Source of the DNA: a virus
Strand: one strand, 5' to 3'
Virus record (IMG/VR): IMGVR_UViG_3300043425_000575
Span: 1 to 39,909 of that record
DNA length: 39,909 nt
A program made the position numbers and the translations under genes. Every line of letters starts with the position of its first letter. Positions within the stretch are counted from its first letter, which is position 1. The notes under the pieces were generated by a model. It was not told where the DNA came from. It ran no database searches and saw only the letters and a program-made list of their open reading frames with translations. Below, in pieces: positions 1 to 39,909 of the stretch.

Positions 1-2
1 AG

Positions 3-1103
3 AGAGTAGTTGCAGAGAACACCGACAACTATCCTGCGTTGATAACCACGGACCCGAAAAGCAAGTTCGAAACGCCTAAGTTGTTTGAGAGCCTAGGGTT
101 TGAAACCTATCTTCAAATGAGCGGGTTTCACTACATGGTCAAAGGAAACCTGTCGGATGTACGAATGAAGCTATTGGCCCACGTGACCATGACTAACGTC
201 TGGATCACCACTAAGGGCGACTGGTTGCGCCTGAAGAAAGAGTGGAAAGCACGCATTGATGAGGCAGGCGAGCGGGCCGGAATTGCAAACGCCGGATACG
301 CAACTCGTGATGGCTGCTGGCAAGGAGAAAACGGGTACAGCAACGTTGTGAACACGCGGCGCCACGTCGATGAATCTGGCGAAGTCGTTGCAACCACCAA
401 GTCCCACAACGGGAACGCATCAGTGCTTGACCCGCTTGCGTGCGAAGTCATTGCGCGATTCTTCATGCCGAAGGGCGGTGGCAGGGTTTACAACCCGTTC
501 GGGGGTGGTGTTCAAATGGGCTACATCGCAGGGGCGTGCGGCTATGAATACCTAGCGAGCGAGATAAGGCAAAACCAGGTCGATGCGAACAACGCCATCT
601 GTTCGGAGTTCGATGGGCGCGTTAAGTGGATTCAGTCAGATAGTTCAAAGTACGAACCAGAGGGCAAATTCGATATGGTGTTCACTTGCCCGCCGTATTA
701 CAAGGTAGAGGAGTATCTTGACTACGATGGGAAACCGCCGCCAGGTGAGTTGAACTCAATTCCTACGTATGAAGAATTCTTGGCTCTACTATTCGCTGGC
801 TATCGAAAAGCAATCGACGCGCTTAACGACAACAGGTTTTTCGTCGTTATGACAGGAGACAGCAGAGACAAGAATGGCGCGTACTACTGCCACGAGGCCG
901 ACACTGAAACACTGATGCGAGACTGCGGCCTATCGGTATACAACCGTATCGTTTATGTCGAGGCTGAATTCACACGGCTGGCACACGCGAAGCGCACCCT
1001 GCACGTTCGCAAGTTCCCAAAGCGGGAGCAGAAAATCATTGTTGGCTACAAGGGGAAGATTGCCGACATCAAGAATCACTTCTTGCCTATCGGGAGACTG
1101 TGA
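3..1103 (+). CDS. C-terminal part of a GNAT-DNA methyltransferase fusion (5' end cut by window edge)
   Basis: The reading frame is open from base 3, and the first possible start (TTG at 39) has no ribosome site, so the true start lies outside the window. From that TTG, residues 152-157 (NPFGGG, nt 492-509) match the SAM-binding motif I of amino-methyltransferases. ASEIRQNQ follows as motif II, and TCPPYY at 216-221 is the catalytic (D/S/T)PPY motif IV. It is therefore probably an N6-adenine or N4-cytosine methyltransferase. The residues before this domain (ALITTDP, then KLFESLGFETY) look like the last strand and C-terminal helix of a GNAT acyltransferase. That half matches the gene cut at the right edge of the window. 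The stop overlaps the next start (TGATG). The methyltransferase call is firm; the GNAT fusion is inference. Confidence 0.8.
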   Translation, partial: RVVAENTDNYPALITTDPKSKFETPKLFESLGFETYLQMSGFHYMVKGNLSDVRMKLLAHVTMTNVWITTKGDWLRLKKEWKARIDEAGERAGIANAGYATRDGCWQGENGYSNVVNTRRHVDESGEVVATTKSHNGNASVLDPLACEVIARFFMPKGGGRVYNPFGGGVQMGYIAGACGYEYLASEIRQNQVDANNAICSEFDGRVKWIQSDSSKYEPEGKFDMVFTCPPYYKVEEYLDYDGKPPPGELNSIPTYEEFLALLFAGYRKAIDALNDNRFFVVMTGDSRDKNGAYYCHEADTETLMRDCGLSVYNRIVYVEAEFTRLAHAKRTLHVRKFPKREQKIIVGYKGKIADIKNHFLPIGRL

Positions 1104-1441
1104 TGAACTACTCTGACTTTGTAGCCGCACGCTTCACCAAGCGCCACACTGGCGACGACGGCCTGATGCACTGCGCAGTCGGAATCTCAGGAGAAGCCGG
1201 TGAGCTGCTGGACGCAGTGAAAAAGCTCTGGGTCTACGGCAAGCCCCTGGACCGCGCTAACGCCATCGAGGAGCTAGGCGACATCGAATGGTATATGGAG
1301 GCCCTGCGAGGGCTTCTAGGCGTCACCAGAGACGAAGTAATCGCGGCGAACGTGGCGAAGCTGGAGGTTAGATTTCCTATCCAGTATACTGACGAGCTTG
1401 CAATAGCAAGACTGGACAAGCAATGCGAAGAGAAGAAATAA
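1103..1441 (+). CDS. MazG-like nucleotide pyrophosphohydrolase
   Basis: A 112-residue all-alpha NTP pyrophosphatase of the MazG-like family, which hydrolyses nucleoside triphosphates to monophosphate and pyrophosphate. Phages often carry one, either to shape nucleotide pools or to blunt (p)ppGpp signalling. GEAGELLDAVKK (about residues 30-41) and EELGDIEWYMEAL (56-68) supply the paired ExxE and ExxD metal-binding motifs. ATG at 1103 shares its A with the upstream TGA; a GTG three bases earlier is less likely. The last residues (DELAIARLDK, then an odd QCEEKK) are nearly repeated at the end of the downstream HNH gene. This indicates that the original 3' end was displaced when the HNH gene entered. 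Confidence 0.85.
   Translation: MNYSDFVAARFTKRHTGDDGLMHCAVGISGEAGELLDAVKKLWVYGKPLDRANAIEELGDIEWYMEALRGLLGVTRDEVIAANVAKLEVRFPIQYTDELAIARLDKQCEEKK
1391..1425 (+). repeat. Left copy of imperfect direct repeat flanking the HNH gene
   Basis: About 35 bases encoding DELAIARLDK at the 3' end of the MazG-like gene recur at 1915-1949 as the last codons of the HNH gene, where they encode DELALARLDK. The first 11 bases are identical; the rest differ mainly at synonymous positions. The two copies lie 524 bases apart and are read in the frames of two different genes. Confidence 0.75.
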
Positions 1442-1950
1442 CTGCTGACCTTGTTAGATCTCTTATGGACTACAACGAAGAAACGGGTCTTTTGACATGG
1501 AAGATCAGAAGGGGAGGAACTGCAAATTCTGGGCGTGTCGTATCAACCGTTGCGAAAAATGGATATGTAGTTACGTCAATCAAAAACGTTAAGGTTTATG
1601 CGCATCGAATCGCGTGGCTTCACAAGACGGGGGAGATGCCGACAATGGAGATAGACCATATGAACGGCATCAGAACCGACAACAGGTTTTGCAACCTTAG
1701 ACTTGCCTCACGCTCATTGAATACGCAAAACATGCACAACAGGCGATCCGACAACCGCAGTGGTCATATTGGCGTGTCTTATCACAAAGCAACAGGGCTT
1801 TGGCGCTCAAGAATCCACTTGGGCGGGAAAGAGTATGCGGCGTACTTTAAGGAGATCGGCGACGCCGTTGCAGACAGGGAAAAGAAGAAAAAGCTTTTTC
1901 ACCCTGGTGCAGTTGACGAGCTTGCGCTTGCCAGATTGGACAAAGCATGA
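1423..1950 (+). CDS. HNH homing-type endonuclease with AP2-like DNA-binding domain
   Basis: A 175-residue HNH endonuclease. HRIAW at 61-65 and IDHMNGIRTDNRFCNLR at 77-93 form the beta-beta-alpha metal core, giving the H...DH...N signature. Residues 112-160 (GVSYHKATGLWRSRI onward) resemble the AP2-type DNA-binding domain common in phage HNH proteins. The start lies inside the end of the MazG-like gene, a 19-base overlap. The stop overlaps the next start as ATGA. Residues 163-175 duplicate the MazG-like C-terminus and are not part of the HNH/AP2 fold. The codons are more AT-rich than those of its neighbours (many AAA, AAT and ATA), consistent with a mobile origin. Confidence 0.88.
   Translation: MRREEITADLVRSLMDYNEETGLLTWKIRRGGTANSGRVVSTVAKNGYVVTSIKNVKVYAHRIAWLHKTGEMPTMEIDHMNGIRTDNRFCNLRLASRSLNTQNMHNRRSDNRSGHIGVSYHKATGLWRSRIHLGGKEYAAYFKEIGDAVADREKKKKLFHPGAVDELALARLDKA
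1915..1949 (+). repeat. Right copy of imperfect direct repeat flanking the HNH gene
   Basis: This is the second copy of the sequence at 1391-1425. Here it ends in a stop that overlaps the next gene start by ATGA, which is the usual junction in this operon. It is probably the original end of the MazG-like gene; the 1391 copy was re-created or converted during HNH insertion. Confidence 0.7.
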
Positions 1951-2141
1951 AGGACCGAGTCTATTGGCGCTGCCCGCACTGCTCCCACTCGTACAAATGG
2001 AAGTGGAACGAGCACGAAGCCGACCATGACGCGCCAATAGTCATGCAATGCGACGACTCCTGCAAGCGCGAAACAAAGGGCCGCATGTATCGCGTCGGAG
2101 AAGCGCGATATGCGGTTATCTTTGCGGAGAAAATGCCATGA
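1947..2141 (+). CDS. Small zinc-ribbon-like protein
   Basis: A 64-residue protein with a CPHC knuckle near the N-terminus (residues 9-12) and a CDDSC pair at about 35-39. This spacing is expected of a small Zn ribbon. The function is unknown; phage proteins of this type are often nucleic-acid-binding accessories. It starts by ATGA overlap with the HNH gene and ends by ATGA overlap with the next gene, so it is translationally coupled on both sides. Confidence 0.65.
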   Translation: MKDRVYWRCPHCSHSYKWKWNEHEADHDAPIVMQCDDSCKRETKGRMYRVGEARYAVIFAEKMP

Positions 2142-2344
2142 AGCAATCACAAGGCCGGCGCCTAATCGCCATGCTCAAGCGCAAGCCCATGTCCTACCTA
2201 GAGATGAACCTGACCGGCATCAGCGTATGCCCGCAGAAGCGAGTTGCCGAATGCCTACGGGAAGACGAGCGCATCATCAAGGCTAAGGACTCCAGCGGCA
2301 GGGTTCGGTGGCGGGTTGTTTCGGCGACGAAGTGGACCGCTTGA
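2138..2344 (+). CDS. Small winged-helix-like protein
   Basis: A 68-residue basic protein. The helical segment SYLEMNLTGISVCPQKRVAE followed by the beta-hairpin-like DERIIKAKDSSGRVRWRVV resembles a winged helix-turn-helix of the kind found in many short phage regulators. The start is the ATG at 2138, in ATGA overlap with the upstream stop. A longer reading from 2048 would overlap the upstream gene almost completely and is not preferred. The DNA target is unknown. Confidence 0.6.
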   Translation: MKQSQGRRLIAMLKRKPMSYLEMNLTGISVCPQKRVAECLREDERIIKAKDSSGRVRWRVVSATKWTA

Positions 2345-2345
2345 C

Positions 2346-2374
2346 TTGCGCATTTTGTCTACATGCGCGATAAT
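2346..2374 (+). promoter_or_regulatory. Possible sigma70-like promoter before the replication gene
   Basis: TTGCGC (2346-2351), a 17-base spacer and GATAAT (2369-2374) could start a transcript near 2381. The -10 matches five of six consensus bases but the -35 only three of six, so this is weak. The predicted leader of roughly 90 bases would contain the two inverted repeats listed next. Confidence 0.25.
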
Positions 2375-2473
2375 TCAACACGGACCCCGGCTTTACCTCG
2401 TCTGATCCACGAGGAACATAGTGAACCCCACACTCGCCGGCAAGTCTTTTCGTGGGGCGCATGGGATTCTTGA
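2363..2473 (+). CDS. 36-residue ORF coupled to the replication gene
   Basis: An uninterrupted ORF (MRDNSTRTPALPRLIHEEHS, then 16 more residues) whose TGA shares its A with the ATG of the DUF1376 gene (TGATG). This is the same junction type used elsewhere in the operon. It has no clear ribosome site of its own. It could be a real small protein, a leader peptide whose translation opens the downstream start, or chance. The coupled junction is the main argument for it. Confidence 0.35.
   Translation: MRDNSTRTPALPRLIHEEHSEPHTRRQVFSWGAWDS
2396..2457 (+). promoter_or_regulatory. Two inverted repeats in the leader before the replication gene
   Basis: CCTCGT (2396-2401) pairs with ACGAGG (2409-2414) around a 7-base loop. 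CCCCAC (2426-2431) pairs with GTGGGG (2452-2457) around a 20-base loop. The second stem ends 16 bases before the ATG at 2473, so it could affect access of ribosomes to that start. The same region can also be read as the 36-residue ORF, so the pairing may be incidental. Confidence 0.3.
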
Positions 2474-3291
2474 TGTCTTTTGCTTACATGCCCTTTTACA
2501 CCGGAGATTACTACCGGGACACGCGGCATTTATCCATGCTTCAGCATGGCGCATATAGGCAGTTACTAGATCATTGTTGGGACCAAAAAGGCCCGCTTCC
2601 GCTTGATATGACGCGGTGCTTTCGCATTTGCGGCGCGGTATCAAAGGAAGAACAAGACGCGGTCTATGGCGTGATTGCAGAGTTCTTTGTGCGAATGGAA
2701 GACGGGCATTACAACCGCCGTATGCAGCGCGAGATAGAGCGAGCCGCATCAGTGTCTGGCGCTAGATCGGATGCAGCGCACACTAGGTGGAAGGCTAGAG
2801 AATCCATCCGCAGCATTGATGCTGCATCGCGGGATGCAAATGCAATGCAAGTGCATAGCAAGAGCAATGCAAGTGCTGCATCCCCATCCCCATCCCCATA
2901 CCCATCCCCATACCAAGAAAACCTAGATGCTACGCATCTTGTGCCCGCTGCTGCGCAGCAGGCCCGAATTCCGCGATGCCCTACAGAGGAAATCATTAAA
3001 TCCTTTCACAAGCATCTGCCAATGCTTCCTGCTGTCGTCGTCGTCAATGCAAGCCGCAAAGCTGCGATAAGCGCAAGGTGGCGTGAAGTGGTAACAACAG
3101 ACAAGATGGGTTTGGAAGCCGGCATTGAATGGTTCGATTGGTTTTTCGCGCACGCCGCCAAGTCTCGATTCCTTACAGGCAGGACTACTTCAAGGGATGG
3201 CAGATCGTGGCACGCTGATCTGGATTGGCTAATGAAGCCTGTCAACTTCGCCAAGACAATCGAAGGCAACTACCATAAGGAGGCAGCATGA
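2473..3291 (+). CDS. DUF1376 (YdaU-like) replication-module protein
   Basis: A 272-residue protein whose N-terminus (about 1-85: FAYMPFYTGDYYRDTRHLS, then LQHGAYRQLLDHCW) is the DUF1376/YdaU domain. This domain occurs in O-like replication initiators of lambdoid phages and prophages. The middle (about 115-155) is a low-complexity Ser/Pro linker with PSPSPYPSPY. The C-terminal part has a tryptophan-rich helical segment (IEWFDWFFAHAAKSRFLTG, then WHADLDWLMKP) typical of phage replication proteins. ATG 2473 is chosen because DUF1376 proteins start just before this motif and GGGA sits 6 bases upstream; ATG 2461 is an alternative. No helicase or polymerase gene is nearby, so host replication proteins are probably recruited. 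Confidence 0.78.
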   Translation: MSFAYMPFYTGDYYRDTRHLSMLQHGAYRQLLDHCWDQKGPLPLDMTRCFRICGAVSKEEQDAVYGVIAEFFVRMEDGHYNRRMQREIERAASVSGARSDAAHTRWKARESIRSIDAASRDANAMQVHSKSNASAASPSPSPYPSPYQENLDATHLVPAAAQQARIPRCPTEEIIKSFHKHLPMLPAVVVVNASRKAAISARWREVVTTDKMGLEAGIEWFDWFFAHAAKSRFLTGRTTSRDGRSWHADLDWLMKPVNFAKTIEGNYHKEAA

Positions 3292-3605
3292 GTTACGGAA
3301 TTGCGAAGCAGCGCAGAGAGGTGGCCGAACCGGAGCGCCCGATCAGTTACCGATGCCCTGCGAATGGTTGCCCTAACGCGGCTAGCGTTTCGTTTGATGG
3401 ATCAAGATGGGCTTGCTACTTTCACGCTAAAGCAGAGTCAGAAGACTGGCCCGCTACGACGCAATGGATCGGCGAGAACTGGCCGAGGGCGTGCAATTGG
3501 AACCATCCTGATAAGGTTGCATACGAAGCCGAGCAAGCTGCAAAGCGCAGAGCAAAACTAAAGCAAAACGGCTCCAGCATTGGTGGATTCGGCTTGCTGC
3601 CATGA
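3288..3605 (+). CDS. Cysteine-containing hypothetical phage protein
   Basis: A 105-residue protein with a putative zinc site: CPANGCPN at about 24-31, then WACYFHA at about 42-48 (C, C, C, H). The C-terminal third is basic and helical (AKRRAKLKQNG). A strong ribosome site, AGGAGG, precedes ATG 3288, and the start overlaps the previous stop. It lies between the replication protein and the ninG region, where lambdoid phages carry small nin-type proteins. Function unknown. Confidence 0.65.
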   Translation: MSYGIAKQRREVAEPERPISYRCPANGCPNAASVSFDGSRWACYFHAKAESEDWPATTQWIGENWPRACNWNHPDKVAYEAEQAAKRRAKLKQNGSSIGGFGLLP

Positions 3606-3898
3606 CACTCCCCGCATGCGCTGGAGGATGGTGCAAAAAGCGCGAGCAATGCGCCGACTACCATGCCGTACACCGGACATCCATTGTCGAGCGGCTGTGC
3701 CCAAAAGGCCAGGATGAACCGGAGTATCCGGGTGTTATGCGGCGCCAGTTGCGGCCTGGATCAGTGGAAGTCACGAAGATCCGCTTATCCAAAAAAGCTA
3801 GGGGGCTTGCCGAAGTGCGCGGAATCTGGGCGCCAAAAGATCAGCACGAAATGATTAAGGCCAGTAAAGCAAAGGAAAATGCAGTCAAACCAAGCTGA
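3602..3898 (+). CDS. Cysteine-rich N-terminus hypothetical protein
   Basis: A 98-residue protein starting by ATGA overlap. Residues 1-35 carry CAGGWCKKREQCADYH and a further cysteine (RLCPKG), suggesting a small metal-binding N-terminus. The rest is basic and lysine-rich. It overlaps the start of ninG by 20 bases. Small proteins with this look occur beside ninG in other phages, but no function can be assigned. Confidence 0.6.
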   Translation: MTLPACAGGWCKKREQCADYHAVHRTSIVERLCPKGQDEPEYPGVMRRQLRPGSVEVTKIRLSKKARGLAEVRGIWAPKDQHEMIKASKAKENAVKPS

Positions 3899-4400
3899 AT
3901 GCGCAATCTGCCAGCGGCCGTTTACGCGCATGAATTCGCTACAGACTGTGTGCGGCATCAGGTGCGCCGCGAAAGTGGCTCCAAAGGCCCGCAAAGAGGC
4001 CGCAAAGGCACTTCGGGAAAGGCGGGAAGCTGCAAAGCCGCGCGGCAAATGGTTGCAGGAGGCTCAAGCGGCATTCAATGCATACATCCGCAAGCGCGAC
4101 GAAGCGATGCCGTGCATCAGTTGCGGTCGGTTCCATGAGGGCCAGTGGCATGCTGGGCACTACTTATCCACAGGAGCACGGCCCGAGCTTCGATTCGACG
4201 AGCAGAATTGCCACAAGCAATGCCAGCCGTGCAATACGCATCTGCACGGCAATCTCGTGATGTACCGCGCCGAGTTGATCCGCCGCATCGGCTTAGCGAA
4301 AGTGGAAAAGCTAGAAGGACCTCACCAGCTGTGTAAATGGACGGTAACGGACTTGAAAGCGATTCGTGACGATTACCGGGCAAAGGGAAAAGCACTGTGA
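3879..4400 (+). CDS. ninG: NinG/Rap-like recombination nuclease
   Basis: A 173-residue member of the NinG (lambda Rap) family, which cleaves branched DNA such as Holliday junctions and D-loops during phage recombination. The N-terminus has a zinc knuckle (CAICQRPF, then CGIRCAAK). The core has CISCGR, the HAGHY motif, ARPELRFDEQN, then CHKQCQPCNTHLHGN and LIRRIG. All of these are hallmark NinG segments. Length is slightly below the approximately 200-residue norm. It works logically with the ERF and NinB genes on the opposite strand, although it lies about 31 kb away. Translation is coupled to the methyltransferase gene that follows. Confidence 0.92.
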   Translation: MQSNQAECAICQRPFTRMNSLQTVCGIRCAAKVAPKARKEAAKALRERREAAKPRGKWLQEAQAAFNAYIRKRDEAMPCISCGRFHEGQWHAGHYLSTGARPELRFDEQNCHKQCQPCNTHLHGNLVMYRAELIRRIGLAKVEKLEGPHQLCKWTVTDLKAIRDDYRAKGKAL

Positions 4401-5083
4401 GCGCCTATTACAACGAAATCGACAAGTTCGCGGCGCAGTGGCTACGCAACCTGATTGCAGCCGGGCATATTGCACCCGGCGACGTTGACACAAGGAGCAT
4501 CGTCGATGTCAGACCTGACGACCTGCGCGGATACACACAATGCCACTTCTTCGCAGGCATTGGAGGATGGAGCTACGCCCTGCGGCTTGCAGGATGGCCA
4601 GATGACCGACCTGTTTGGACAGGCTCTTGTCCCTGCCAACCGTTCAGCAGCGCCAGCGGCGGGAAAGACAAGAGGCACGAAGACGATCGGCATCTCTGGC
4701 CTGTTTGGGCACGGATCATCGCTGCAAGCAAACCTCGAGCGGTCTTTGGCGAGCAGGTTGTCGATGCAGGAGATTGGATTGATTGGGTCTGCGATGACTT
4801 GGAAGCACTGGGTTACCAAGTCGGGGCGTGTGTTCTCCCGGCTTGTGCTGTCGGTTTTGACCATGCGCGCCCTCGGATTTACTTTGCAGGCCACGCCGAC
4901 ATGCACGGCGAACCAAGGATCGCCAGCGATGCGCAGCAAGTGGCCGGGGTGCCGCGACATAGAGGTGTCAAACAGGAGTTGGCGCTCGAGGATGGGCTAC
5001 CCCGTCGAATGGGCGCAATGCGAGCCTACGGCAATGCCATCGTCCCGCAGGTCGCCGCCAAATTCATAGAGGCAACACTGTGA
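4397..5083 (+). CDS. DNA C5-cytosine methyltransferase
   Basis: A compact 228-residue C5-cytosine methyltransferase. Motif I is FAGIGGWS (52-59). Motif IV is CPCQPFS (78-84), with catalytic Cys80. Motif VI appears as GEQV (118-121) in place of the classic ENV. Motif VIII is ARPRIYF (157-163) and motif X is YGNAIVPQVA (211-220). The target-recognition region between VIII and X is very short, and specificity cannot be read from it. Such phage enzymes usually protect DNA from host restriction. It starts at GTG 4397 by GTGA overlap with ninG. A second long ORF with its own ribosome site runs inside this gene in another frame. Confidence 0.9.
   Translation: MSAYYNEIDKFAAQWLRNLIAAGHIAPGDVDTRSIVDVRPDDLRGYTQCHFFAGIGGWSYALRLAGWPDDRPVWTGSCPCQPFSSASGGKDKRHEDDRHLWPVWARIIAASKPRAVFGEQVVDAGDWIDWVCDDLEALGYQVGACVLPACAVGFDHARPRIYFAGHADMHGEPRIASDAQQVAGVPRHRGVKQELALEDGLPRRMGAMRAYGNAIVPQVAAKFIEATL
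4492..4497 (+). promoter_or_regulatory. Ribosome binding site inside the C5 methyltransferase gene
   Basis: AAGGAG lies 8 bases before the internal ATG at 4506, an optimal Shine-Dalgarno arrangement. It serves no start in the methyltransferase frame, so it directly supports translation of the overlapping ORF. Confidence 0.55.
4506..5069 (+). CDS. Overprinted ORF within the C5 methyltransferase gene
   Basis: A 187-residue ORF read in a different frame from the methyltransferase and wholly contained in it. It starts at ATG 4506 behind AAGGAG with an 8-base spacer. It begins MSDLTTCADTHNAT. It contains TDLFGQALVPANRSA, LASRLSMQEIG, MTWKHWVTKSGR and, near the end, MGYPVEWAQCEPTA. From memory, phage proteins with the segments 'SRL...TWK...SGR' and a terminal 'MGYPxEWxxCxPTAxxSS' are annotated beside or over dcm genes in many phages, so it may be a genuine overprinted gene. 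Composition is Ser/Thr/Ala-rich. No function is known. Confidence 0.5.
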   Translation: MSDLTTCADTHNATSSQALEDGATPCGLQDGQMTDLFGQALVPANRSAAPAAGKTRGTKTIGISGLFGHGSSLQANLERSLASRLSMQEIGLIGSAMTWKHWVTKSGRVFSRLVLSVLTMRALGFTLQATPTCTANQGSPAMRSKWPGCRDIEVSNRSWRSRMGYPVEWAQCEPTAMPSSRRSPPNS

Positions 5084-5691
5084 ACATTGAAGAACTTACA
5101 GCCAAGATGCAACACGGAACCCGCAAGCTGCCGCCTCAAGGCAAAAAGCCCAACGCATGGACGCCGGACGAAGATGCAATCCTGCGGGAACACTACCCAT
5201 TAGGGGGATATGCGGCAGTGACAAGCCGCCTAGAACGCACCGAAAAGGCTGTGTGCATGCGCGCAAAGCTCCTTGGCATCAGGTCAGGCAAGAATCCGAC
5301 AAAGGAATGGACTATGGCCGAGGATCACTTGCTGCGGAAGCACTACGAAGCGCACGGTGGGGCTTACGTAGCCCAGCTTACCGGGCGAACAGTGATATCG
5401 GTGCGATACCGGGCCAGCAAACTAGGTGTAAACGCTGACAAGAGCTTGGCCGGCAAAATACGGCGCAGGGTGCAGCTAGATAAAGCCCGCGAGCGTCGGC
5501 ACGGCCCGAAGATGACGGTAGTGAAGGCCAAGGAAAAGCCCAAAGTGAAGCAATGGGAAGGCGAGGCTGTTATCACCAAAGACACCAAGATCACCATTGC
5601 CGCGCCGTTTGTGGACAAGCGATGGTTGCCGGATGTGGTTAAGCGGGTAGTCAATGCCAACGAGTGCAGAGCATGGGCGACTCAGGTATGA
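5080..5691 (+). CDS. Protein with two Myb/SANT-like DNA-binding repeats
   Basis: A 203-residue basic protein. Two tandem Myb-like repeats each begin with an invariant Trp: WTPDEDAILREHYPLGG...KAVCMRAKLLGI (about 27-67) and WTMAEDHLLRKHYEAHGG...ISVRYRASKLGV (about 78-118). The second helix-turn-helix of each carries the expected basic residues. A lysine/arginine-rich tail follows. It is probably a sequence-specific DNA-binding regulator of the operon or of late genes. It starts at GTG 5080 by GTGA overlap with the methyltransferase. Confidence 0.75.
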   Translation: MNIEELTAKMQHGTRKLPPQGKKPNAWTPDEDAILREHYPLGGYAAVTSRLERTEKAVCMRAKLLGIRSGKNPTKEWTMAEDHLLRKHYEAHGGAYVAQLTGRTVISVRYRASKLGVNADKSLAGKIRRRVQLDKARERRHGPKMTVVKAKEKPKVKQWEGEAVITKDTKITIAAPFVDKRWLPDVVKRVVNANECRAWATQV

Positions 5692-5927
5692 TCTGCAAAG
5701 CCTGCGAAGAATCACGCGCTAATCGTTGGTGCGGGCACTTCCGCGCAGATTGCCCTGACTGCAAAGCAAGGGCACTAGCCAATAGCCCAGCATGCTTCGA
5801 GGCAGCACAGGCCGGAGCGATCACCCCTAGTTATAGGGATGCACTGCAAGCCGAATTCGGGGAGAAGTGGCTAGAGGGGCATGAGAAGGTGAAGGAATGG
5901 ACACAATCGCCAAACTCAAAGAGTTAG
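5688..5927 (+). CDS. Small cysteine-rich protein
   Basis: A 79-residue protein starting at ATG 5688, overlapping the upstream stop as ATGA. The N-terminal third holds CKACEES, then WCGHFRADCPDC, a likely zinc site (C-x2-C...C-x-H...C-x2-C). The rest is helical (SPACFEAAQAG, then WLEGHEKVKEW). Its position at the end of the early operon, before the packaging genes, suggests an accessory or regulatory role. A longer version from GTG 5664 is possible but less likely. Confidence 0.6.
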   Translation: MICKACEESRANRWCGHFRADCPDCKARALANSPACFEAAQAGAITPSYRDALQAEFGEKWLEGHEKVKEWTQSPNSKS

Positions 5928-5935
5928 CATAAAAT
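5907..5935 (+). promoter_or_regulatory. Candidate promoter with -10 just before the packaging genes
   Basis: TAAAAT (5930-5935) lies only 6 bases before the ATG at 5942. A poor -35 (TCGCCA, 5907-5912) sits 17 bases upstream. Transcription would begin at or next to the start codon. There is no ribosome site before 5942. The arrangement repeats that seen more clearly before the portal gene. Confidence 0.4.
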
Positions 5936-5941
5936 CGGCGC

Positions 5942-6181
5942 ATGGCAGCCAGATTGAACCGCATGCACTCAGAGCAAGTGCGAGCAAAGATTCAGGCCGC
6001 AGTGATCGTTGATCGACTGCACAAGCACATGCTTGGCGAGCTAGAGATGACAGCCAGCCAGATCAACGCAGCACAGATTCTGCTGGATAGGTCTGTTCCA
6101 AAACTGTCGCAAATTCAACACACTGGCGAAAACGGTGGCCCGGTTCAGGTGCAAGCCGTTGAATGGACGGTAGTTAAGTGA
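5942..6181 (+). CDS. Putative small terminase subunit / packaging accessory
   Basis: A 79-residue protein. The helical core (VRAKIQAAVIVDRLHKHMLG, then MTASQINAAQILLDRSVPKL) followed by GENGGPVQV matches the pattern of small phage proteins annotated as terminase small subunits or DNA-binding packaging proteins. It is shorter than a classical TerS of more than 140 residues. It lies two genes upstream of the large subunit. No Shine-Dalgarno is visible, and the promoter-like TAAAAT sits 6 bases before the ATG. The alternative is a simple DNA-binding protein. Confidence 0.5.
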   Translation: MAARLNRMHSEQVRAKIQAAVIVDRLHKHMLGELEMTASQINAAQILLDRSVPKLSQIQHTGENGGPVQVQAVEWTVVK

Positions 6182-6516
6182 GAGTCGGGCGCAAATGGCG
6201 TCGCATGGCCGAGATATACAAGCGATTCGCTGTAGGCCATCCTCATGCCGACTTTGGAGAATCTGCGGCTCTAGCGATGTTTGCGCATGAGTCAACCGGA
6301 GCGCCGCTACCTGACCCACGCACAAACGGCTACGCACTTGGCAAGAAGTGGATGGACGTGACGATAGCCGGATGGAAGGACGAGATTCCGCAAATGGGGC
6401 TGCTGGTGTCAGAGTTGTTGGCGGACGGCTATCCAGAGTGGTTTCTGCGCCGAGTAGGAGTTCTGCAACTCGATCCTAAGCGTCGAGCTTGCGAATGGTG
6501 GCTAGCCAAGGCATGA
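6178..6516 (+). CDS. Hypothetical protein upstream of the large terminase
   Basis: A 112-residue protein starting at GTG 6178 (GTGA overlap) and ending by ATGA overlap with the large terminase gene. It is rich in Trp and Arg, with predicted helices (FGESAALAMFAHE; MGLLVSELLADGYPEWFLRRVG). I do not recognise a family. Coupling on both sides places it in the packaging operon, so a role in DNA recognition or terminase assembly is possible. Confidence 0.6.
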   Translation: MRVGRKWRRMAEIYKRFAVGHPHADFGESAALAMFAHESTGAPLPDPRTNGYALGKKWMDVTIAGWKDEIPQMGLLVSELLADGYPEWFLRRVGVLQLDPKRRACEWWLAKA

Positions 6517-7733
6517 AGCTAAGGCCCAAAATCGGGCCAGCATTCGAGCCATTCCTGAAGCCGGCGCGCTACAAAGGCGCGTTTGGAGGCAGAGGTAGCG
6601 GCAAATCGCACTTCTTCGCGCAGCTTCTCGTTGCCACAGCGGCTAGCAGGCCGGGCCTACGCGCAGTGTGTGTGCGTGAGGTGCAGCGAACCCTAGCGCA
6701 GTCATCCAAACGCCTGATCGAAGACAAGATCAGAGAACTAGGCGTCACCGACCTGTTTAAGCTCACTGAGCGCGAGATTCAGACCCCCGGCGATGGCGTC
6801 ATTCTGTTCGAGGGCATGCAGAGCCACAATGCCGACTCAATCAAGTCCCTTGAGGGCGCGTCGATTGCGTGGGTAGAGGAGGCCCAAACCCTTAGCCAGC
6901 GTTCGATTGACTTGCTGCGGCCTACCATCAGGGCTCCGAAGTCTGAGATATGGTTCAGTTGGAACCCTGAGAAACCGACAGACCCTGTCGACGTGCTTCT
7001 GCGCGGGGAACATCCTCCACCTGACGCAACGGTCCTGCCGGTCAACTGGGACTCGAATCCGTGGTTCCCCCAGGTGCTGCGGGATGAAATGGAGTACGAC
7101 CGCAGGCGCGACCCTGACAAGTTCGCGCATGTGTGGGGCGGCGGATACCAGCAGAACAGCGAAGCCCGCGTGTTCCGCAACTGGCGGATAGAAGACTTCG
7201 AGCTATCGCCTGAATGGATACTCAGGCAAGGCGCAGACTGGGGCTTCAGCGTTGACCCCTCAGTTTTGGTGCAGTGCGCAATAGTCGGGCGCACGCTCTA
7301 CGTGATCCATGAGGCATACAGGGTAGGGTGCGAGGTTGATTTCCTGCCTGACCTGTTCCGCACGGTGCCTGACGCCGAACGCTGGCCGACAATCGCCGAC
7401 TCTGCCCGGCCGGAAACGATCAGCTACATGCAGCGGCACGGCTTCCCGAAGATGCTGGCCGCAGTCAAGGGGGCGCGGAGCCTAGAGGAAGGCGTATCTT
7501 TCCTGCAGAGCTTCGACATCGTTGTCCACACTCGCTGCCGGCGCACTGCGGCAGAGTTGCAGGCATACAGCTATGAAACCGATCCGCTAACGTCGCTCGT
7601 TATCCCGAAGCTGAAGGACAAGGATAACCACGTCATTGATGCACTGCGATACGCCTGCGAGGGGGCAAGGCGGGCACGGAAGCCGGAGACATACGACTTC
7701 AGCAAGTCAGCGGCTGTCGGGTTGCCGGTATAG
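6513..7733 (+). CDS. terL: Terminase large subunit
   Basis: A 406-residue packaging ATPase and nuclease of the Terminase_3 (PBSX/XtmB-like) type. Walker A is GGRGSGKS at 25-32, Walker B with the catalytic Glu is IAWVEEA at 117-123, and WFSWNP at about 146-151 is the coupling motif. The C-terminal RNase H-like nuclease supplies acidic residues in GADWGFSVD (239-247), IADSARPE (about 302) and KDNHVIDALRYA (about 377). It powers translocation into the prohead and cuts concatemers; the P22-like context suggests headful packaging. ATG 6513 is chosen because of the ATGA overlap; an in-frame TTG at 6489 lies within the preceding gene. Confidence 0.95.
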   Translation: MKLRPKIGPAFEPFLKPARYKGAFGGRGSGKSHFFAQLLVATAASRPGLRAVCVREVQRTLAQSSKRLIEDKIRELGVTDLFKLTEREIQTPGDGVILFEGMQSHNADSIKSLEGASIAWVEEAQTLSQRSIDLLRPTIRAPKSEIWFSWNPEKPTDPVDVLLRGEHPPPDATVLPVNWDSNPWFPQVLRDEMEYDRRRDPDKFAHVWGGGYQQNSEARVFRNWRIEDFELSPEWILRQGADWGFSVDPSVLVQCAIVGRTLYVIHEAYRVGCEVDFLPDLFRTVPDAERWPTIADSARPETISYMQRHGFPKMLAAVKGARSLEEGVSFLQSFDIVVHTRCRRTAAELQAYSYETDPLTSLVIPKLKDKDNHVIDALRYACEGARRARKPETYDFSKSAAVGLPV

Positions 7734-7736
7734 TGC

Positions 7737-7764
7737 TTGACTATCAATGATCGAAACCTATAAT
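7737..7764 (+). promoter_or_regulatory. Near-consensus sigma70 promoter for portal/late genes, apparently leaderless
   Basis: TTGACT (7737-7742), a 16-base spacer and a perfect TATAAT (7759-7764) fill the gap between the large terminase and portal genes. The predicted start of transcription (about 7771) is within a few bases of the portal ATG at 7773. No Shine-Dalgarno exists in the intervening 8 bases. This is the best promoter visible in the window and should be read by host RNA polymerase. Confidence 0.75.
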
Positions 7765-7772
7765 CGCGCACG

Positions 7773-10064
7773 ATGAGCGCGACCCCTGACGAAGCCGCAC
7801 GCCTGTATCGGGAGTCGCTTGATGCGCTTTCTGATCAGCGTAAGCAGATCGAAGAAGACCTTCGATTCTCCGATCCGTCAGACCCGCAGCAGTGGGACGC
7901 GGACGAGAAGCGCAAGCGCGAGACCGATCCAGGTGGCGCGCGTCCGTGTCTGGTGTTTGATCAAACTAGTCAATACGTGTCAAACGTAGCCGGCCAGATC
8001 GAACAACGGCCCCCTAGCATTCACGCCATCCCCATTAGCTCAGGTGCCAGTCAGAAGGCCGCCGAGCAATTCGACGGGATCATGCGGTATGTCGAATATG
8101 CATCGCGGGCGCAGTCTCACTACATCAGGGCTTTGACATCGGCGGCGCGTTCTGGTGTTGGTTACGTCACGGTGCGCCCGCAGTACATCGACCGAGCACT
8201 GAACCTGCAAGAACCCAGGATTGGCAGTGAGGGCGACCCGCTCAAGGTTGTGCTTGATCCTTGGTCGCAAGAGATTGACGGGTCCGACGCGACATTCGGG
8301 TTCATCTTGTCGCCGCTCAGTCACGCGGTGTTCGAGACTCAATTCGGGGTCAAGGCGAAGAAGATCAGCTTTGGCACTGACGAGCAAAGGCAGCTAGACC
8401 TTGAGCGCGAGGAAGTTCTGGTCGCTGAGTATTGGCGGGTGGAGAACAAAGAGCGCAACATGGTTGCGGTTCGCTACACCAATGACGAGATTGGCTCGCT
8501 GACGGTAGAGGAATACCAGAAGGCCGAATCTGAAGGACAGCAGCTTGAGGTGATTCGGGGCTATACCGACAAAGTGCGCCGCGTCAAATGGTCACTGCTG
8601 TCGGGCGCTGAAGAACTGATCGAAGAACGCGAGTTCCCTGCCAATTCAATCGGCATCATCCCTGTTTACGGGTATGTCGGATGGTCCGATGGTCGCATGA
8701 CCTATTGCGGCATCCCGCGCAGGGCGAAGCATCCACAGAAGGCCTATAACTATCACATGAGCGAGATTCGCGCGTTCATGGCGATGGCGCCTAAAGCCCC
8801 GTGGTTAGTGCCTGAGCGTGCGATTCGTGGGCTAGAGACTCTATGGGACCGCGCATCGGTTGAATCTAGGGCGTATCTGCCTTATCACGACATCGACGAA
8901 ACGGGACAGCCGATCAACGCGCCGACTCGTGCGCCGCTGGCTATCAACCTGTCAAACCACACTCAGGGCGCCGAAATGGCACTGAGGGATATTCAGGCCG
9001 CGCTGGGCATGTATCAGGCGAATCTAGGTGCGCCCAGCAATGAAACTAGCGGCATTGCCATCAATGAGCGCAAACAACAGGGTGAGGCGTCAACTGCACA
9101 CTTCCCCGCTCATTTGTCGGCATCGTTGACGCAAGTCGGCAGGGTGTGTTTAGACATGGTGCCAAAGCTAATCGACAGCCGGCGCCAAATGCGAGTTCTG
9201 AGCATTGACGGCAAGGCTTCGGCGATTCAAGCCGACCCGAAAGCCCGTGACGCATTCGATGACACTCGCGGCCATATCACGATTAACCCGTCGATTGGCC
9301 GATACGACGTGCGGGTAGTGGTCGGCGGCAACTTCGCAACCCAGCGGCAGCAGGCGCAGCAGGCTTACACAGAGATGATGCGCGCCGCACCTAACATGCT
9401 GCCGGCTGTAGCCCCGTTGTGGGCGCAAACCCTTGACGTGCCGCACGCCGACAAGCTCGCGCAAGTGCTCACGGCAATGGCCCCGCCTGAAGTGCGCGCC
9501 ATCCTGCAGCCGAACGCAGACGGCACCGACACAGCATCGCTGAAGGCCGAGAATGAACAACTGAAGGCCGCATTGCAAGAGGCTACGCAATTGGCTCATG
9601 AGGCGCAGTCTGACGCCGACGAGGCCGAAGGCAAGGTTCGCGAGCTTGAAGCGCGGCACAAGGTAGAGGACGACAAGGTGGCTGTGCAGGCTTACGACGC
9701 CCAAACCAAGCGCATGGCCGCACTGAGCAATGCCATTCCGCCCGAGCAGGTTCCGGTGCTTGTGCAGAAGACCATTGCAGAGATGCTGGATCAGCCCAAT
9801 CCGTGGCCCGGAGAGGAAATGCAGGAGCAGGAGAAGCCCGCAGAGCCTGAAAAGCCCGCAGCCCCCGCGCCTGAGCTGCAGGCCATCCTTCAGCAGATCG
9901 AAGCTCTGTCGGCCGCTTATCAAGAGTCTCGCGCAGACATGGCCAAGCTAGCCGAGAAGGTTAGCCAGCCGCGCAAGCGCATTCCGGTGCGGGATTCGCG
10001 CGGCGACATCCTGCACGTTTTGGAAATGCCAGAAGGCGCGGCAGAAGTTAAGCAGATTCAGTAG
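7773..10064 (+). CDS. Portal protein (P22 gp1-like)
   Basis: A 763-residue portal of the P22 gp1 type. It forms the ring at the capsid vertex through which DNA enters and leaves. The N-terminal half carries typical family segments (RPCLVFDQTSQYVSNVAGQI; RSGVGYVTVRPQYI; DPWSQEIDGSDATFGF; TSGIAINERKQQGEASTAHF). The C-terminal third is helical and acidic, with a long coiled coil from about 590 to 640, then a Pro/Glu/Ala linker (PEKPAAPAPELQAI) and another helix, resembling the P22 barrel region. The length is close to that of P22 gp1 (725). It starts at ATG 7773 with no ribosome site, consistent with leaderless initiation from the promoter just upstream. Confidence 0.92.
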   Translation: MSATPDEAARLYRESLDALSDQRKQIEEDLRFSDPSDPQQWDADEKRKRETDPGGARPCLVFDQTSQYVSNVAGQIEQRPPSIHAIPISSGASQKAAEQFDGIMRYVEYASRAQSHYIRALTSAARSGVGYVTVRPQYIDRALNLQEPRIGSEGDPLKVVLDPWSQEIDGSDATFGFILSPLSHAVFETQFGVKAKKISFGTDEQRQLDLEREEVLVAEYWRVENKERNMVAVRYTNDEIGSLTVEEYQKAESEGQQLEVIRGYTDKVRRVKWSLLSGAEELIEEREFPANSIGIIPVYGYVGWSDGRMTYCGIPRRAKHPQKAYNYHMSEIRAFMAMAPKAPWLVPERAIRGLETLWDRASVESRAYLPYHDIDETGQPINAPTRAPLAINLSNHTQGAEMALRDIQAALGMYQANLGAPSNETSGIAINERKQQGEASTAHFPAHLSASLTQVGRVCLDMVPKLIDSRRQMRVLSIDGKASAIQADPKARDAFDDTRGHITINPSIGRYDVRVVVGGNFATQRQQAQQAYTEMMRAAPNMLPAVAPLWAQTLDVPHADKLAQVLTAMAPPEVRAILQPNADGTDTASLKAENEQLKAALQEATQLAHEAQSDADEAEGKVRELEARHKVEDDKVAVQAYDAQTKRMAALSNAIPPEQVPVLVQKTIAEMLDQPNPWPGEEMQEQEKPAEPEKPAAPAPELQAILQQIEALSAAYQESRADMAKLAEKVSQPRKRIPVRDSRGDILHVLEMPEGAAEVKQIQ

Positions 10065-10072
10065 GTGAATCA

Positions 10073-10276
10073 ATGACTGACAAGCCACATCAGGCCGAAG
10101 GCGCCGCAACCATTGCAGGCGAATTTGTATTCAGTGACGCGCAAGGCAATGAAGTCGGGCGCATGCCATTCAAGGGAGTGATTCATCATGGCGAGTTGGG
10201 CGAACGAGATGAAAAAGGCGGCGCTGGACGCTGCGCTGGCACTGCTGAACGGGGGGCAGTTTCGGCTGCTGACTAG
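10073..10276 (+). CDS. Small protein after portal
   Basis: A 67-residue ORF behind AGGTG (10063-10067). The N-terminal 40 residues (TIAGEFVFSDAQGNEVGRMP) form a plausible two-strand motif. The C-terminal 27 are Gly/Glu/Arg-rich and overlap the next gene by 89 bases in another frame, so the tail may be less constrained. No family is recognised. It could be a minor head protein. Confidence 0.45.
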   Translation: MTDKPHQAEGAATIAGEFVFSDAQGNEVGRMPFKGVIHHGELGERDEKGGAGRCAGTAERGAVSAAD

Positions 10277-10562
10277 CGGGTCTAGTGAACTTGCAAGCCT
10301 TACGCTAGGCACGCCTGCATTTGCTGCTGCAAGTACCGCAAACCCTAGCGTTGCGGTATCTAACACCATCACAGCAGATTCGTCGGTTACGGCCGGAGAT
10401 ATCGGATTGTTTGAGTTGCGCACCAGCCTTTCGGCCACGCGCATTTCAGGGTCCGTAGGCGTCGGTTCCGGCGACATTCAAGTGTCTAGCGTGACGATCC
10501 CGCCGACTGCCACTAGCGTATCCTGCCCAGGCGGAATTTCGATCTCGCTAAACATTAGCTGA
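10188..10562 (+). CDS. Phage structural-type protein, Ser/Thr/Ala-rich beta protein
   Basis: A 124-residue protein. After a short amphipathic helix (WANEMKKAALDAALALLNGG) it is beta-rich and Ser/Thr/Ala/Gly-rich throughout. This is the pattern of small virion decoration or minor structural proteins found next to capsid genes. AAGGGAG lies about 9 bases before ATG 10188. It ends one base before the start of the 1418-residue protein, so the two are probably coupled. Confidence 0.65.
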   Translation: MASWANEMKKAALDAALALLNGGQFRLLTSGSSELASLTLGTPAFAAASTANPSVAVSNTITADSSVTAGDIGLFELRTSLSATRISGSVGVGSGDIQVSSVTIPPTATSVSCPGGISISLNIS

Positions 10563-10563
10563 A

Positions 10564-13500
10564 ATGCCGGATTTCGCCCTTGCCCGCAGCGCGAGACTTG
10601 CGCCAACATCGGCATCGGCACAAATCAATGCCGATCCGAAGTTAGTGCCAGCGGCATCGTTTACGGCATCGCCGACAACTGGTGCCCAGCCGCTGACGGT
10701 GACGTTCACCAATGCAAGTTTGTTCGCCACAAGTTACTTCTGGCAGTTCGGCGACGGTGGCACCAGTACAGCGACAAATCCGACGCACACCTACACCACG
10801 GCAGGCAGCTTCAGCGTGACCCTCACGGCCACCGGGCCGGGTGGAACGAGCGCGCCGTTCACCCGCACCGGGTACATCACGGCTACTGGCACTGTCGTGG
10901 TCCCGCAAGACCCGGCCGACATCACCACGTTCTTGCTGACCGATCCAGTCGGCGGCGCAGCGGTGCCGTTCACCATCGGGCAGCCGTTCATCGAGGGCGA
11001 GATTGCCAACTTCGCATCGCCGACTGCCAGTGTTGCCATCATCGGCGCCACGGCCCAGGTCACGCCGAAGAACTACTGGCCGGACGGCTCGCTGAAGTTC
11101 GCCATCATCAGCGGCACAGCAGCGTTGCCGGCCAACACGCCGACGCAGATCGTCGTACGCCGGGCTGCCGCTAGCTCGGGCGCCGCACTGACCCTTGCCG
11201 ATCTGAAGACCGCCATGAGCGGTCAGGCGTGCAGCATCAGCGCCGGGGCTTATGGCACCGTGTCGTGGTCAGCGGCTGCTGTGCCAGGCGCGGACTTCGA
11301 CGCTCCATTCGAGACGTGGGTCACTGGACACCGCATGTCGTCGTGGAGGTTTCGTAAGGACTTCTCGGGCGACGCACACCTGACCGGCTGGATTGAGGTC
11401 CGCCTGTACGAAGGGAGTACCCGGCAAGTCGATGTGCTGCCGTGGGTTGAAAACAGCCGATTTCGCGTCCCGAACCGCACCAGCAAAAGCGCCACATTCA
11501 CATTTATGCTGGGCAGCACTGTCAGGTTTAGCGAGATCATCGACTACCCGGCCGCAACCCGCGCACCACTAATCGGAACATCATCCAAAGCTGGCGGAAC
11601 CGAGGTTTCGTACTGGCTTGGCGCAACACAATTCGACGTGGTTGTGCAGCATGAGCGCGACTATCTCTGCGCGACGGAGTTGGTCCCTTCGTACATGATC
11701 GAAACGCCAGCATTAGACGGAAATGCGGCAGCGCTGGTAACCAGCTACACACCACTGCAAAAAGGGAATTTCGCCAGCAGCGGTTCGGGTGTCGGCTTTA
11801 GCCCTGACATCGGCCTGCTGCCGCAGCACGATGTGCTGTACATCACGACGCCGACGCTGGCGAAGGCGTACAAGGCGGTCGTGTTCAACGGCTACTCGGC
11901 CAGCCGACACGGTTTGGCGTTCCGCGATGAGGCGTATGCACCGGACCCGAACAAGCCGATCAGATTCTTGGCGAGTCACAACAAATACACGACCCTGGCC
12001 ACGCCTTCCACCACGGGCGATCAGATTGCAGCCGCAACAGGCACGCCAGCGGCCCCGTGGGCGCAGTCTCACTGCCCGTCGGTTGGGTATCTGGCCTACC
12101 TGCTGACTGGCCGGAAATATCACCTGGATGACGTGCAGTTTGCGCCGAATCTGAACTGCTTGAACACGGCAGACGCGAAACGGCAATATGAGAAGGGGAT
12201 TTTCGACTCCAGCAGATCGGCCGTCGCCCCAAGAACTGTCGCATGGTCGAACCGATCACTGGGGCAGGCGGCGTGCGCGACACCTGATGACGACAGCATC
12301 AGATCGCACTACCTGGCCCAGGTCGGGCACAACGTCGAGTTCCACTGGGGGCGCTACTACAACCAGCCAAACAACCCTCTTGGGGTTGTTACGTCAGGAC
12401 CGACAACCGTCGAGGACGTTGACCTTGGTGGCCAGCTAGACGATGAAGTTTGGATAGTAGAGGCCGGCAGTACCGCGAGCGTATTGATAGTTTCCCGCGT
12501 CGATGACGCGTCATCGCAGTCTGTTGGTGCGGATGTTCTGGCTGGTTGGAAGGTTCGGGATCCGTTCGGCAACGTCCGCACTATCGCCTCGTCTCAGGCG
12601 CGAGTCCCTGATAACTATGACTGGGCCACGATCACACTATCCAGCGCGTTTCCATCAGCACTGCCTGAGGGCACTGCCCTTGGCGCCAACGACGGCCTGT
12701 TCAAATCTTCTACGTGGATGGATGACTACATCACGCAGTCGTTCGGCTACGTAAAGGGCTTGAAACTGTTCGCCACCGGCGCAACCGCGACCCAATTCGA
12801 CCAATTCTGGAGTTGGAAGGCGAAATCCATCGTCGGCAGGTTGGGCGGGCCCGGGTCGAACGAATGGCTGTATCGCGATCTGACCAACACGTATGTGGCT
12901 ACGGCGCCTGTAGACCTGCCAAATTACTACACTGGGGCCGGGCCGTGGTTTGCGAACTGGGGCGAGGCGTACACACTGAACTATTCCGGGCAGTCCACAA
13001 CGCCAAGCATCTATCCGCTGTTGTCTCCTGGTCCTAGGGAGGAGGGCGATCTGCGTTCGTGGCATTACGGTGGTGGCGCTGCGGGCTCGAGCTACACCGC
13101 CTCGGCGATGCCGGCTGTGGCCTACGCAGTCAGGCACGCCGCAGTAGGGGCCGAGGAAGGCTGGCGGCGGCTATCAAACACCAGTAACTGGTGGGAATTC
13201 CAAGCTGATGTCGTTGGTGTGCCGATGGGTGCAGCGTGGCCGTACACGATGCCCAAATGGCGCCGTGGCATGGCCATCGGGCAGGTAGTGAGTATCACTG
13301 GGACCAGCAGCAATAGCGCGCCGCCGACTCGCGCCTCCATCATCACGCTGAACGGCCTGCTGGCAGTTGCCGGAGGCACAGCCGTCGGGGCCAGGCTAGA
13401 GGCCTACTGCGGTGCAACCATAGATACGCGCAGAGCGATTGTATGGGTTGCGGCAGGCGGTGGGCACGGCGATTACCACGGCAACGAGGTTATCTACCTC

Positions 13501-14820
13501 GATCTGCGCGACGACAGCCCCGCGTGGGTTGAGAGATGGCGCGGCAGCTCCGGTGAGGTTGGCATTGCCGCTATGAACAACTACCGCTATGGGTGGACTC
13601 TGAGCGGGTGCACAACCAGCGTCATTCGGTGCTGGGTCGGTGCAACCGGATCTGACGTTGGCAAAACAATCTCCATCAACGGCGAAGCTAGGGTCATCGC
13701 ATCGGCCGACGCGAGCAACTACACACTGACGCTAGCCACGCCGCTGTCAACGGCCCCAGCCGCTGGCGTCAACATCCTGTCCCTGAACCCTGTTCACAGG
13801 TCTGGTACGGTTCAATCTGGCAGCACGTCATCCACGTTTATTTTGGGCGCTCCGGTCTACGCCGACGATGTGGGGCGAGGGTTCATCGTCGCGGGCTATG
13901 GCTGGCAGACAATCCAGTCGGTGAACGTCGGCGCGCAGACTGTGACCATTGCGGGCACAACACCGTTCACTGTGGGGGCCCAGTGGGAAATCGGGTATCA
14001 ACCAGGCCTGCAAATCTACGGGCGTTATGGGGATTTCCAGCCTGCCAGTCGTCACACCTACTCGAACACGCAGTTTGTAGAGCGCCACGGACGAGTTATT
14101 TCGCTGGGAGGGTCAATGTCGCATGCAGGCACACTGCACTACGACACCGAGGCGTTTGACGTAGAAGCCGGTGTGCAAGTCAACGGCTGGGACGAGCCTG
14201 GAACCTATCCCAATGTGTTCGGACAGACCGGAGGCGGTGGCTCGATCCCTGGCTCTGTGTGCCGCGATCCAGTCACAGATTGCATCTATGTGAGCGGCGA
14301 TTCGCAGGTGTTCAAACACACTCCAAACCCGACTGGTTTGGGCATGACGCGTACACTGGTCTACGATAATCCATCGTGGAATTCGAACCGAAATCTGCCA
14401 TGCGCTGTTGACACTCGCCGCAACCAGATTTTCTATCTCATTTGCGGTGGTGGTGTAGCCAAAGTTCGGCGCCTGACACTGTCAGGCACTCCGGCCGGCG
14501 CCGAGTTCAGTCTGACGGGGAGTAGTGAGGCACTGAATGTGCTCAAAAATGTGTCGTCAATTGAGGGCGCAGGAATTTGTTATGTTCCGTTCACAGACCG
14601 TTTTTACGTCAAGCTCCGGGATGCCGGATCGGTTGTGTACGTGATTGACCCGACCACGTTTGCAGTCAGCATCATGACGACAACGGGCACTAGTTTTCTG
14701 GCTCAAACCGGCAGCACAGGGCAGGGCACGTATAACAAGTGGATGTTTGATCCTATTCATAGGGGCATCGTCTACATCCCACAATCTGCCGCCGACGTGC
14801 AGTTTCTGCGCCTATACTGA
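10564..14820 (+). CDS. Giant PKD / lyase-like / beta-propeller protein
   Basis: A 1418-residue protein with three visible parts. Residues about 28-110 are a PKD domain, with FWQFGDGG then NPTHTYTTAGSFSVTLTATG. Residues about 115-890 begin with beta-rich sequence like RIFT-type domains of exo-acting polysaccharide lyases (VRLYEGSTRQVDVLPWVEN). They continue into helical sequence (SVGYLAYLLTGRKYHLDDV; DQFWSWKAKSIVGRL) suggestive of an alpha-toroid. From about 895 a kelch-like propeller is likely (GGGHGDYHGNEVIYLDLR; ERHGRVISLGG). No signal peptide or membrane segment is seen. It may be a capsid-attached fibre that binds or degrades surface polysaccharide. The domain reading is from pattern only; catalytic residues are not established. 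Confidence 0.6.
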   Translation: MPDFALARSARLAPTSASAQINADPKLVPAASFTASPTTGAQPLTVTFTNASLFATSYFWQFGDGGTSTATNPTHTYTTAGSFSVTLTATGPGGTSAPFTRTGYITATGTVVVPQDPADITTFLLTDPVGGAAVPFTIGQPFIEGEIANFASPTASVAIIGATAQVTPKNYWPDGSLKFAIISGTAALPANTPTQIVVRRAAASSGAALTLADLKTAMSGQACSISAGAYGTVSWSAAAVPGADFDAPFETWVTGHRMSSWRFRKDFSGDAHLTGWIEVRLYEGSTRQVDVLPWVENSRFRVPNRTSKSATFTFMLGSTVRFSEIIDYPAATRAPLIGTSSKAGGTEVSYWLGATQFDVVVQHERDYLCATELVPSYMIETPALDGNAAALVTSYTPLQKGNFASSGSGVGFSPDIGLLPQHDVLYITTPTLAKAYKAVVFNGYSASRHGLAFRDEAYAPDPNKPIRFLASHNKYTTLATPSTTGDQIAAATGTPAAPWAQSHCPSVGYLAYLLTGRKYHLDDVQFAPNLNCLNTADAKRQYEKGIFDSSRSAVAPRTVAWSNRSLGQAACATPDDDSIRSHYLAQVGHNVEFHWGRYYNQPNNPLGVVTSGPTTVEDVDLGGQLDDEVWIVEAGSTASVLIVSRVDDASSQSVGADVLAGWKVRDPFGNVRTIASSQARVPDNYDWATITLSSAFPSALPEGTALGANDGLFKSSTWMDDYITQSFGYVKGLKLFATGATATQFDQFWSWKAKSIVGRLGGPGSNEWLYRDLTNTYVATAPVDLPNYYTGAGPWFANWGEAYTLNYSGQSTTPSIYPLLSPGPREEGDLRSWHYGGGAAGSSYTASAMPAVAYAVRHAAVGAEEGWRRLSNTSNWWEFQADVVGVPMGAAWPYTMPKWRRGMAIGQVVSITGTSSNSAPPTRASIITLNGLLAVAGGTAVGARLEAYCGATIDTRRAIVWVAAGGGHGDYHGNEVIYLDLRDDSPAWVERWRGSSGEVGIAAMNNYRYGWTLSGCTTSVIRCWVGATGSDVGKTISINGEARVIASADASNYTLTLATPLSTAPAAGVNILSLNPVHRSGTVQSGSTSSTFILGAPVYADDVGRGFIVAGYGWQTIQSVNVGAQTVTIAGTTPFTVGAQWEIGYQPGLQIYGRYGDFQPASRHTYSNTQFVERHGRVISLGGSMSHAGTLHYDTEAFDVEAGVQVNGWDEPGTYPNVFGQTGGGGSIPGSVCRDPVTDCIYVSGDSQVFKHTPNPTGLGMTRTLVYDNPSWNSNRNLPCAVDTRRNQIFYLICGGGVAKVRRLTLSGTPAGAEFSLTGSSEALNVLKNVSSIEGAGICYVPFTDRFYVKLRDAGSVVYVIDPTTFAVSIMTTTGTSFLAQTGSTGQGTYNKWMFDPIHRGIVYIPQSAADVQFLRLY

Positions 14821-14828
14821 GGAAAACC

Positions 14829-15506
14829 ATGGCTAATTTTGCAACCAGCACGTTCAGCAGTGGCTCAACGATCACCGGAAATACGCCGGAACTCGGCGGC
14901 ACATGGTCTGCTCATGCAAACAGTTCCGGATCGGAGTTGGTGATTTCGAGCGGCAAAGTCACACAGGGCGGCACGAGCGGTAACACAAGATATGTGATCT
15001 CGGCCACGCCGCCTTCTGCCGATTACAGTGTAACCGCCGACATCACGATAGGCGGAACAAGCGATGTGCTGCTTGGGGTGCTTGGTCGGACTCAATCTGG
15101 GGATTACGGATACTCTGCGGCTTTGCATGAGGAAGTTGGCGGGCTTTCGATTTTTGAATTCGCTGGCAGCGGCCCCGTAGTAATAGCCACCTGTTATTTC
15201 CCGTCATACACCATGCCGGCGGGAACCTACAAAGTCATCCTGGAAATGTCTGGGAGCACTCTAAACGCCTATTGCCAACGCAAATCCGACGACCAGTGGT
15301 TGACAAACCTCACATGGGGCGGAACAAAAGCGGTTGGGGCTACCTCTAGTGACGCCTCAACATCTGCGGCAGGGAATGCTGGCATCTGGATATCGTGTAA
15401 CAGCGGATCGACGGGAACAATCGACAACTTCGCGGCATTTACAGGCGCTGAAGATGGTGGCGGAACGCCGGCTGGCGCCGCGATGGCTTATTACGCACAA
15501 CTTTGA
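14829..15506 (+). CDS. Concanavalin-like beta-sandwich virion protein
   Basis: A 225-residue Gly/Ser/Thr-rich protein behind GAGGAAA. Alternating strands (ADYSVTADITIGG; GLSIFEFAGSGPVVIATCYF; GTYKVILEMSGSTLNAY; GNAGIWISCNSGSTGTIDNF) follow the layout of concanavalin/LamG-like jelly rolls that bind sugars. The NAGIWISC...TIDNF ending is especially typical. No catalytic residues can be named. Its place directly after the 1418-residue protein suggests they work together on the outside of the capsid. Confidence 0.6.
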   Translation: MANFATSTFSSGSTITGNTPELGGTWSAHANSSGSELVISSGKVTQGGTSGNTRYVISATPPSADYSVTADITIGGTSDVLLGVLGRTQSGDYGYSAALHEEVGGLSIFEFAGSGPVVIATCYFPSYTMPAGTYKVILEMSGSTLNAYCQRKSDDQWLTNLTWGGTKAVGATSSDASTSAAGNAGIWISCNSGSTGTIDNFAAFTGAEDGGGTPAGAAMAYYAQL

Positions 15507-15521
15507 AAAGTGGAGTAGATC

Positions 15522-16259
15522 ATGGCTGACATTTATCTTGACGTTGACACCGCGCTAGCCGAAGTGCCGGTCAATTTGATGCCTCTGTTGGACGACACGG
15601 ACTTCAAGACGATTGAAGACGCTGTGGCGTACAACGCGGCGGGCATGGCGCTTCGCTGGCACTTCATTACCTCCGCTGGGGCATACTCTGTTACGTCCGT
15701 GACCCCAACGACAGCCGGCGTGCATGACTGGACCGATCAGGGCGACAGTGGCGTCTACACCATAGAGATTCCAGCCAGCGGTGGCACGATCAACAACGAC
15801 ACCGAGGGGTATGGTTGGTTCACCGGCACGGCTACGGGCGTGCTCCCGTGGCGCGGCCCGGTCATCTGCTTCCGCGCAGCTGCGATCAATGATGCGTTGT
15901 GCGACGGTGGCGACCTGCTCGACGTGAACGTGACGCAGAACGGCGGCACAGCGATCACCAGCGCGTCAGGCGTTCAGGAGGTCAAGGTCGCGTCGATGGC
16001 GTCGGGCTCGATTACCGCAGCAGCCGCAGCGACCGACTTCGGCACCGAGGTCGCAGACGCGATCTGGGACGAAGTTGTAGAGCACACATTCACCGGCCGG
16101 CAACTGATGCGCCTGTTCGCCGCAACGCTCGCAGGGCAAGCAAGCGGGCTGGGCACCACGACTGCGGTTTACAAGGGCCTGGACGACTCGACCACGCGGA
16201 TCTCGGCAACGGTCGACGCCGACGGCAACCGCACGTCAGTGTCGCGCACTGTGAGCTAA
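15522..16259 (+). CDS. Phage virion-associated protein with BppU-like N-terminus (tentative)
   Basis: A 245-residue protein behind GGAG. The N-terminal 150 residues (PVNLMPLLDDTDFKTIEDAV; GVYTIEIPASGGTINNDTEG; GVLPWRGPVICFRAAAINDA) form a beta domain that I recall from many phage head- or tail-associated proteins. The region around 180-215 is helical (WDEVVEHTFTGRQLMRLFAA), and the last 20 residues are a repeat-like beta tail (STTRISATVDADGNRTSVSR). This modular design suits an adaptor with an anchoring N-terminus and a variable C-terminus. Enzymatic function is unlikely. Confidence 0.6.
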   Translation: MADIYLDVDTALAEVPVNLMPLLDDTDFKTIEDAVAYNAAGMALRWHFITSAGAYSVTSVTPTTAGVHDWTDQGDSGVYTIEIPASGGTINNDTEGYGWFTGTATGVLPWRGPVICFRAAAINDALCDGGDLLDVNVTQNGGTAITSASGVQEVKVASMASGSITAAAAATDFGTEVADAIWDEVVEHTFTGRQLMRLFAATLAGQASGLGTTTAVYKGLDDSTTRISATVDADGNRTSVSRTVS

Positions 16260-16265
16260 ACCGCC

Positions 16266-17270
16266 ATGTTCGGCGCCAAATACTTCGGCGCACGATACTT
16301 CGGCGGCCGATTCTTCGGGCACTATGGAGAGGCATCTCCATTTGTGCTCGGCGTCTACATGGGGCCGAGGTATTTCGGCCTCAGGTATTGGAATCAGCGG
16401 TTTGTCGATAGTGTCGATGGAGCCTATTCTGGCTCGCGCTTCTTTGCCAACAGGTACTTTGGGCTACGGTACTTCGGCGCGAATCAGACTTCTGATCCGT
16501 TTGAGCTTGCGCAGTCTCAAGGGCTCGCGGGATCAGGCATTGGATCGTTTTCTAGCCTCGCTCTGACATACGGATCAGACAAGGCAATTGCGCAGACAAA
16601 CACGCTGGCTGGGTCAGGTATTGCCGGTATTACGGCTTTGCTGAGTTATGAGAATGAAGATTGGGCGTTCACGCCACCGCTTGAGCTAACCCCGGCAATC
16701 GGGGTTGGTGCGCTTGCTTGCGATCTTGAGTTTATAGAGCCAACAACTGGCGGCGCGGGGCGGTATTTTGGATCGCGCTATTTTGGTCCTAGGTACTTTG
16801 GCCCTCGATATTGGAGCACCCTATATGGATGGAATCTTGAGCAAACGGCGGGGCTTGCTGGAGTAGGCGCAGGCACAATTTCCGCAGGGATAGGGCTCGG
16901 CATTGTGTTTGCGCCGACTCAGGCGTTTGCTGCTATTGGCACCGGAACTTATGCGGCCGGCCTATCGTATGTAGACCCGCCGCCAGTCATTCCAGAATCT
17001 GAGGCTGTAGGGTTCTGGCCGGAATACATGCCTCACAAACGCAAGCGAAAGAAGGCCGACGAACCTGATTCCGCTGAAGAAATGGAGGCTGTCGCTGAAG
17101 TCGCCGCGCCGCAGCGCGAGAAGCTGACCATCAAGCGGGCAAGGCCAGTGATTCAAGTGCAGAAGGTTGAAACGGTCGCAGACAAGATTGAGCGCATCGC
17201 AATTGACCGAGCAAAGAGGGAGAGAAAGCGCAAGAAGGATATGGAAGAAAAGTTACTGATGATGGATTGA
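16266..17270 (+). CDS. YFGxR-repeat protein with basic C-terminal tail
   Basis: A 334-residue protein with a five-residue repeat of the form R-Y-F-G-x in four clusters: residues 5-18, 33-45, 58-71 and 165-183 (the last is GRYFGSRYFGPRYFGPRYW). Between clusters lie Gly/Ala-rich hydrophobic segments (LAGSGIGSFSSLAL; LAGVGAGTISAGIGLGI). From about 250 the sequence changes to a strongly charged Lys/Arg/Glu helical tail, with KRKRKK and a final KRERKRKKDMEE. Short clusters of similar aromatic-arginine repeats occur at the N-terminus of small phage proteins near structural genes; four clusters in one protein is unusual. The Shine-Dalgarno is weak. It is probably structural; the role is unknown. Confidence 0.65.
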   Translation: MFGAKYFGARYFGGRFFGHYGEASPFVLGVYMGPRYFGLRYWNQRFVDSVDGAYSGSRFFANRYFGLRYFGANQTSDPFELAQSQGLAGSGIGSFSSLALTYGSDKAIAQTNTLAGSGIAGITALLSYENEDWAFTPPLELTPAIGVGALACDLEFIEPTTGGAGRYFGSRYFGPRYFGPRYWSTLYGWNLEQTAGLAGVGAGTISAGIGLGIVFAPTQAFAAIGTGTYAAGLSYVDPPPVIPESEAVGFWPEYMPHKRKRKKADEPDSAEEMEAVAEVAAPQREKLTIKRARPVIQVQKVETVADKIERIAIDRAKRERKRKKDMEEKLLMMD

Positions 17271-17292
17271 CCGTTACTAAAGGAGAATCGAA

Positions 17293-18123
17293 TTGACTGA
17301 AGTTGCATTGCCAGTAGCCGAGCAGGCAGAGGCGAGCACCAATCCTGTAGAGGACGCGGCTGCTCAGGTTCAAACCCAAACCGAACAGCCGGAAACTGAG
17401 GCTATCGAGCCGGTAGAGGAAAAGCCTACCGAAGAACCCAAACCCGAGAAAACGCACGAGCAGCGCGAGATTGATCGCATGCGGCGCAAGATTGACCGCC
17501 TCGTCAGGCAGCGCGAAGAACTTCGGGCTAGAACTGAACAAAACTTGACACGCCAAAACATTGACGGCGATAATCAAGAAAGCGCAAGCGATAGCGAACA
17601 GCTAACGCTCTCGCGGGCAGAGTTGGCACGTTTGGTTGAACAGCGAGCGCGAGAAGTTGCTCCGCAGGTCAGAAGGCAACTCGACGCGATTGAGCACCGG
17701 CAAAGTGTCGTTGACAGGCTTTCGCGGGACTGGGGTCAGGAACGATTCGACGCGCTCGCATCGGACTTGGACGACGCCTTCGGCGGTTTGCGTGACCAAA
17801 CGGGAAACGCAAAGCCAGCTACCGACGCGATCTTCGAGGCCGACGACCCGAAGCAACTTATCGAATACCTTGCCGACCCTGACAACGGGGCCGAAGCTCT
17901 GCGTATTTCTCGCATGTCACCAGTTCAGGCGGGCCGGGCGGTTGCCCTGCTAGAAGCCAAGCTGGCACAGCAGAAGGCACAAGCGAAGCCCGAACCGAGT
18001 AAGGTGCCCGCGCCAATTGAAGCGCCGCGCGGGCAAGGTCGCGTGACCAAAGACCCGAGCGAGATGACCGACAAGGAGTTTGCCGAGTGGCGTCGAGCGC
18101 AGATCAAGGCACGCGGGTTTTGA
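17293..18123 (+). CDS. Scaffolding protein
   Basis: A 276-residue, highly charged helical protein between accessory head genes and the coat gene, the usual place for scaffold. The first 55 residues are Glu/Pro/Thr-rich and disordered. Residues about 55-80 (QREIDRMRRKIDRLVRQREE) and about 108-140 are coiled-coil helices. The basic C-terminus (DKEFAEWRRAQIKARGF) resembles the P22 scaffold helix that contacts coat. Initiation is at TTG 17293, supported by AAAGGAG 7 bases upstream; no better start is available. The protein directs coat assembly and leaves before or during packaging. Confidence 0.82.
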   Translation: MTEVALPVAEQAEASTNPVEDAAAQVQTQTEQPETEAIEPVEEKPTEEPKPEKTHEQREIDRMRRKIDRLVRQREELRARTEQNLTRQNIDGDNQESASDSEQLTLSRAELARLVEQRAREVAPQVRRQLDAIEHRQSVVDRLSRDWGQERFDALASDLDDAFGGLRDQTGNAKPATDAIFEADDPKQLIEYLADPDNGAEALRISRMSPVQAGRAVALLEAKLAQQKAQAKPEPSKVPAPIEAPRGQGRVTKDPSEMTDKEFAEWRRAQIKARGF

Positions 18124-18146
18124 ACATAAATTTGAAGGATTGAACT

Positions 18147-19373
18147 GTGAGCAACTCCCTTGTAACGATTGATATGGTGACGCGCGAAGCGCTCCGTATC
18201 GCCCACGAATCGTGCCAGTTCATCGGCACGACTGACCGCCAATATGATTCGAGCTATGGTGCTACTGGCGCCAAGATCGGCTCTGCATTGCGTGTCCGCA
18301 AGCCAAATGCCTATGTCCGCACGCAAGGTTCGCGCGTCATGGACGTACAGGATCAGGACGAGCAAACCGCCACGATCACGCTGGCGACGCAGGATCACGT
18401 CGATATGCGGTTCAACTCTGCCGAGTTGGCCCTGTCGATTGACGAGATCAGCAAGCGCTACATCGAGCCTGCGGTGAAGGTGCTTGTCTCGGGCATCGAA
18501 GCCGACTATCTGGCCTATGCCACGAAGCGTACGTATAACGTCGCTGGGACTGTCGGGTCGGCTATCAACGACCTTGCAGCGCCGGGTGCCGCCCGTGCCA
18601 AGATCAATCACGGCCTTGCGCCGAAGGATGGTCAACGCTACGTGCAGATGGACTCGGTGACGATGGGCGGATTGGTCAACGGCCTGAAGGGCTTGTTCCA
18701 CGACTCCACGCAGATCAAAGAGCAATACCGCGAAGGCATGGTCGGTCGCACCGGCATGGCGGACTGGTATGAGAATGATCGATGCTGGACGCTGAACAAC
18801 TCTGCGGACATTGACGTGACCACGGCAGCGAACGCAGCAGTGACGGACGGCGGGACAAATATCACGCTTGCATCAGTGTCTAGCGCCACTAATGCCGGGA
18901 TGGTGTTCACTGTGCCGGGTGTTTATGCCTGCCACCCTGAAACGAAGCAGTCGCTTGGCTATCTGCAGCAGTACACCATCATCACTGGTGGCACGACTAC
19001 GCAGACTGTCAGCCCGGCAACGATCCTTACGGGTCCGCGTCAGAATGTGTGCAGTTCCACGAGCACACAACTTGCGGCGACGGCATACAACGGCACTGCA
19101 GTGGTCCCGGTGTTTGTCGGTGCAGCTTCGACCAACTACGTGCAGAGCCTGATGTATCACAAAGAGGCATTCCAATTCGTCACGGCCGACCTGCCGCTGA
19201 TGGACGATGCCGCCAAGTGCGTGCGCAGGACTCAGGACGGGTTGTCGCTGCGGGTCTGGCAAGCGTCCGACATCCGCAACGACGAACTGCTCATGCGTAT
19301 CGACATCCTCTACGGATTCGCCGCGCTGCGTCCTGAATGGGCCTGCCGCATGATCGGCCTGGCTGCTGCCTAA
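18147..19373 (+). CDS. Major capsid protein (P22 gp5-like)
   Basis: A 408-residue coat protein of the P22 gp5 family, with the HK97 fold. Family segments are visible: ALRIAHESCQFIGTTDRQYD near the N-terminus, LSIDEISKRYIEPAVKVL (about 93-110), and the C-terminal block KEAFQFVTADLPLMDDAA, then CVRRTQDGLSLRVW, IRNDELLMRIDILYGFAALR and PEWACR. The start is GTG 18147, with GAAGGA 7 bases upstream. It is flanked by scaffold and a small protein that commonly follows coat in this phage group. Confidence 0.95.
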   Translation: MSNSLVTIDMVTREALRIAHESCQFIGTTDRQYDSSYGATGAKIGSALRVRKPNAYVRTQGSRVMDVQDQDEQTATITLATQDHVDMRFNSAELALSIDEISKRYIEPAVKVLVSGIEADYLAYATKRTYNVAGTVGSAINDLAAPGAARAKINHGLAPKDGQRYVQMDSVTMGGLVNGLKGLFHDSTQIKEQYREGMVGRTGMADWYENDRCWTLNNSADIDVTTAANAAVTDGGTNITLASVSSATNAGMVFTVPGVYACHPETKQSLGYLQQYTIITGGTTTQTVSPATILTGPRQNVCSSTSTQLAATAYNGTAVVPVFVGAASTNYVQSLMYHKEAFQFVTADLPLMDDAAKCVRRTQDGLSLRVWQASDIRNDELLMRIDILYGFAALRPEWACRMIGLAAA

Positions 19374-19391
19374 CCTGAAGGAGATAGAAAC

Positions 19392-19607
19392 ATGGCTACT
19401 TATGAACGCCTGGACTACGGTTCCAGCGATGGCTGCCAAGTCGGCGGCGCGGCAACCGACAAGATCGGTTTCTTCGGCGCTACTCCGGTTGCCAAGCCGT
19501 CCGTCACTTGGCCGAATACCGGCACGGCGACGACCACGCTGAACGAAACCAAGGTGAACCGCATCATGGCGGCCCTTGTCTCCCTGGGGCTCATTGTCAC
19601 GACCTGA
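19392..19607 (+). CDS. Small protein following coat
   Basis: A 71-residue protein behind a strong AAGGAGA. YGSSDGCQVGGAATDKIGFFG then TPVAKPSVTWP, with a C-terminal helix (VNRIMAALVSLGLI), is a layout I recall in small proteins placed immediately after coat genes in many phages. Those are probably virion-associated, but their role is not established. The strong ribosome site suggests high expression. An intrinsic terminator follows directly. Confidence 0.72.
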   Translation: MATYERLDYGSSDGCQVGGAATDKIGFFGATPVAKPSVTWPNTGTATTTLNETKVNRIMAALVSLGLIVTT

Positions 19608-19625
19608 TCGTGAAATGAGCTATCA

Positions 19626-19662
19626 CGGGGCCGCATCTCACAAGGGAGCGGCCCCGCTTTTC
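19626..19662 (+). terminator. Rho-independent terminator after the coat gene cluster
   Basis: CGGGGCCGC (19626-19634) pairs perfectly with GCGGCCCCG (19648-19656) across a 13-base loop and is followed by CTTTTCTT. It lies between the small protein after coat and the glycosyltransferase gene. It should reduce read-through into the connector and tail genes and so keep coat expression higher. Confidence 0.88.
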
Positions 19663-19682
19663 TTCCACACATCGGGGCAACG

Positions 19683-20933
19683 ATGAGCAATCAGTTTTAC
19701 GACGAAGGCGAACCGCGAACGAAGCGCAAGGTCATGCTGGCGACAACCAGTTACGACGATCCTTCCGCCGCTTACACCTTCTCGATTTCACGAAGTAGGC
19801 AGGCCCTAGAGTCTGCCGGAGTGCAAACCGCCTATCTATTGCTGCAAGGCAATTGCCACGTTGACGATGCGCGCAATGCCGTCGTTCGAGATTTCCTCGC
19901 GTCAGACTGCGACGAGTTAGTGTTTCTCGACGCTGACGTGAGCTGGGAACCTGAATCCCTAGTCCAATTGTGCAGCCGCAATGTCGATCTAGTCGGCGGT
20001 GTGTACCCTTACAGAAGGGAGCACAGCGACAACATGCCCGTTAGGTTGAAGGACGGCGCGCAATCGACTGAAGGCATGCTCGAAGTAGAAGGGCTGCCGA
20101 CCGGATTCCTGAAAATCAAACGGTACGTGCTCGAATCAATGGCCGAGCGTGCGCCGAAGTATTGGGACAAACTGGACTTGACGGCGATGGTCTTTGATCG
20201 ACCTGACCCAGACAAGGACGGGACGCGCTGGGGTGGAGATATTGCGTTCTGCAATCGCTGGCGAGCAATGGGAGGAAGGATTTACGCCGACGCAGAGCTT
20301 TGCCTAGGGCATACAGCCAAAACGGTTATCACCGACAGCTTGGCGTCACAGATCCGCCGCTTGTCTGGGCAGACCCTTGCACACCTTGTGCCGAAGTTCC
20401 GGGCAGGAAATGAAGACGAGGGCGATTACAACGAGGTCTGCAAGTACATCGGGAACAATTGGGCCGCTGATCCCGGCGTTTTGGCATTGGTTGTCGGTGT
20501 GGCTCGCAAGTGCCGAGGCCCGATCATTGAAACCGGCTCGGGCATCAGTTCCGTGATGATGGCGGCGGTGACGGATCAAAAGGTCTACGCGCTAGAGCAT
20601 TCTCCGGTATGGGCTGCGCAAACGATTGCATGGGCCGAGCAAGCTGGAGTTTCTAACGTCGGTGTCTGCACCGCCCCGCTAAAGGAGTTTTGGTATGACA
20701 TCGAACAGTTCGAGTTGCCGAAGAAATACGCGCTAGGTTTTTGCGATGGACCGCCGAGATTCTTCGGGACACGGGGCAAGTTCTTTGATGTAATAGCGCC
20801 CATGTGCGAGGTTCTAGTCGTTGACGATTACAAGTCCGATCCGGTATACGCTCGCAAGGTCAACGAGTGGGCCACATTCCACAAGCGCACAGTTCAACCT
20901 CTCGGTAGAGCAGCACTTATCACCAAGCTATGA
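19683..20933 (+). CDS. Glycosyltransferase-methyltransferase fusion
   Basis: A 416-residue two-domain protein. The N-terminal half looks like a GT-A (GT2-like) glycosyltransferase. It has FLDADV (81-86) as the DxD metal/nucleotide-sugar motif, GGDIAFCNRW (184-193) in the place of the acceptor-activating (E/G)D motif, and LGH (208-210) as a possible metal ligand. The C-terminal half (about 255-416) looks like a Rossmann SAM methyltransferase. IIETGSGISS (281-290) is motif I and YALEHSP (302-308) motif II, with FCDGPPRFFG and VVDDYKSD after. The target could be virion protein, host surface sugar or DNA. It sits between coat and connector genes; its start has only a weak GGGG ribosome site. Confidence 0.75.
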   Translation: MSNQFYDEGEPRTKRKVMLATTSYDDPSAAYTFSISRSRQALESAGVQTAYLLLQGNCHVDDARNAVVRDFLASDCDELVFLDADVSWEPESLVQLCSRNVDLVGGVYPYRREHSDNMPVRLKDGAQSTEGMLEVEGLPTGFLKIKRYVLESMAERAPKYWDKLDLTAMVFDRPDPDKDGTRWGGDIAFCNRWRAMGGRIYADAELCLGHTAKTVITDSLASQIRRLSGQTLAHLVPKFRAGNEDEGDYNEVCKYIGNNWAADPGVLALVVGVARKCRGPIIETGSGISSVMMAAVTDQKVYALEHSPVWAAQTIAWAEQAGVSNVGVCTAPLKEFWYDIEQFELPKKYALGFCDGPPRFFGTRGKFFDVIAPMCEVLVVDDYKSDPVYARKVNEWATFHKRTVQPLGRAALITKL

Positions 20934-21145
20934 CCTATCCGCTACGCATGCAACATCCGGCGCACGGATGGCACAACGCATACAACTCAATGGAAGAAGC
21001 CCAACTCCGTTCTAACGGATGGGCCGACGATCATGCCGCGCCACAGGCAGACGAGCCGACAACCGCAGTTGCCCCTGTCTCCTACGGTAAGTCACCTGAT
21101 GGCGCGGCACCCAAACGGCGGGGCCGTCCGCCAAAGGTGAAGTAA
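20930..21145 (+). CDS. Small protein with AT-hook-like tail
   Basis: A 71-residue protein in ATGA overlap with the glycosyltransferase gene. The N-terminal half (MQHPAHGWHNAYNSMEEAQL, then NGWAD) is polar. The C-terminus, KRRGRPPKVK, matches the AT-hook core (RGRP flanked by basic residues), which binds the minor groove of AT-rich DNA. Similar short proteins occur in other phages upstream of connector genes. It could bind the packaged DNA or the portal; this is inference. Confidence 0.65.
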   Translation: MTYPLRMQHPAHGWHNAYNSMEEAQLRSNGWADDHAAPQADEPTTAVAPVSYGKSPDGAAPKRRGRPPKVK

Positions 21146-21816
21146 TGGCATCAGTCACTGCACGCGGGATCATTTCGGACGCGCTTACCTTTGGGCTCAA
21201 CCGGCTTTCGCCGGGCGAGACGATGGAAGCCGACTTGGCCGATATTTGCCTTGACGCGCTGAATTCGATATGCGACGAACTTAACGGGGTCAAGTCGTAC
21301 CTGTTCCGCGAAGTCCTTACCGCTTCCAGTGCGATTACAGGGGCCTACGGGACGATCGGGACCGATTGGAGTGGCCTAGCATCAGGCGACAAGATTCTCG
21401 GCGCCACGGTGCGTTATGGTGCCTCTGAAGACGTTTTGATGTCGCCGATCACGATGGAACAGTATCAAGCCATCGGTGACAAGACGACTACCGGCGTGCC
21501 GGATATGTATGCTCACGATGGCGGGGTGTTGGTGTACCTGTACCCTACGGCGACAAACGCAGTCGTCACGCTGCGGACTAGCGTGGCGGTGTCTGAGTTC
21601 ACCGACCTAGACACGGTTCACACCTTGCCGGCTGGATACAAGTCTGCCTTCACTGCACTACTGGCCGAGAAGATGGCACCGAGTCTCGATGCCTTGTCGC
21701 CGATTGTTGTGCAGCAGGCCAAAGCAGCGCGCACCAGAATTGGCGCGCAAGTCATCAACCCAGCAATCCTAGGCTACATGGATTGCATCGGCTCGAACAT
21801 CCTGCGGGGTTGGTAG
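21145..21816 (+). CDS. Head-completion / tail accessory factor (P22 gp4-like)
   Basis: A 223-residue protein resembling P22 gp4, which binds beneath the portal after packaging and begins the tail assembly. The helical N-terminus (ARGIISDALTFGLNRLSPGE, then LADICLDALNSICDELN) and the C-terminal helices (KSAFTALLAEKMAPSL, then VVQQAKAARTRIGAQ) are family-typical. The central KILGATVRYG then MEQYQAIGDKTTTGVPDMYA also fits. The start shares an A with the upstream stop (TAATG). The gp10-like gene follows directly, as in P22. Confidence 0.85.
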   Translation: MASVTARGIISDALTFGLNRLSPGETMEADLADICLDALNSICDELNGVKSYLFREVLTASSAITGAYGTIGTDWSGLASGDKILGATVRYGASEDVLMSPITMEQYQAIGDKTTTGVPDMYAHDGGVLVYLYPTATNAVVTLRTSVAVSEFTDLDTVHTLPAGYKSAFTALLAEKMAPSLDALSPIVVQQAKAARTRIGAQVINPAILGYMDCIGSNILRGW

Positions 21817-23198
21817 TGCGCGCAATTTCCGTCATCGGCCCGTCCAATTACCTAGCCGACCGCAACAGCGCGTCGCAGCGTTCGGTAAATTGGTATCCGA
21901 TGCTGACCGAAGGGCCGGGAGAAGATGCGCAGATCGTGCTCGAATCGGCGCCCGGTCTGTCGCTTGTCCACGACTTCGGCGCCACGGTGCGAGGTATCCG
22001 CAATGTCGAGGGGCGGCTATTTGTGGTGGCAGGGTCTTACCTGCACGAAGTGAAGAACGGATCTGCAACCGCGCTAGGCTTCGTGGCCGGAGTTGGCCCG
22101 GTATCGATGACGAACGGGACCGGGCAACTATGCATTGTCTGCGGCAACGTAGGGGCTGTGTTCAATCTAGAAACCGGGATCATTTCGTCGATAACGTCCG
22201 AAGGATGGCGAGGCTCGAACACGGTTGAGTTTCTGGACGGCTACTTTGTATTCGTTGCCCCGAACACGGAACAGTTCTACATCTCAGCGATTGATAACGC
22301 TTCAGTGTTCGATGCGCTGGATTTCAGCAGCGCGGACTCTCAACCTGACAGCATTGTCGCGTTGATCGCCATGCGTGGCGAGCTTTACTTCATGGGCACT
22401 AGGTCAACCGAAGTTTGGATCAACAGCGGAAACCCTGACTTCCCGTTCACACCGTATCAGGGCACGCCGATTGATGTGGGCGTGGCCGGGACAAGGGCGC
22501 TCTGCAACGCAAACGACACGCTGATCTGGATCGGGCAAACGCTCAGGGGCGGGCCGTATGTTTATGCATTGAACGGCTATCAGCCTGTACGTATTTCTAC
22601 GCAGTCGGTTGAACAACAGCTACTGCGTTCTACCGATATCTCGCAGGCGACGATGTGGACCTATCAGGATGCTGGCGGAGAGTTTGTCGCCATCCAAGCC
22701 CCAGGTCTTGAGACTACATGGGTTTGGGATGCTTCGAGCAAGCTATGGCACGAGCGGGGCGAGCTTGAGGCGGGAGAATGGACGCCTAGCAGGATCACGT
22801 TTTCCGCATACGCCGATGGTGTGCATTACGCGACAGACGAAACCAAGCTCTACACCATGAGCCGCAACGACCACACGCTGGCCGGTGATGCTTTGGTGCG
22901 CGAGCGCACATGGCCGCACATGGTGGGCAATGAATACGAAGCAGTGGCGTATCACTCGCTGGAACTTCGATGCACAACCGGCGAAGAACCGGAAGGGTCG
23001 ATTACCCTTGAAGTGAGCAATGACGGCGGGGCGGTGTTTGGTTCGCCTCTAAGGCGCTCATTGGGGGCCACAGGACGGCGGCAGCAGCGCGTGCGATGGA
23101 TGCCCCTAGGGACATGTCCGGCAGGAGGGTCTAGGGTGCATAGGCTCAGGTGCTCTAGTGCCGTGCCGTTAACGATTCAGGGGGCAGTCATCAAATGA
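21816..23198 (+). CDS. Packaged-DNA stabilisation protein (P22 gp10-like)
   Basis: A 460-residue beta-rich protein of the P22 gp10 family, which plugs the portal channel after gp4 and links to the tail. Typical features are the N-terminal SNYLADRNSASQRSVNWYPM, repeated WD/propeller-like strands, MRGELYFMGTRSTEVWINSG in the centre, and a C-terminal sandwich. GTG 21816 is chosen because it shares a base with the preceding TAG stop and the family starts at this point; a longer reading from 21783 lies inside the gp4-like gene. Confidence 0.88.
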   Translation: MRAISVIGPSNYLADRNSASQRSVNWYPMLTEGPGEDAQIVLESAPGLSLVHDFGATVRGIRNVEGRLFVVAGSYLHEVKNGSATALGFVAGVGPVSMTNGTGQLCIVCGNVGAVFNLETGIISSITSEGWRGSNTVEFLDGYFVFVAPNTEQFYISAIDNASVFDALDFSSADSQPDSIVALIAMRGELYFMGTRSTEVWINSGNPDFPFTPYQGTPIDVGVAGTRALCNANDTLIWIGQTLRGGPYVYALNGYQPVRISTQSVEQQLLRSTDISQATMWTYQDAGGEFVAIQAPGLETTWVWDASSKLWHERGELEAGEWTPSRITFSAYADGVHYATDETKLYTMSRNDHTLAGDALVRERTWPHMVGNEYEAVAYHSLELRCTTGEEPEGSITLEVSNDGGAVFGSPLRRSLGATGRRQQRVRWMPLGTCPAGGSRVHRLRCSSAVPLTIQGAVIK

Positions 23199-23542
23199 GC
23201 AGGGTTACGTTGCCATCCTCGAGAATCCCTCTCACGCTTCGGGGTGATGTGGTGTCGGTGGAGTTTTACCGATGGATGCACGACATCACGCATCGGGTCG
23301 GCGGGGTTCACGGCTGGGGCAGCGACGATCTGATTACGTCACAGCCAAATGGACAGCCGGAACAGGAAGAACAACTTTATGCCTTGGGCAGTGAGGTGTC
23401 GCAGTTGCCAGCCATCGAATCAAGGCTAGCTCAACTCGAAACCGATACGAACGCGCTGGCCGATTCGCTAGAAGAATTGCGCGGCATTCTGGTGTCAATC
23501 CTTAGCCGCATGTCGGGTCTAGAACAAGGGACGGTGCAATGA
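23195..23542 (+). CDS. Coiled-coil structural accessory protein
   Basis: A 115-residue protein in ATGA overlap with the gp10-like gene. VEFYRWMHDITHRVGG in the N-terminal half, followed by a predicted coiled coil (LPAIESRLAQLETDTNALAD, then SLEELRGILVSI), is common in short phage proteins in this position. It may trimerise and act in the tail needle or fibre attachment region. It is not long enough to be a complete P22 gp26-like needle. Confidence 0.6.
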   Translation: MSRVTLPSSRIPLTLRGDVVSVEFYRWMHDITHRVGGVHGWGSDDLITSQPNGQPEQEEQLYALGSEVSQLPAIESRLAQLETDTNALADSLEELRGILVSILSRMSGLEQGTVQ

Positions 23543-23874
23543 CAGTTCAATCTAAAAAGCTCGTCGCGGCGGCGCAAGCCTCGAACAGCCAAACCACGGT
23601 CTACACGGCCCCGACGCTGACGCGGACCATCATCGACAAGTGTTCGGGTTACAACGGCACAGCAGGCCCGGTAACGCTGGGAATCAATCTTGTCGATAGC
23701 GGCGGCACTGCGTCAAGCACGAATCTGCTGATGAGCAAAAGCATCGCGGCAGGAGAGGCTTACACCTTCCCTGAGATTGTCGGCCACGTATTGGAAGCCG
23801 GAGACTTCGTGAGCGTGATTGCTGGTGCTGCGACTTCAATCGTTTTCCGCATGAGTGGCCGCGAGGTGTCGTAA
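23539..23874 (+). CDS. Small beta-rich virion protein
   Basis: A 111-residue protein in ATGA overlap at its start and TAATG overlap with the fibre gene at its end. The sequence ([75 protein letters not shown]) forms an even series of strands in a jelly-roll-like pattern that I recall from other phages. It is likely a tail or head-tail accessory; function unknown. Confidence 0.65.
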
Positions 23875-25739
23875 TGACGAGTGTCGCAGAGCTTCACGCA
23901 ACCCTGGCCGAACTTGCTTCGCAAGGATCGGGGGATGGTGACGTTTCGGCGATTGTCAATGCAGCGGTAGCCGGCAGGCAGGCCGCTTCCGGCTTCCCGT
24001 TGAGCGACGAGGGCGATTACCTTGTGGCGCTGTCATACGACACGGCTACGCGGAAGGTGACTCTGACGCCTGCGGGCGCAGACTTTGACATTTACGTCAG
24101 GGCCGAGAAGTTCACCATAACCGGAACGCATGTGTCCGAGGCGCACTCGGCATCAGCAGGAAATTATTTCTACTATCACAACGGCTCTGCGTTTGTGTGG
24201 TCTACGGACCCGTGGCCGTTTGACGAAGCCCCGATCTGCTATGTGATCTGGACCGGAGCCGATGGTGTCGGGTACTTTGAACTGCACACCACGTCACGCG
24301 ACGCGAACATTCACAAGAACCTGCATTTCAGCCAAGGAACTCAGGTCAAGACTCGCGGGGCATTGTCTGGATATACGCTCACAACAGATTCAGACGCTGG
24401 GGTTAGTTGGGCGCTGGCAGAGACAACGATTCTTGACGAGGATATCGAACTTCCGCTTGACGCGGTATCCGATGGCGGGCCTTACACCGTTTGGTATCGC
24501 ACCACGGCAGGAGCTTGGACATTCAACGAAGGAAACACACTCCCGTTCTTGTATGGCACCTATCCTCAGTGGAACAGGACTTCGGATTGGACGATGCAAG
24601 ATGCGTCGTCAAACTACTTTGTCAATTACTACATCTTTGCGACGCCTGCGCTTGAAACGCAGCAGCAGATCATCCTGATCCCAGGGCAGCAGCAGCATGC
24701 AACGCTGGCCCTTGCACAAGCCGAGTCGGTGGCTTCTCTATCCTATGGAACGCTGCCGTTTCAGGAGATTGTCGCGCTCTACAAAATCACGTATGGGGCC
24801 AAAAACTCATACCTTGGAAGCGCGGCATGCCGGATTGAATCTGTCGAAACGCTAGTCGGGACGAAGGCTTCGATCACTGTTCCCGCGCCATCGAACCACA
24901 ACGCGATGACCGGCCTGCAAGGCGGCACGACTGGAGAGTATTACCACTTGACCGCAGCCGAGGTTACGGCGATGGCAAGTTCCAGATACACCACGGCAGA
25001 GGACGACGGTTCGGCGGTGACTCAGAGGTCTACGCTGAATTTCACCGGAGCCGGGGTCAGTGTTACGGACACGGGCGGGAAAACGCAAGTCTCCATTCCC
25101 GGCGGTGCCGGTGAAGCGTTCCCGGTCGGATCGGTGTTTATCTCGGTTGTGTCTACGAATCCCGGCACATTGCTGGGTTACGGCACATGGTCAGCGTTTG
25201 GAGCGGGGCGGGTACTTGTCGGCATTGATTCTGGCGATACGGACTTTGATACCGCCGAGGAAACCGGCGGTGCCAAGACTGTTTCTTCTGCTGGCAGCAA
25301 CAGCAGCGAAGATGCCCACACGCATAGCGTTACGTCCAATGTTGCAGTAGCTGATCACGCGGCGCACACGCACGCCTACACCGAAGTCCCGAATCACGTT
25401 CACATCATCGCGGCGGGTCAGGGCTCGCACGCACATACGCAAACGACAAGCGCCACGGACGGGGCGACGACGCGCGCAGACGCATCGAGCGGTGGAACGG
25501 CCTACAGCAACGTAGCGAACATCAACGCGAACACGCTGCCGGAAATGACGACCAACAACCCCACGGGCGGGGTTGCTAGCGGCACAACTGGGGACCCAAG
25601 CGCAACGCTCTCGCACAGCGTGACGAACAACGCAGTCACCAGTGGGGCTGGGTCAAGCCACACACACACGTTTACAGGGTCGGCGACGAGTGTTGTTCAA
25701 CCCTACATCACATGCTACTTCTGGAAACGAACCGCATGA
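23874..25739 (+). CDS. Tail fibre with histidine-rich collar-type tip
   Basis: A 621-residue fibre. The N-terminal half (about 1-330) is beta-rich and may attach to the tail. [20 protein letters not shown] (about 342-361) is the widespread phage fibre segment 'HN.L.GlqgG...YYHLT'. From about 415, [20 protein letters not shown] then [16 protein letters not shown] is the tail-collar/baseplate-wedge motif. The C-terminal 150 residues hold many His-x-His pairs (DAHTHSV, AAHTHAY, SHAHTQ, SSHTHTF). In T4 gp12-type fibres such pairs bind metal ions along the trimer axis. The final [11 protein letters not shown] is the usual last strand. Confidence 0.85.
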
Positions 25740-26170
25740 ACCTGACAACCGACGCACGGGACAAGGTTCGCAGGCTCGAGGCTGCACTGCTGACCATGCC
25801 GCAGATCGACCTACAGACAACGCACGCGCTATCTGGCGGGGTGTACGCGCGTACAGTGTTCATCCCTGCGGGAACGGTAGTGACAGGGGCGACGCACAAG
25901 AAGGACCATATCTGCATCATCGACGGGGATGTCGAAACCATCCTCGATGGCGAAACGCAGCGGATTACGGGCAGGGTGATATTGAACGGTCAGGCCGGCG
26001 TGAAACGGGCAGTGTATGCCCACGATGACACGCTATGGACTACGGTGTGTCAGACAGCCCTGCATGACATCGCCGACATCGAGGCGGAATTGGTCGAAGA
26101 ACCCGAAACGCTGCAAACGCGGCGCATGATTGAATCGGAGAATGTATGTCGTTTGTTGCAGCAGCCATAG
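25736..26170 (+). CDS. Cupin-like protein
   Basis: A 144-residue protein starting by ATGA overlap with the fibre gene. The centre ([22 protein letters not shown], then [20 protein letters not shown]) has the double-psi/cupin spacing, with the H...H pair and the G-D-V turn expected of small cupin barrels. It lies between fibre and ejection genes. Proteins of this size here are usually virion or assembly factors. No enzyme activity can be inferred. Confidence 0.65.
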
Positions 26171-26895
26171 GGGCAGCCGGCGCCATTGGTGGCGCGCTTA
26201 TCAGCAGCCGTTCGGCGCGTAGTGCGGCGAATCAACAATCGGACGCTACCGAAGCCGCGATTGCATTGCAGCGCGAGCAAATCGGCGAACAGAAGCGCCA
26301 ATACGACACGACGCGAGCGGACTTCACGCCGTGGCGAGAAACTGGCGTTCGAGCACTTGGCCAGCTAGAAACCGACATCAATCGCATGCCTACACCGGCC
26401 GAGGTCATGTCCGACCCAGGCTATCAGTTCGGCATGGATCAAGGTCAGCAGGCTCTAGATCGGAAGATTGCTGCAATGGGCGGCAGGGTGTCAGGTGCTG
26501 CACTGAAGGCGACAAGCCGATTCAATCAGGGTTATGCAGGTAACGCCTACGGTGCAGCGTATCAACGCAGGCAGGACCGATTGAACCGGCTTGCAGCACT
26601 TGCAGGCATCGGGCAAACCGCGACCGGAGCAAGTGCAGCAGCAGGACAGGCGAGCCAGAACGCAATCTCCAATCTTACGGGATCAATCTCGGGGTTGATC
26701 GCTGGGCAGGGTGATGCGAATGCTGCCGCAACGATGTACGGTGGGAATGTCTGGGGTAACACCGCGAATCAGATCGGCGCATTGTTGTCGCGTGGAGCGA
26801 ACACGACTCAACCGATGCCCGTGCCGCAGTTCGGGCCGACATGGCAGCAGCAGGGCGGGGCGATGGATACAAACTACTATGGCGGGGGGCTGTAA
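26146..26895 (+). CDS. DNA ejection / injection protein (P22 gp7-like position)
   Basis: A 249-residue Ala/Gly/Gln-rich protein. The N-terminus [20 protein letters not shown] is a hydrophobic glycine-rich helix. It is followed by a long helix (QREQIGEQKRQYDTTRADF, then PWRETGVRALGQLE) and DPGYQFGMDQGQQALDRKIA, a segment I recall from phage DNA-transfer proteins. Such proteins leave the virion with the DNA and help cross the host envelope. It is preceded by GGAG and overlaps the cupin gene by 25 bases. It is first of three consecutive ejection-type genes. Confidence 0.78.
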   Translation: MSFVAAAIGAAGAIGGALISSRSARSAANQQSDATEAAIALQREQIGEQKRQYDTTRADFTPWRETGVRALGQLETDINRMPTPAEVMSDPGYQFGMDQGQQALDRKIAAMGGRVSGAALKATSRFNQGYAGNAYGAAYQRRQDRLNRLAALAGIGQTATGASAAAGQASQNAISNLTGSISGLIAGQGDANAAATMYGGNVWGNTANQIGALLSRGANTTQPMPVPQFGPTWQQQGGAMDTNYYGGGL

Positions 26896-26897
26896 CC

Positions 26898-28208
26898 GTG
26901 GCTAACGCTTTGATTTTCAGCCAGTACGCGCAGCCGCTGCGCAGCGTGCAGGACTACTCGAACGAGATGGAACGCGGCGACGTGCTGCGCGGCCAGAATG
27001 CGTTGCAAGCCGCCGCATTGCAGGACCGCCAGTTGGCTTTGCAAGAGCAGGAGCGGCAACGCTCGGGTGCTCTGGCAGAGCAAAACTCTATCCAGTCCCT
27101 GCTATCAGGCGCAAGTGGCGAGGATGATGTTATCAAGCGGCTTTTAGGCTCTGCTGATATCGGGCACATCACTCGCGGCGGCGCGTTGGACATGGCAAAG
27201 CAAAAGCGCGCCAAAGAGGCGGCGGATACCGGAAAGGTAGTAGCCGACACCGGCAAGATCGCAGCAGAGACAACCGACGCGGCACTGAAACGCTATCGCG
27301 GCATCCTCGACTATATCGACAACCCGCAAGCTGCCGCTAGGTGGCTACAGGCGCAATACAACGACCCTGCAACCGGGCAACTACTAAGCGGGCTTGCGCC
27401 GTTTGAAGAAGCGGTTAAGAGCATCCCGACGACCCCGCAAGAATTCCAGCAATGGCGAGTTCAAGCCGGCATCGGAATGGAGAAGGTCCAGGAGTTTGCC
27501 CAAAAGCGCGAAGCTGAGAAGCTGAGGGCCGAAACGCAGATTGCCACCAACGCGGCCACGAATGCCACATCGCGGGCGAACAATGCAGCATCGAATGCAA
27601 CGACTCGGCGCGGGCAGGACTTGGTGAATGCAAGGTCTATTGAGTCGAATTCTGCCGGCAAGGCGCCGCCTGGATATAGGTTTAAGGTGGATGGGGCTTT
27701 AGAGGCCATCCCGGGCGGCCCTGCGGACATCAAAGCTGGCGAAGCTGGGGCAAAAAAAGAAGCTCGCACCCAGGCCGCAAGCCAACAGGCCAAAACCGTA
27801 CTGGATTCAATCGACCGCGCCGAAAGCATGGTTGGATACACAACTGCCGGTGTAGGTGGATTGTTGGCTAATGTTCCGGCTACACAAGCGCGCGATCTTC
27901 GTGGCGAACTGGAAACAATTAAGGCGAATCTTGGTTTTGATCGGCTTCAGCAAATGAGAGAACAGTCGCCAACTGGCGGGGCTCTTGGTGCGGTGGCGGT
28001 TCAAGAACTGATGGCGCTGCAATCTACCGTGGCGTCGTTAGATCAATTGCGCTCCGTGCCTGAACTGAAAAACGCACTAGGCAAGATTCGCAAGCATTAC
28101 CAAAAATGGGAGAGCACGCTAGAAAGCGGCAATGGCGGCGCATCTGGCGACTTTTCGCAGAGCGACAAAGTGCTTAGGTTTGACGCGCAAGGAAGGCCGA
28201 TCAAATGA
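26898..28208 (+). CDS. Internal virion / ejection protein (P22 gp20-like position)
   Basis: A 436-residue helical protein. GTG 26898 is preferred: a run of G ends 8 bases upstream, and the longer reading from 26841 lies within the preceding gene. The N-terminal NALIFSQYAQPLRSVQDYSNEM is typical of phage internal proteins. Ala/Gln/Asn/Arg-rich coiled-coil stretches follow (KREAEKLRAETQIATNAATN). The C-terminal part has helical blocks (ELETIKANLGFDRLQQM, then VQELMALQSTVASLDQLRS). It probably exits with the DNA during infection. Confidence 0.75.
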   Translation: MANALIFSQYAQPLRSVQDYSNEMERGDVLRGQNALQAAALQDRQLALQEQERQRSGALAEQNSIQSLLSGASGEDDVIKRLLGSADIGHITRGGALDMAKQKRAKEAADTGKVVADTGKIAAETTDAALKRYRGILDYIDNPQAAARWLQAQYNDPATGQLLSGLAPFEEAVKSIPTTPQEFQQWRVQAGIGMEKVQEFAQKREAEKLRAETQIATNAATNATSRANNAASNATTRRGQDLVNARSIESNSAGKAPPGYRFKVDGALEAIPGGPADIKAGEAGAKKEARTQAASQQAKTVLDSIDRAESMVGYTTAGVGGLLANVPATQARDLRGELETIKANLGFDRLQQMREQSPTGGALGAVAVQELMALQSTVASLDQLRSVPELKNALGKIRKHYQKWESTLESGNGGASGDFSQSDKVLRFDAQGRPIK

Positions 28209-29833
28209 TTACCGCTGAGTTGCATGACGGACGCAAATTGGAGTTTCCTGACGGGACCGACCCGGCAGTGATTCAGCGTGTCGTCAAGCAAACGCTAGGA
28301 GTTGCAGAGCAGCGCGCCGAACTAATGGACATTCCGCGCGCATTCGTTCAGCAGACCAAGGATGCGCTGGGCGGTTTCGTGCGCGGGGCAGGGTCTATTG
28401 GATCGACACTCATGGCGCCAAATGATGCGCTAGAGCAAGCACTTTACAAACGCAAAGGCGTCGATGTCGGAGACTTGAATCAGCAGCGCAGGCAAGGCAT
28501 CACTGACGCCACACAAACACTCGGCGCTGATCCTGAATCGCTGACCTATGGCGCCGGCAAACTTGGTGCTGAAATAGCAGGCACCGCCGCAATGGGCAAC
28601 GTGCTCGCCGGATTGGCGAAGGCCACACCCATTGCTGCGCGCATTCCTAACGTGATCGAGGCTGTAAGCACTGCGGGCATGCGTGGCGGTGGGATTGTTC
28701 CGCGCGCTGTCGGTGGCGCAGTTACTGGCGGGGCTGCTGCGGGGTTAGTGAATCCCGATGATGCGGGCGCTGGTGCTCTTATTGGTGGCGCGTTGCCTGT
28801 TGCAGTCAAGGCTGGCGGGGCTGTCGGGCAGGCTGCCGGCAAGGTGCTGCGCGGCCCCGAGCAATCGACGGAAGTGCAAGCGGCAATCAATGCTGCACGC
28901 GAATCTGGCTACGTCATCCCGCCCAGCCAAGCCCGCCCGACGCTTGGCAATCGCATGCTTGAGGGACTATCTGGGAAGATCACTACAGCACAGAACGCAA
29001 GCGCCAAGAATCAAGCGGTGACGAATCGCCTAGCTGCTGAAGCAATCGGCCTGCCGGGCGATACGCCGCTAACCGTGGAAGTGCTGGACAAGGTGCGCAA
29101 ACAGGCGGGGCAAGCCTATGAAGAACTGCGCCGCTTGCCGATCAAGCCCGCCACCCAAGCTAACACGCTAACCAACACGTCCGCCGCGCCGGAAATCAAC
29201 CCGTCAAAGATGGTGTTTGACCTGCGCAAAGCCCGCAATGACGCGACGGCCTGGTTCAGGTCTTACGGACGCACCGCCGACCCTGATGCGCTGGCAAAGG
29301 CACAAGCAGCAGCGGCCAAGGCCAAGCAGCTAGAAACTACGCTGGAGGACTACGCAACGGGTCTGGGGCGTGACGATCTTGTCTCTGCCATGCAAGAGGC
29401 CCGCACCCGGATTGCTAAGACCTACTCTATCGAGGATGCGCTAAACGCGGTTAGCGGGTCGGTAGACGCGCGCAGGCTTGCAAAGCAACTCGACAAGGGC
29501 AAACCGCTATCCGGCGAACTGAAGCAAGCGGCCGAGTTTGCCGCTCGGTTCCCGAAGGCTGCGCAAGCGGTGGAGGGCATGGGATCACTACCGCAGACAA
29601 GCCCGCTTGATTGGGCGATGGGCGGCGGCTTGGCGATGGGCACCGGCAATCCGCTGATGTTGGCAAGCATGGCCGCAAGGCCTGCCGCTAGATCGCTAGT
29701 GCTATCTCCTGTAGTGCAAAACAGATTAGTACAGCAGCAGAGCAACGCTCTTAGTGCTCTGTTGAATCCTGATCTTGCCCAGTTCGGTTATCGCGCTGCG
29801 CCCATTGTCGCGGGTCCATCGGCAAACCGCTAA
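28205..29833 (+). CDS. Internal virion / ejection protein with glycine-zipper region (P22 gp16-like position)
   Basis: A 542-residue protein in ATGA overlap with the preceding gene. After a short N-terminal domain (ITAELHDGRKLEFPDGTDPA) it has an extended Gly/Ala-rich hydrophobic region. This runs from about 115 to 225 (KLGAEIAGTAAMGNVLAGLA; GAGALIGGALPVAVKAGGAV) and resembles glycine zippers that insert into membranes. The rest is helical. It is likely the largest ejected protein, forming part of a conduit through the cell envelope. The C-terminus (LSALLNPDLAQFGYRAAPIV) is family-like. Confidence 0.78.
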   Translation: MITAELHDGRKLEFPDGTDPAVIQRVVKQTLGVAEQRAELMDIPRAFVQQTKDALGGFVRGAGSIGSTLMAPNDALEQALYKRKGVDVGDLNQQRRQGITDATQTLGADPESLTYGAGKLGAEIAGTAAMGNVLAGLAKATPIAARIPNVIEAVSTAGMRGGGIVPRAVGGAVTGGAAAGLVNPDDAGAGALIGGALPVAVKAGGAVGQAAGKVLRGPEQSTEVQAAINAARESGYVIPPSQARPTLGNRMLEGLSGKITTAQNASAKNQAVTNRLAAEAIGLPGDTPLTVEVLDKVRKQAGQAYEELRRLPIKPATQANTLTNTSAAPEINPSKMVFDLRKARNDATAWFRSYGRTADPDALAKAQAAAAKAKQLETTLEDYATGLGRDDLVSAMQEARTRIAKTYSIEDALNAVSGSVDARRLAKQLDKGKPLSGELKQAAEFAARFPKAAQAVEGMGSLPQTSPLDWAMGGGLAMGTGNPLMLASMAARPAARSLVLSPVVQNRLVQQQSNALSALLNPDLAQFGYRAAPIVAGPSANR

Positions 29834-29872
29834 GGCCACACCAAAACCCCCAAACGATAGCAGCAAACACCA

Positions 29873-29886
29873 GAAAGCCGGCTTTC
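29873..29886. repeat. Perfect 14-base palindrome in the ejection-tailspike gap
   Basis: GAAAGCCGGCTTTC is a perfect palindrome within the 116-base gap (29834-29949) between the ejection gene and the tailspike gene. It could be an operator or the stem of a short hairpin, but no T-run follows, so it is not a normal terminator. No clear sigma70 promoter was found in the gap. Confidence 0.5.
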
Positions 29887-29949
29887 CACAGTTTGAATTC
29901 GATGTATTCCATTCGAGCACTTTAACGCCGAAAGGCAAGAAAGGCCACC

Positions 29950-31806
29950 ATGCCCGCAGTAGGACAACCAAGTTTCTTCAATCCGCAGTCGTTCAAAACA
30001 AACGGCGATCTCGGTGCTTCGTATCGGCTTTACACCTATACCCCAGACACGACGACGAAGAAAACCGCGTACACGGAAAGCACCGGATCAACTGCACACA
30101 CCTACACATCGGACGGGGTAGGCGGTGAATATATCGCCTTGAATGCCCGAGGTGAACTGCCTGCTCCGATGTATCTCGCTGCCGGCGGATATGACCTGTC
30201 GCTGAAAACAGATGCCGGCGTGACGATCTGGACGCGCAGGGCATATGCGCCGGATATCGACGTGGCCGCGACTATCTCCGGGTCAGGTGGATCGGCTTCC
30301 ATCGGATTCTTGCAGGCCGGCACGGGCGCGGTTACTCGCAACGCTCAGGCAAAGATGCGCGAATGGGTAAGCCCTGAGGACTTCGGGGCTGTGGGGGATG
30401 GCGTCACCAACGACGCAACCGCCCTACAGGCGTGGCTTGATTACCTTGCTCTGACTGGCGGGCAGGGCATCATGGGCGCAAAGAGCTACCTGACCGCTGC
30501 GGCACTGTCGCTGACGAATCCGGTTAGCGGGTTTGCTATCCGTGGCACTGGCGCGCAATCCGTCATCCGGCAACGGACGACAACCGATGTTTCGTGCCTT
30601 TCGATTGTTGGCGCGCACGACATGCTGCTTGAGAGCTTCAAGATTGACTGCGGATATGGCGTAACGTCCCATGCTTCGCACGGCATCAGCTTGCGGAATG
30701 CTGACCGCTGCACGATGCAAAACCTGATCATCTACGATCATCGAAACACCGGCATCCTGACGTTTGTCGATGCGGCAGATACCTACGGTGATTGCCACAT
30801 CATAAACTGCACCAGCGACAGCCAGGAGCACGGGCAAAACGGTTTCCTGCATGAAGGAATGATGCGCTCGTCAATCCAGCATTGCACCGTTAAACCTTTG
30901 GACCCGTCAGGATCGCCGTGCTACGGGCTGCAACTCAAGAACATTTGCCGTGATTCGTACATCATGGGCGGGTTTGCTGAAGGTTGCAAAGCCGGCATCG
31001 CAATGGGCGGAGATGGGTCAACCTATGGCGATGGGCCGTGGCACTGTCATACCGATGGCGTGACGGTGAAGGACTGCCTCGACGGGGTAGTTATGAGCAA
31101 AACCACGAACTGCACAGTCAAGGCGTTTTGCGACATGACCGCCAGCCCAGCGCCGGTAGGGTCAACGGGTTACGCACTCAATATCGCCGGGTTCAATGAT
31201 CGCGCTGCGGCAGAGATTCAAATCCGTGGCGTGCAGACCGGGCGCACTTGTGTGCGGATCAGTTCGGACGACTCGCACGTTTACATCCCTTATGCGGACG
31301 GCATCGGGACTTACATCGCTCGCCTAGAAGCCGGGGTAAACGATGCGTCAATCGTGTTTGGCTTCTCGCCGCAAAAGCCCTCTAACATCCTGTCGCTGAT
31401 CGACGATCAGTCTGGGGAAACGGATAACGAGGTTATCTCTATCCGCGACTTGCCGACGCAGGGGCTAGGCGGTGATCCTTTCCTTCGGTTCCCGACTGAT
31501 GGTTCATATCAGAACTACATCATTTATTCGGCGGTGAATGACACCTTCGGGTTCCGTGTTGCAGGAAATGATCGGTTCACGATCTCAGGCACATCGGTTC
31601 GCCCTGAAGGCGATGTAGAGCTTTCGCTGGGAACTACAGGCCGGAACTGGACGAAGGTCTACGGGCAGGCAATGGCACTGCTGGATGGAGTCACAGCCCC
31701 CGCAACTGTCGCCACGCATGCCCAGATTTACGTTGACACGGCCGACGGCGACCTGAAGGTGAAGTTCGGCGACGGCACTGTTAAAACCATCGCAACCGAT
31801 ACTTGA
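29950..31806 (+). CDS. Tailspike with pectate-lyase-type beta-helix
   Basis: A 618-residue receptor-binding protein. The N-terminal about 130 residues (GQPSFFNPQSFKTNGDLGAS, then GVGGEYIALNARGELPAPMY) form the particle-attachment domain common to podovirus tailspikes. SPEDFGAVGDGVTNDATALQ (about 139-158) marks the start of the pectate-lyase 3-type right-handed beta-helix. Strand repeats such as HGISLRNADRCTMQNLIIYD continue to about 430. The C-terminus (SLGTTGRNWTKVYGQAMALL, then GDLKVKFGDGTVKTI) is a small beta tail frequent in phage fibres. It likely binds, and may cleave, host surface polysaccharide. The ribosome site is AAAGG before ATG 29950. Confidence 0.9.
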   Translation: MPAVGQPSFFNPQSFKTNGDLGASYRLYTYTPDTTTKKTAYTESTGSTAHTYTSDGVGGEYIALNARGELPAPMYLAAGGYDLSLKTDAGVTIWTRRAYAPDIDVAATISGSGGSASIGFLQAGTGAVTRNAQAKMREWVSPEDFGAVGDGVTNDATALQAWLDYLALTGGQGIMGAKSYLTAAALSLTNPVSGFAIRGTGAQSVIRQRTTTDVSCLSIVGAHDMLLESFKIDCGYGVTSHASHGISLRNADRCTMQNLIIYDHRNTGILTFVDAADTYGDCHIINCTSDSQEHGQNGFLHEGMMRSSIQHCTVKPLDPSGSPCYGLQLKNICRDSYIMGGFAEGCKAGIAMGGDGSTYGDGPWHCHTDGVTVKDCLDGVVMSKTTNCTVKAFCDMTASPAPVGSTGYALNIAGFNDRAAAEIQIRGVQTGRTCVRISSDDSHVYIPYADGIGTYIARLEAGVNDASIVFGFSPQKPSNILSLIDDQSGETDNEVISIRDLPTQGLGGDPFLRFPTDGSYQNYIIYSAVNDTFGFRVAGNDRFTISGTSVRPEGDVELSLGTTGRNWTKVYGQAMALLDGVTAPATVATHAQIYVDTADGDLKVKFGDGTVKTIATDT

Positions 31807-31807
31807 C

Positions 31808-32227
31808 ATGATGAAGCACTCCAGCATGCACGCTATTGCGGCGCGCATGCTCATTGTGGTGGCGTCTATGTGGACTGCTGCCCTGCAACTGTTCTCGCCT
31901 ACTTCTCTGGCGTATAGAGCCGCTGGTGACGGGCAGATCATCGACGCCATCAACGTGATTGTTCTTTGCGTTGCGGCTGTCGCTGCTGCGGATTTGATAT
32001 GGCACGACCTATTGCAGCGCGGGTTGATCCTGCCGAAGTTCCCGGCTAGGCGTAGGCATCATGTGTGCGTTTGGGTCTATTCCACGCTTGCGGCGGCTTT
32101 TGGTGTCCGCGCGTTTGTCGCATCAGGTGATGCCGCAACGGCTGCACAGGTGGGCCTTTATTACGTGCTGATCGCAGCAGGGATTGCTATGGAAGCCGTA
32201 GCCCTGGCAAACGAGAAACGAGAATAA
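31808..32227 (+). CDS. Membrane protein, possible holin or lysis accessory
   Basis: A 139-residue protein with four likely membrane helices: about 10-30 (ARMLIVVASMWTAALQLF), 45-65 (AINVIVLCVAAVAAADLIW), 86-104 (VCVWVYSTLAAAFGVRAFV) and 113-132 (VGLYYVLIAAGIAMEAVAL). It starts two bases after the tailspike stop, and no Shine-Dalgarno is seen. Its place after the tailspike and next to a holin-like gene suggests the lysis cassette. No known holin family is recognised with certainty. Confidence 0.65.
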   Translation: MMKHSSMHAIAARMLIVVASMWTAALQLFSPTSLAYRAAGDGQIIDAINVIVLCVAAVAAADLIWHDLLQRGLILPKFPARRRHHVCVWVYSTLAAAFGVRAFVASGDAATAAQVGLYYVLIAAGIAMEAVALANEKRE

Positions 32228-32229
32228 CC

Positions 32230-32643
32230 ATGCCGCAACGACTACGCGATAGGCTCAAATTGTTTGTCGCGGCATATCTGCTGCTGGCATGGTGGGCCGC
32301 ATGGGCTGCTATAGAGGCAACAGGCCCTAACCTGCTAGCCCTGCCGTGGGCTCAGGCAGGATCTGGTGTAGTAGTGACGTGGCTAGGTGGATTGCCGGCT
32401 ACGCTTGGCAGGAAGATGGCCGCAGACTATACCGGGAAACGATTCGACACACTGCGCGAGTTCTTGCGCGACTTAGCGGTGTCTATCGTGCTCGGCTTGG
32501 CTGGATACCTTGCCGGCATGTCGCAGAGCATGTCTGCGCCTACTCTGGCTCTGTCTCTACTGCTGATCGGCTATAGCGGTACTCGCGCGCTAGAGGTGTG
32601 GGCGTCGAGGATTCTGCGCGCTACTCGTGATGATCCGACATGA
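32230..32643 (+). CDS. Putative holin (LydA/phage holin-like)
   Basis: A 137-residue protein with several membrane helices: about 10-28 (LFVAAYLLLAWWAAWAAIE), 40-57 (AQAGSGVVVTWLGGLPATL), 82-98 (LAVSIVLGLAGYLAGM) and 105-120. A charged N-terminus (MPQRLRDRLK) and a charged C-terminus (RILRATRDDPT) fit a holin. The RKMAADYTGKRFDTLREFL loop between helices resembles LydA-type holins. Holins form the inner-membrane lesion that sets lysis time. The partner endolysin is not identifiable in the window. Confidence 0.65.
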   Translation: MPQRLRDRLKLFVAAYLLLAWWAAWAAIEATGPNLLALPWAQAGSGVVVTWLGGLPATLGRKMAADYTGKRFDTLREFLRDLAVSIVLGLAGYLAGMSQSMSAPTLALSLLLIGYSGTRALEVWASRILRATRDDPT

Positions 32644-32840
32644 AGTTGCATTGCACCGATGAACACATCGCGGAACTGTGCAAAGCACTAGCAGCCGACA
32701 ATGTTCCGGTGTTATTGATGGAGCGCACTGGAAACGGATGGCATGTCGAATACATCAGCGCGCTAACGAATGTTGAAGCAGTAACTAGGCTTATCGAGCT
32801 TGGCATCGTGCAGCCTGTAACGACGAAGGGTACGCAATGA
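32640..32840 (+). CDS. Small hypothetical protein
   Basis: A 66-residue protein in ATGA overlap with the holin-like gene and again with the next gene. It folds plausibly as alpha-beta (DEHIAELCKALAADNVPVLL, then GWHVEYISALTNVEAVTRLIE). No family is recognised. It is co-translated with the lysis genes but has no signal peptide or membrane segment. Confidence 0.55.
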   Translation: MKLHCTDEHIAELCKALAADNVPVLLMERTGNGWHVEYISALTNVEAVTRLIELGIVQPVTTKGTQ

Positions 32841-33034
32841 AACCCGTAGACCTGACTACCGGATTGCAGTGTGGCCAAGAGCCGATTACAGGCGACAAAG
32901 AGATCATCAAGGGCTACCTAGTCACATTGCCGGATGGGCATGAGTGCAGGCTAGGCCCGGACTTGACTCGAGCGCAGAACTACGCGGCGCAGAATCATTC
33001 GGCTCTGATAGAGCCTATGTACGTCAGGCGCTAG
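32837..33034 (+). CDS. Small hypothetical protein ending the plus-strand operon
   Basis: A 65-residue protein starting by ATGA overlap. The sequence (GDKEIIKGYLVTLPDGHECR, then LTRAQNYAAQNHSALIEPMY) suggests a small alpha-beta fold. It is the last gene of the long rightward block. Its TAG lies within a palindromic CGCTAGCG that also carries the stop of the opposing gene. The function is unknown. Confidence 0.55.
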   Translation: MKPVDLTTGLQCGQEPITGDKEIIKGYLVTLPDGHECRLGPDLTRAQNYAAQNHSALIEPMYVRR

Positions 33035-33036
33035 CG
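33029..33036. other. Palindromic shared stop of convergent genes
   Basis: CGCTAGCG is a perfect palindrome. TAG at 33032-33034 ends the rightward gene and the reverse complement of CTA at 33031-33033 ends the leftward gene, so both operons stop inside one 8-base motif. A nearby GGCTCT/AGAGCC inverted repeat (33001-33015) has no T-run, so no intrinsic terminator is evident here. Confidence 0.7.
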
Positions 33037-33258
33037 TTTCTCCTGCGCTGCTTTGCGGGCATGCTTCTCTGCCTTGCGACGGTCAACTGCCGCGTTGTGC
33101 TCGGCAATCTCGCGCTGTAATTCCGTGTCCATCTTCGGCGGTGTGCTTCGGTGCGTATGACCTTGCCCTGCATCGTGCAACCTCTGCACATGTTTTGGGA
33201 TGTCGCGTCCGGTAGCGGCGAGCAACATGGCTGCGGCAAGTAGCCCTGCGTTTCTCAT
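33031..33258 (-). CDS. Small protein with possible signal sequence
   Basis: A 75-residue protein. The N-terminus MRNAGLLAAAMLLAATGRD resembles a short secretion signal or membrane anchor. The remainder is charged and helical, ending AEKHARKAAQEKR. AGGAG lies 9 bases upstream. There is no lipobox cysteine, so it is not an Rz1-type lipoprotein. It is the last gene of the leftward operon. A role at the cell envelope is possible but unproven. Confidence 0.5.
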   Translation of the reverse strand: MRNAGLLAAAMLLAATGRDIPKHVQRLHDAGQGHTHRSTPPKMDTELQREIAEHNAAVDRRKAEKHARKAAQEKR

Positions 33259-33260
33259 AA

Positions 33261-33842
33261 CTACTTCTCCTGCGCTGCTGCGAGTACGGCACGGGCTGAA
33301 GCAACAGCCTCACGTAAACGGGTTCGCCCTTCTGGTGTTGTCGGACTTACACCAAACAGGACGCTGCCAAGCGCCGCCTCCAGTTCCGCAATGCGCGCGG
33401 CTTGCTGGTTGGTCTGTTCACCAGTGGGTTGTCCCACTGGATCGGCTGCGCCCGAAACTGATTTTGTGGGTAGCTGTAAAGGCCACGCTTCCCAGCTAGG
33501 CGTGTCGCTCAGCAGCGACTTTCCAAAGGGTGTTGCCATACCCCACACATCGGAAACTCCAACTGTGTCGGCTGCGCCCGAAACTGGTTGTGGAACAACA
33601 TTCGGCAGCCCAAAGTAGCGCCTCAATGCCTTGACGCGCTTCAGCTCGGCCTTCAGTTGTTCGCACATCGCAATAGTCTCGCTGCGGCGCTCGTTGCATT
33701 CGGCAAGCTCGGCCTGCAGTGCATCGGTCGCTGCGGCTACGCAGGCGTCGGCGTGGGCTTGCACTTGGTCTGCGGAATACTCGGCGTCAAAACTGTGCCG
33801 GCGACTCTCCGGCAGTGCCGGCTTGGTGTAGTCATTGGTCAT
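33261..33842 (-). CDS. Coiled-coil paralogue 1 (AARIAELE family)
   Basis: A 193-residue protein beginning MTNDYTKPALPESRR behind AGGAGG. It contains a coiled coil (ATDALQAELAECNERRSETI, then MCEQLKAELKRVKALRRY), a linker with two SGAAD(T/P)VG repeats, and the C-terminal AARIAELEAAL...AVASARAVLAAAQEK. Both ends are shared with other genes in this strand block (see 34298-34591, 34842-35135 and 35132-35377). The function is unknown; such proteins are common and poorly characterised in phages. A longer reading from 33893 is not supported, since the ribosome site points to 33842. Confidence 0.65.
   Translation of the reverse strand: MTNDYTKPALPESRRHSFDAEYSADQVQAHADACVAAATDALQAELAECNERRSETIAMCEQLKAELKRVKALRRYFGLPNVVPQPVSGAADTVGVSDVWGMATPFGKSLLSDTPSWEAWPLQLPTKSVSGAADPVGQPTGEQTNQQAARIAELEAALGSVLFGVSPTTPEGRTRLREAVASARAVLAAAQEK
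33807..33834. repeat. 28-base perfect direct repeat, copy 1
   Basis: The 28 bases here are identical to 34559-34586 and encode the shared N-terminus (DYTKPALPE) of two paralogous leftward genes. The repeat includes an internal inverted repeat CCGGC-AGT-GCCGG. Perfect identity, including third codon positions, points to recent duplication or gene conversion. A shorter 12-base match lies at about 34282-34293 in a third gene. Confidence 0.85.
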
Positions 33843-34128
33843 TGCCTGCCTCCTCGATTTGCAGCAACTTGACAGCATCTTCCATCCGGCCAAGGATTAG
33901 CGCGTCAGCTATTGCCGCACGCTTCGACCTGTGCGCTTGACGTTGCCTGTCGCAGTGCGCGTCGTTCTTTTCTTCCCACTCCCGCACAACCTTCTCTGCG
34001 GCCAGAACCTTCGCCGACTTCGGCAACGCTTTGGTTTTTGGGAACTGCAGCGCAAGCATCCGCTGCTGAACCAGCTTCACGCGCTCCCTGTAGGGCAGCA
34101 GCGTGATGTTTTCGGTCTTGGTGATCAT
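33832..34128 (-). CDS. Basic helical hypothetical protein
   Basis: A 98-residue Lys/Arg-rich protein (ENITLLPYRERVKLVQQRML, then LAAEKVVREWEEKNDAHCDR). It is likely all-helical. CAGGAGA lies before its ATG at 34128, which overlaps the previous stop as ATGA. It overlaps the start of the next gene by 11 bases. It could bind nucleic acid; no family is recognised. Confidence 0.6.
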   Translation of the reverse strand: MITKTENITLLPYRERVKLVQQRMLALQFPKTKALPKSAKVLAAEKVVREWEEKNDAHCDRQRQAHRSKRAAIADALILGRMEDAVKLLQIEEAGNDQ

Positions 34129-34301
34129 GTCTTCTCCTGTTCGCTAGGCAGTCGCCTGTCAAGAACGGTTGTCGAGTGCTCCATTCCGCCTGAGCTGTCC
34201 ACGATGATCGTGATGCGCTGCTTGAACGACGACGCTATCAACTCCGCCAAGTCAGCCAGCACTTGGTGCGGATCTGGAGGAGGCTTGGTGTAGGTTGTCA
34301 T
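34125..34301 (-). CDS. Small 58-residue protein
   Basis: An ORF of 58 codons beginning MTTYTKPPPDPHQV and ending with DRRLPSEQEKT. It overlaps both neighbours by 4 bases (ATGA at each end), which strongly supports it as real despite its size. Its opening resembles the DYTKPALPE opening of two neighbouring paralogues. The centre (FKQRITIIVDSSGGMEHSTT) suggests two strands. Function unknown. Confidence 0.7.
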   Translation of the reverse strand: MTTYTKPPPDPHQVLADLAELIASSFKQRITIIVDSSGGMEHSTTVLDRRLPSEQEKT

Positions 34302-34591
34302 TTGCTGCTCTCCTTGGGCGCCAGGACTGCGCGGGCAATCCTGACAATTTCTTTCAGGGCCTTGCCGTCGCTCATCGTGTTCGATGGCTCTTCAAGAATC
34401 TTGCGCAGAGCCGTCTCCATCTCCGCAATGCGTGCAGCCTGGGCTTGCATGGCTTGCACGCCCCGCATAAACGCAGCATCTAGTGCGTTGCGATATTGCT
34501 GCGGCGACAGTTCTACCCTGCCGCTTTTCTCGGTATGCACTGCACCCCAGCAAGGAGGCTCCGGCAGTGCCGGCTTGGTGTAGTCAGTCAC
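34298..34591 (-). CDS. Coiled-coil paralogue 2 (AARIAEME family)
   Basis: A 97-residue protein starting at GTG 34591 with GGAGA 8 bases upstream. It shares the N-terminal TDYTKPALPE with the gene at 33261-33842 and the C-terminal pattern QAARIAEMETALR...IARAVLAPKE with three other leftward genes. The middle (YRNALDAAFMRGVQAMQAQA) is helical. Function unknown. Confidence 0.65.
   Translation of the reverse strand: MTDYTKPALPEPPCWGAVHTEKSGRVELSPQQYRNALDAAFMRGVQAMQAQAARIAEMETALRKILEEPSNTMSDGKALKEIVRIARAVLAPKESSK
34559..34586. repeat. 28-base perfect direct repeat, copy 2
   Basis: Second copy of the 28-base sequence at 33807-33834, separated by 752 bases and in the same orientation. Recombination between the copies would delete three small genes. 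Confidence 0.85.
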
Positions 34592-34842
34592 TATGCGTTC
34601 TCCGATATTCCATTAGCCAGCCCAAGTGCGCGCACTTTTTCATTGAAGTACAGTTTCGGGCCACCTTTAGGCGGCTGGTATGAAAACGGCGCCAAACTGG
34701 AACACGCCTTGATTCTGCGTAGGCAACAAGGACCAACCGGAACCCGACGCCCGCCATCATCTTCAAGGCAAGCAGTCAGGATGAATTCGCGTGTGCCCTT
34801 TGTGCGCTTTCCGCAGGCGTAACAGGTGTATGGGCCTATCAT
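34591..34842 (-). CDS. Zinc-finger-like hypothetical protein
   Basis: An 83-residue protein with YTCYACGKRTKG (CxxC) near the N-terminus and PVGPCCLRRI about 30 residues later, a likely four-cysteine zinc site. ATG 34842 has AGGAG 8 bases upstream and overlaps the preceding stop (TGATG); GTG 34845 is an alternative. The C-terminus (KLYFNEKVRALGLANGI) is helical. Function unknown. Confidence 0.6.
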   Translation of the reverse strand: MIGPYTCYACGKRTKGTREFILTACLEDDGGRRVPVGPCCLRRIKACSSLAPFSYQPPKGGPKLYFNEKVRALGLANGISENA

Positions 34843-35135
34843 CACACTTTCTCCTTTGGTTCAAGGGCTGCGCGGGCAGCTTCCAGTGCTTTGCCTGCGT
34901 AGTAATCCCCTGCGTCTACAGGCTCATGCCCATCGGCCCAGGCGCCGTGGTCAACATTAGACCCACACATACAGTAGCCAGTGCTCGTATCGCTTCGCTC
35001 TAGACATCCAAAGCACTGTCTCAGCGCCGCCTCCAACTCCGCAATGCGCCTGGCTTGCGCTTCCAGTGCGTCGTCGGCTGCAACGCAGCGAGGCATGCCC
35101 ATGATGCGCAGGATCGTTGTCAGTTCTTCGTTCAT
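34842..35135 (-). CDS. Coiled-coil paralogue 3 (ARRIAELE family)
   Basis: A 97-residue protein behind AAGGAG, starting by ATGA overlap. It opens NEELTTILRIMG, then AADDALEAQARRIAELEAALR, and closes with KALEAARAALEPKEKV. Between these it has a cysteine-containing insert (CFGCLERSD, then CMCGSN) that could bind zinc. It is most similar to the adjacent gene at 35132-35377. Confidence 0.62.
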   Translation of the reverse strand: MNEELTTILRIMGMPRCVAADDALEAQARRIAELEAALRQCFGCLERSDTSTGYCMCGSNVDHGAWADGHEPVDAGDYYAGKALEAARAALEPKEKV

Positions 35136-35377
35136 GCCCTCTCCTTGGGTGCTAGGGCTGCGCGGGCGGCTGCGGCCCAGTGCGAATAGGGGTGCGTGAA
35201 TCCGTCGCCGGTCGCCCCGGCTTCGTGCTCGTCTAGCACGGTGACGACCATGCGCAGCGCCCCTTCCAACTCCGCAATGCGCGCAGCCTGTGCTTCAAGG
35301 GCATCTGCGGCGCGGAAGCAATCAGGCAAGCCTTCGGCGCCTAGACGGCGCAAAGCTGAAATCAGGCCATCATTCAT
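35132..35377 (-). CDS. Coiled-coil paralogue 4 (AARIAELE family)
   Basis: An 81-residue protein starting at the ATG at 35377 (GGAGA upstream) and overlapping the NinB gene by 8 bases. It opens NDGLISALRRLG, then AADALEAQAARIAELEGALR, and closes with WAAAARAALAPKERA. It lacks the cysteines of paralogue 3. The longer reading from 35425 lies inside ninB and is not supported. Confidence 0.62.
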   Translation of the reverse strand: MNDGLISALRRLGAEGLPDCFRAADALEAQAARIAELEGALRMVVTVLDEHEAGATGDGFTHPYSHWAAAARAALAPKERA

Positions 35378-35774
35378 CGTGATTCTCCGAAAACGTAACG
35401 CCATGCTGTGCGCCGAATGCATCAATCAAGTCCATAACTTCCCCTAGTTCCGCCTTGCTCATTTTGCTGGTGCTCTGCCCTAGAACCACAAACCCGCCAT
35501 CAATCCCAGGAACAGCGCGCTGCTTTTTGAGCGACGCAGTGAAGACGTTCTTCCAGTCGTCGGCATCGAGCTTTTGACCGTGCCATTCAACCTGCTTAGC
35601 CACTTCTCCTAGCATGGCCCACATGCGGGAGTTTTGAGGCAGCGAGCGCGTTTCTTCCCCAATCGTCAACTTGAACCGCTGCCCGGCAATCAATCGAGGC
35701 TTTAGCCATTCATACAACTTGCGCAGCGTTTCGTGCGCTTGCTGTGCGTTGACTAGCGTTGTCTGATGTGCCAT
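35370..35774 (-). CDS. ninB: NinB recombination protein
   Basis: A 134-residue member of the NinB (lambda Orf-like) family. This recombination mediator helps load annealing proteins on single-stranded DNA coated with SSB. SLPQNSRMWAMLGEVAKQVE (about 44-63), ADDWKNVFTASLKKQ (about 71-85) and GFVVLGQSTSKMSKAELGEV (about 94-113) are conserved family blocks. The length matches lambda NinB (about 146). It follows the ERF gene by 15 bases, forming an annealing module. No Shine-Dalgarno is obvious. Confidence 0.92.
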   Translation of the reverse strand: MAHQTTLVNAQQAHETLRKLYEWLKPRLIAGQRFKLTIGEETRSLPQNSRMWAMLGEVAKQVEWHGQKLDADDWKNVFTASLKKQRAVPGIDGGFVVLGQSTSKMSKAELGEVMDLIDAFGAQHGVTFSENHDE

Positions 35775-35789
35775 GAATGTGCAGAGCGG

Positions 35790-36449
35790 CTACTTGTGTG
35801 CGGGCTTATCAGAACCATGCTCGCGCACATAGGCCCGTTCCGGCGAAGTCAATCCAGCCCAAACACCCGCCGCGAATTCATCGCCAGCTTCTCGTGCGGC
35901 TTCCCATTCCTCACGCACGCCCATAGGCCGATCATTGGCAACGTGCGCTTGGATGTTGTTCCGGCACTTCATTACAAGGGTGCGGTTCACTGGCTCTACT
36001 TGGTGTGTCTCTGCGTCGGCATCAGGATTGCCTTCAGTCGGTATGGCGAAAGTTTGGAATGCCGCGTATTTGTATGCCGCAGACATTGCCTTGTTCGTTG
36101 CCTTGTCGCCGCTATCCATAGCTTCGCCAAATGTGCGGGCCGTGTGCTTGCTGCCGTCAATCGCGCTCACAAAGTCAAACTCCGCCTCAACTGTGACGTA
36201 GAACAAAGCACCGCCGCTTTTGCTTTGCCGTTCTTCGCATGAGCGGGTGAGCATGCGCGGGATGATGCATAAGCCGTGCTCTGCAAGCAAAGGGGAAATT
36301 GCGTTGTAAACATCGTCAATGCCGCGAAACTTATATCCGCTGCCTTGAGTGTTCACGCGATCTTTCGTGATGCCGGTAATGGAGAGTGCTTTTTGCACTG
36401 CGTTGATTGCTTGATATACGTTCACGTCAGTCCCTACGGTTGATTGCAT
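35790..36449 (-). CDS. erf: ERF-family single-strand annealing protein
   Basis: A 219-residue recombinase of the ERF superfamily (P22 Erf type), which anneals complementary single strands for recombination and genome circularisation. The conserved N-terminal block VYQAINAVQKALSITGITKD, then GYKFRGIDDVYNAISPLLAE, HGL and FGEAMDSGDKATNKAMSAAY-KYA are family hallmarks. ATG 36449 starts immediately before the conserved domain; a longer reading from 36581 overlaps the preceding gene. It works with NinB (next gene) and NinG. The C-terminus is charged. Confidence 0.92.
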   Translation of the reverse strand: MQSTVGTDVNVYQAINAVQKALSITGITKDRVNTQGSGYKFRGIDDVYNAISPLLAEHGLCIIPRMLTRSCEERQSKSGGALFYVTVEAEFDFVSAIDGSKHTARTFGEAMDSGDKATNKAMSAAYKYAAFQTFAIPTEGNPDADAETHQVEPVNRTLVMKCRNNIQAHVANDRPMGVREEWEAAREAGDEFAAGVWAGLTSPERAYVREHGSDKPAHK

Positions 36450-36624
36450 CGGTTCCGCTATTCGCGCTGGCGATCTGGTCAAGTTGATACGACTCTGCGG
36501 TGTCATCTTGCGCATGCTCTGCGTACCGTTCGGCCCACGTTTGTTCGTCATCGTCGTTGGCGGCGACTTCAAACGGTTCACGCTTTGCCCGCGCGGCTTG
36601 TCGGATGTGTCTAGGTCTGCTCAT
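36427..36624 (-). CDS. Small acidic hypothetical protein upstream of erf
   Basis: A 65-residue protein. The basic N-terminus (SRPRHIRQAARAKREPF) is followed by an acidic, probably helical body (NDDDEQTWAERYAEHAQDD). It overlaps erf by 23 bases. AAGGG precedes its ATG. It is the first gene after the 107-base gap, so it may open a transcription unit containing erf and ninB. Function unknown. Confidence 0.55.
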   Translation of the reverse strand: MSRPRHIRQAARAKREPFEVAANDDDEQTWAERYAEHAQDDTAESYQLDQIASANSGTDAINRRD

Positions 36625-36675
36625 GGTTCTACCCTTACGGTTTGAGAGGCCCGCCGCAGAGCTGAGGCGTTTCTA

Positions 36676-36708
36676 GTGGGGCTTCGTAACGTAGTGAAGA
36701 AACCCCAC
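36676..36708. promoter_or_regulatory. Stem-loop in the gap upstream of the erf unit
   Basis: GTGGGG (36676-36681) plus CTTC pairs with GAAG (36696-36699) plus CCCCAC (36703-36708), with a 3-base AAA bulge and a 10-base loop. No T-run follows on either strand, so it is not a standard terminator. It occupies the 107-base gap (36625-36731), which otherwise shows no convincing promoter. It may be an RNA stability or antitermination element. Confidence 0.35.
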
Positions 36709-36731
36709 AATTAGTATTGTCTGTGCGAGTT

Positions 36732-36950
36732 TCAGTGCGGCAACTTTTCGTTAGTGGTCACTTCGCAGGAAAGCCGCGCGAATGCTTGCATTGACTCGTT
36801 GAAAAAAGTATCTGTAAGGGCTTGACAAGCAACGGCGCGGCAATCAGTGAAAGTTAGTGCGCACTCTCCTGAATAGTCAGCAATGGCGCGGGGCCAGATA
36901 CCCGACACATTCGCTACGGCTTTGCATACCCAAAGATCAAAGTGATTCAT
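36732..36950 (-). CDS. Small cysteine-containing hypothetical protein
   Basis: A 72-residue protein starting at the ATG at 36950 in ATGA overlap with its upstream neighbour. NHFDLWVCKAVANVSGIWPR, then YSGECALTFTDCRAVACQAL, has four cysteines, possibly a metal site. No family is recognised. It ends just before the 107-base gap. Confidence 0.5.
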   Translation of the reverse strand: MNHFDLWVCKAVANVSGIWPRAIADYSGECALTFTDCRAVACQALTDTFFNESMQAFARLSCEVTTNEKLPH

Positions 36951-37180
36951 AGCGTCACCCAAACCACGGCGAACGCAGCCCACACTGCAAGCGCAGCGAT
37001 CACCCCCAGCAGAATGCCCGCAGCAGGGCGCAAAGCATCGTCAGGCGCTACACACTCAAGCGGTGTAGGGCACTCGCCCCTGCCCTGATTGCAGGCATCA
37101 GAAGTGCATGCTCCCATCCTGCCGGAGAGAAAAACGCACGTTTGATCCTTTGCGCGTTGCCGAATGTGCATCGTGACCAT
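36947..37180 (-). CDS. Small Cys-rich protein with C-terminal membrane helix
   Basis: A 77-residue protein. The cysteine-rich front (CVFLSGRMGACTSDACNQGR, then GECPTPLECV) is followed by a hydrophobic segment, about 54-75 (AAGILLGVIAALAVWAAFAV), predicted to span the membrane. AGGGGGA lies before its ATG. It could be a superinfection or envelope protein; this is inference. Confidence 0.55.
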   Translation of the reverse strand: MVTMHIRQRAKDQTCVFLSGRMGACTSDACNQGRGECPTPLECVAPDDALRPAAGILLGVIAALAVWAAFAVVWVTL

Positions 37181-37188
37181 GATTCCCC

Positions 37189-37350
37189 CTAGCGTGAAAG
37201 GTAAAGGAACGACAACATACCGACGCCACCGAAAAGCATGACGACGAACAATACCTGCAATACAACCGACTCTGATCGGCGCTTTGCAATTGGGTAGCCG
37301 GTTGCGAAGCTGGATTCGGCCAGCGTGCGTGGTGTGCGGTAGTTCTTCAT
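37189..37350 (-). CDS. 53-residue membrane protein
   Basis: A short ORF MKNYRTPRTLAESSFATGYP... with a C-terminal hydrophobic helix (VVLQVLFVVMLFGGVGMLSF) ending LYLSR. It overlaps the upstream gene by ATGA, and GAGG lies 6-7 bases before its ATG. It is one of two adjacent tiny membrane-associated proteins. Real by context; function unknown. Confidence 0.65.
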   Translation of the reverse strand: MKNYRTPRTLAESSFATGYPIAKRRSESVVLQVLFVVMLFGGVGMLSFLYLSR

Positions 37351-37493
37351 TGCTGCCTCACTGAGTAGGTAAACACAGAGAACATCGAAGCCGCAAGAAG
37401 TCGCGCTTCGTTCATCGCGTCATCGCGCTCGAACGCGATAAGCGCGTATCGACGGGTGATCCGGTCGGGGCCGGTGATGTGAGCGATGAACAT
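37347..37493 (-). CDS. 48-residue hypothetical protein
   Basis: A short ORF (MFIAHITGPDRITRRYALIA, then FERDDAMNEARLLAASMFSV) coupled on both sides: TGATG with its upstream neighbour and ATGA with the downstream one. GGAGA lies 7 bases before its start. No membrane segment or known family. The two coupled junctions make it likely to be translated. Confidence 0.65.
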   Translation of the reverse strand: MFIAHITGPDRITRRYALIAFERDDAMNEARLLAASMFSVFTYSVRQQ

Positions 37494-37786
37494 CAGGCTT
37501 CTCCGGTCGCGCGTTGGATTGCTTCTCGTGCTAAGTCAACGTCGCGCATAGAAATGCAGTGGTTCATTACCGAGCCGTCAAAATAGGCAAGGTCTTTGTC
37601 AACCAGACGCTTAAGCGCATCAAGCAACTCAGGAGCGGCGGCAATCAGCCTGGCGTCTGCTTCTGTTAAGTGCTCGGCAACCCTGAAATGTCCTCCGGCG
37701 GCGAGCACTTCGTAGACATATTCAGGATGTTCGCCTCCACTGTCGCCGACAAGTTCCGATACCCAAGTTCCTGGAGTGTGTTTCAT
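37493..37786 (-). CDS. Hypothetical protein of the 'EADARLIAAAPELL' phage family
   Basis: A 97-residue protein. It opens KHTPGTWVSELVG and contains EADARLIAAAPELLDALKRL. This pair of segments is widespread in small phage and prophage proteins of unknown function (typically 'TPGPW...EANARLIAAAPELLEAL'). The C-terminus is helical (VDLAREAIQRATGEA). It starts by ATGA overlap. It is well recognised as a family, but no biochemical role is known. Confidence 0.8.
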   Translation of the reverse strand: MKHTPGTWVSELVGDSGGEHPEYVYEVLAAGGHFRVAEHLTEADARLIAAAPELLDALKRLVDKDLAYFDGSVMNHCISMRDVDLAREAIQRATGEA

Positions 37787-38004
37787 GCGTACCCCGCTTC
37801 AGTCAGTTCCTTGCCCGCGCTTTGCAGCAGATCAATCGCCGCGCTGAAGTCGCCATTCGCAATGCAGCGTTCGGCGCGACCGATCAATTCTTCGGCGGAT
37901 TCGATCAGGTACATCAAGCCTTCCGCGATGTCATCGACTTCAGGCTCTGCGCGGTTGTCGTATGCGTGTTGCGCCGCGTTGAGTTGTGCTTGTGTGCCGA
38001 TCAC
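37783..38004 (-). CDS. Small helical hypothetical protein
   Basis: A 73-residue all-helical acidic protein (GTQAQLNAAQHAYDNRAEPE, then SAEELIGRAERCIANGDFSA). The start is GTG 38004, chosen because AAGGAG sits 6 bases upstream; the longer reading from 38100 has no ribosome site and overlaps the HNH end. The 82-base gap upstream (38005-38086) shows only short repeats. Function unknown. Confidence 0.6.
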   Translation of the reverse strand: MIGTQAQLNAAQHAYDNRAEPEVDDIAEGLMYLIESAEELIGRAERCIANGDFSAAIDLLQSAGKELTEAGYA

Positions 38005-38086
38005 TTCAATCTCCTTGCGCTGCTTGATGTGCAGCGCATGCCGTGAATGATCCGCCGATGCGCCGGAAATGGAATAGGGACAAACC

Positions 38087-38620
38087 CTACCCCTGCGCAC
38101 TCTGGTTGAAGTCGTGCATTACTTTGGCAGCGCTCGCGTAAGCAGCTTGAGCTTCAGTAATCGTCTTGTATGCGCCGAGAAAATGGTTCTTCCCGAGATG
38201 CGCGATGCTTGCTGCCCACTTGCCTGTAGCCTTGCCGCCGTCGCGGTGCGCGTAGACCCCTTTGATGCCGGTCTTGCTGCGCACGGTCGGGCCTTGGTTC
38301 TGCTTGTTTTGCGACCGGGATACGTCGCGCAAATTTGACAGCCTATTGTCGTCTTTGACGCGGTTGATGTGGTCAATGTCACCCCTCGGCCATTCACCGT
38401 AGAAGTACATCCACACAACGCGATGGGCGCGGTAGTTCCTGCCGCTGACGCCGACAATAAGATATCCGTCTCGATCCTTGCATGTGGAGTGCGATCCCGC
38501 AAAAGCCCGGCCCTGCGCAACCTTTCGGCGCAGTATCCCGGTGTTTGGGTCGCAGTCAAAAAGAACGTGCAGAAGTGCTTGCGTTACAGGCGCCGTCTTG
38601 GGTTCGTGGTTTCTTGGCAT
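38087..38620 (-). CDS. HNH homing-type endonuclease with AP2-like domain
   Basis: A 177-residue HNH endonuclease. RAHRVVWMYFYGEWPRGDID, then HINRVKDDNRLSNLR, forms the H...DH...N core. The C-terminal GIKGVYAHRDGGKATGKWAA segment is AP2-like. It is related in plan to the HNH gene at 1423-1950 but clearly distinct in sequence. It is the first leftward gene and lies just behind a promoter whose -10 is 9 bases before the ATG at 38620. There is no Shine-Dalgarno. It is probably a selfish element at the head of the operon. Confidence 0.85.
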   Translation of the reverse strand: MPRNHEPKTAPVTQALLHVLFDCDPNTGILRRKVAQGRAFAGSHSTCKDRDGYLIVGVSGRNYRAHRVVWMYFYGEWPRGDIDHINRVKDDNRLSNLRDVSRSQNKQNQGPTVRSKTGIKGVYAHRDGGKATGKWAASIAHLGKNHFLGAYKTITEAQAAYASAAKVMHDFNQSAQG

Positions 38621-38635
38621 AATAAGCAAATTATG
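38618..38635. repeat. Inverted repeat CATAAT-N6-ATTATG at the divergent start
   Basis: CATAAT (38618-38623) and ATTATG (38630-38635) are perfect inverted copies around AAGCAA. The left arm contains the complement of the HNH start codon; the right arm is the -10 box of the leftward promoter. The symmetry is suited to a dimeric regulator. Confidence 0.5.
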
Positions 38636-38658
38636 GCAGGGTTTGCCCTAGCTTGCAA
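38630..38658 (-). promoter_or_regulatory. Leftward promoter for the HNH/recombination operon
   Basis: Read on the minus strand: TTGCAA (38658-38653), a 17-base spacer, then CATAAT (38635-38630). The -10 matches five of six and the -35 four of six. Transcription should start near 38623, three bases before the HNH ATG at 38620, again almost leaderless. Confidence 0.55.
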
Positions 38659-38682
38659 GACAAGCGGAAGCGGCCATACGAT
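38653..38682 (+). promoter_or_regulatory. Candidate rightward promoter sharing the same -35
   Basis: TTGCAA is its own reverse complement, so it can serve as -35 in both directions. Rightward, an 18-base spacer leads to TACGAT (38677-38682, four of six), 7 bases before the ATG at 38690. This would give a divergent leaderless pair, but the -10 is weak. Confidence 0.35.
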
Positions 38683-38689
38683 CCATGCC

Positions 38690-38854
38690 ATGACAACCGA
38701 ACCATGCACACAAAAGCAGCGAGCAGACATCGTGCGAGCCGCTGAACAGCGAGCGCATTACATCCTGTGGATCGCCGAGAAGTTGACGATCACGGACGAC
38801 GCGCTCATTCGCAAAGAGGCGGCGAAGCTGCTTCGGGAACTGGTGGGCAAGTGA
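38690..38854 (+). CDS. Small helical hypothetical protein
   Basis: A 54-residue charged helical protein (MTTEPCTQKQRADIVRAAEQ, then RAHYILWIAEKLTITDDALI). The upstream ATG at 38633 would give 73 residues; 38690 gives the more natural N-terminus, though neither has a Shine-Dalgarno. The stop overlaps the next start (GTGA). It is the first gene of the rightward block that leads towards the methyltransferase gene at the other window edge. Confidence 0.55.
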   Translation: MTTEPCTQKQRADIVRAAEQRAHYILWIAEKLTITDDALIRKEAAKLLRELVGK

Positions 38855-39657
38855 AGCGCCGATACGCTCCTATTCTCACTGCGGACGTTAACCGCAAGGG
38901 CGTGCTAGACATTGACACCGTGAAGGGTTGCTCCGGTGGAATTGCAGCGAATGGCGAACGCGGTTGCTATGGCGCATGTTACGCAGAAGCGATTGCAAAG
39001 TATCGTGGCATTGACTTTGCGCAACCAGTTAGCCGAAAGGTAACGACACATGCACAAGCCAAGCAAATAGAGGACGCTGTTAAGGCCGCGCCGCAACACT
39101 TCTTTCGTGTGGGCACGATGGGCGACCCAAGCCATGATTGGTCTGAAACCGTTGACACTGTTGAATGGCTGTCTGCATGGGCTACGCCGATTGTCGTGAC
39201 GAAGCATTGGCTGCGAGCCAGCGATGAACAATTCCGCAGGCTTGCAAGTGTCGGTGCGGTGCTAAATACTTCGGTTTCGGCGCTCGACACCACGGCACAA
39301 CTTGCGCATCGTGAGCGGCAAATTGCGCGCTACACGGAAGCGGGCGGGCATAGCGTTTCGCGGGTGGTGTCATGCGACTTTACTGATGCTGATATGCGCG
39401 CCACTCAGTCTCGGCTGCTGGCAGCGCCGGGAGCTATCGACAACCCGCTGCGGATCGCGCAATCACACCCGCTGGCCCGTGACGGCGTTGTGAAGCTAAA
39501 GACAACCATCGACATCAAGACGCGCCGAACTATTTCAATCGCGTCAGATACAGCTTACGTCGGGCACTGTGCAACGTGTCCCGATCAATGCGGCATGAGT
39601 TCCATGCCGTCAACTATCGGCCATCGCGCCGATCTTTTCCAGGAGAGCAAGCAATGA
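38851..39657 (+). CDS. Cysteine-rich putative Fe-S / metal protein, DNA-modification candidate
   Basis: A 268-residue protein starting at GTG 38851 (GTGA overlap). It opens KRRYAPILTADVNRKGVLDI, then VKGCSGG...GCYGACYAEAIAKYRG with three cysteines, and ends with a second cluster, CATCPDQCGMS (C-x2-C-x3-C). The middle has RVGTMGDPSHDWSETVDTVEWL, PIVVTKHW and VLNTSVSALD, arranged like successive strands of a TIM-type barrel. The plan recalls radical-SAM-like proteins, but the classic CxxxCxxC is not present, so Fe-S binding is inference. It is translationally coupled to the GNAT-like gene that follows, suggesting the two act together. Confidence 0.7.
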   Translation: MKRRYAPILTADVNRKGVLDIDTVKGCSGGIAANGERGCYGACYAEAIAKYRGIDFAQPVSRKVTTHAQAKQIEDAVKAAPQHFFRVGTMGDPSHDWSETVDTVEWLSAWATPIVVTKHWLRASDEQFRRLASVGAVLNTSVSALDTTAQLAHRERQIARYTEAGGHSVSRVVSCDFTDADMRATQSRLLAAPGAIDNPLRIAQSHPLARDGVVKLKTTIDIKTRRTISIASDTAYVGHCATCPDQCGMSSMPSTIGHRADLFQESKQ

Positions 39658-39909
39658 GCGCAGTGATGTGTGACAGCACGAGGGGGCTTTTTTCGAATGA
39701 CGTTGGCTGGATAACATTGCCCACGGTCATTGGGTCAGGATATGAAAAGGCGATTGCAAAGCTGGCGATTGAGGACGGCATTGCAGAGCGAGCGGCCCGC
39801 AAAAACATGCAGATTCACAGTGCAGTCGTTTTGCTTGCGAATGGTGAGTTCGCAGGTTTTATGACATTCCAGCGCAACCATGAGGTGCGCGAGTTTTGCT
39901 TGTTGCAGT
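39654..39909 (+). CDS. N-terminal part of a GNAT-like gene (3' end cut by window edge)
   Basis: Eighty-five codons are visible, starting at ATG 39654 (ATGA overlap, AGGAG upstream). The sequence GYEKAIAKLAIEDGIAERAA, then HSAVVLLANGEFAGFMTFQR and EVREFCLLQ, looks like the first helix and strands 2-4 of a GNAT acyltransferase, ending just before the acetyl-CoA-binding motif A. The gene at the left window edge opens with what looks like the rest of a GNAT domain fused to a DNA methyltransferase. The reading phase also agrees: one base is left here and two there. The two are probably one gene. Confidence 0.7.
   Translation, partial: MSAVMCDSTRGLFSNDVGWITLPTVIGSGYEKAIAKLAIEDGIAERAARKNMQIHSAVVLLANGEFAGFMTFQRNHEVREFCLLQ

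Follow-up and report, generated by a model that had tools for sequence, protein, structure and literature searches.

The small minus-strand genes examined here likely form a translationally coupled early-gene array of interchangeable modules, whose variety would stem from recombination between the short joints that the genes have in common. They lie in the window, i.e. the whole stretch of 39,909 nucleotides of viral DNA that was analysed (IMG/VR record IMGVR_UViG_3300043425_000575). A full member would read as start, N-module, core joint, C-module and tail joint, in this order.

Gene array in the window

The array belongs to a leftward run of genes, and all coordinates given below are on the minus strand. 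Directly upstream in the same run lies a gene for a NinB/Orf recombination mediator (35370-35774; PF05772 4.1e-41, phrog_72 6.7e-39), and an Erf-type single-strand annealing protein is encoded at 35790-36581 (PF04404 1.7e-19, phrog_155 1.3e-35). P4 (35132-35377, 81 aa) consists of the N-module LISALRR..AADALEAQ, the core, a variable part and the end AARAALAPKERA; its AlphaFold2 model has helices at 3-14, 19-54 and 65-75, with a mean pLDDT of 84. P3 (34842-35135, 97 aa) is a paralogue of P4 over the full length and has a longer variable part. An 84-aa gene within the array (34591-34845) contains the cysteine pairs CYAC and CCLR and has no tail of the array type. P2 (34298-34591, 97 aa) combines a DYTKPALPE start, the core RIAEMETAL and the C-module EEPSNTMSDGKALKEIVRIARAVL, which is common to other phages. 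P5 (34125-34301, 58 aa) and P1 (33261-33842, 193 aa; DYTKPALPE start, core RIAELEAAL, end SARAVLAAAQEK) flank a 98-aa gene (33832-34128) that overlaps both. The final gene of the run (33031-33258, 75 aa) ends in AAQEKR, and its end has 15 exact bases in common with that of P1.

The preliminary description had proposed four leftward paralogues. P1-P4 are indeed all open on the minus strand, and the RIAELExAL helix and an AR-A-L end are common to the four. The PKE-like ends ascribed to them are present in P2-P4 only, whereas P1 ends in AAAQEK. P5, said there to have a shorter version of DYTKPALPE, has a diverged start (MTTYTKP) and neither core nor tail.

When protein similarity was compared with 1000 shuffles, none of the shuffles reached the scores of P3-P4 (Z 19), P2-P4 (Z 13), P1-P2 (Z 12), P2-P3 (Z 7.5) or P1-P4 (Z 5). 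The similarity between P1 and P3 is weaker (Z 3.4) and was reached by 8 of 1000 shuffles. Codon agreement in the cores is 28/36, against a mean of 19.7 for random synonymous codons, and was reached by 0 of 5000 draws. Since the cores match in codons as well as in residues, common descent seems a better account of the tails of P1-P4 than convergence.

P3 and P4 are alike from end to end at 40% identity, which speaks for plain tandem duplication and divergence. By that explanation the genes are old paralogues with drifted middles, the helix and the end are under purifying selection, and exchange is unneeded. P1 and P2 have in common the core, the tail and the first nine codons of a perfect 28-base repeat (33807-33834 in P1 and 34559-34586 in P2). 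The P1 copy codes for DYTKPALPE and contains the 13-base palindrome CCGGCAGTGCCGG, which occurs solely in the two repeat copies. The repeat was confirmed as exact and unique at these positions. No other exact direct repeat in the window is as long, and when the region was simulated 200 times with an order-2 Markov model, the longest repeat had at most 15 bases. As the start peptide YTKPALPE gave two matches in viral_contigs, neither of them resembling a gene start, the repeat appears to be a local feature.

Sequence comparison showed P2 to be a module chimera. Its C-module, the last third of the gene, was found behind other front halves in 6/6 ORFs compared, with 67-79% nucleotide identity and with scores of 37-49.5 for the C-module against 10.5-18 for the front half. 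The similarity begins at the core end in three of the six, and no relative carries a match to the P2 front half. Megablast in phages gave no close relative of the window phage, and thus no exchange or insertion event is datable in the window. That exchange in the window's own lineage is seen in no close relative is a further point for duplication.

Core and tail joints

The core joint, RIAELExAL, would form the middle of a long helix. It lies at 35255-35281 in P4 (RIAELEGAL), 35022-35048 in P3 (RIAELEAAL), 34406-34432 in P2 (RIAEMETAL) and 33369-33395 in P1 (RIAELEAAL). The tail joint would comprise a short helix (ARAAL), Shine-Dalgarno (SD) codons and a stop codon that overlaps the start of the following gene. 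In P4 (35140-35171) the ARAALAPKE codons include AAGGAG, the SD of P3; the same hexamer in the tail joints of P3 (34850-34881) and P2 (34309-34340) is the SD of 34591-34845 and of P5, respectively. SD sequences are known to constrain the ends of overlapping genes. Each gene end of P1-P5 in the window carries the SD site, AAGGAG or CAGGAG, of the gene that follows, whether this overlaps or adjoins, and therefore the PKE end is not a protein feature only. An SD and a start at the stop codon were found in 99 of 109 unique tails from the relatives and the window.

In the relatives, the ATC codon is conserved in 48/52 cases (background 0.29) and CTG in 45/51 (background 0.15), and AARAA is encoded by one identical 15-mer in 39/45; because the core pattern served to recruit the relatives, their core residue conservation reflects sample selection, from which the synonymous and tail conservation is exempt. 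For the gene ends, this count covered the last 20 bases.

Convergence could produce similar joints, as RIAELExAL may be no more than a common coiled-coil motif and AAGGAG a standard ribosome-binding site. The SD does explain the KE end, and what the relatives matched in Pfam, PHROG and PADLOC seems scattered and of a generic coiled-coil kind. We nevertheless consider convergence highly improbable, since codon agreement is far above the synonymous expectation both in the window and in the relatives and the 15-mer for AARAA is identical in so many of them.

Module combinations in relatives

A widened search gave 56 unique proteins of the core and tail design in 50 loci. Out of 1540 pairs, 73 have the N-module alone in common, 23 the C-module alone and 14 both, with module score thresholds of 40 (N) and 22 (C); the maximum among 400 codon-shuffled pairs was 18.5 (N) and 15.5 (C). 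This amounts to 96 chimeric pairs (one of them, L141/L142, among the 23, is false) versus 14 pairs related throughout. With the false case L142:3059 left out (55 proteins), 4/4 multi-member N-clusters and 4/4 C-clusters had at least two partners. Similarity stops 0-16 bases past the core in the 73 pairs and 0-11 bases before it in the 23, so that the breaks lie at most 16 bases from the 27-base core with its conserved synonymous codons. As read from these alignments, N- and C-modules in the relatives have been combined almost freely, with breaks at the core. The proposed exchange of modules between common ends is thus borne out, mostly by relatives outside the window and inside it by P2. The counts omit the duplicate loci L001, L134, L128-L130 and L140; one comparison of relatives took loci from L135 on, and the alignment of relatives used 41 of 48.

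The most direct cases of exchange come from closely similar DNA. An N-module identical at 159/159 bases was found beside unrelated C-modules. Two phages, L162 and L192, are 98.3% identical over 3262 alignment columns around the array; in one gene the C-module has been cleanly exchanged, and two genes further along the N-module. Drift between old paralogues can yield neither the identical N-module beside unrelated C-modules nor whole modules replaced between two phages so alike, and joints conserved at synonymous sites too likewise argue against plain duplication. For the relatives this explanation is already contradicted by the evidence, and on the whole we regard it as unlikely.

Single copies without exchange, which the preliminary description had named as evidence against its proposal, are not what the relatives display: at least two members were counted in 47/81 loci by a tail/SD rule that gives some false matches (e.g. 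an antisense ORF in L145) and that was run on loci of which some overlap on the same contig. When loci were recruited by NinB or Erf instead, such a tail was present in two of 120 and absent from the other 118, which marks these arrays as a minority trait. An array is carried by MW202613; the near phage records PBR31, MW202867, MW202475 and MW202573 gave no tail match.

The array relatives are nearly all metagenome contigs and the joints are repeated in each genome, so assemblers might have joined fragments of different genes at short shared joints. We put very little weight on such assembly chimeras. Sequencing reads are usually longer than about 45 bases, and the joints, at about this length, were judged shorter than usual reads. 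The same chimera occurs in contigs of different samples (L162/L163, L192/L194, L172/L173), including the same proteins in L163 and L194 for the C-swapped gene of L162 and L192, and frames are open through every joint counted. In addition, the divergence of the P2 C-module on different fronts would be impossible for a fresh artefact.

Variable parts between constant ends also resemble in outline the products of a dedicated diversification device, such as a reverse-transcriptase retroelement, an invertase or an integron. Such a device seems to us a very improbable source of the variants. Reverse transcriptase (PF00078) and serine resolvase/invertase (PF00239) were absent in 9/9 records searched, and the variants differ by entire unrelated modules instead of by point changes.

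Proposed recombination at the joints

If the array is diversified by recombination at its joints, those of different genes or phages would pair, and modules would be swapped through homologous recombination or annealing. A swapped gene would be a translatable chimera, since the joints preserve the frame and the helix register as well as the ribosome-binding site and the overlap. Single-strand annealing is a plausible route, and the likeliest agent, where present, would be a phage annealing recombinase, in the window Erf with NinB. In the available text of one study, Rad52-like phage recombinases drive mosaicism with a contribution of orf, Erf of phage D3 recombines diverged DNA, and the minimal pairing length of Red-beta is 23-27 bases (PMC3945230). 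Within the window the 28-base repeat alone exceeds this minimum, while exact runs of 11-18 bases in the cores and 5-14 bases in the tails are below it. Among genes of the relatives that are unrelated in both modules, exact runs of at least 23 bases were found in 165/1141 core comparisons (14%) and 240/1141 tail comparisons (21%), versus 0/1141 controls.

In records with such genes, many of which are fragments, Erf was detected in 6/30, RecT in 0/30 and NinB in 2/30, and hence the link of Erf with NinB is not general. The family phrog_97, considered as a further annealing-protein family, matched 14/14 control genomes and was dropped.

The products are probably helical accessory proteins that may self-associate. 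With less confidence, we suggest that their variable parts could contact changing host targets, in a putative takeover or anti-defence role. A broader reading, which we offer tentatively as possible but somewhat short of likely, is that phages hold a common pool of protein half-modules with standard DNA joints, one being the helix-coding core and the other an end in which helix codons, ribosome-binding site and overlapping start coincide. From these their own annealing recombinases would continually make in-frame, translatable chimeric early proteins across unrelated phages, as a combinatorial diversification system that needs no dedicated enzyme.

Relation to known systems

Searches of Pfam, PHROG, NCBIfam and PADLOC and a fold search gave no known family or fold that explains the function of the array proteins. 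NCBIfam returned nothing for P1-P5, and the fold search had no hit with an E of 0.001 or lower; 34591-34845 had no Pfam or PHROG match, and 33832-34128 no Pfam match and a weak PHROG match only. The PADLOC matches were scattered and judged to be generic coiled-coil hits. By tblastn in phages P1, P2 and P4 had no match, no viral relative was found for P3, and two scans of bacterial genomes gave no confirmed relative.

The profile PF13935, which we take to be the Ea22/Ead family, had no match in P1-P4 at E up to 1, and among 44 members scanned (P2-P4 and 41 relatives) it was absent from the best 25 of 41 families. The array and Ea22/Ead are alike in design, and this is not membership. Further traits of the Ea22/Ead family are a tetrameric full-length protein and a pro-lysogenic effect. 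Boundary sequences are also known from lambdoid nin regions. Searches of open-access papers listed none that describes joint-bounded gene arrays, and the closest known kind is the mosaic Ea22 proteins together with phage domain shuffling. The Ea22/Ead proteins of lambdoid and Stx phages are, in the available text, early-region mosaic proteins with a common front, a coiled-coil and swapped, unrelated C-terminal domains, and two variants can co-occur in one EHEC genome (PMC10834534). Compared with what that text describes, the array exchanges both halves, and its genes overlap, each gene end containing the SD of the next. Smug et al. (2023) report fragments common to otherwise unrelated phage proteins, including recent high-identity swaps; the examples in the available part of that report are neck, tail-fibre, lysis, nucleotide and replication proteins, and small tandem genes with DNA joints are not among them (PMC10684548). 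The work on relaxed Rad52-like recombination describes annealing where homology is short or diverged, also by an Erf, with Orf (NinB) helping, and in its available portions deals with exchange among lambdoid phages, prophages and test genes rather than with joints inside the genes of an array (PMC3945230; PMC2327257).

Phage mosaicism is usually described per gene or per domain. In the array the exchange points are readable per base, inside small tandem genes, and coincide with translation sequences. Joint-bounded swapping would be a concrete route by which phages could quickly make new proteins, and the design may account for the large number of small, unclassified early genes whose ends are alike; clustering such genes by overall similarity would mislead.

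A fifth tail of the same helix-loop-helix type is present further upstream in the window, in a HTPGxW protein at 37493-37786 that belongs to phrog_1273 (7.7e-15), a family which P1-P4 do not match. The last ~45 positions of this protein match proteins with unrelated fronts in L004 (2.6e-5) and L132 (4.3e-5).

Array genes and their shared segments

The four leftward genes at 33261–33842 (P1), 34298–34591 (P2), 34842–35135 (P3) and 35132–35377 (P4) lie where the preliminary description placed them, as do the 58-residue gene P5 (34125–34301) and the exact 28-base repeat (33807–33834 in P1, 34559–34586 in P2; coding DYTKPALPE). This is the longest exact direct repeat within the window; exact repeats in the simulated region reached at most 15 bases. 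Five of six protein pairs scored above every one of 1000 shuffles. P1–P3 similarity is weak, with 8 of 1000 shuffles equalling or beating its score. P3 and P4 are duplicates over their full length, and P1 and P2 have in common the nine repeat codons, the core (27 bases, RIAELExAL) and the tail. Core codon agreement was 28 of 36 against a mean of 19.7, a level reached by 0 of 5000 draws and more than the residues require. P5, thought to carry a shorter version, has a diverged start and shares nothing beyond it.

Between 35377 and 33258 every leftward gene overlaps or almost abuts the following one. The last codons are AAGGAG in P4, P3 and P2 and CAGGAG in P5 and P1, in each case a few bases ahead of the next start. 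This makes the ‘PKE’ end, which is present in P2–P4 (P1 ends in AAAQEK), a ribosome-binding site at least in part and not a protein feature alone. In relatives and window together, SD and start occur at the stop in 99 of 109 unique tails. The last leftward gene (33031–33258, − strand) resembles P1 in its CAGGAG end and has no leftward gene beyond it, as if a downstream gene had been lost.

Modules are combined independently

Judged by its sequence, P2 is a chimera. The part between core and tail, its C-module (NTMSDGKALKEI..IAR), was found in seven viral contigs after differing fronts: leucine-rich (L002, L003, L131), shorter (L132, L133), PVAYIN..PLYTTPPA (L004) and the HTPGPW front of phrog_1273 (L005). 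Leaving out L133, whose ORF reads like that of L132, nucleotide scores for the C part were 37–49.5 in all six ORFs compared (identity 67–79%), and those for the front half were 10.5–18, roughly the shuffled level. In L002, L003 and L005 the likeness to P2 starts 23–29 bases into the 27-base core, i.e. at its end.

Two scans with array sequences yielded 61 and then 21 loci, some contigs appearing in both, and a core-plus-tail rule picked out 77 hits, which make up a pool of 56 unique proteins from 50 loci. Among 1540 pool pairs, kinship was confined to the N-module, in front of the core, in 73, to the C-module in 23 (one of them false, caused by an alternative start) and extended to both in 14. 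Measured from the core, breaks fall within 16 bases downstream or 11 bases upstream. Fifty-five proteins formed 32 N-clusters and 42 C-clusters in 48 combinations, and each multi-member cluster (four N, four C) pairs with at least two partners. Since the largest N-cluster is chained via a common middle part, N-modules are also mosaic. P3 and P4 matched pool proteins at 5.5e-7 to 8e-5 (small database). When NinB or Erf, not the core, served to recruit loci, 118 of 120 lacked a tail of this type and the other two had one. The recurrence of the P2 C-module behind other fronts and the independent combination of modules in the pool bear out, mostly outside the window, the earlier proposal that modules are exchanged between common ends.

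L162 and L192, near relatives of each other, were compared across 3.7 kb. Identity is 98.3% over 3262 alignment columns, and the two diverge in four segments, of which two fall inside the array and two to its left. In one gene the C-module is swapped between CTGAAACCGTTTGCTGAC and GCCGCCCGCGCCGCTTATCTGGGAGAGAAGGATGA; two genes further the N-module is swapped from start to core. L163 and L194, from other samples, hold the respective proteins of L162 and L192 for the first swapped gene. For the second, the third near relative L219 has the N-module of L192 and a C-module nearer that of L162. The comparisons demonstrate that modules are inherited independently, that breaks lie at the joints and that replacement is clean.

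Other phages carry parallel arrays. MW202613 (ctOK67) has five members within 1.9 kb, two with a common N-module (85% identity, 89 bases) and different C-modules; an exact 27-base tail stretch is common to two members. MW202613.1 and MW202748.1 have the same length, and their genes match but run in opposite orientations; they are probably one genome deposited twice. The longest array seen has ten tail-bearing genes in 5 kb (L155 1–5031, +). The C-module DMADEYDAAFPRPLNICLAEYPEDY recurs with different fronts in a Manatee Spring phage and IMG/VR metagenome phages (L139 36104–36361; L147 675–1055; L172 4167–4640).

Joints are conserved as DNA

In 52 non-window proteins, synonymous codon choice at the core is far off background, and AARAA is encoded by one 15-mer in 39 of 45. 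Among 1141 pairs unrelated in both modules, 165 have an exact run of at least 23 bases at the core and 240 have one at the tail; control stretches gave 0 of 1141. PMC3945230 gives 23–27 bases as the minimal pairing length of Red-beta. Within the window only the 28-base repeat attains this length; drift has left the cores and tails there with runs of 5–18, so the window array looks older.

Homologous annealing between joints would produce the swaps. Array records encode Erf in 6 of 30, NinB in 2 of 30 and RecT in 0 of 30, so no single recombinase accounts for all arrays; host RecA or other annealing proteins are possible agents. Reverse transcriptase and resolvase were absent in all nine records searched.

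The closest known kind is Ea22, a group of early proteins that PMC10834534 describes as mosaic, having a coiled-coil and C-terminal domains that are swapped; phage domain shuffling is likewise documented (PMC10684548). Compared with these accounts, the window and pool arrays differ in that members are arrayed, both halves are exchanged and the joints are kept as DNA, translation signals included.

Predicted structure and genome setting

The P4 model (mean pLDDT 84) comprises a short helix, a long core-bearing helix, a loop and a short ARAAL helix; the model of the L219 protein shows a similar layout at lower quality (mean 77). According to these models the core joint would lie mid-helix and the C-module would link two helices. 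Database and fold searches of array proteins gave no function leads; our guess is that the products are accessory host-interaction proteins.

The window (39909 bases) is a virus record from IMG/VR. Its large terminase shares 62.5% identity with the enzyme of Xanthomonas phage PBR31; genes annotated in that phage include those for an integrase, a repressor and tail tubular proteins. Since terminase relatives carry annotations of P22-type genes, we infer that the window is P22-like. An Erf annealing protein and NinB/Orf are encoded directly upstream of the array. The phrog_1273 HTPGTW protein (37493–37786, −) has a C-terminal tail of the array type, and the C-terminal portion of the PHROG also matches proteins having unrelated fronts. 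A 296-aa protein (38767–39657, +) with a cysteine cluster (GCSGG, GCYGACY, CATCPDQCG) had no match in Pfam or PHROG. In the structural half, 16266–17270 (+) encodes a protein rich in RYFG-type repeats (MFGAKYFGARYFGGRFFG...).
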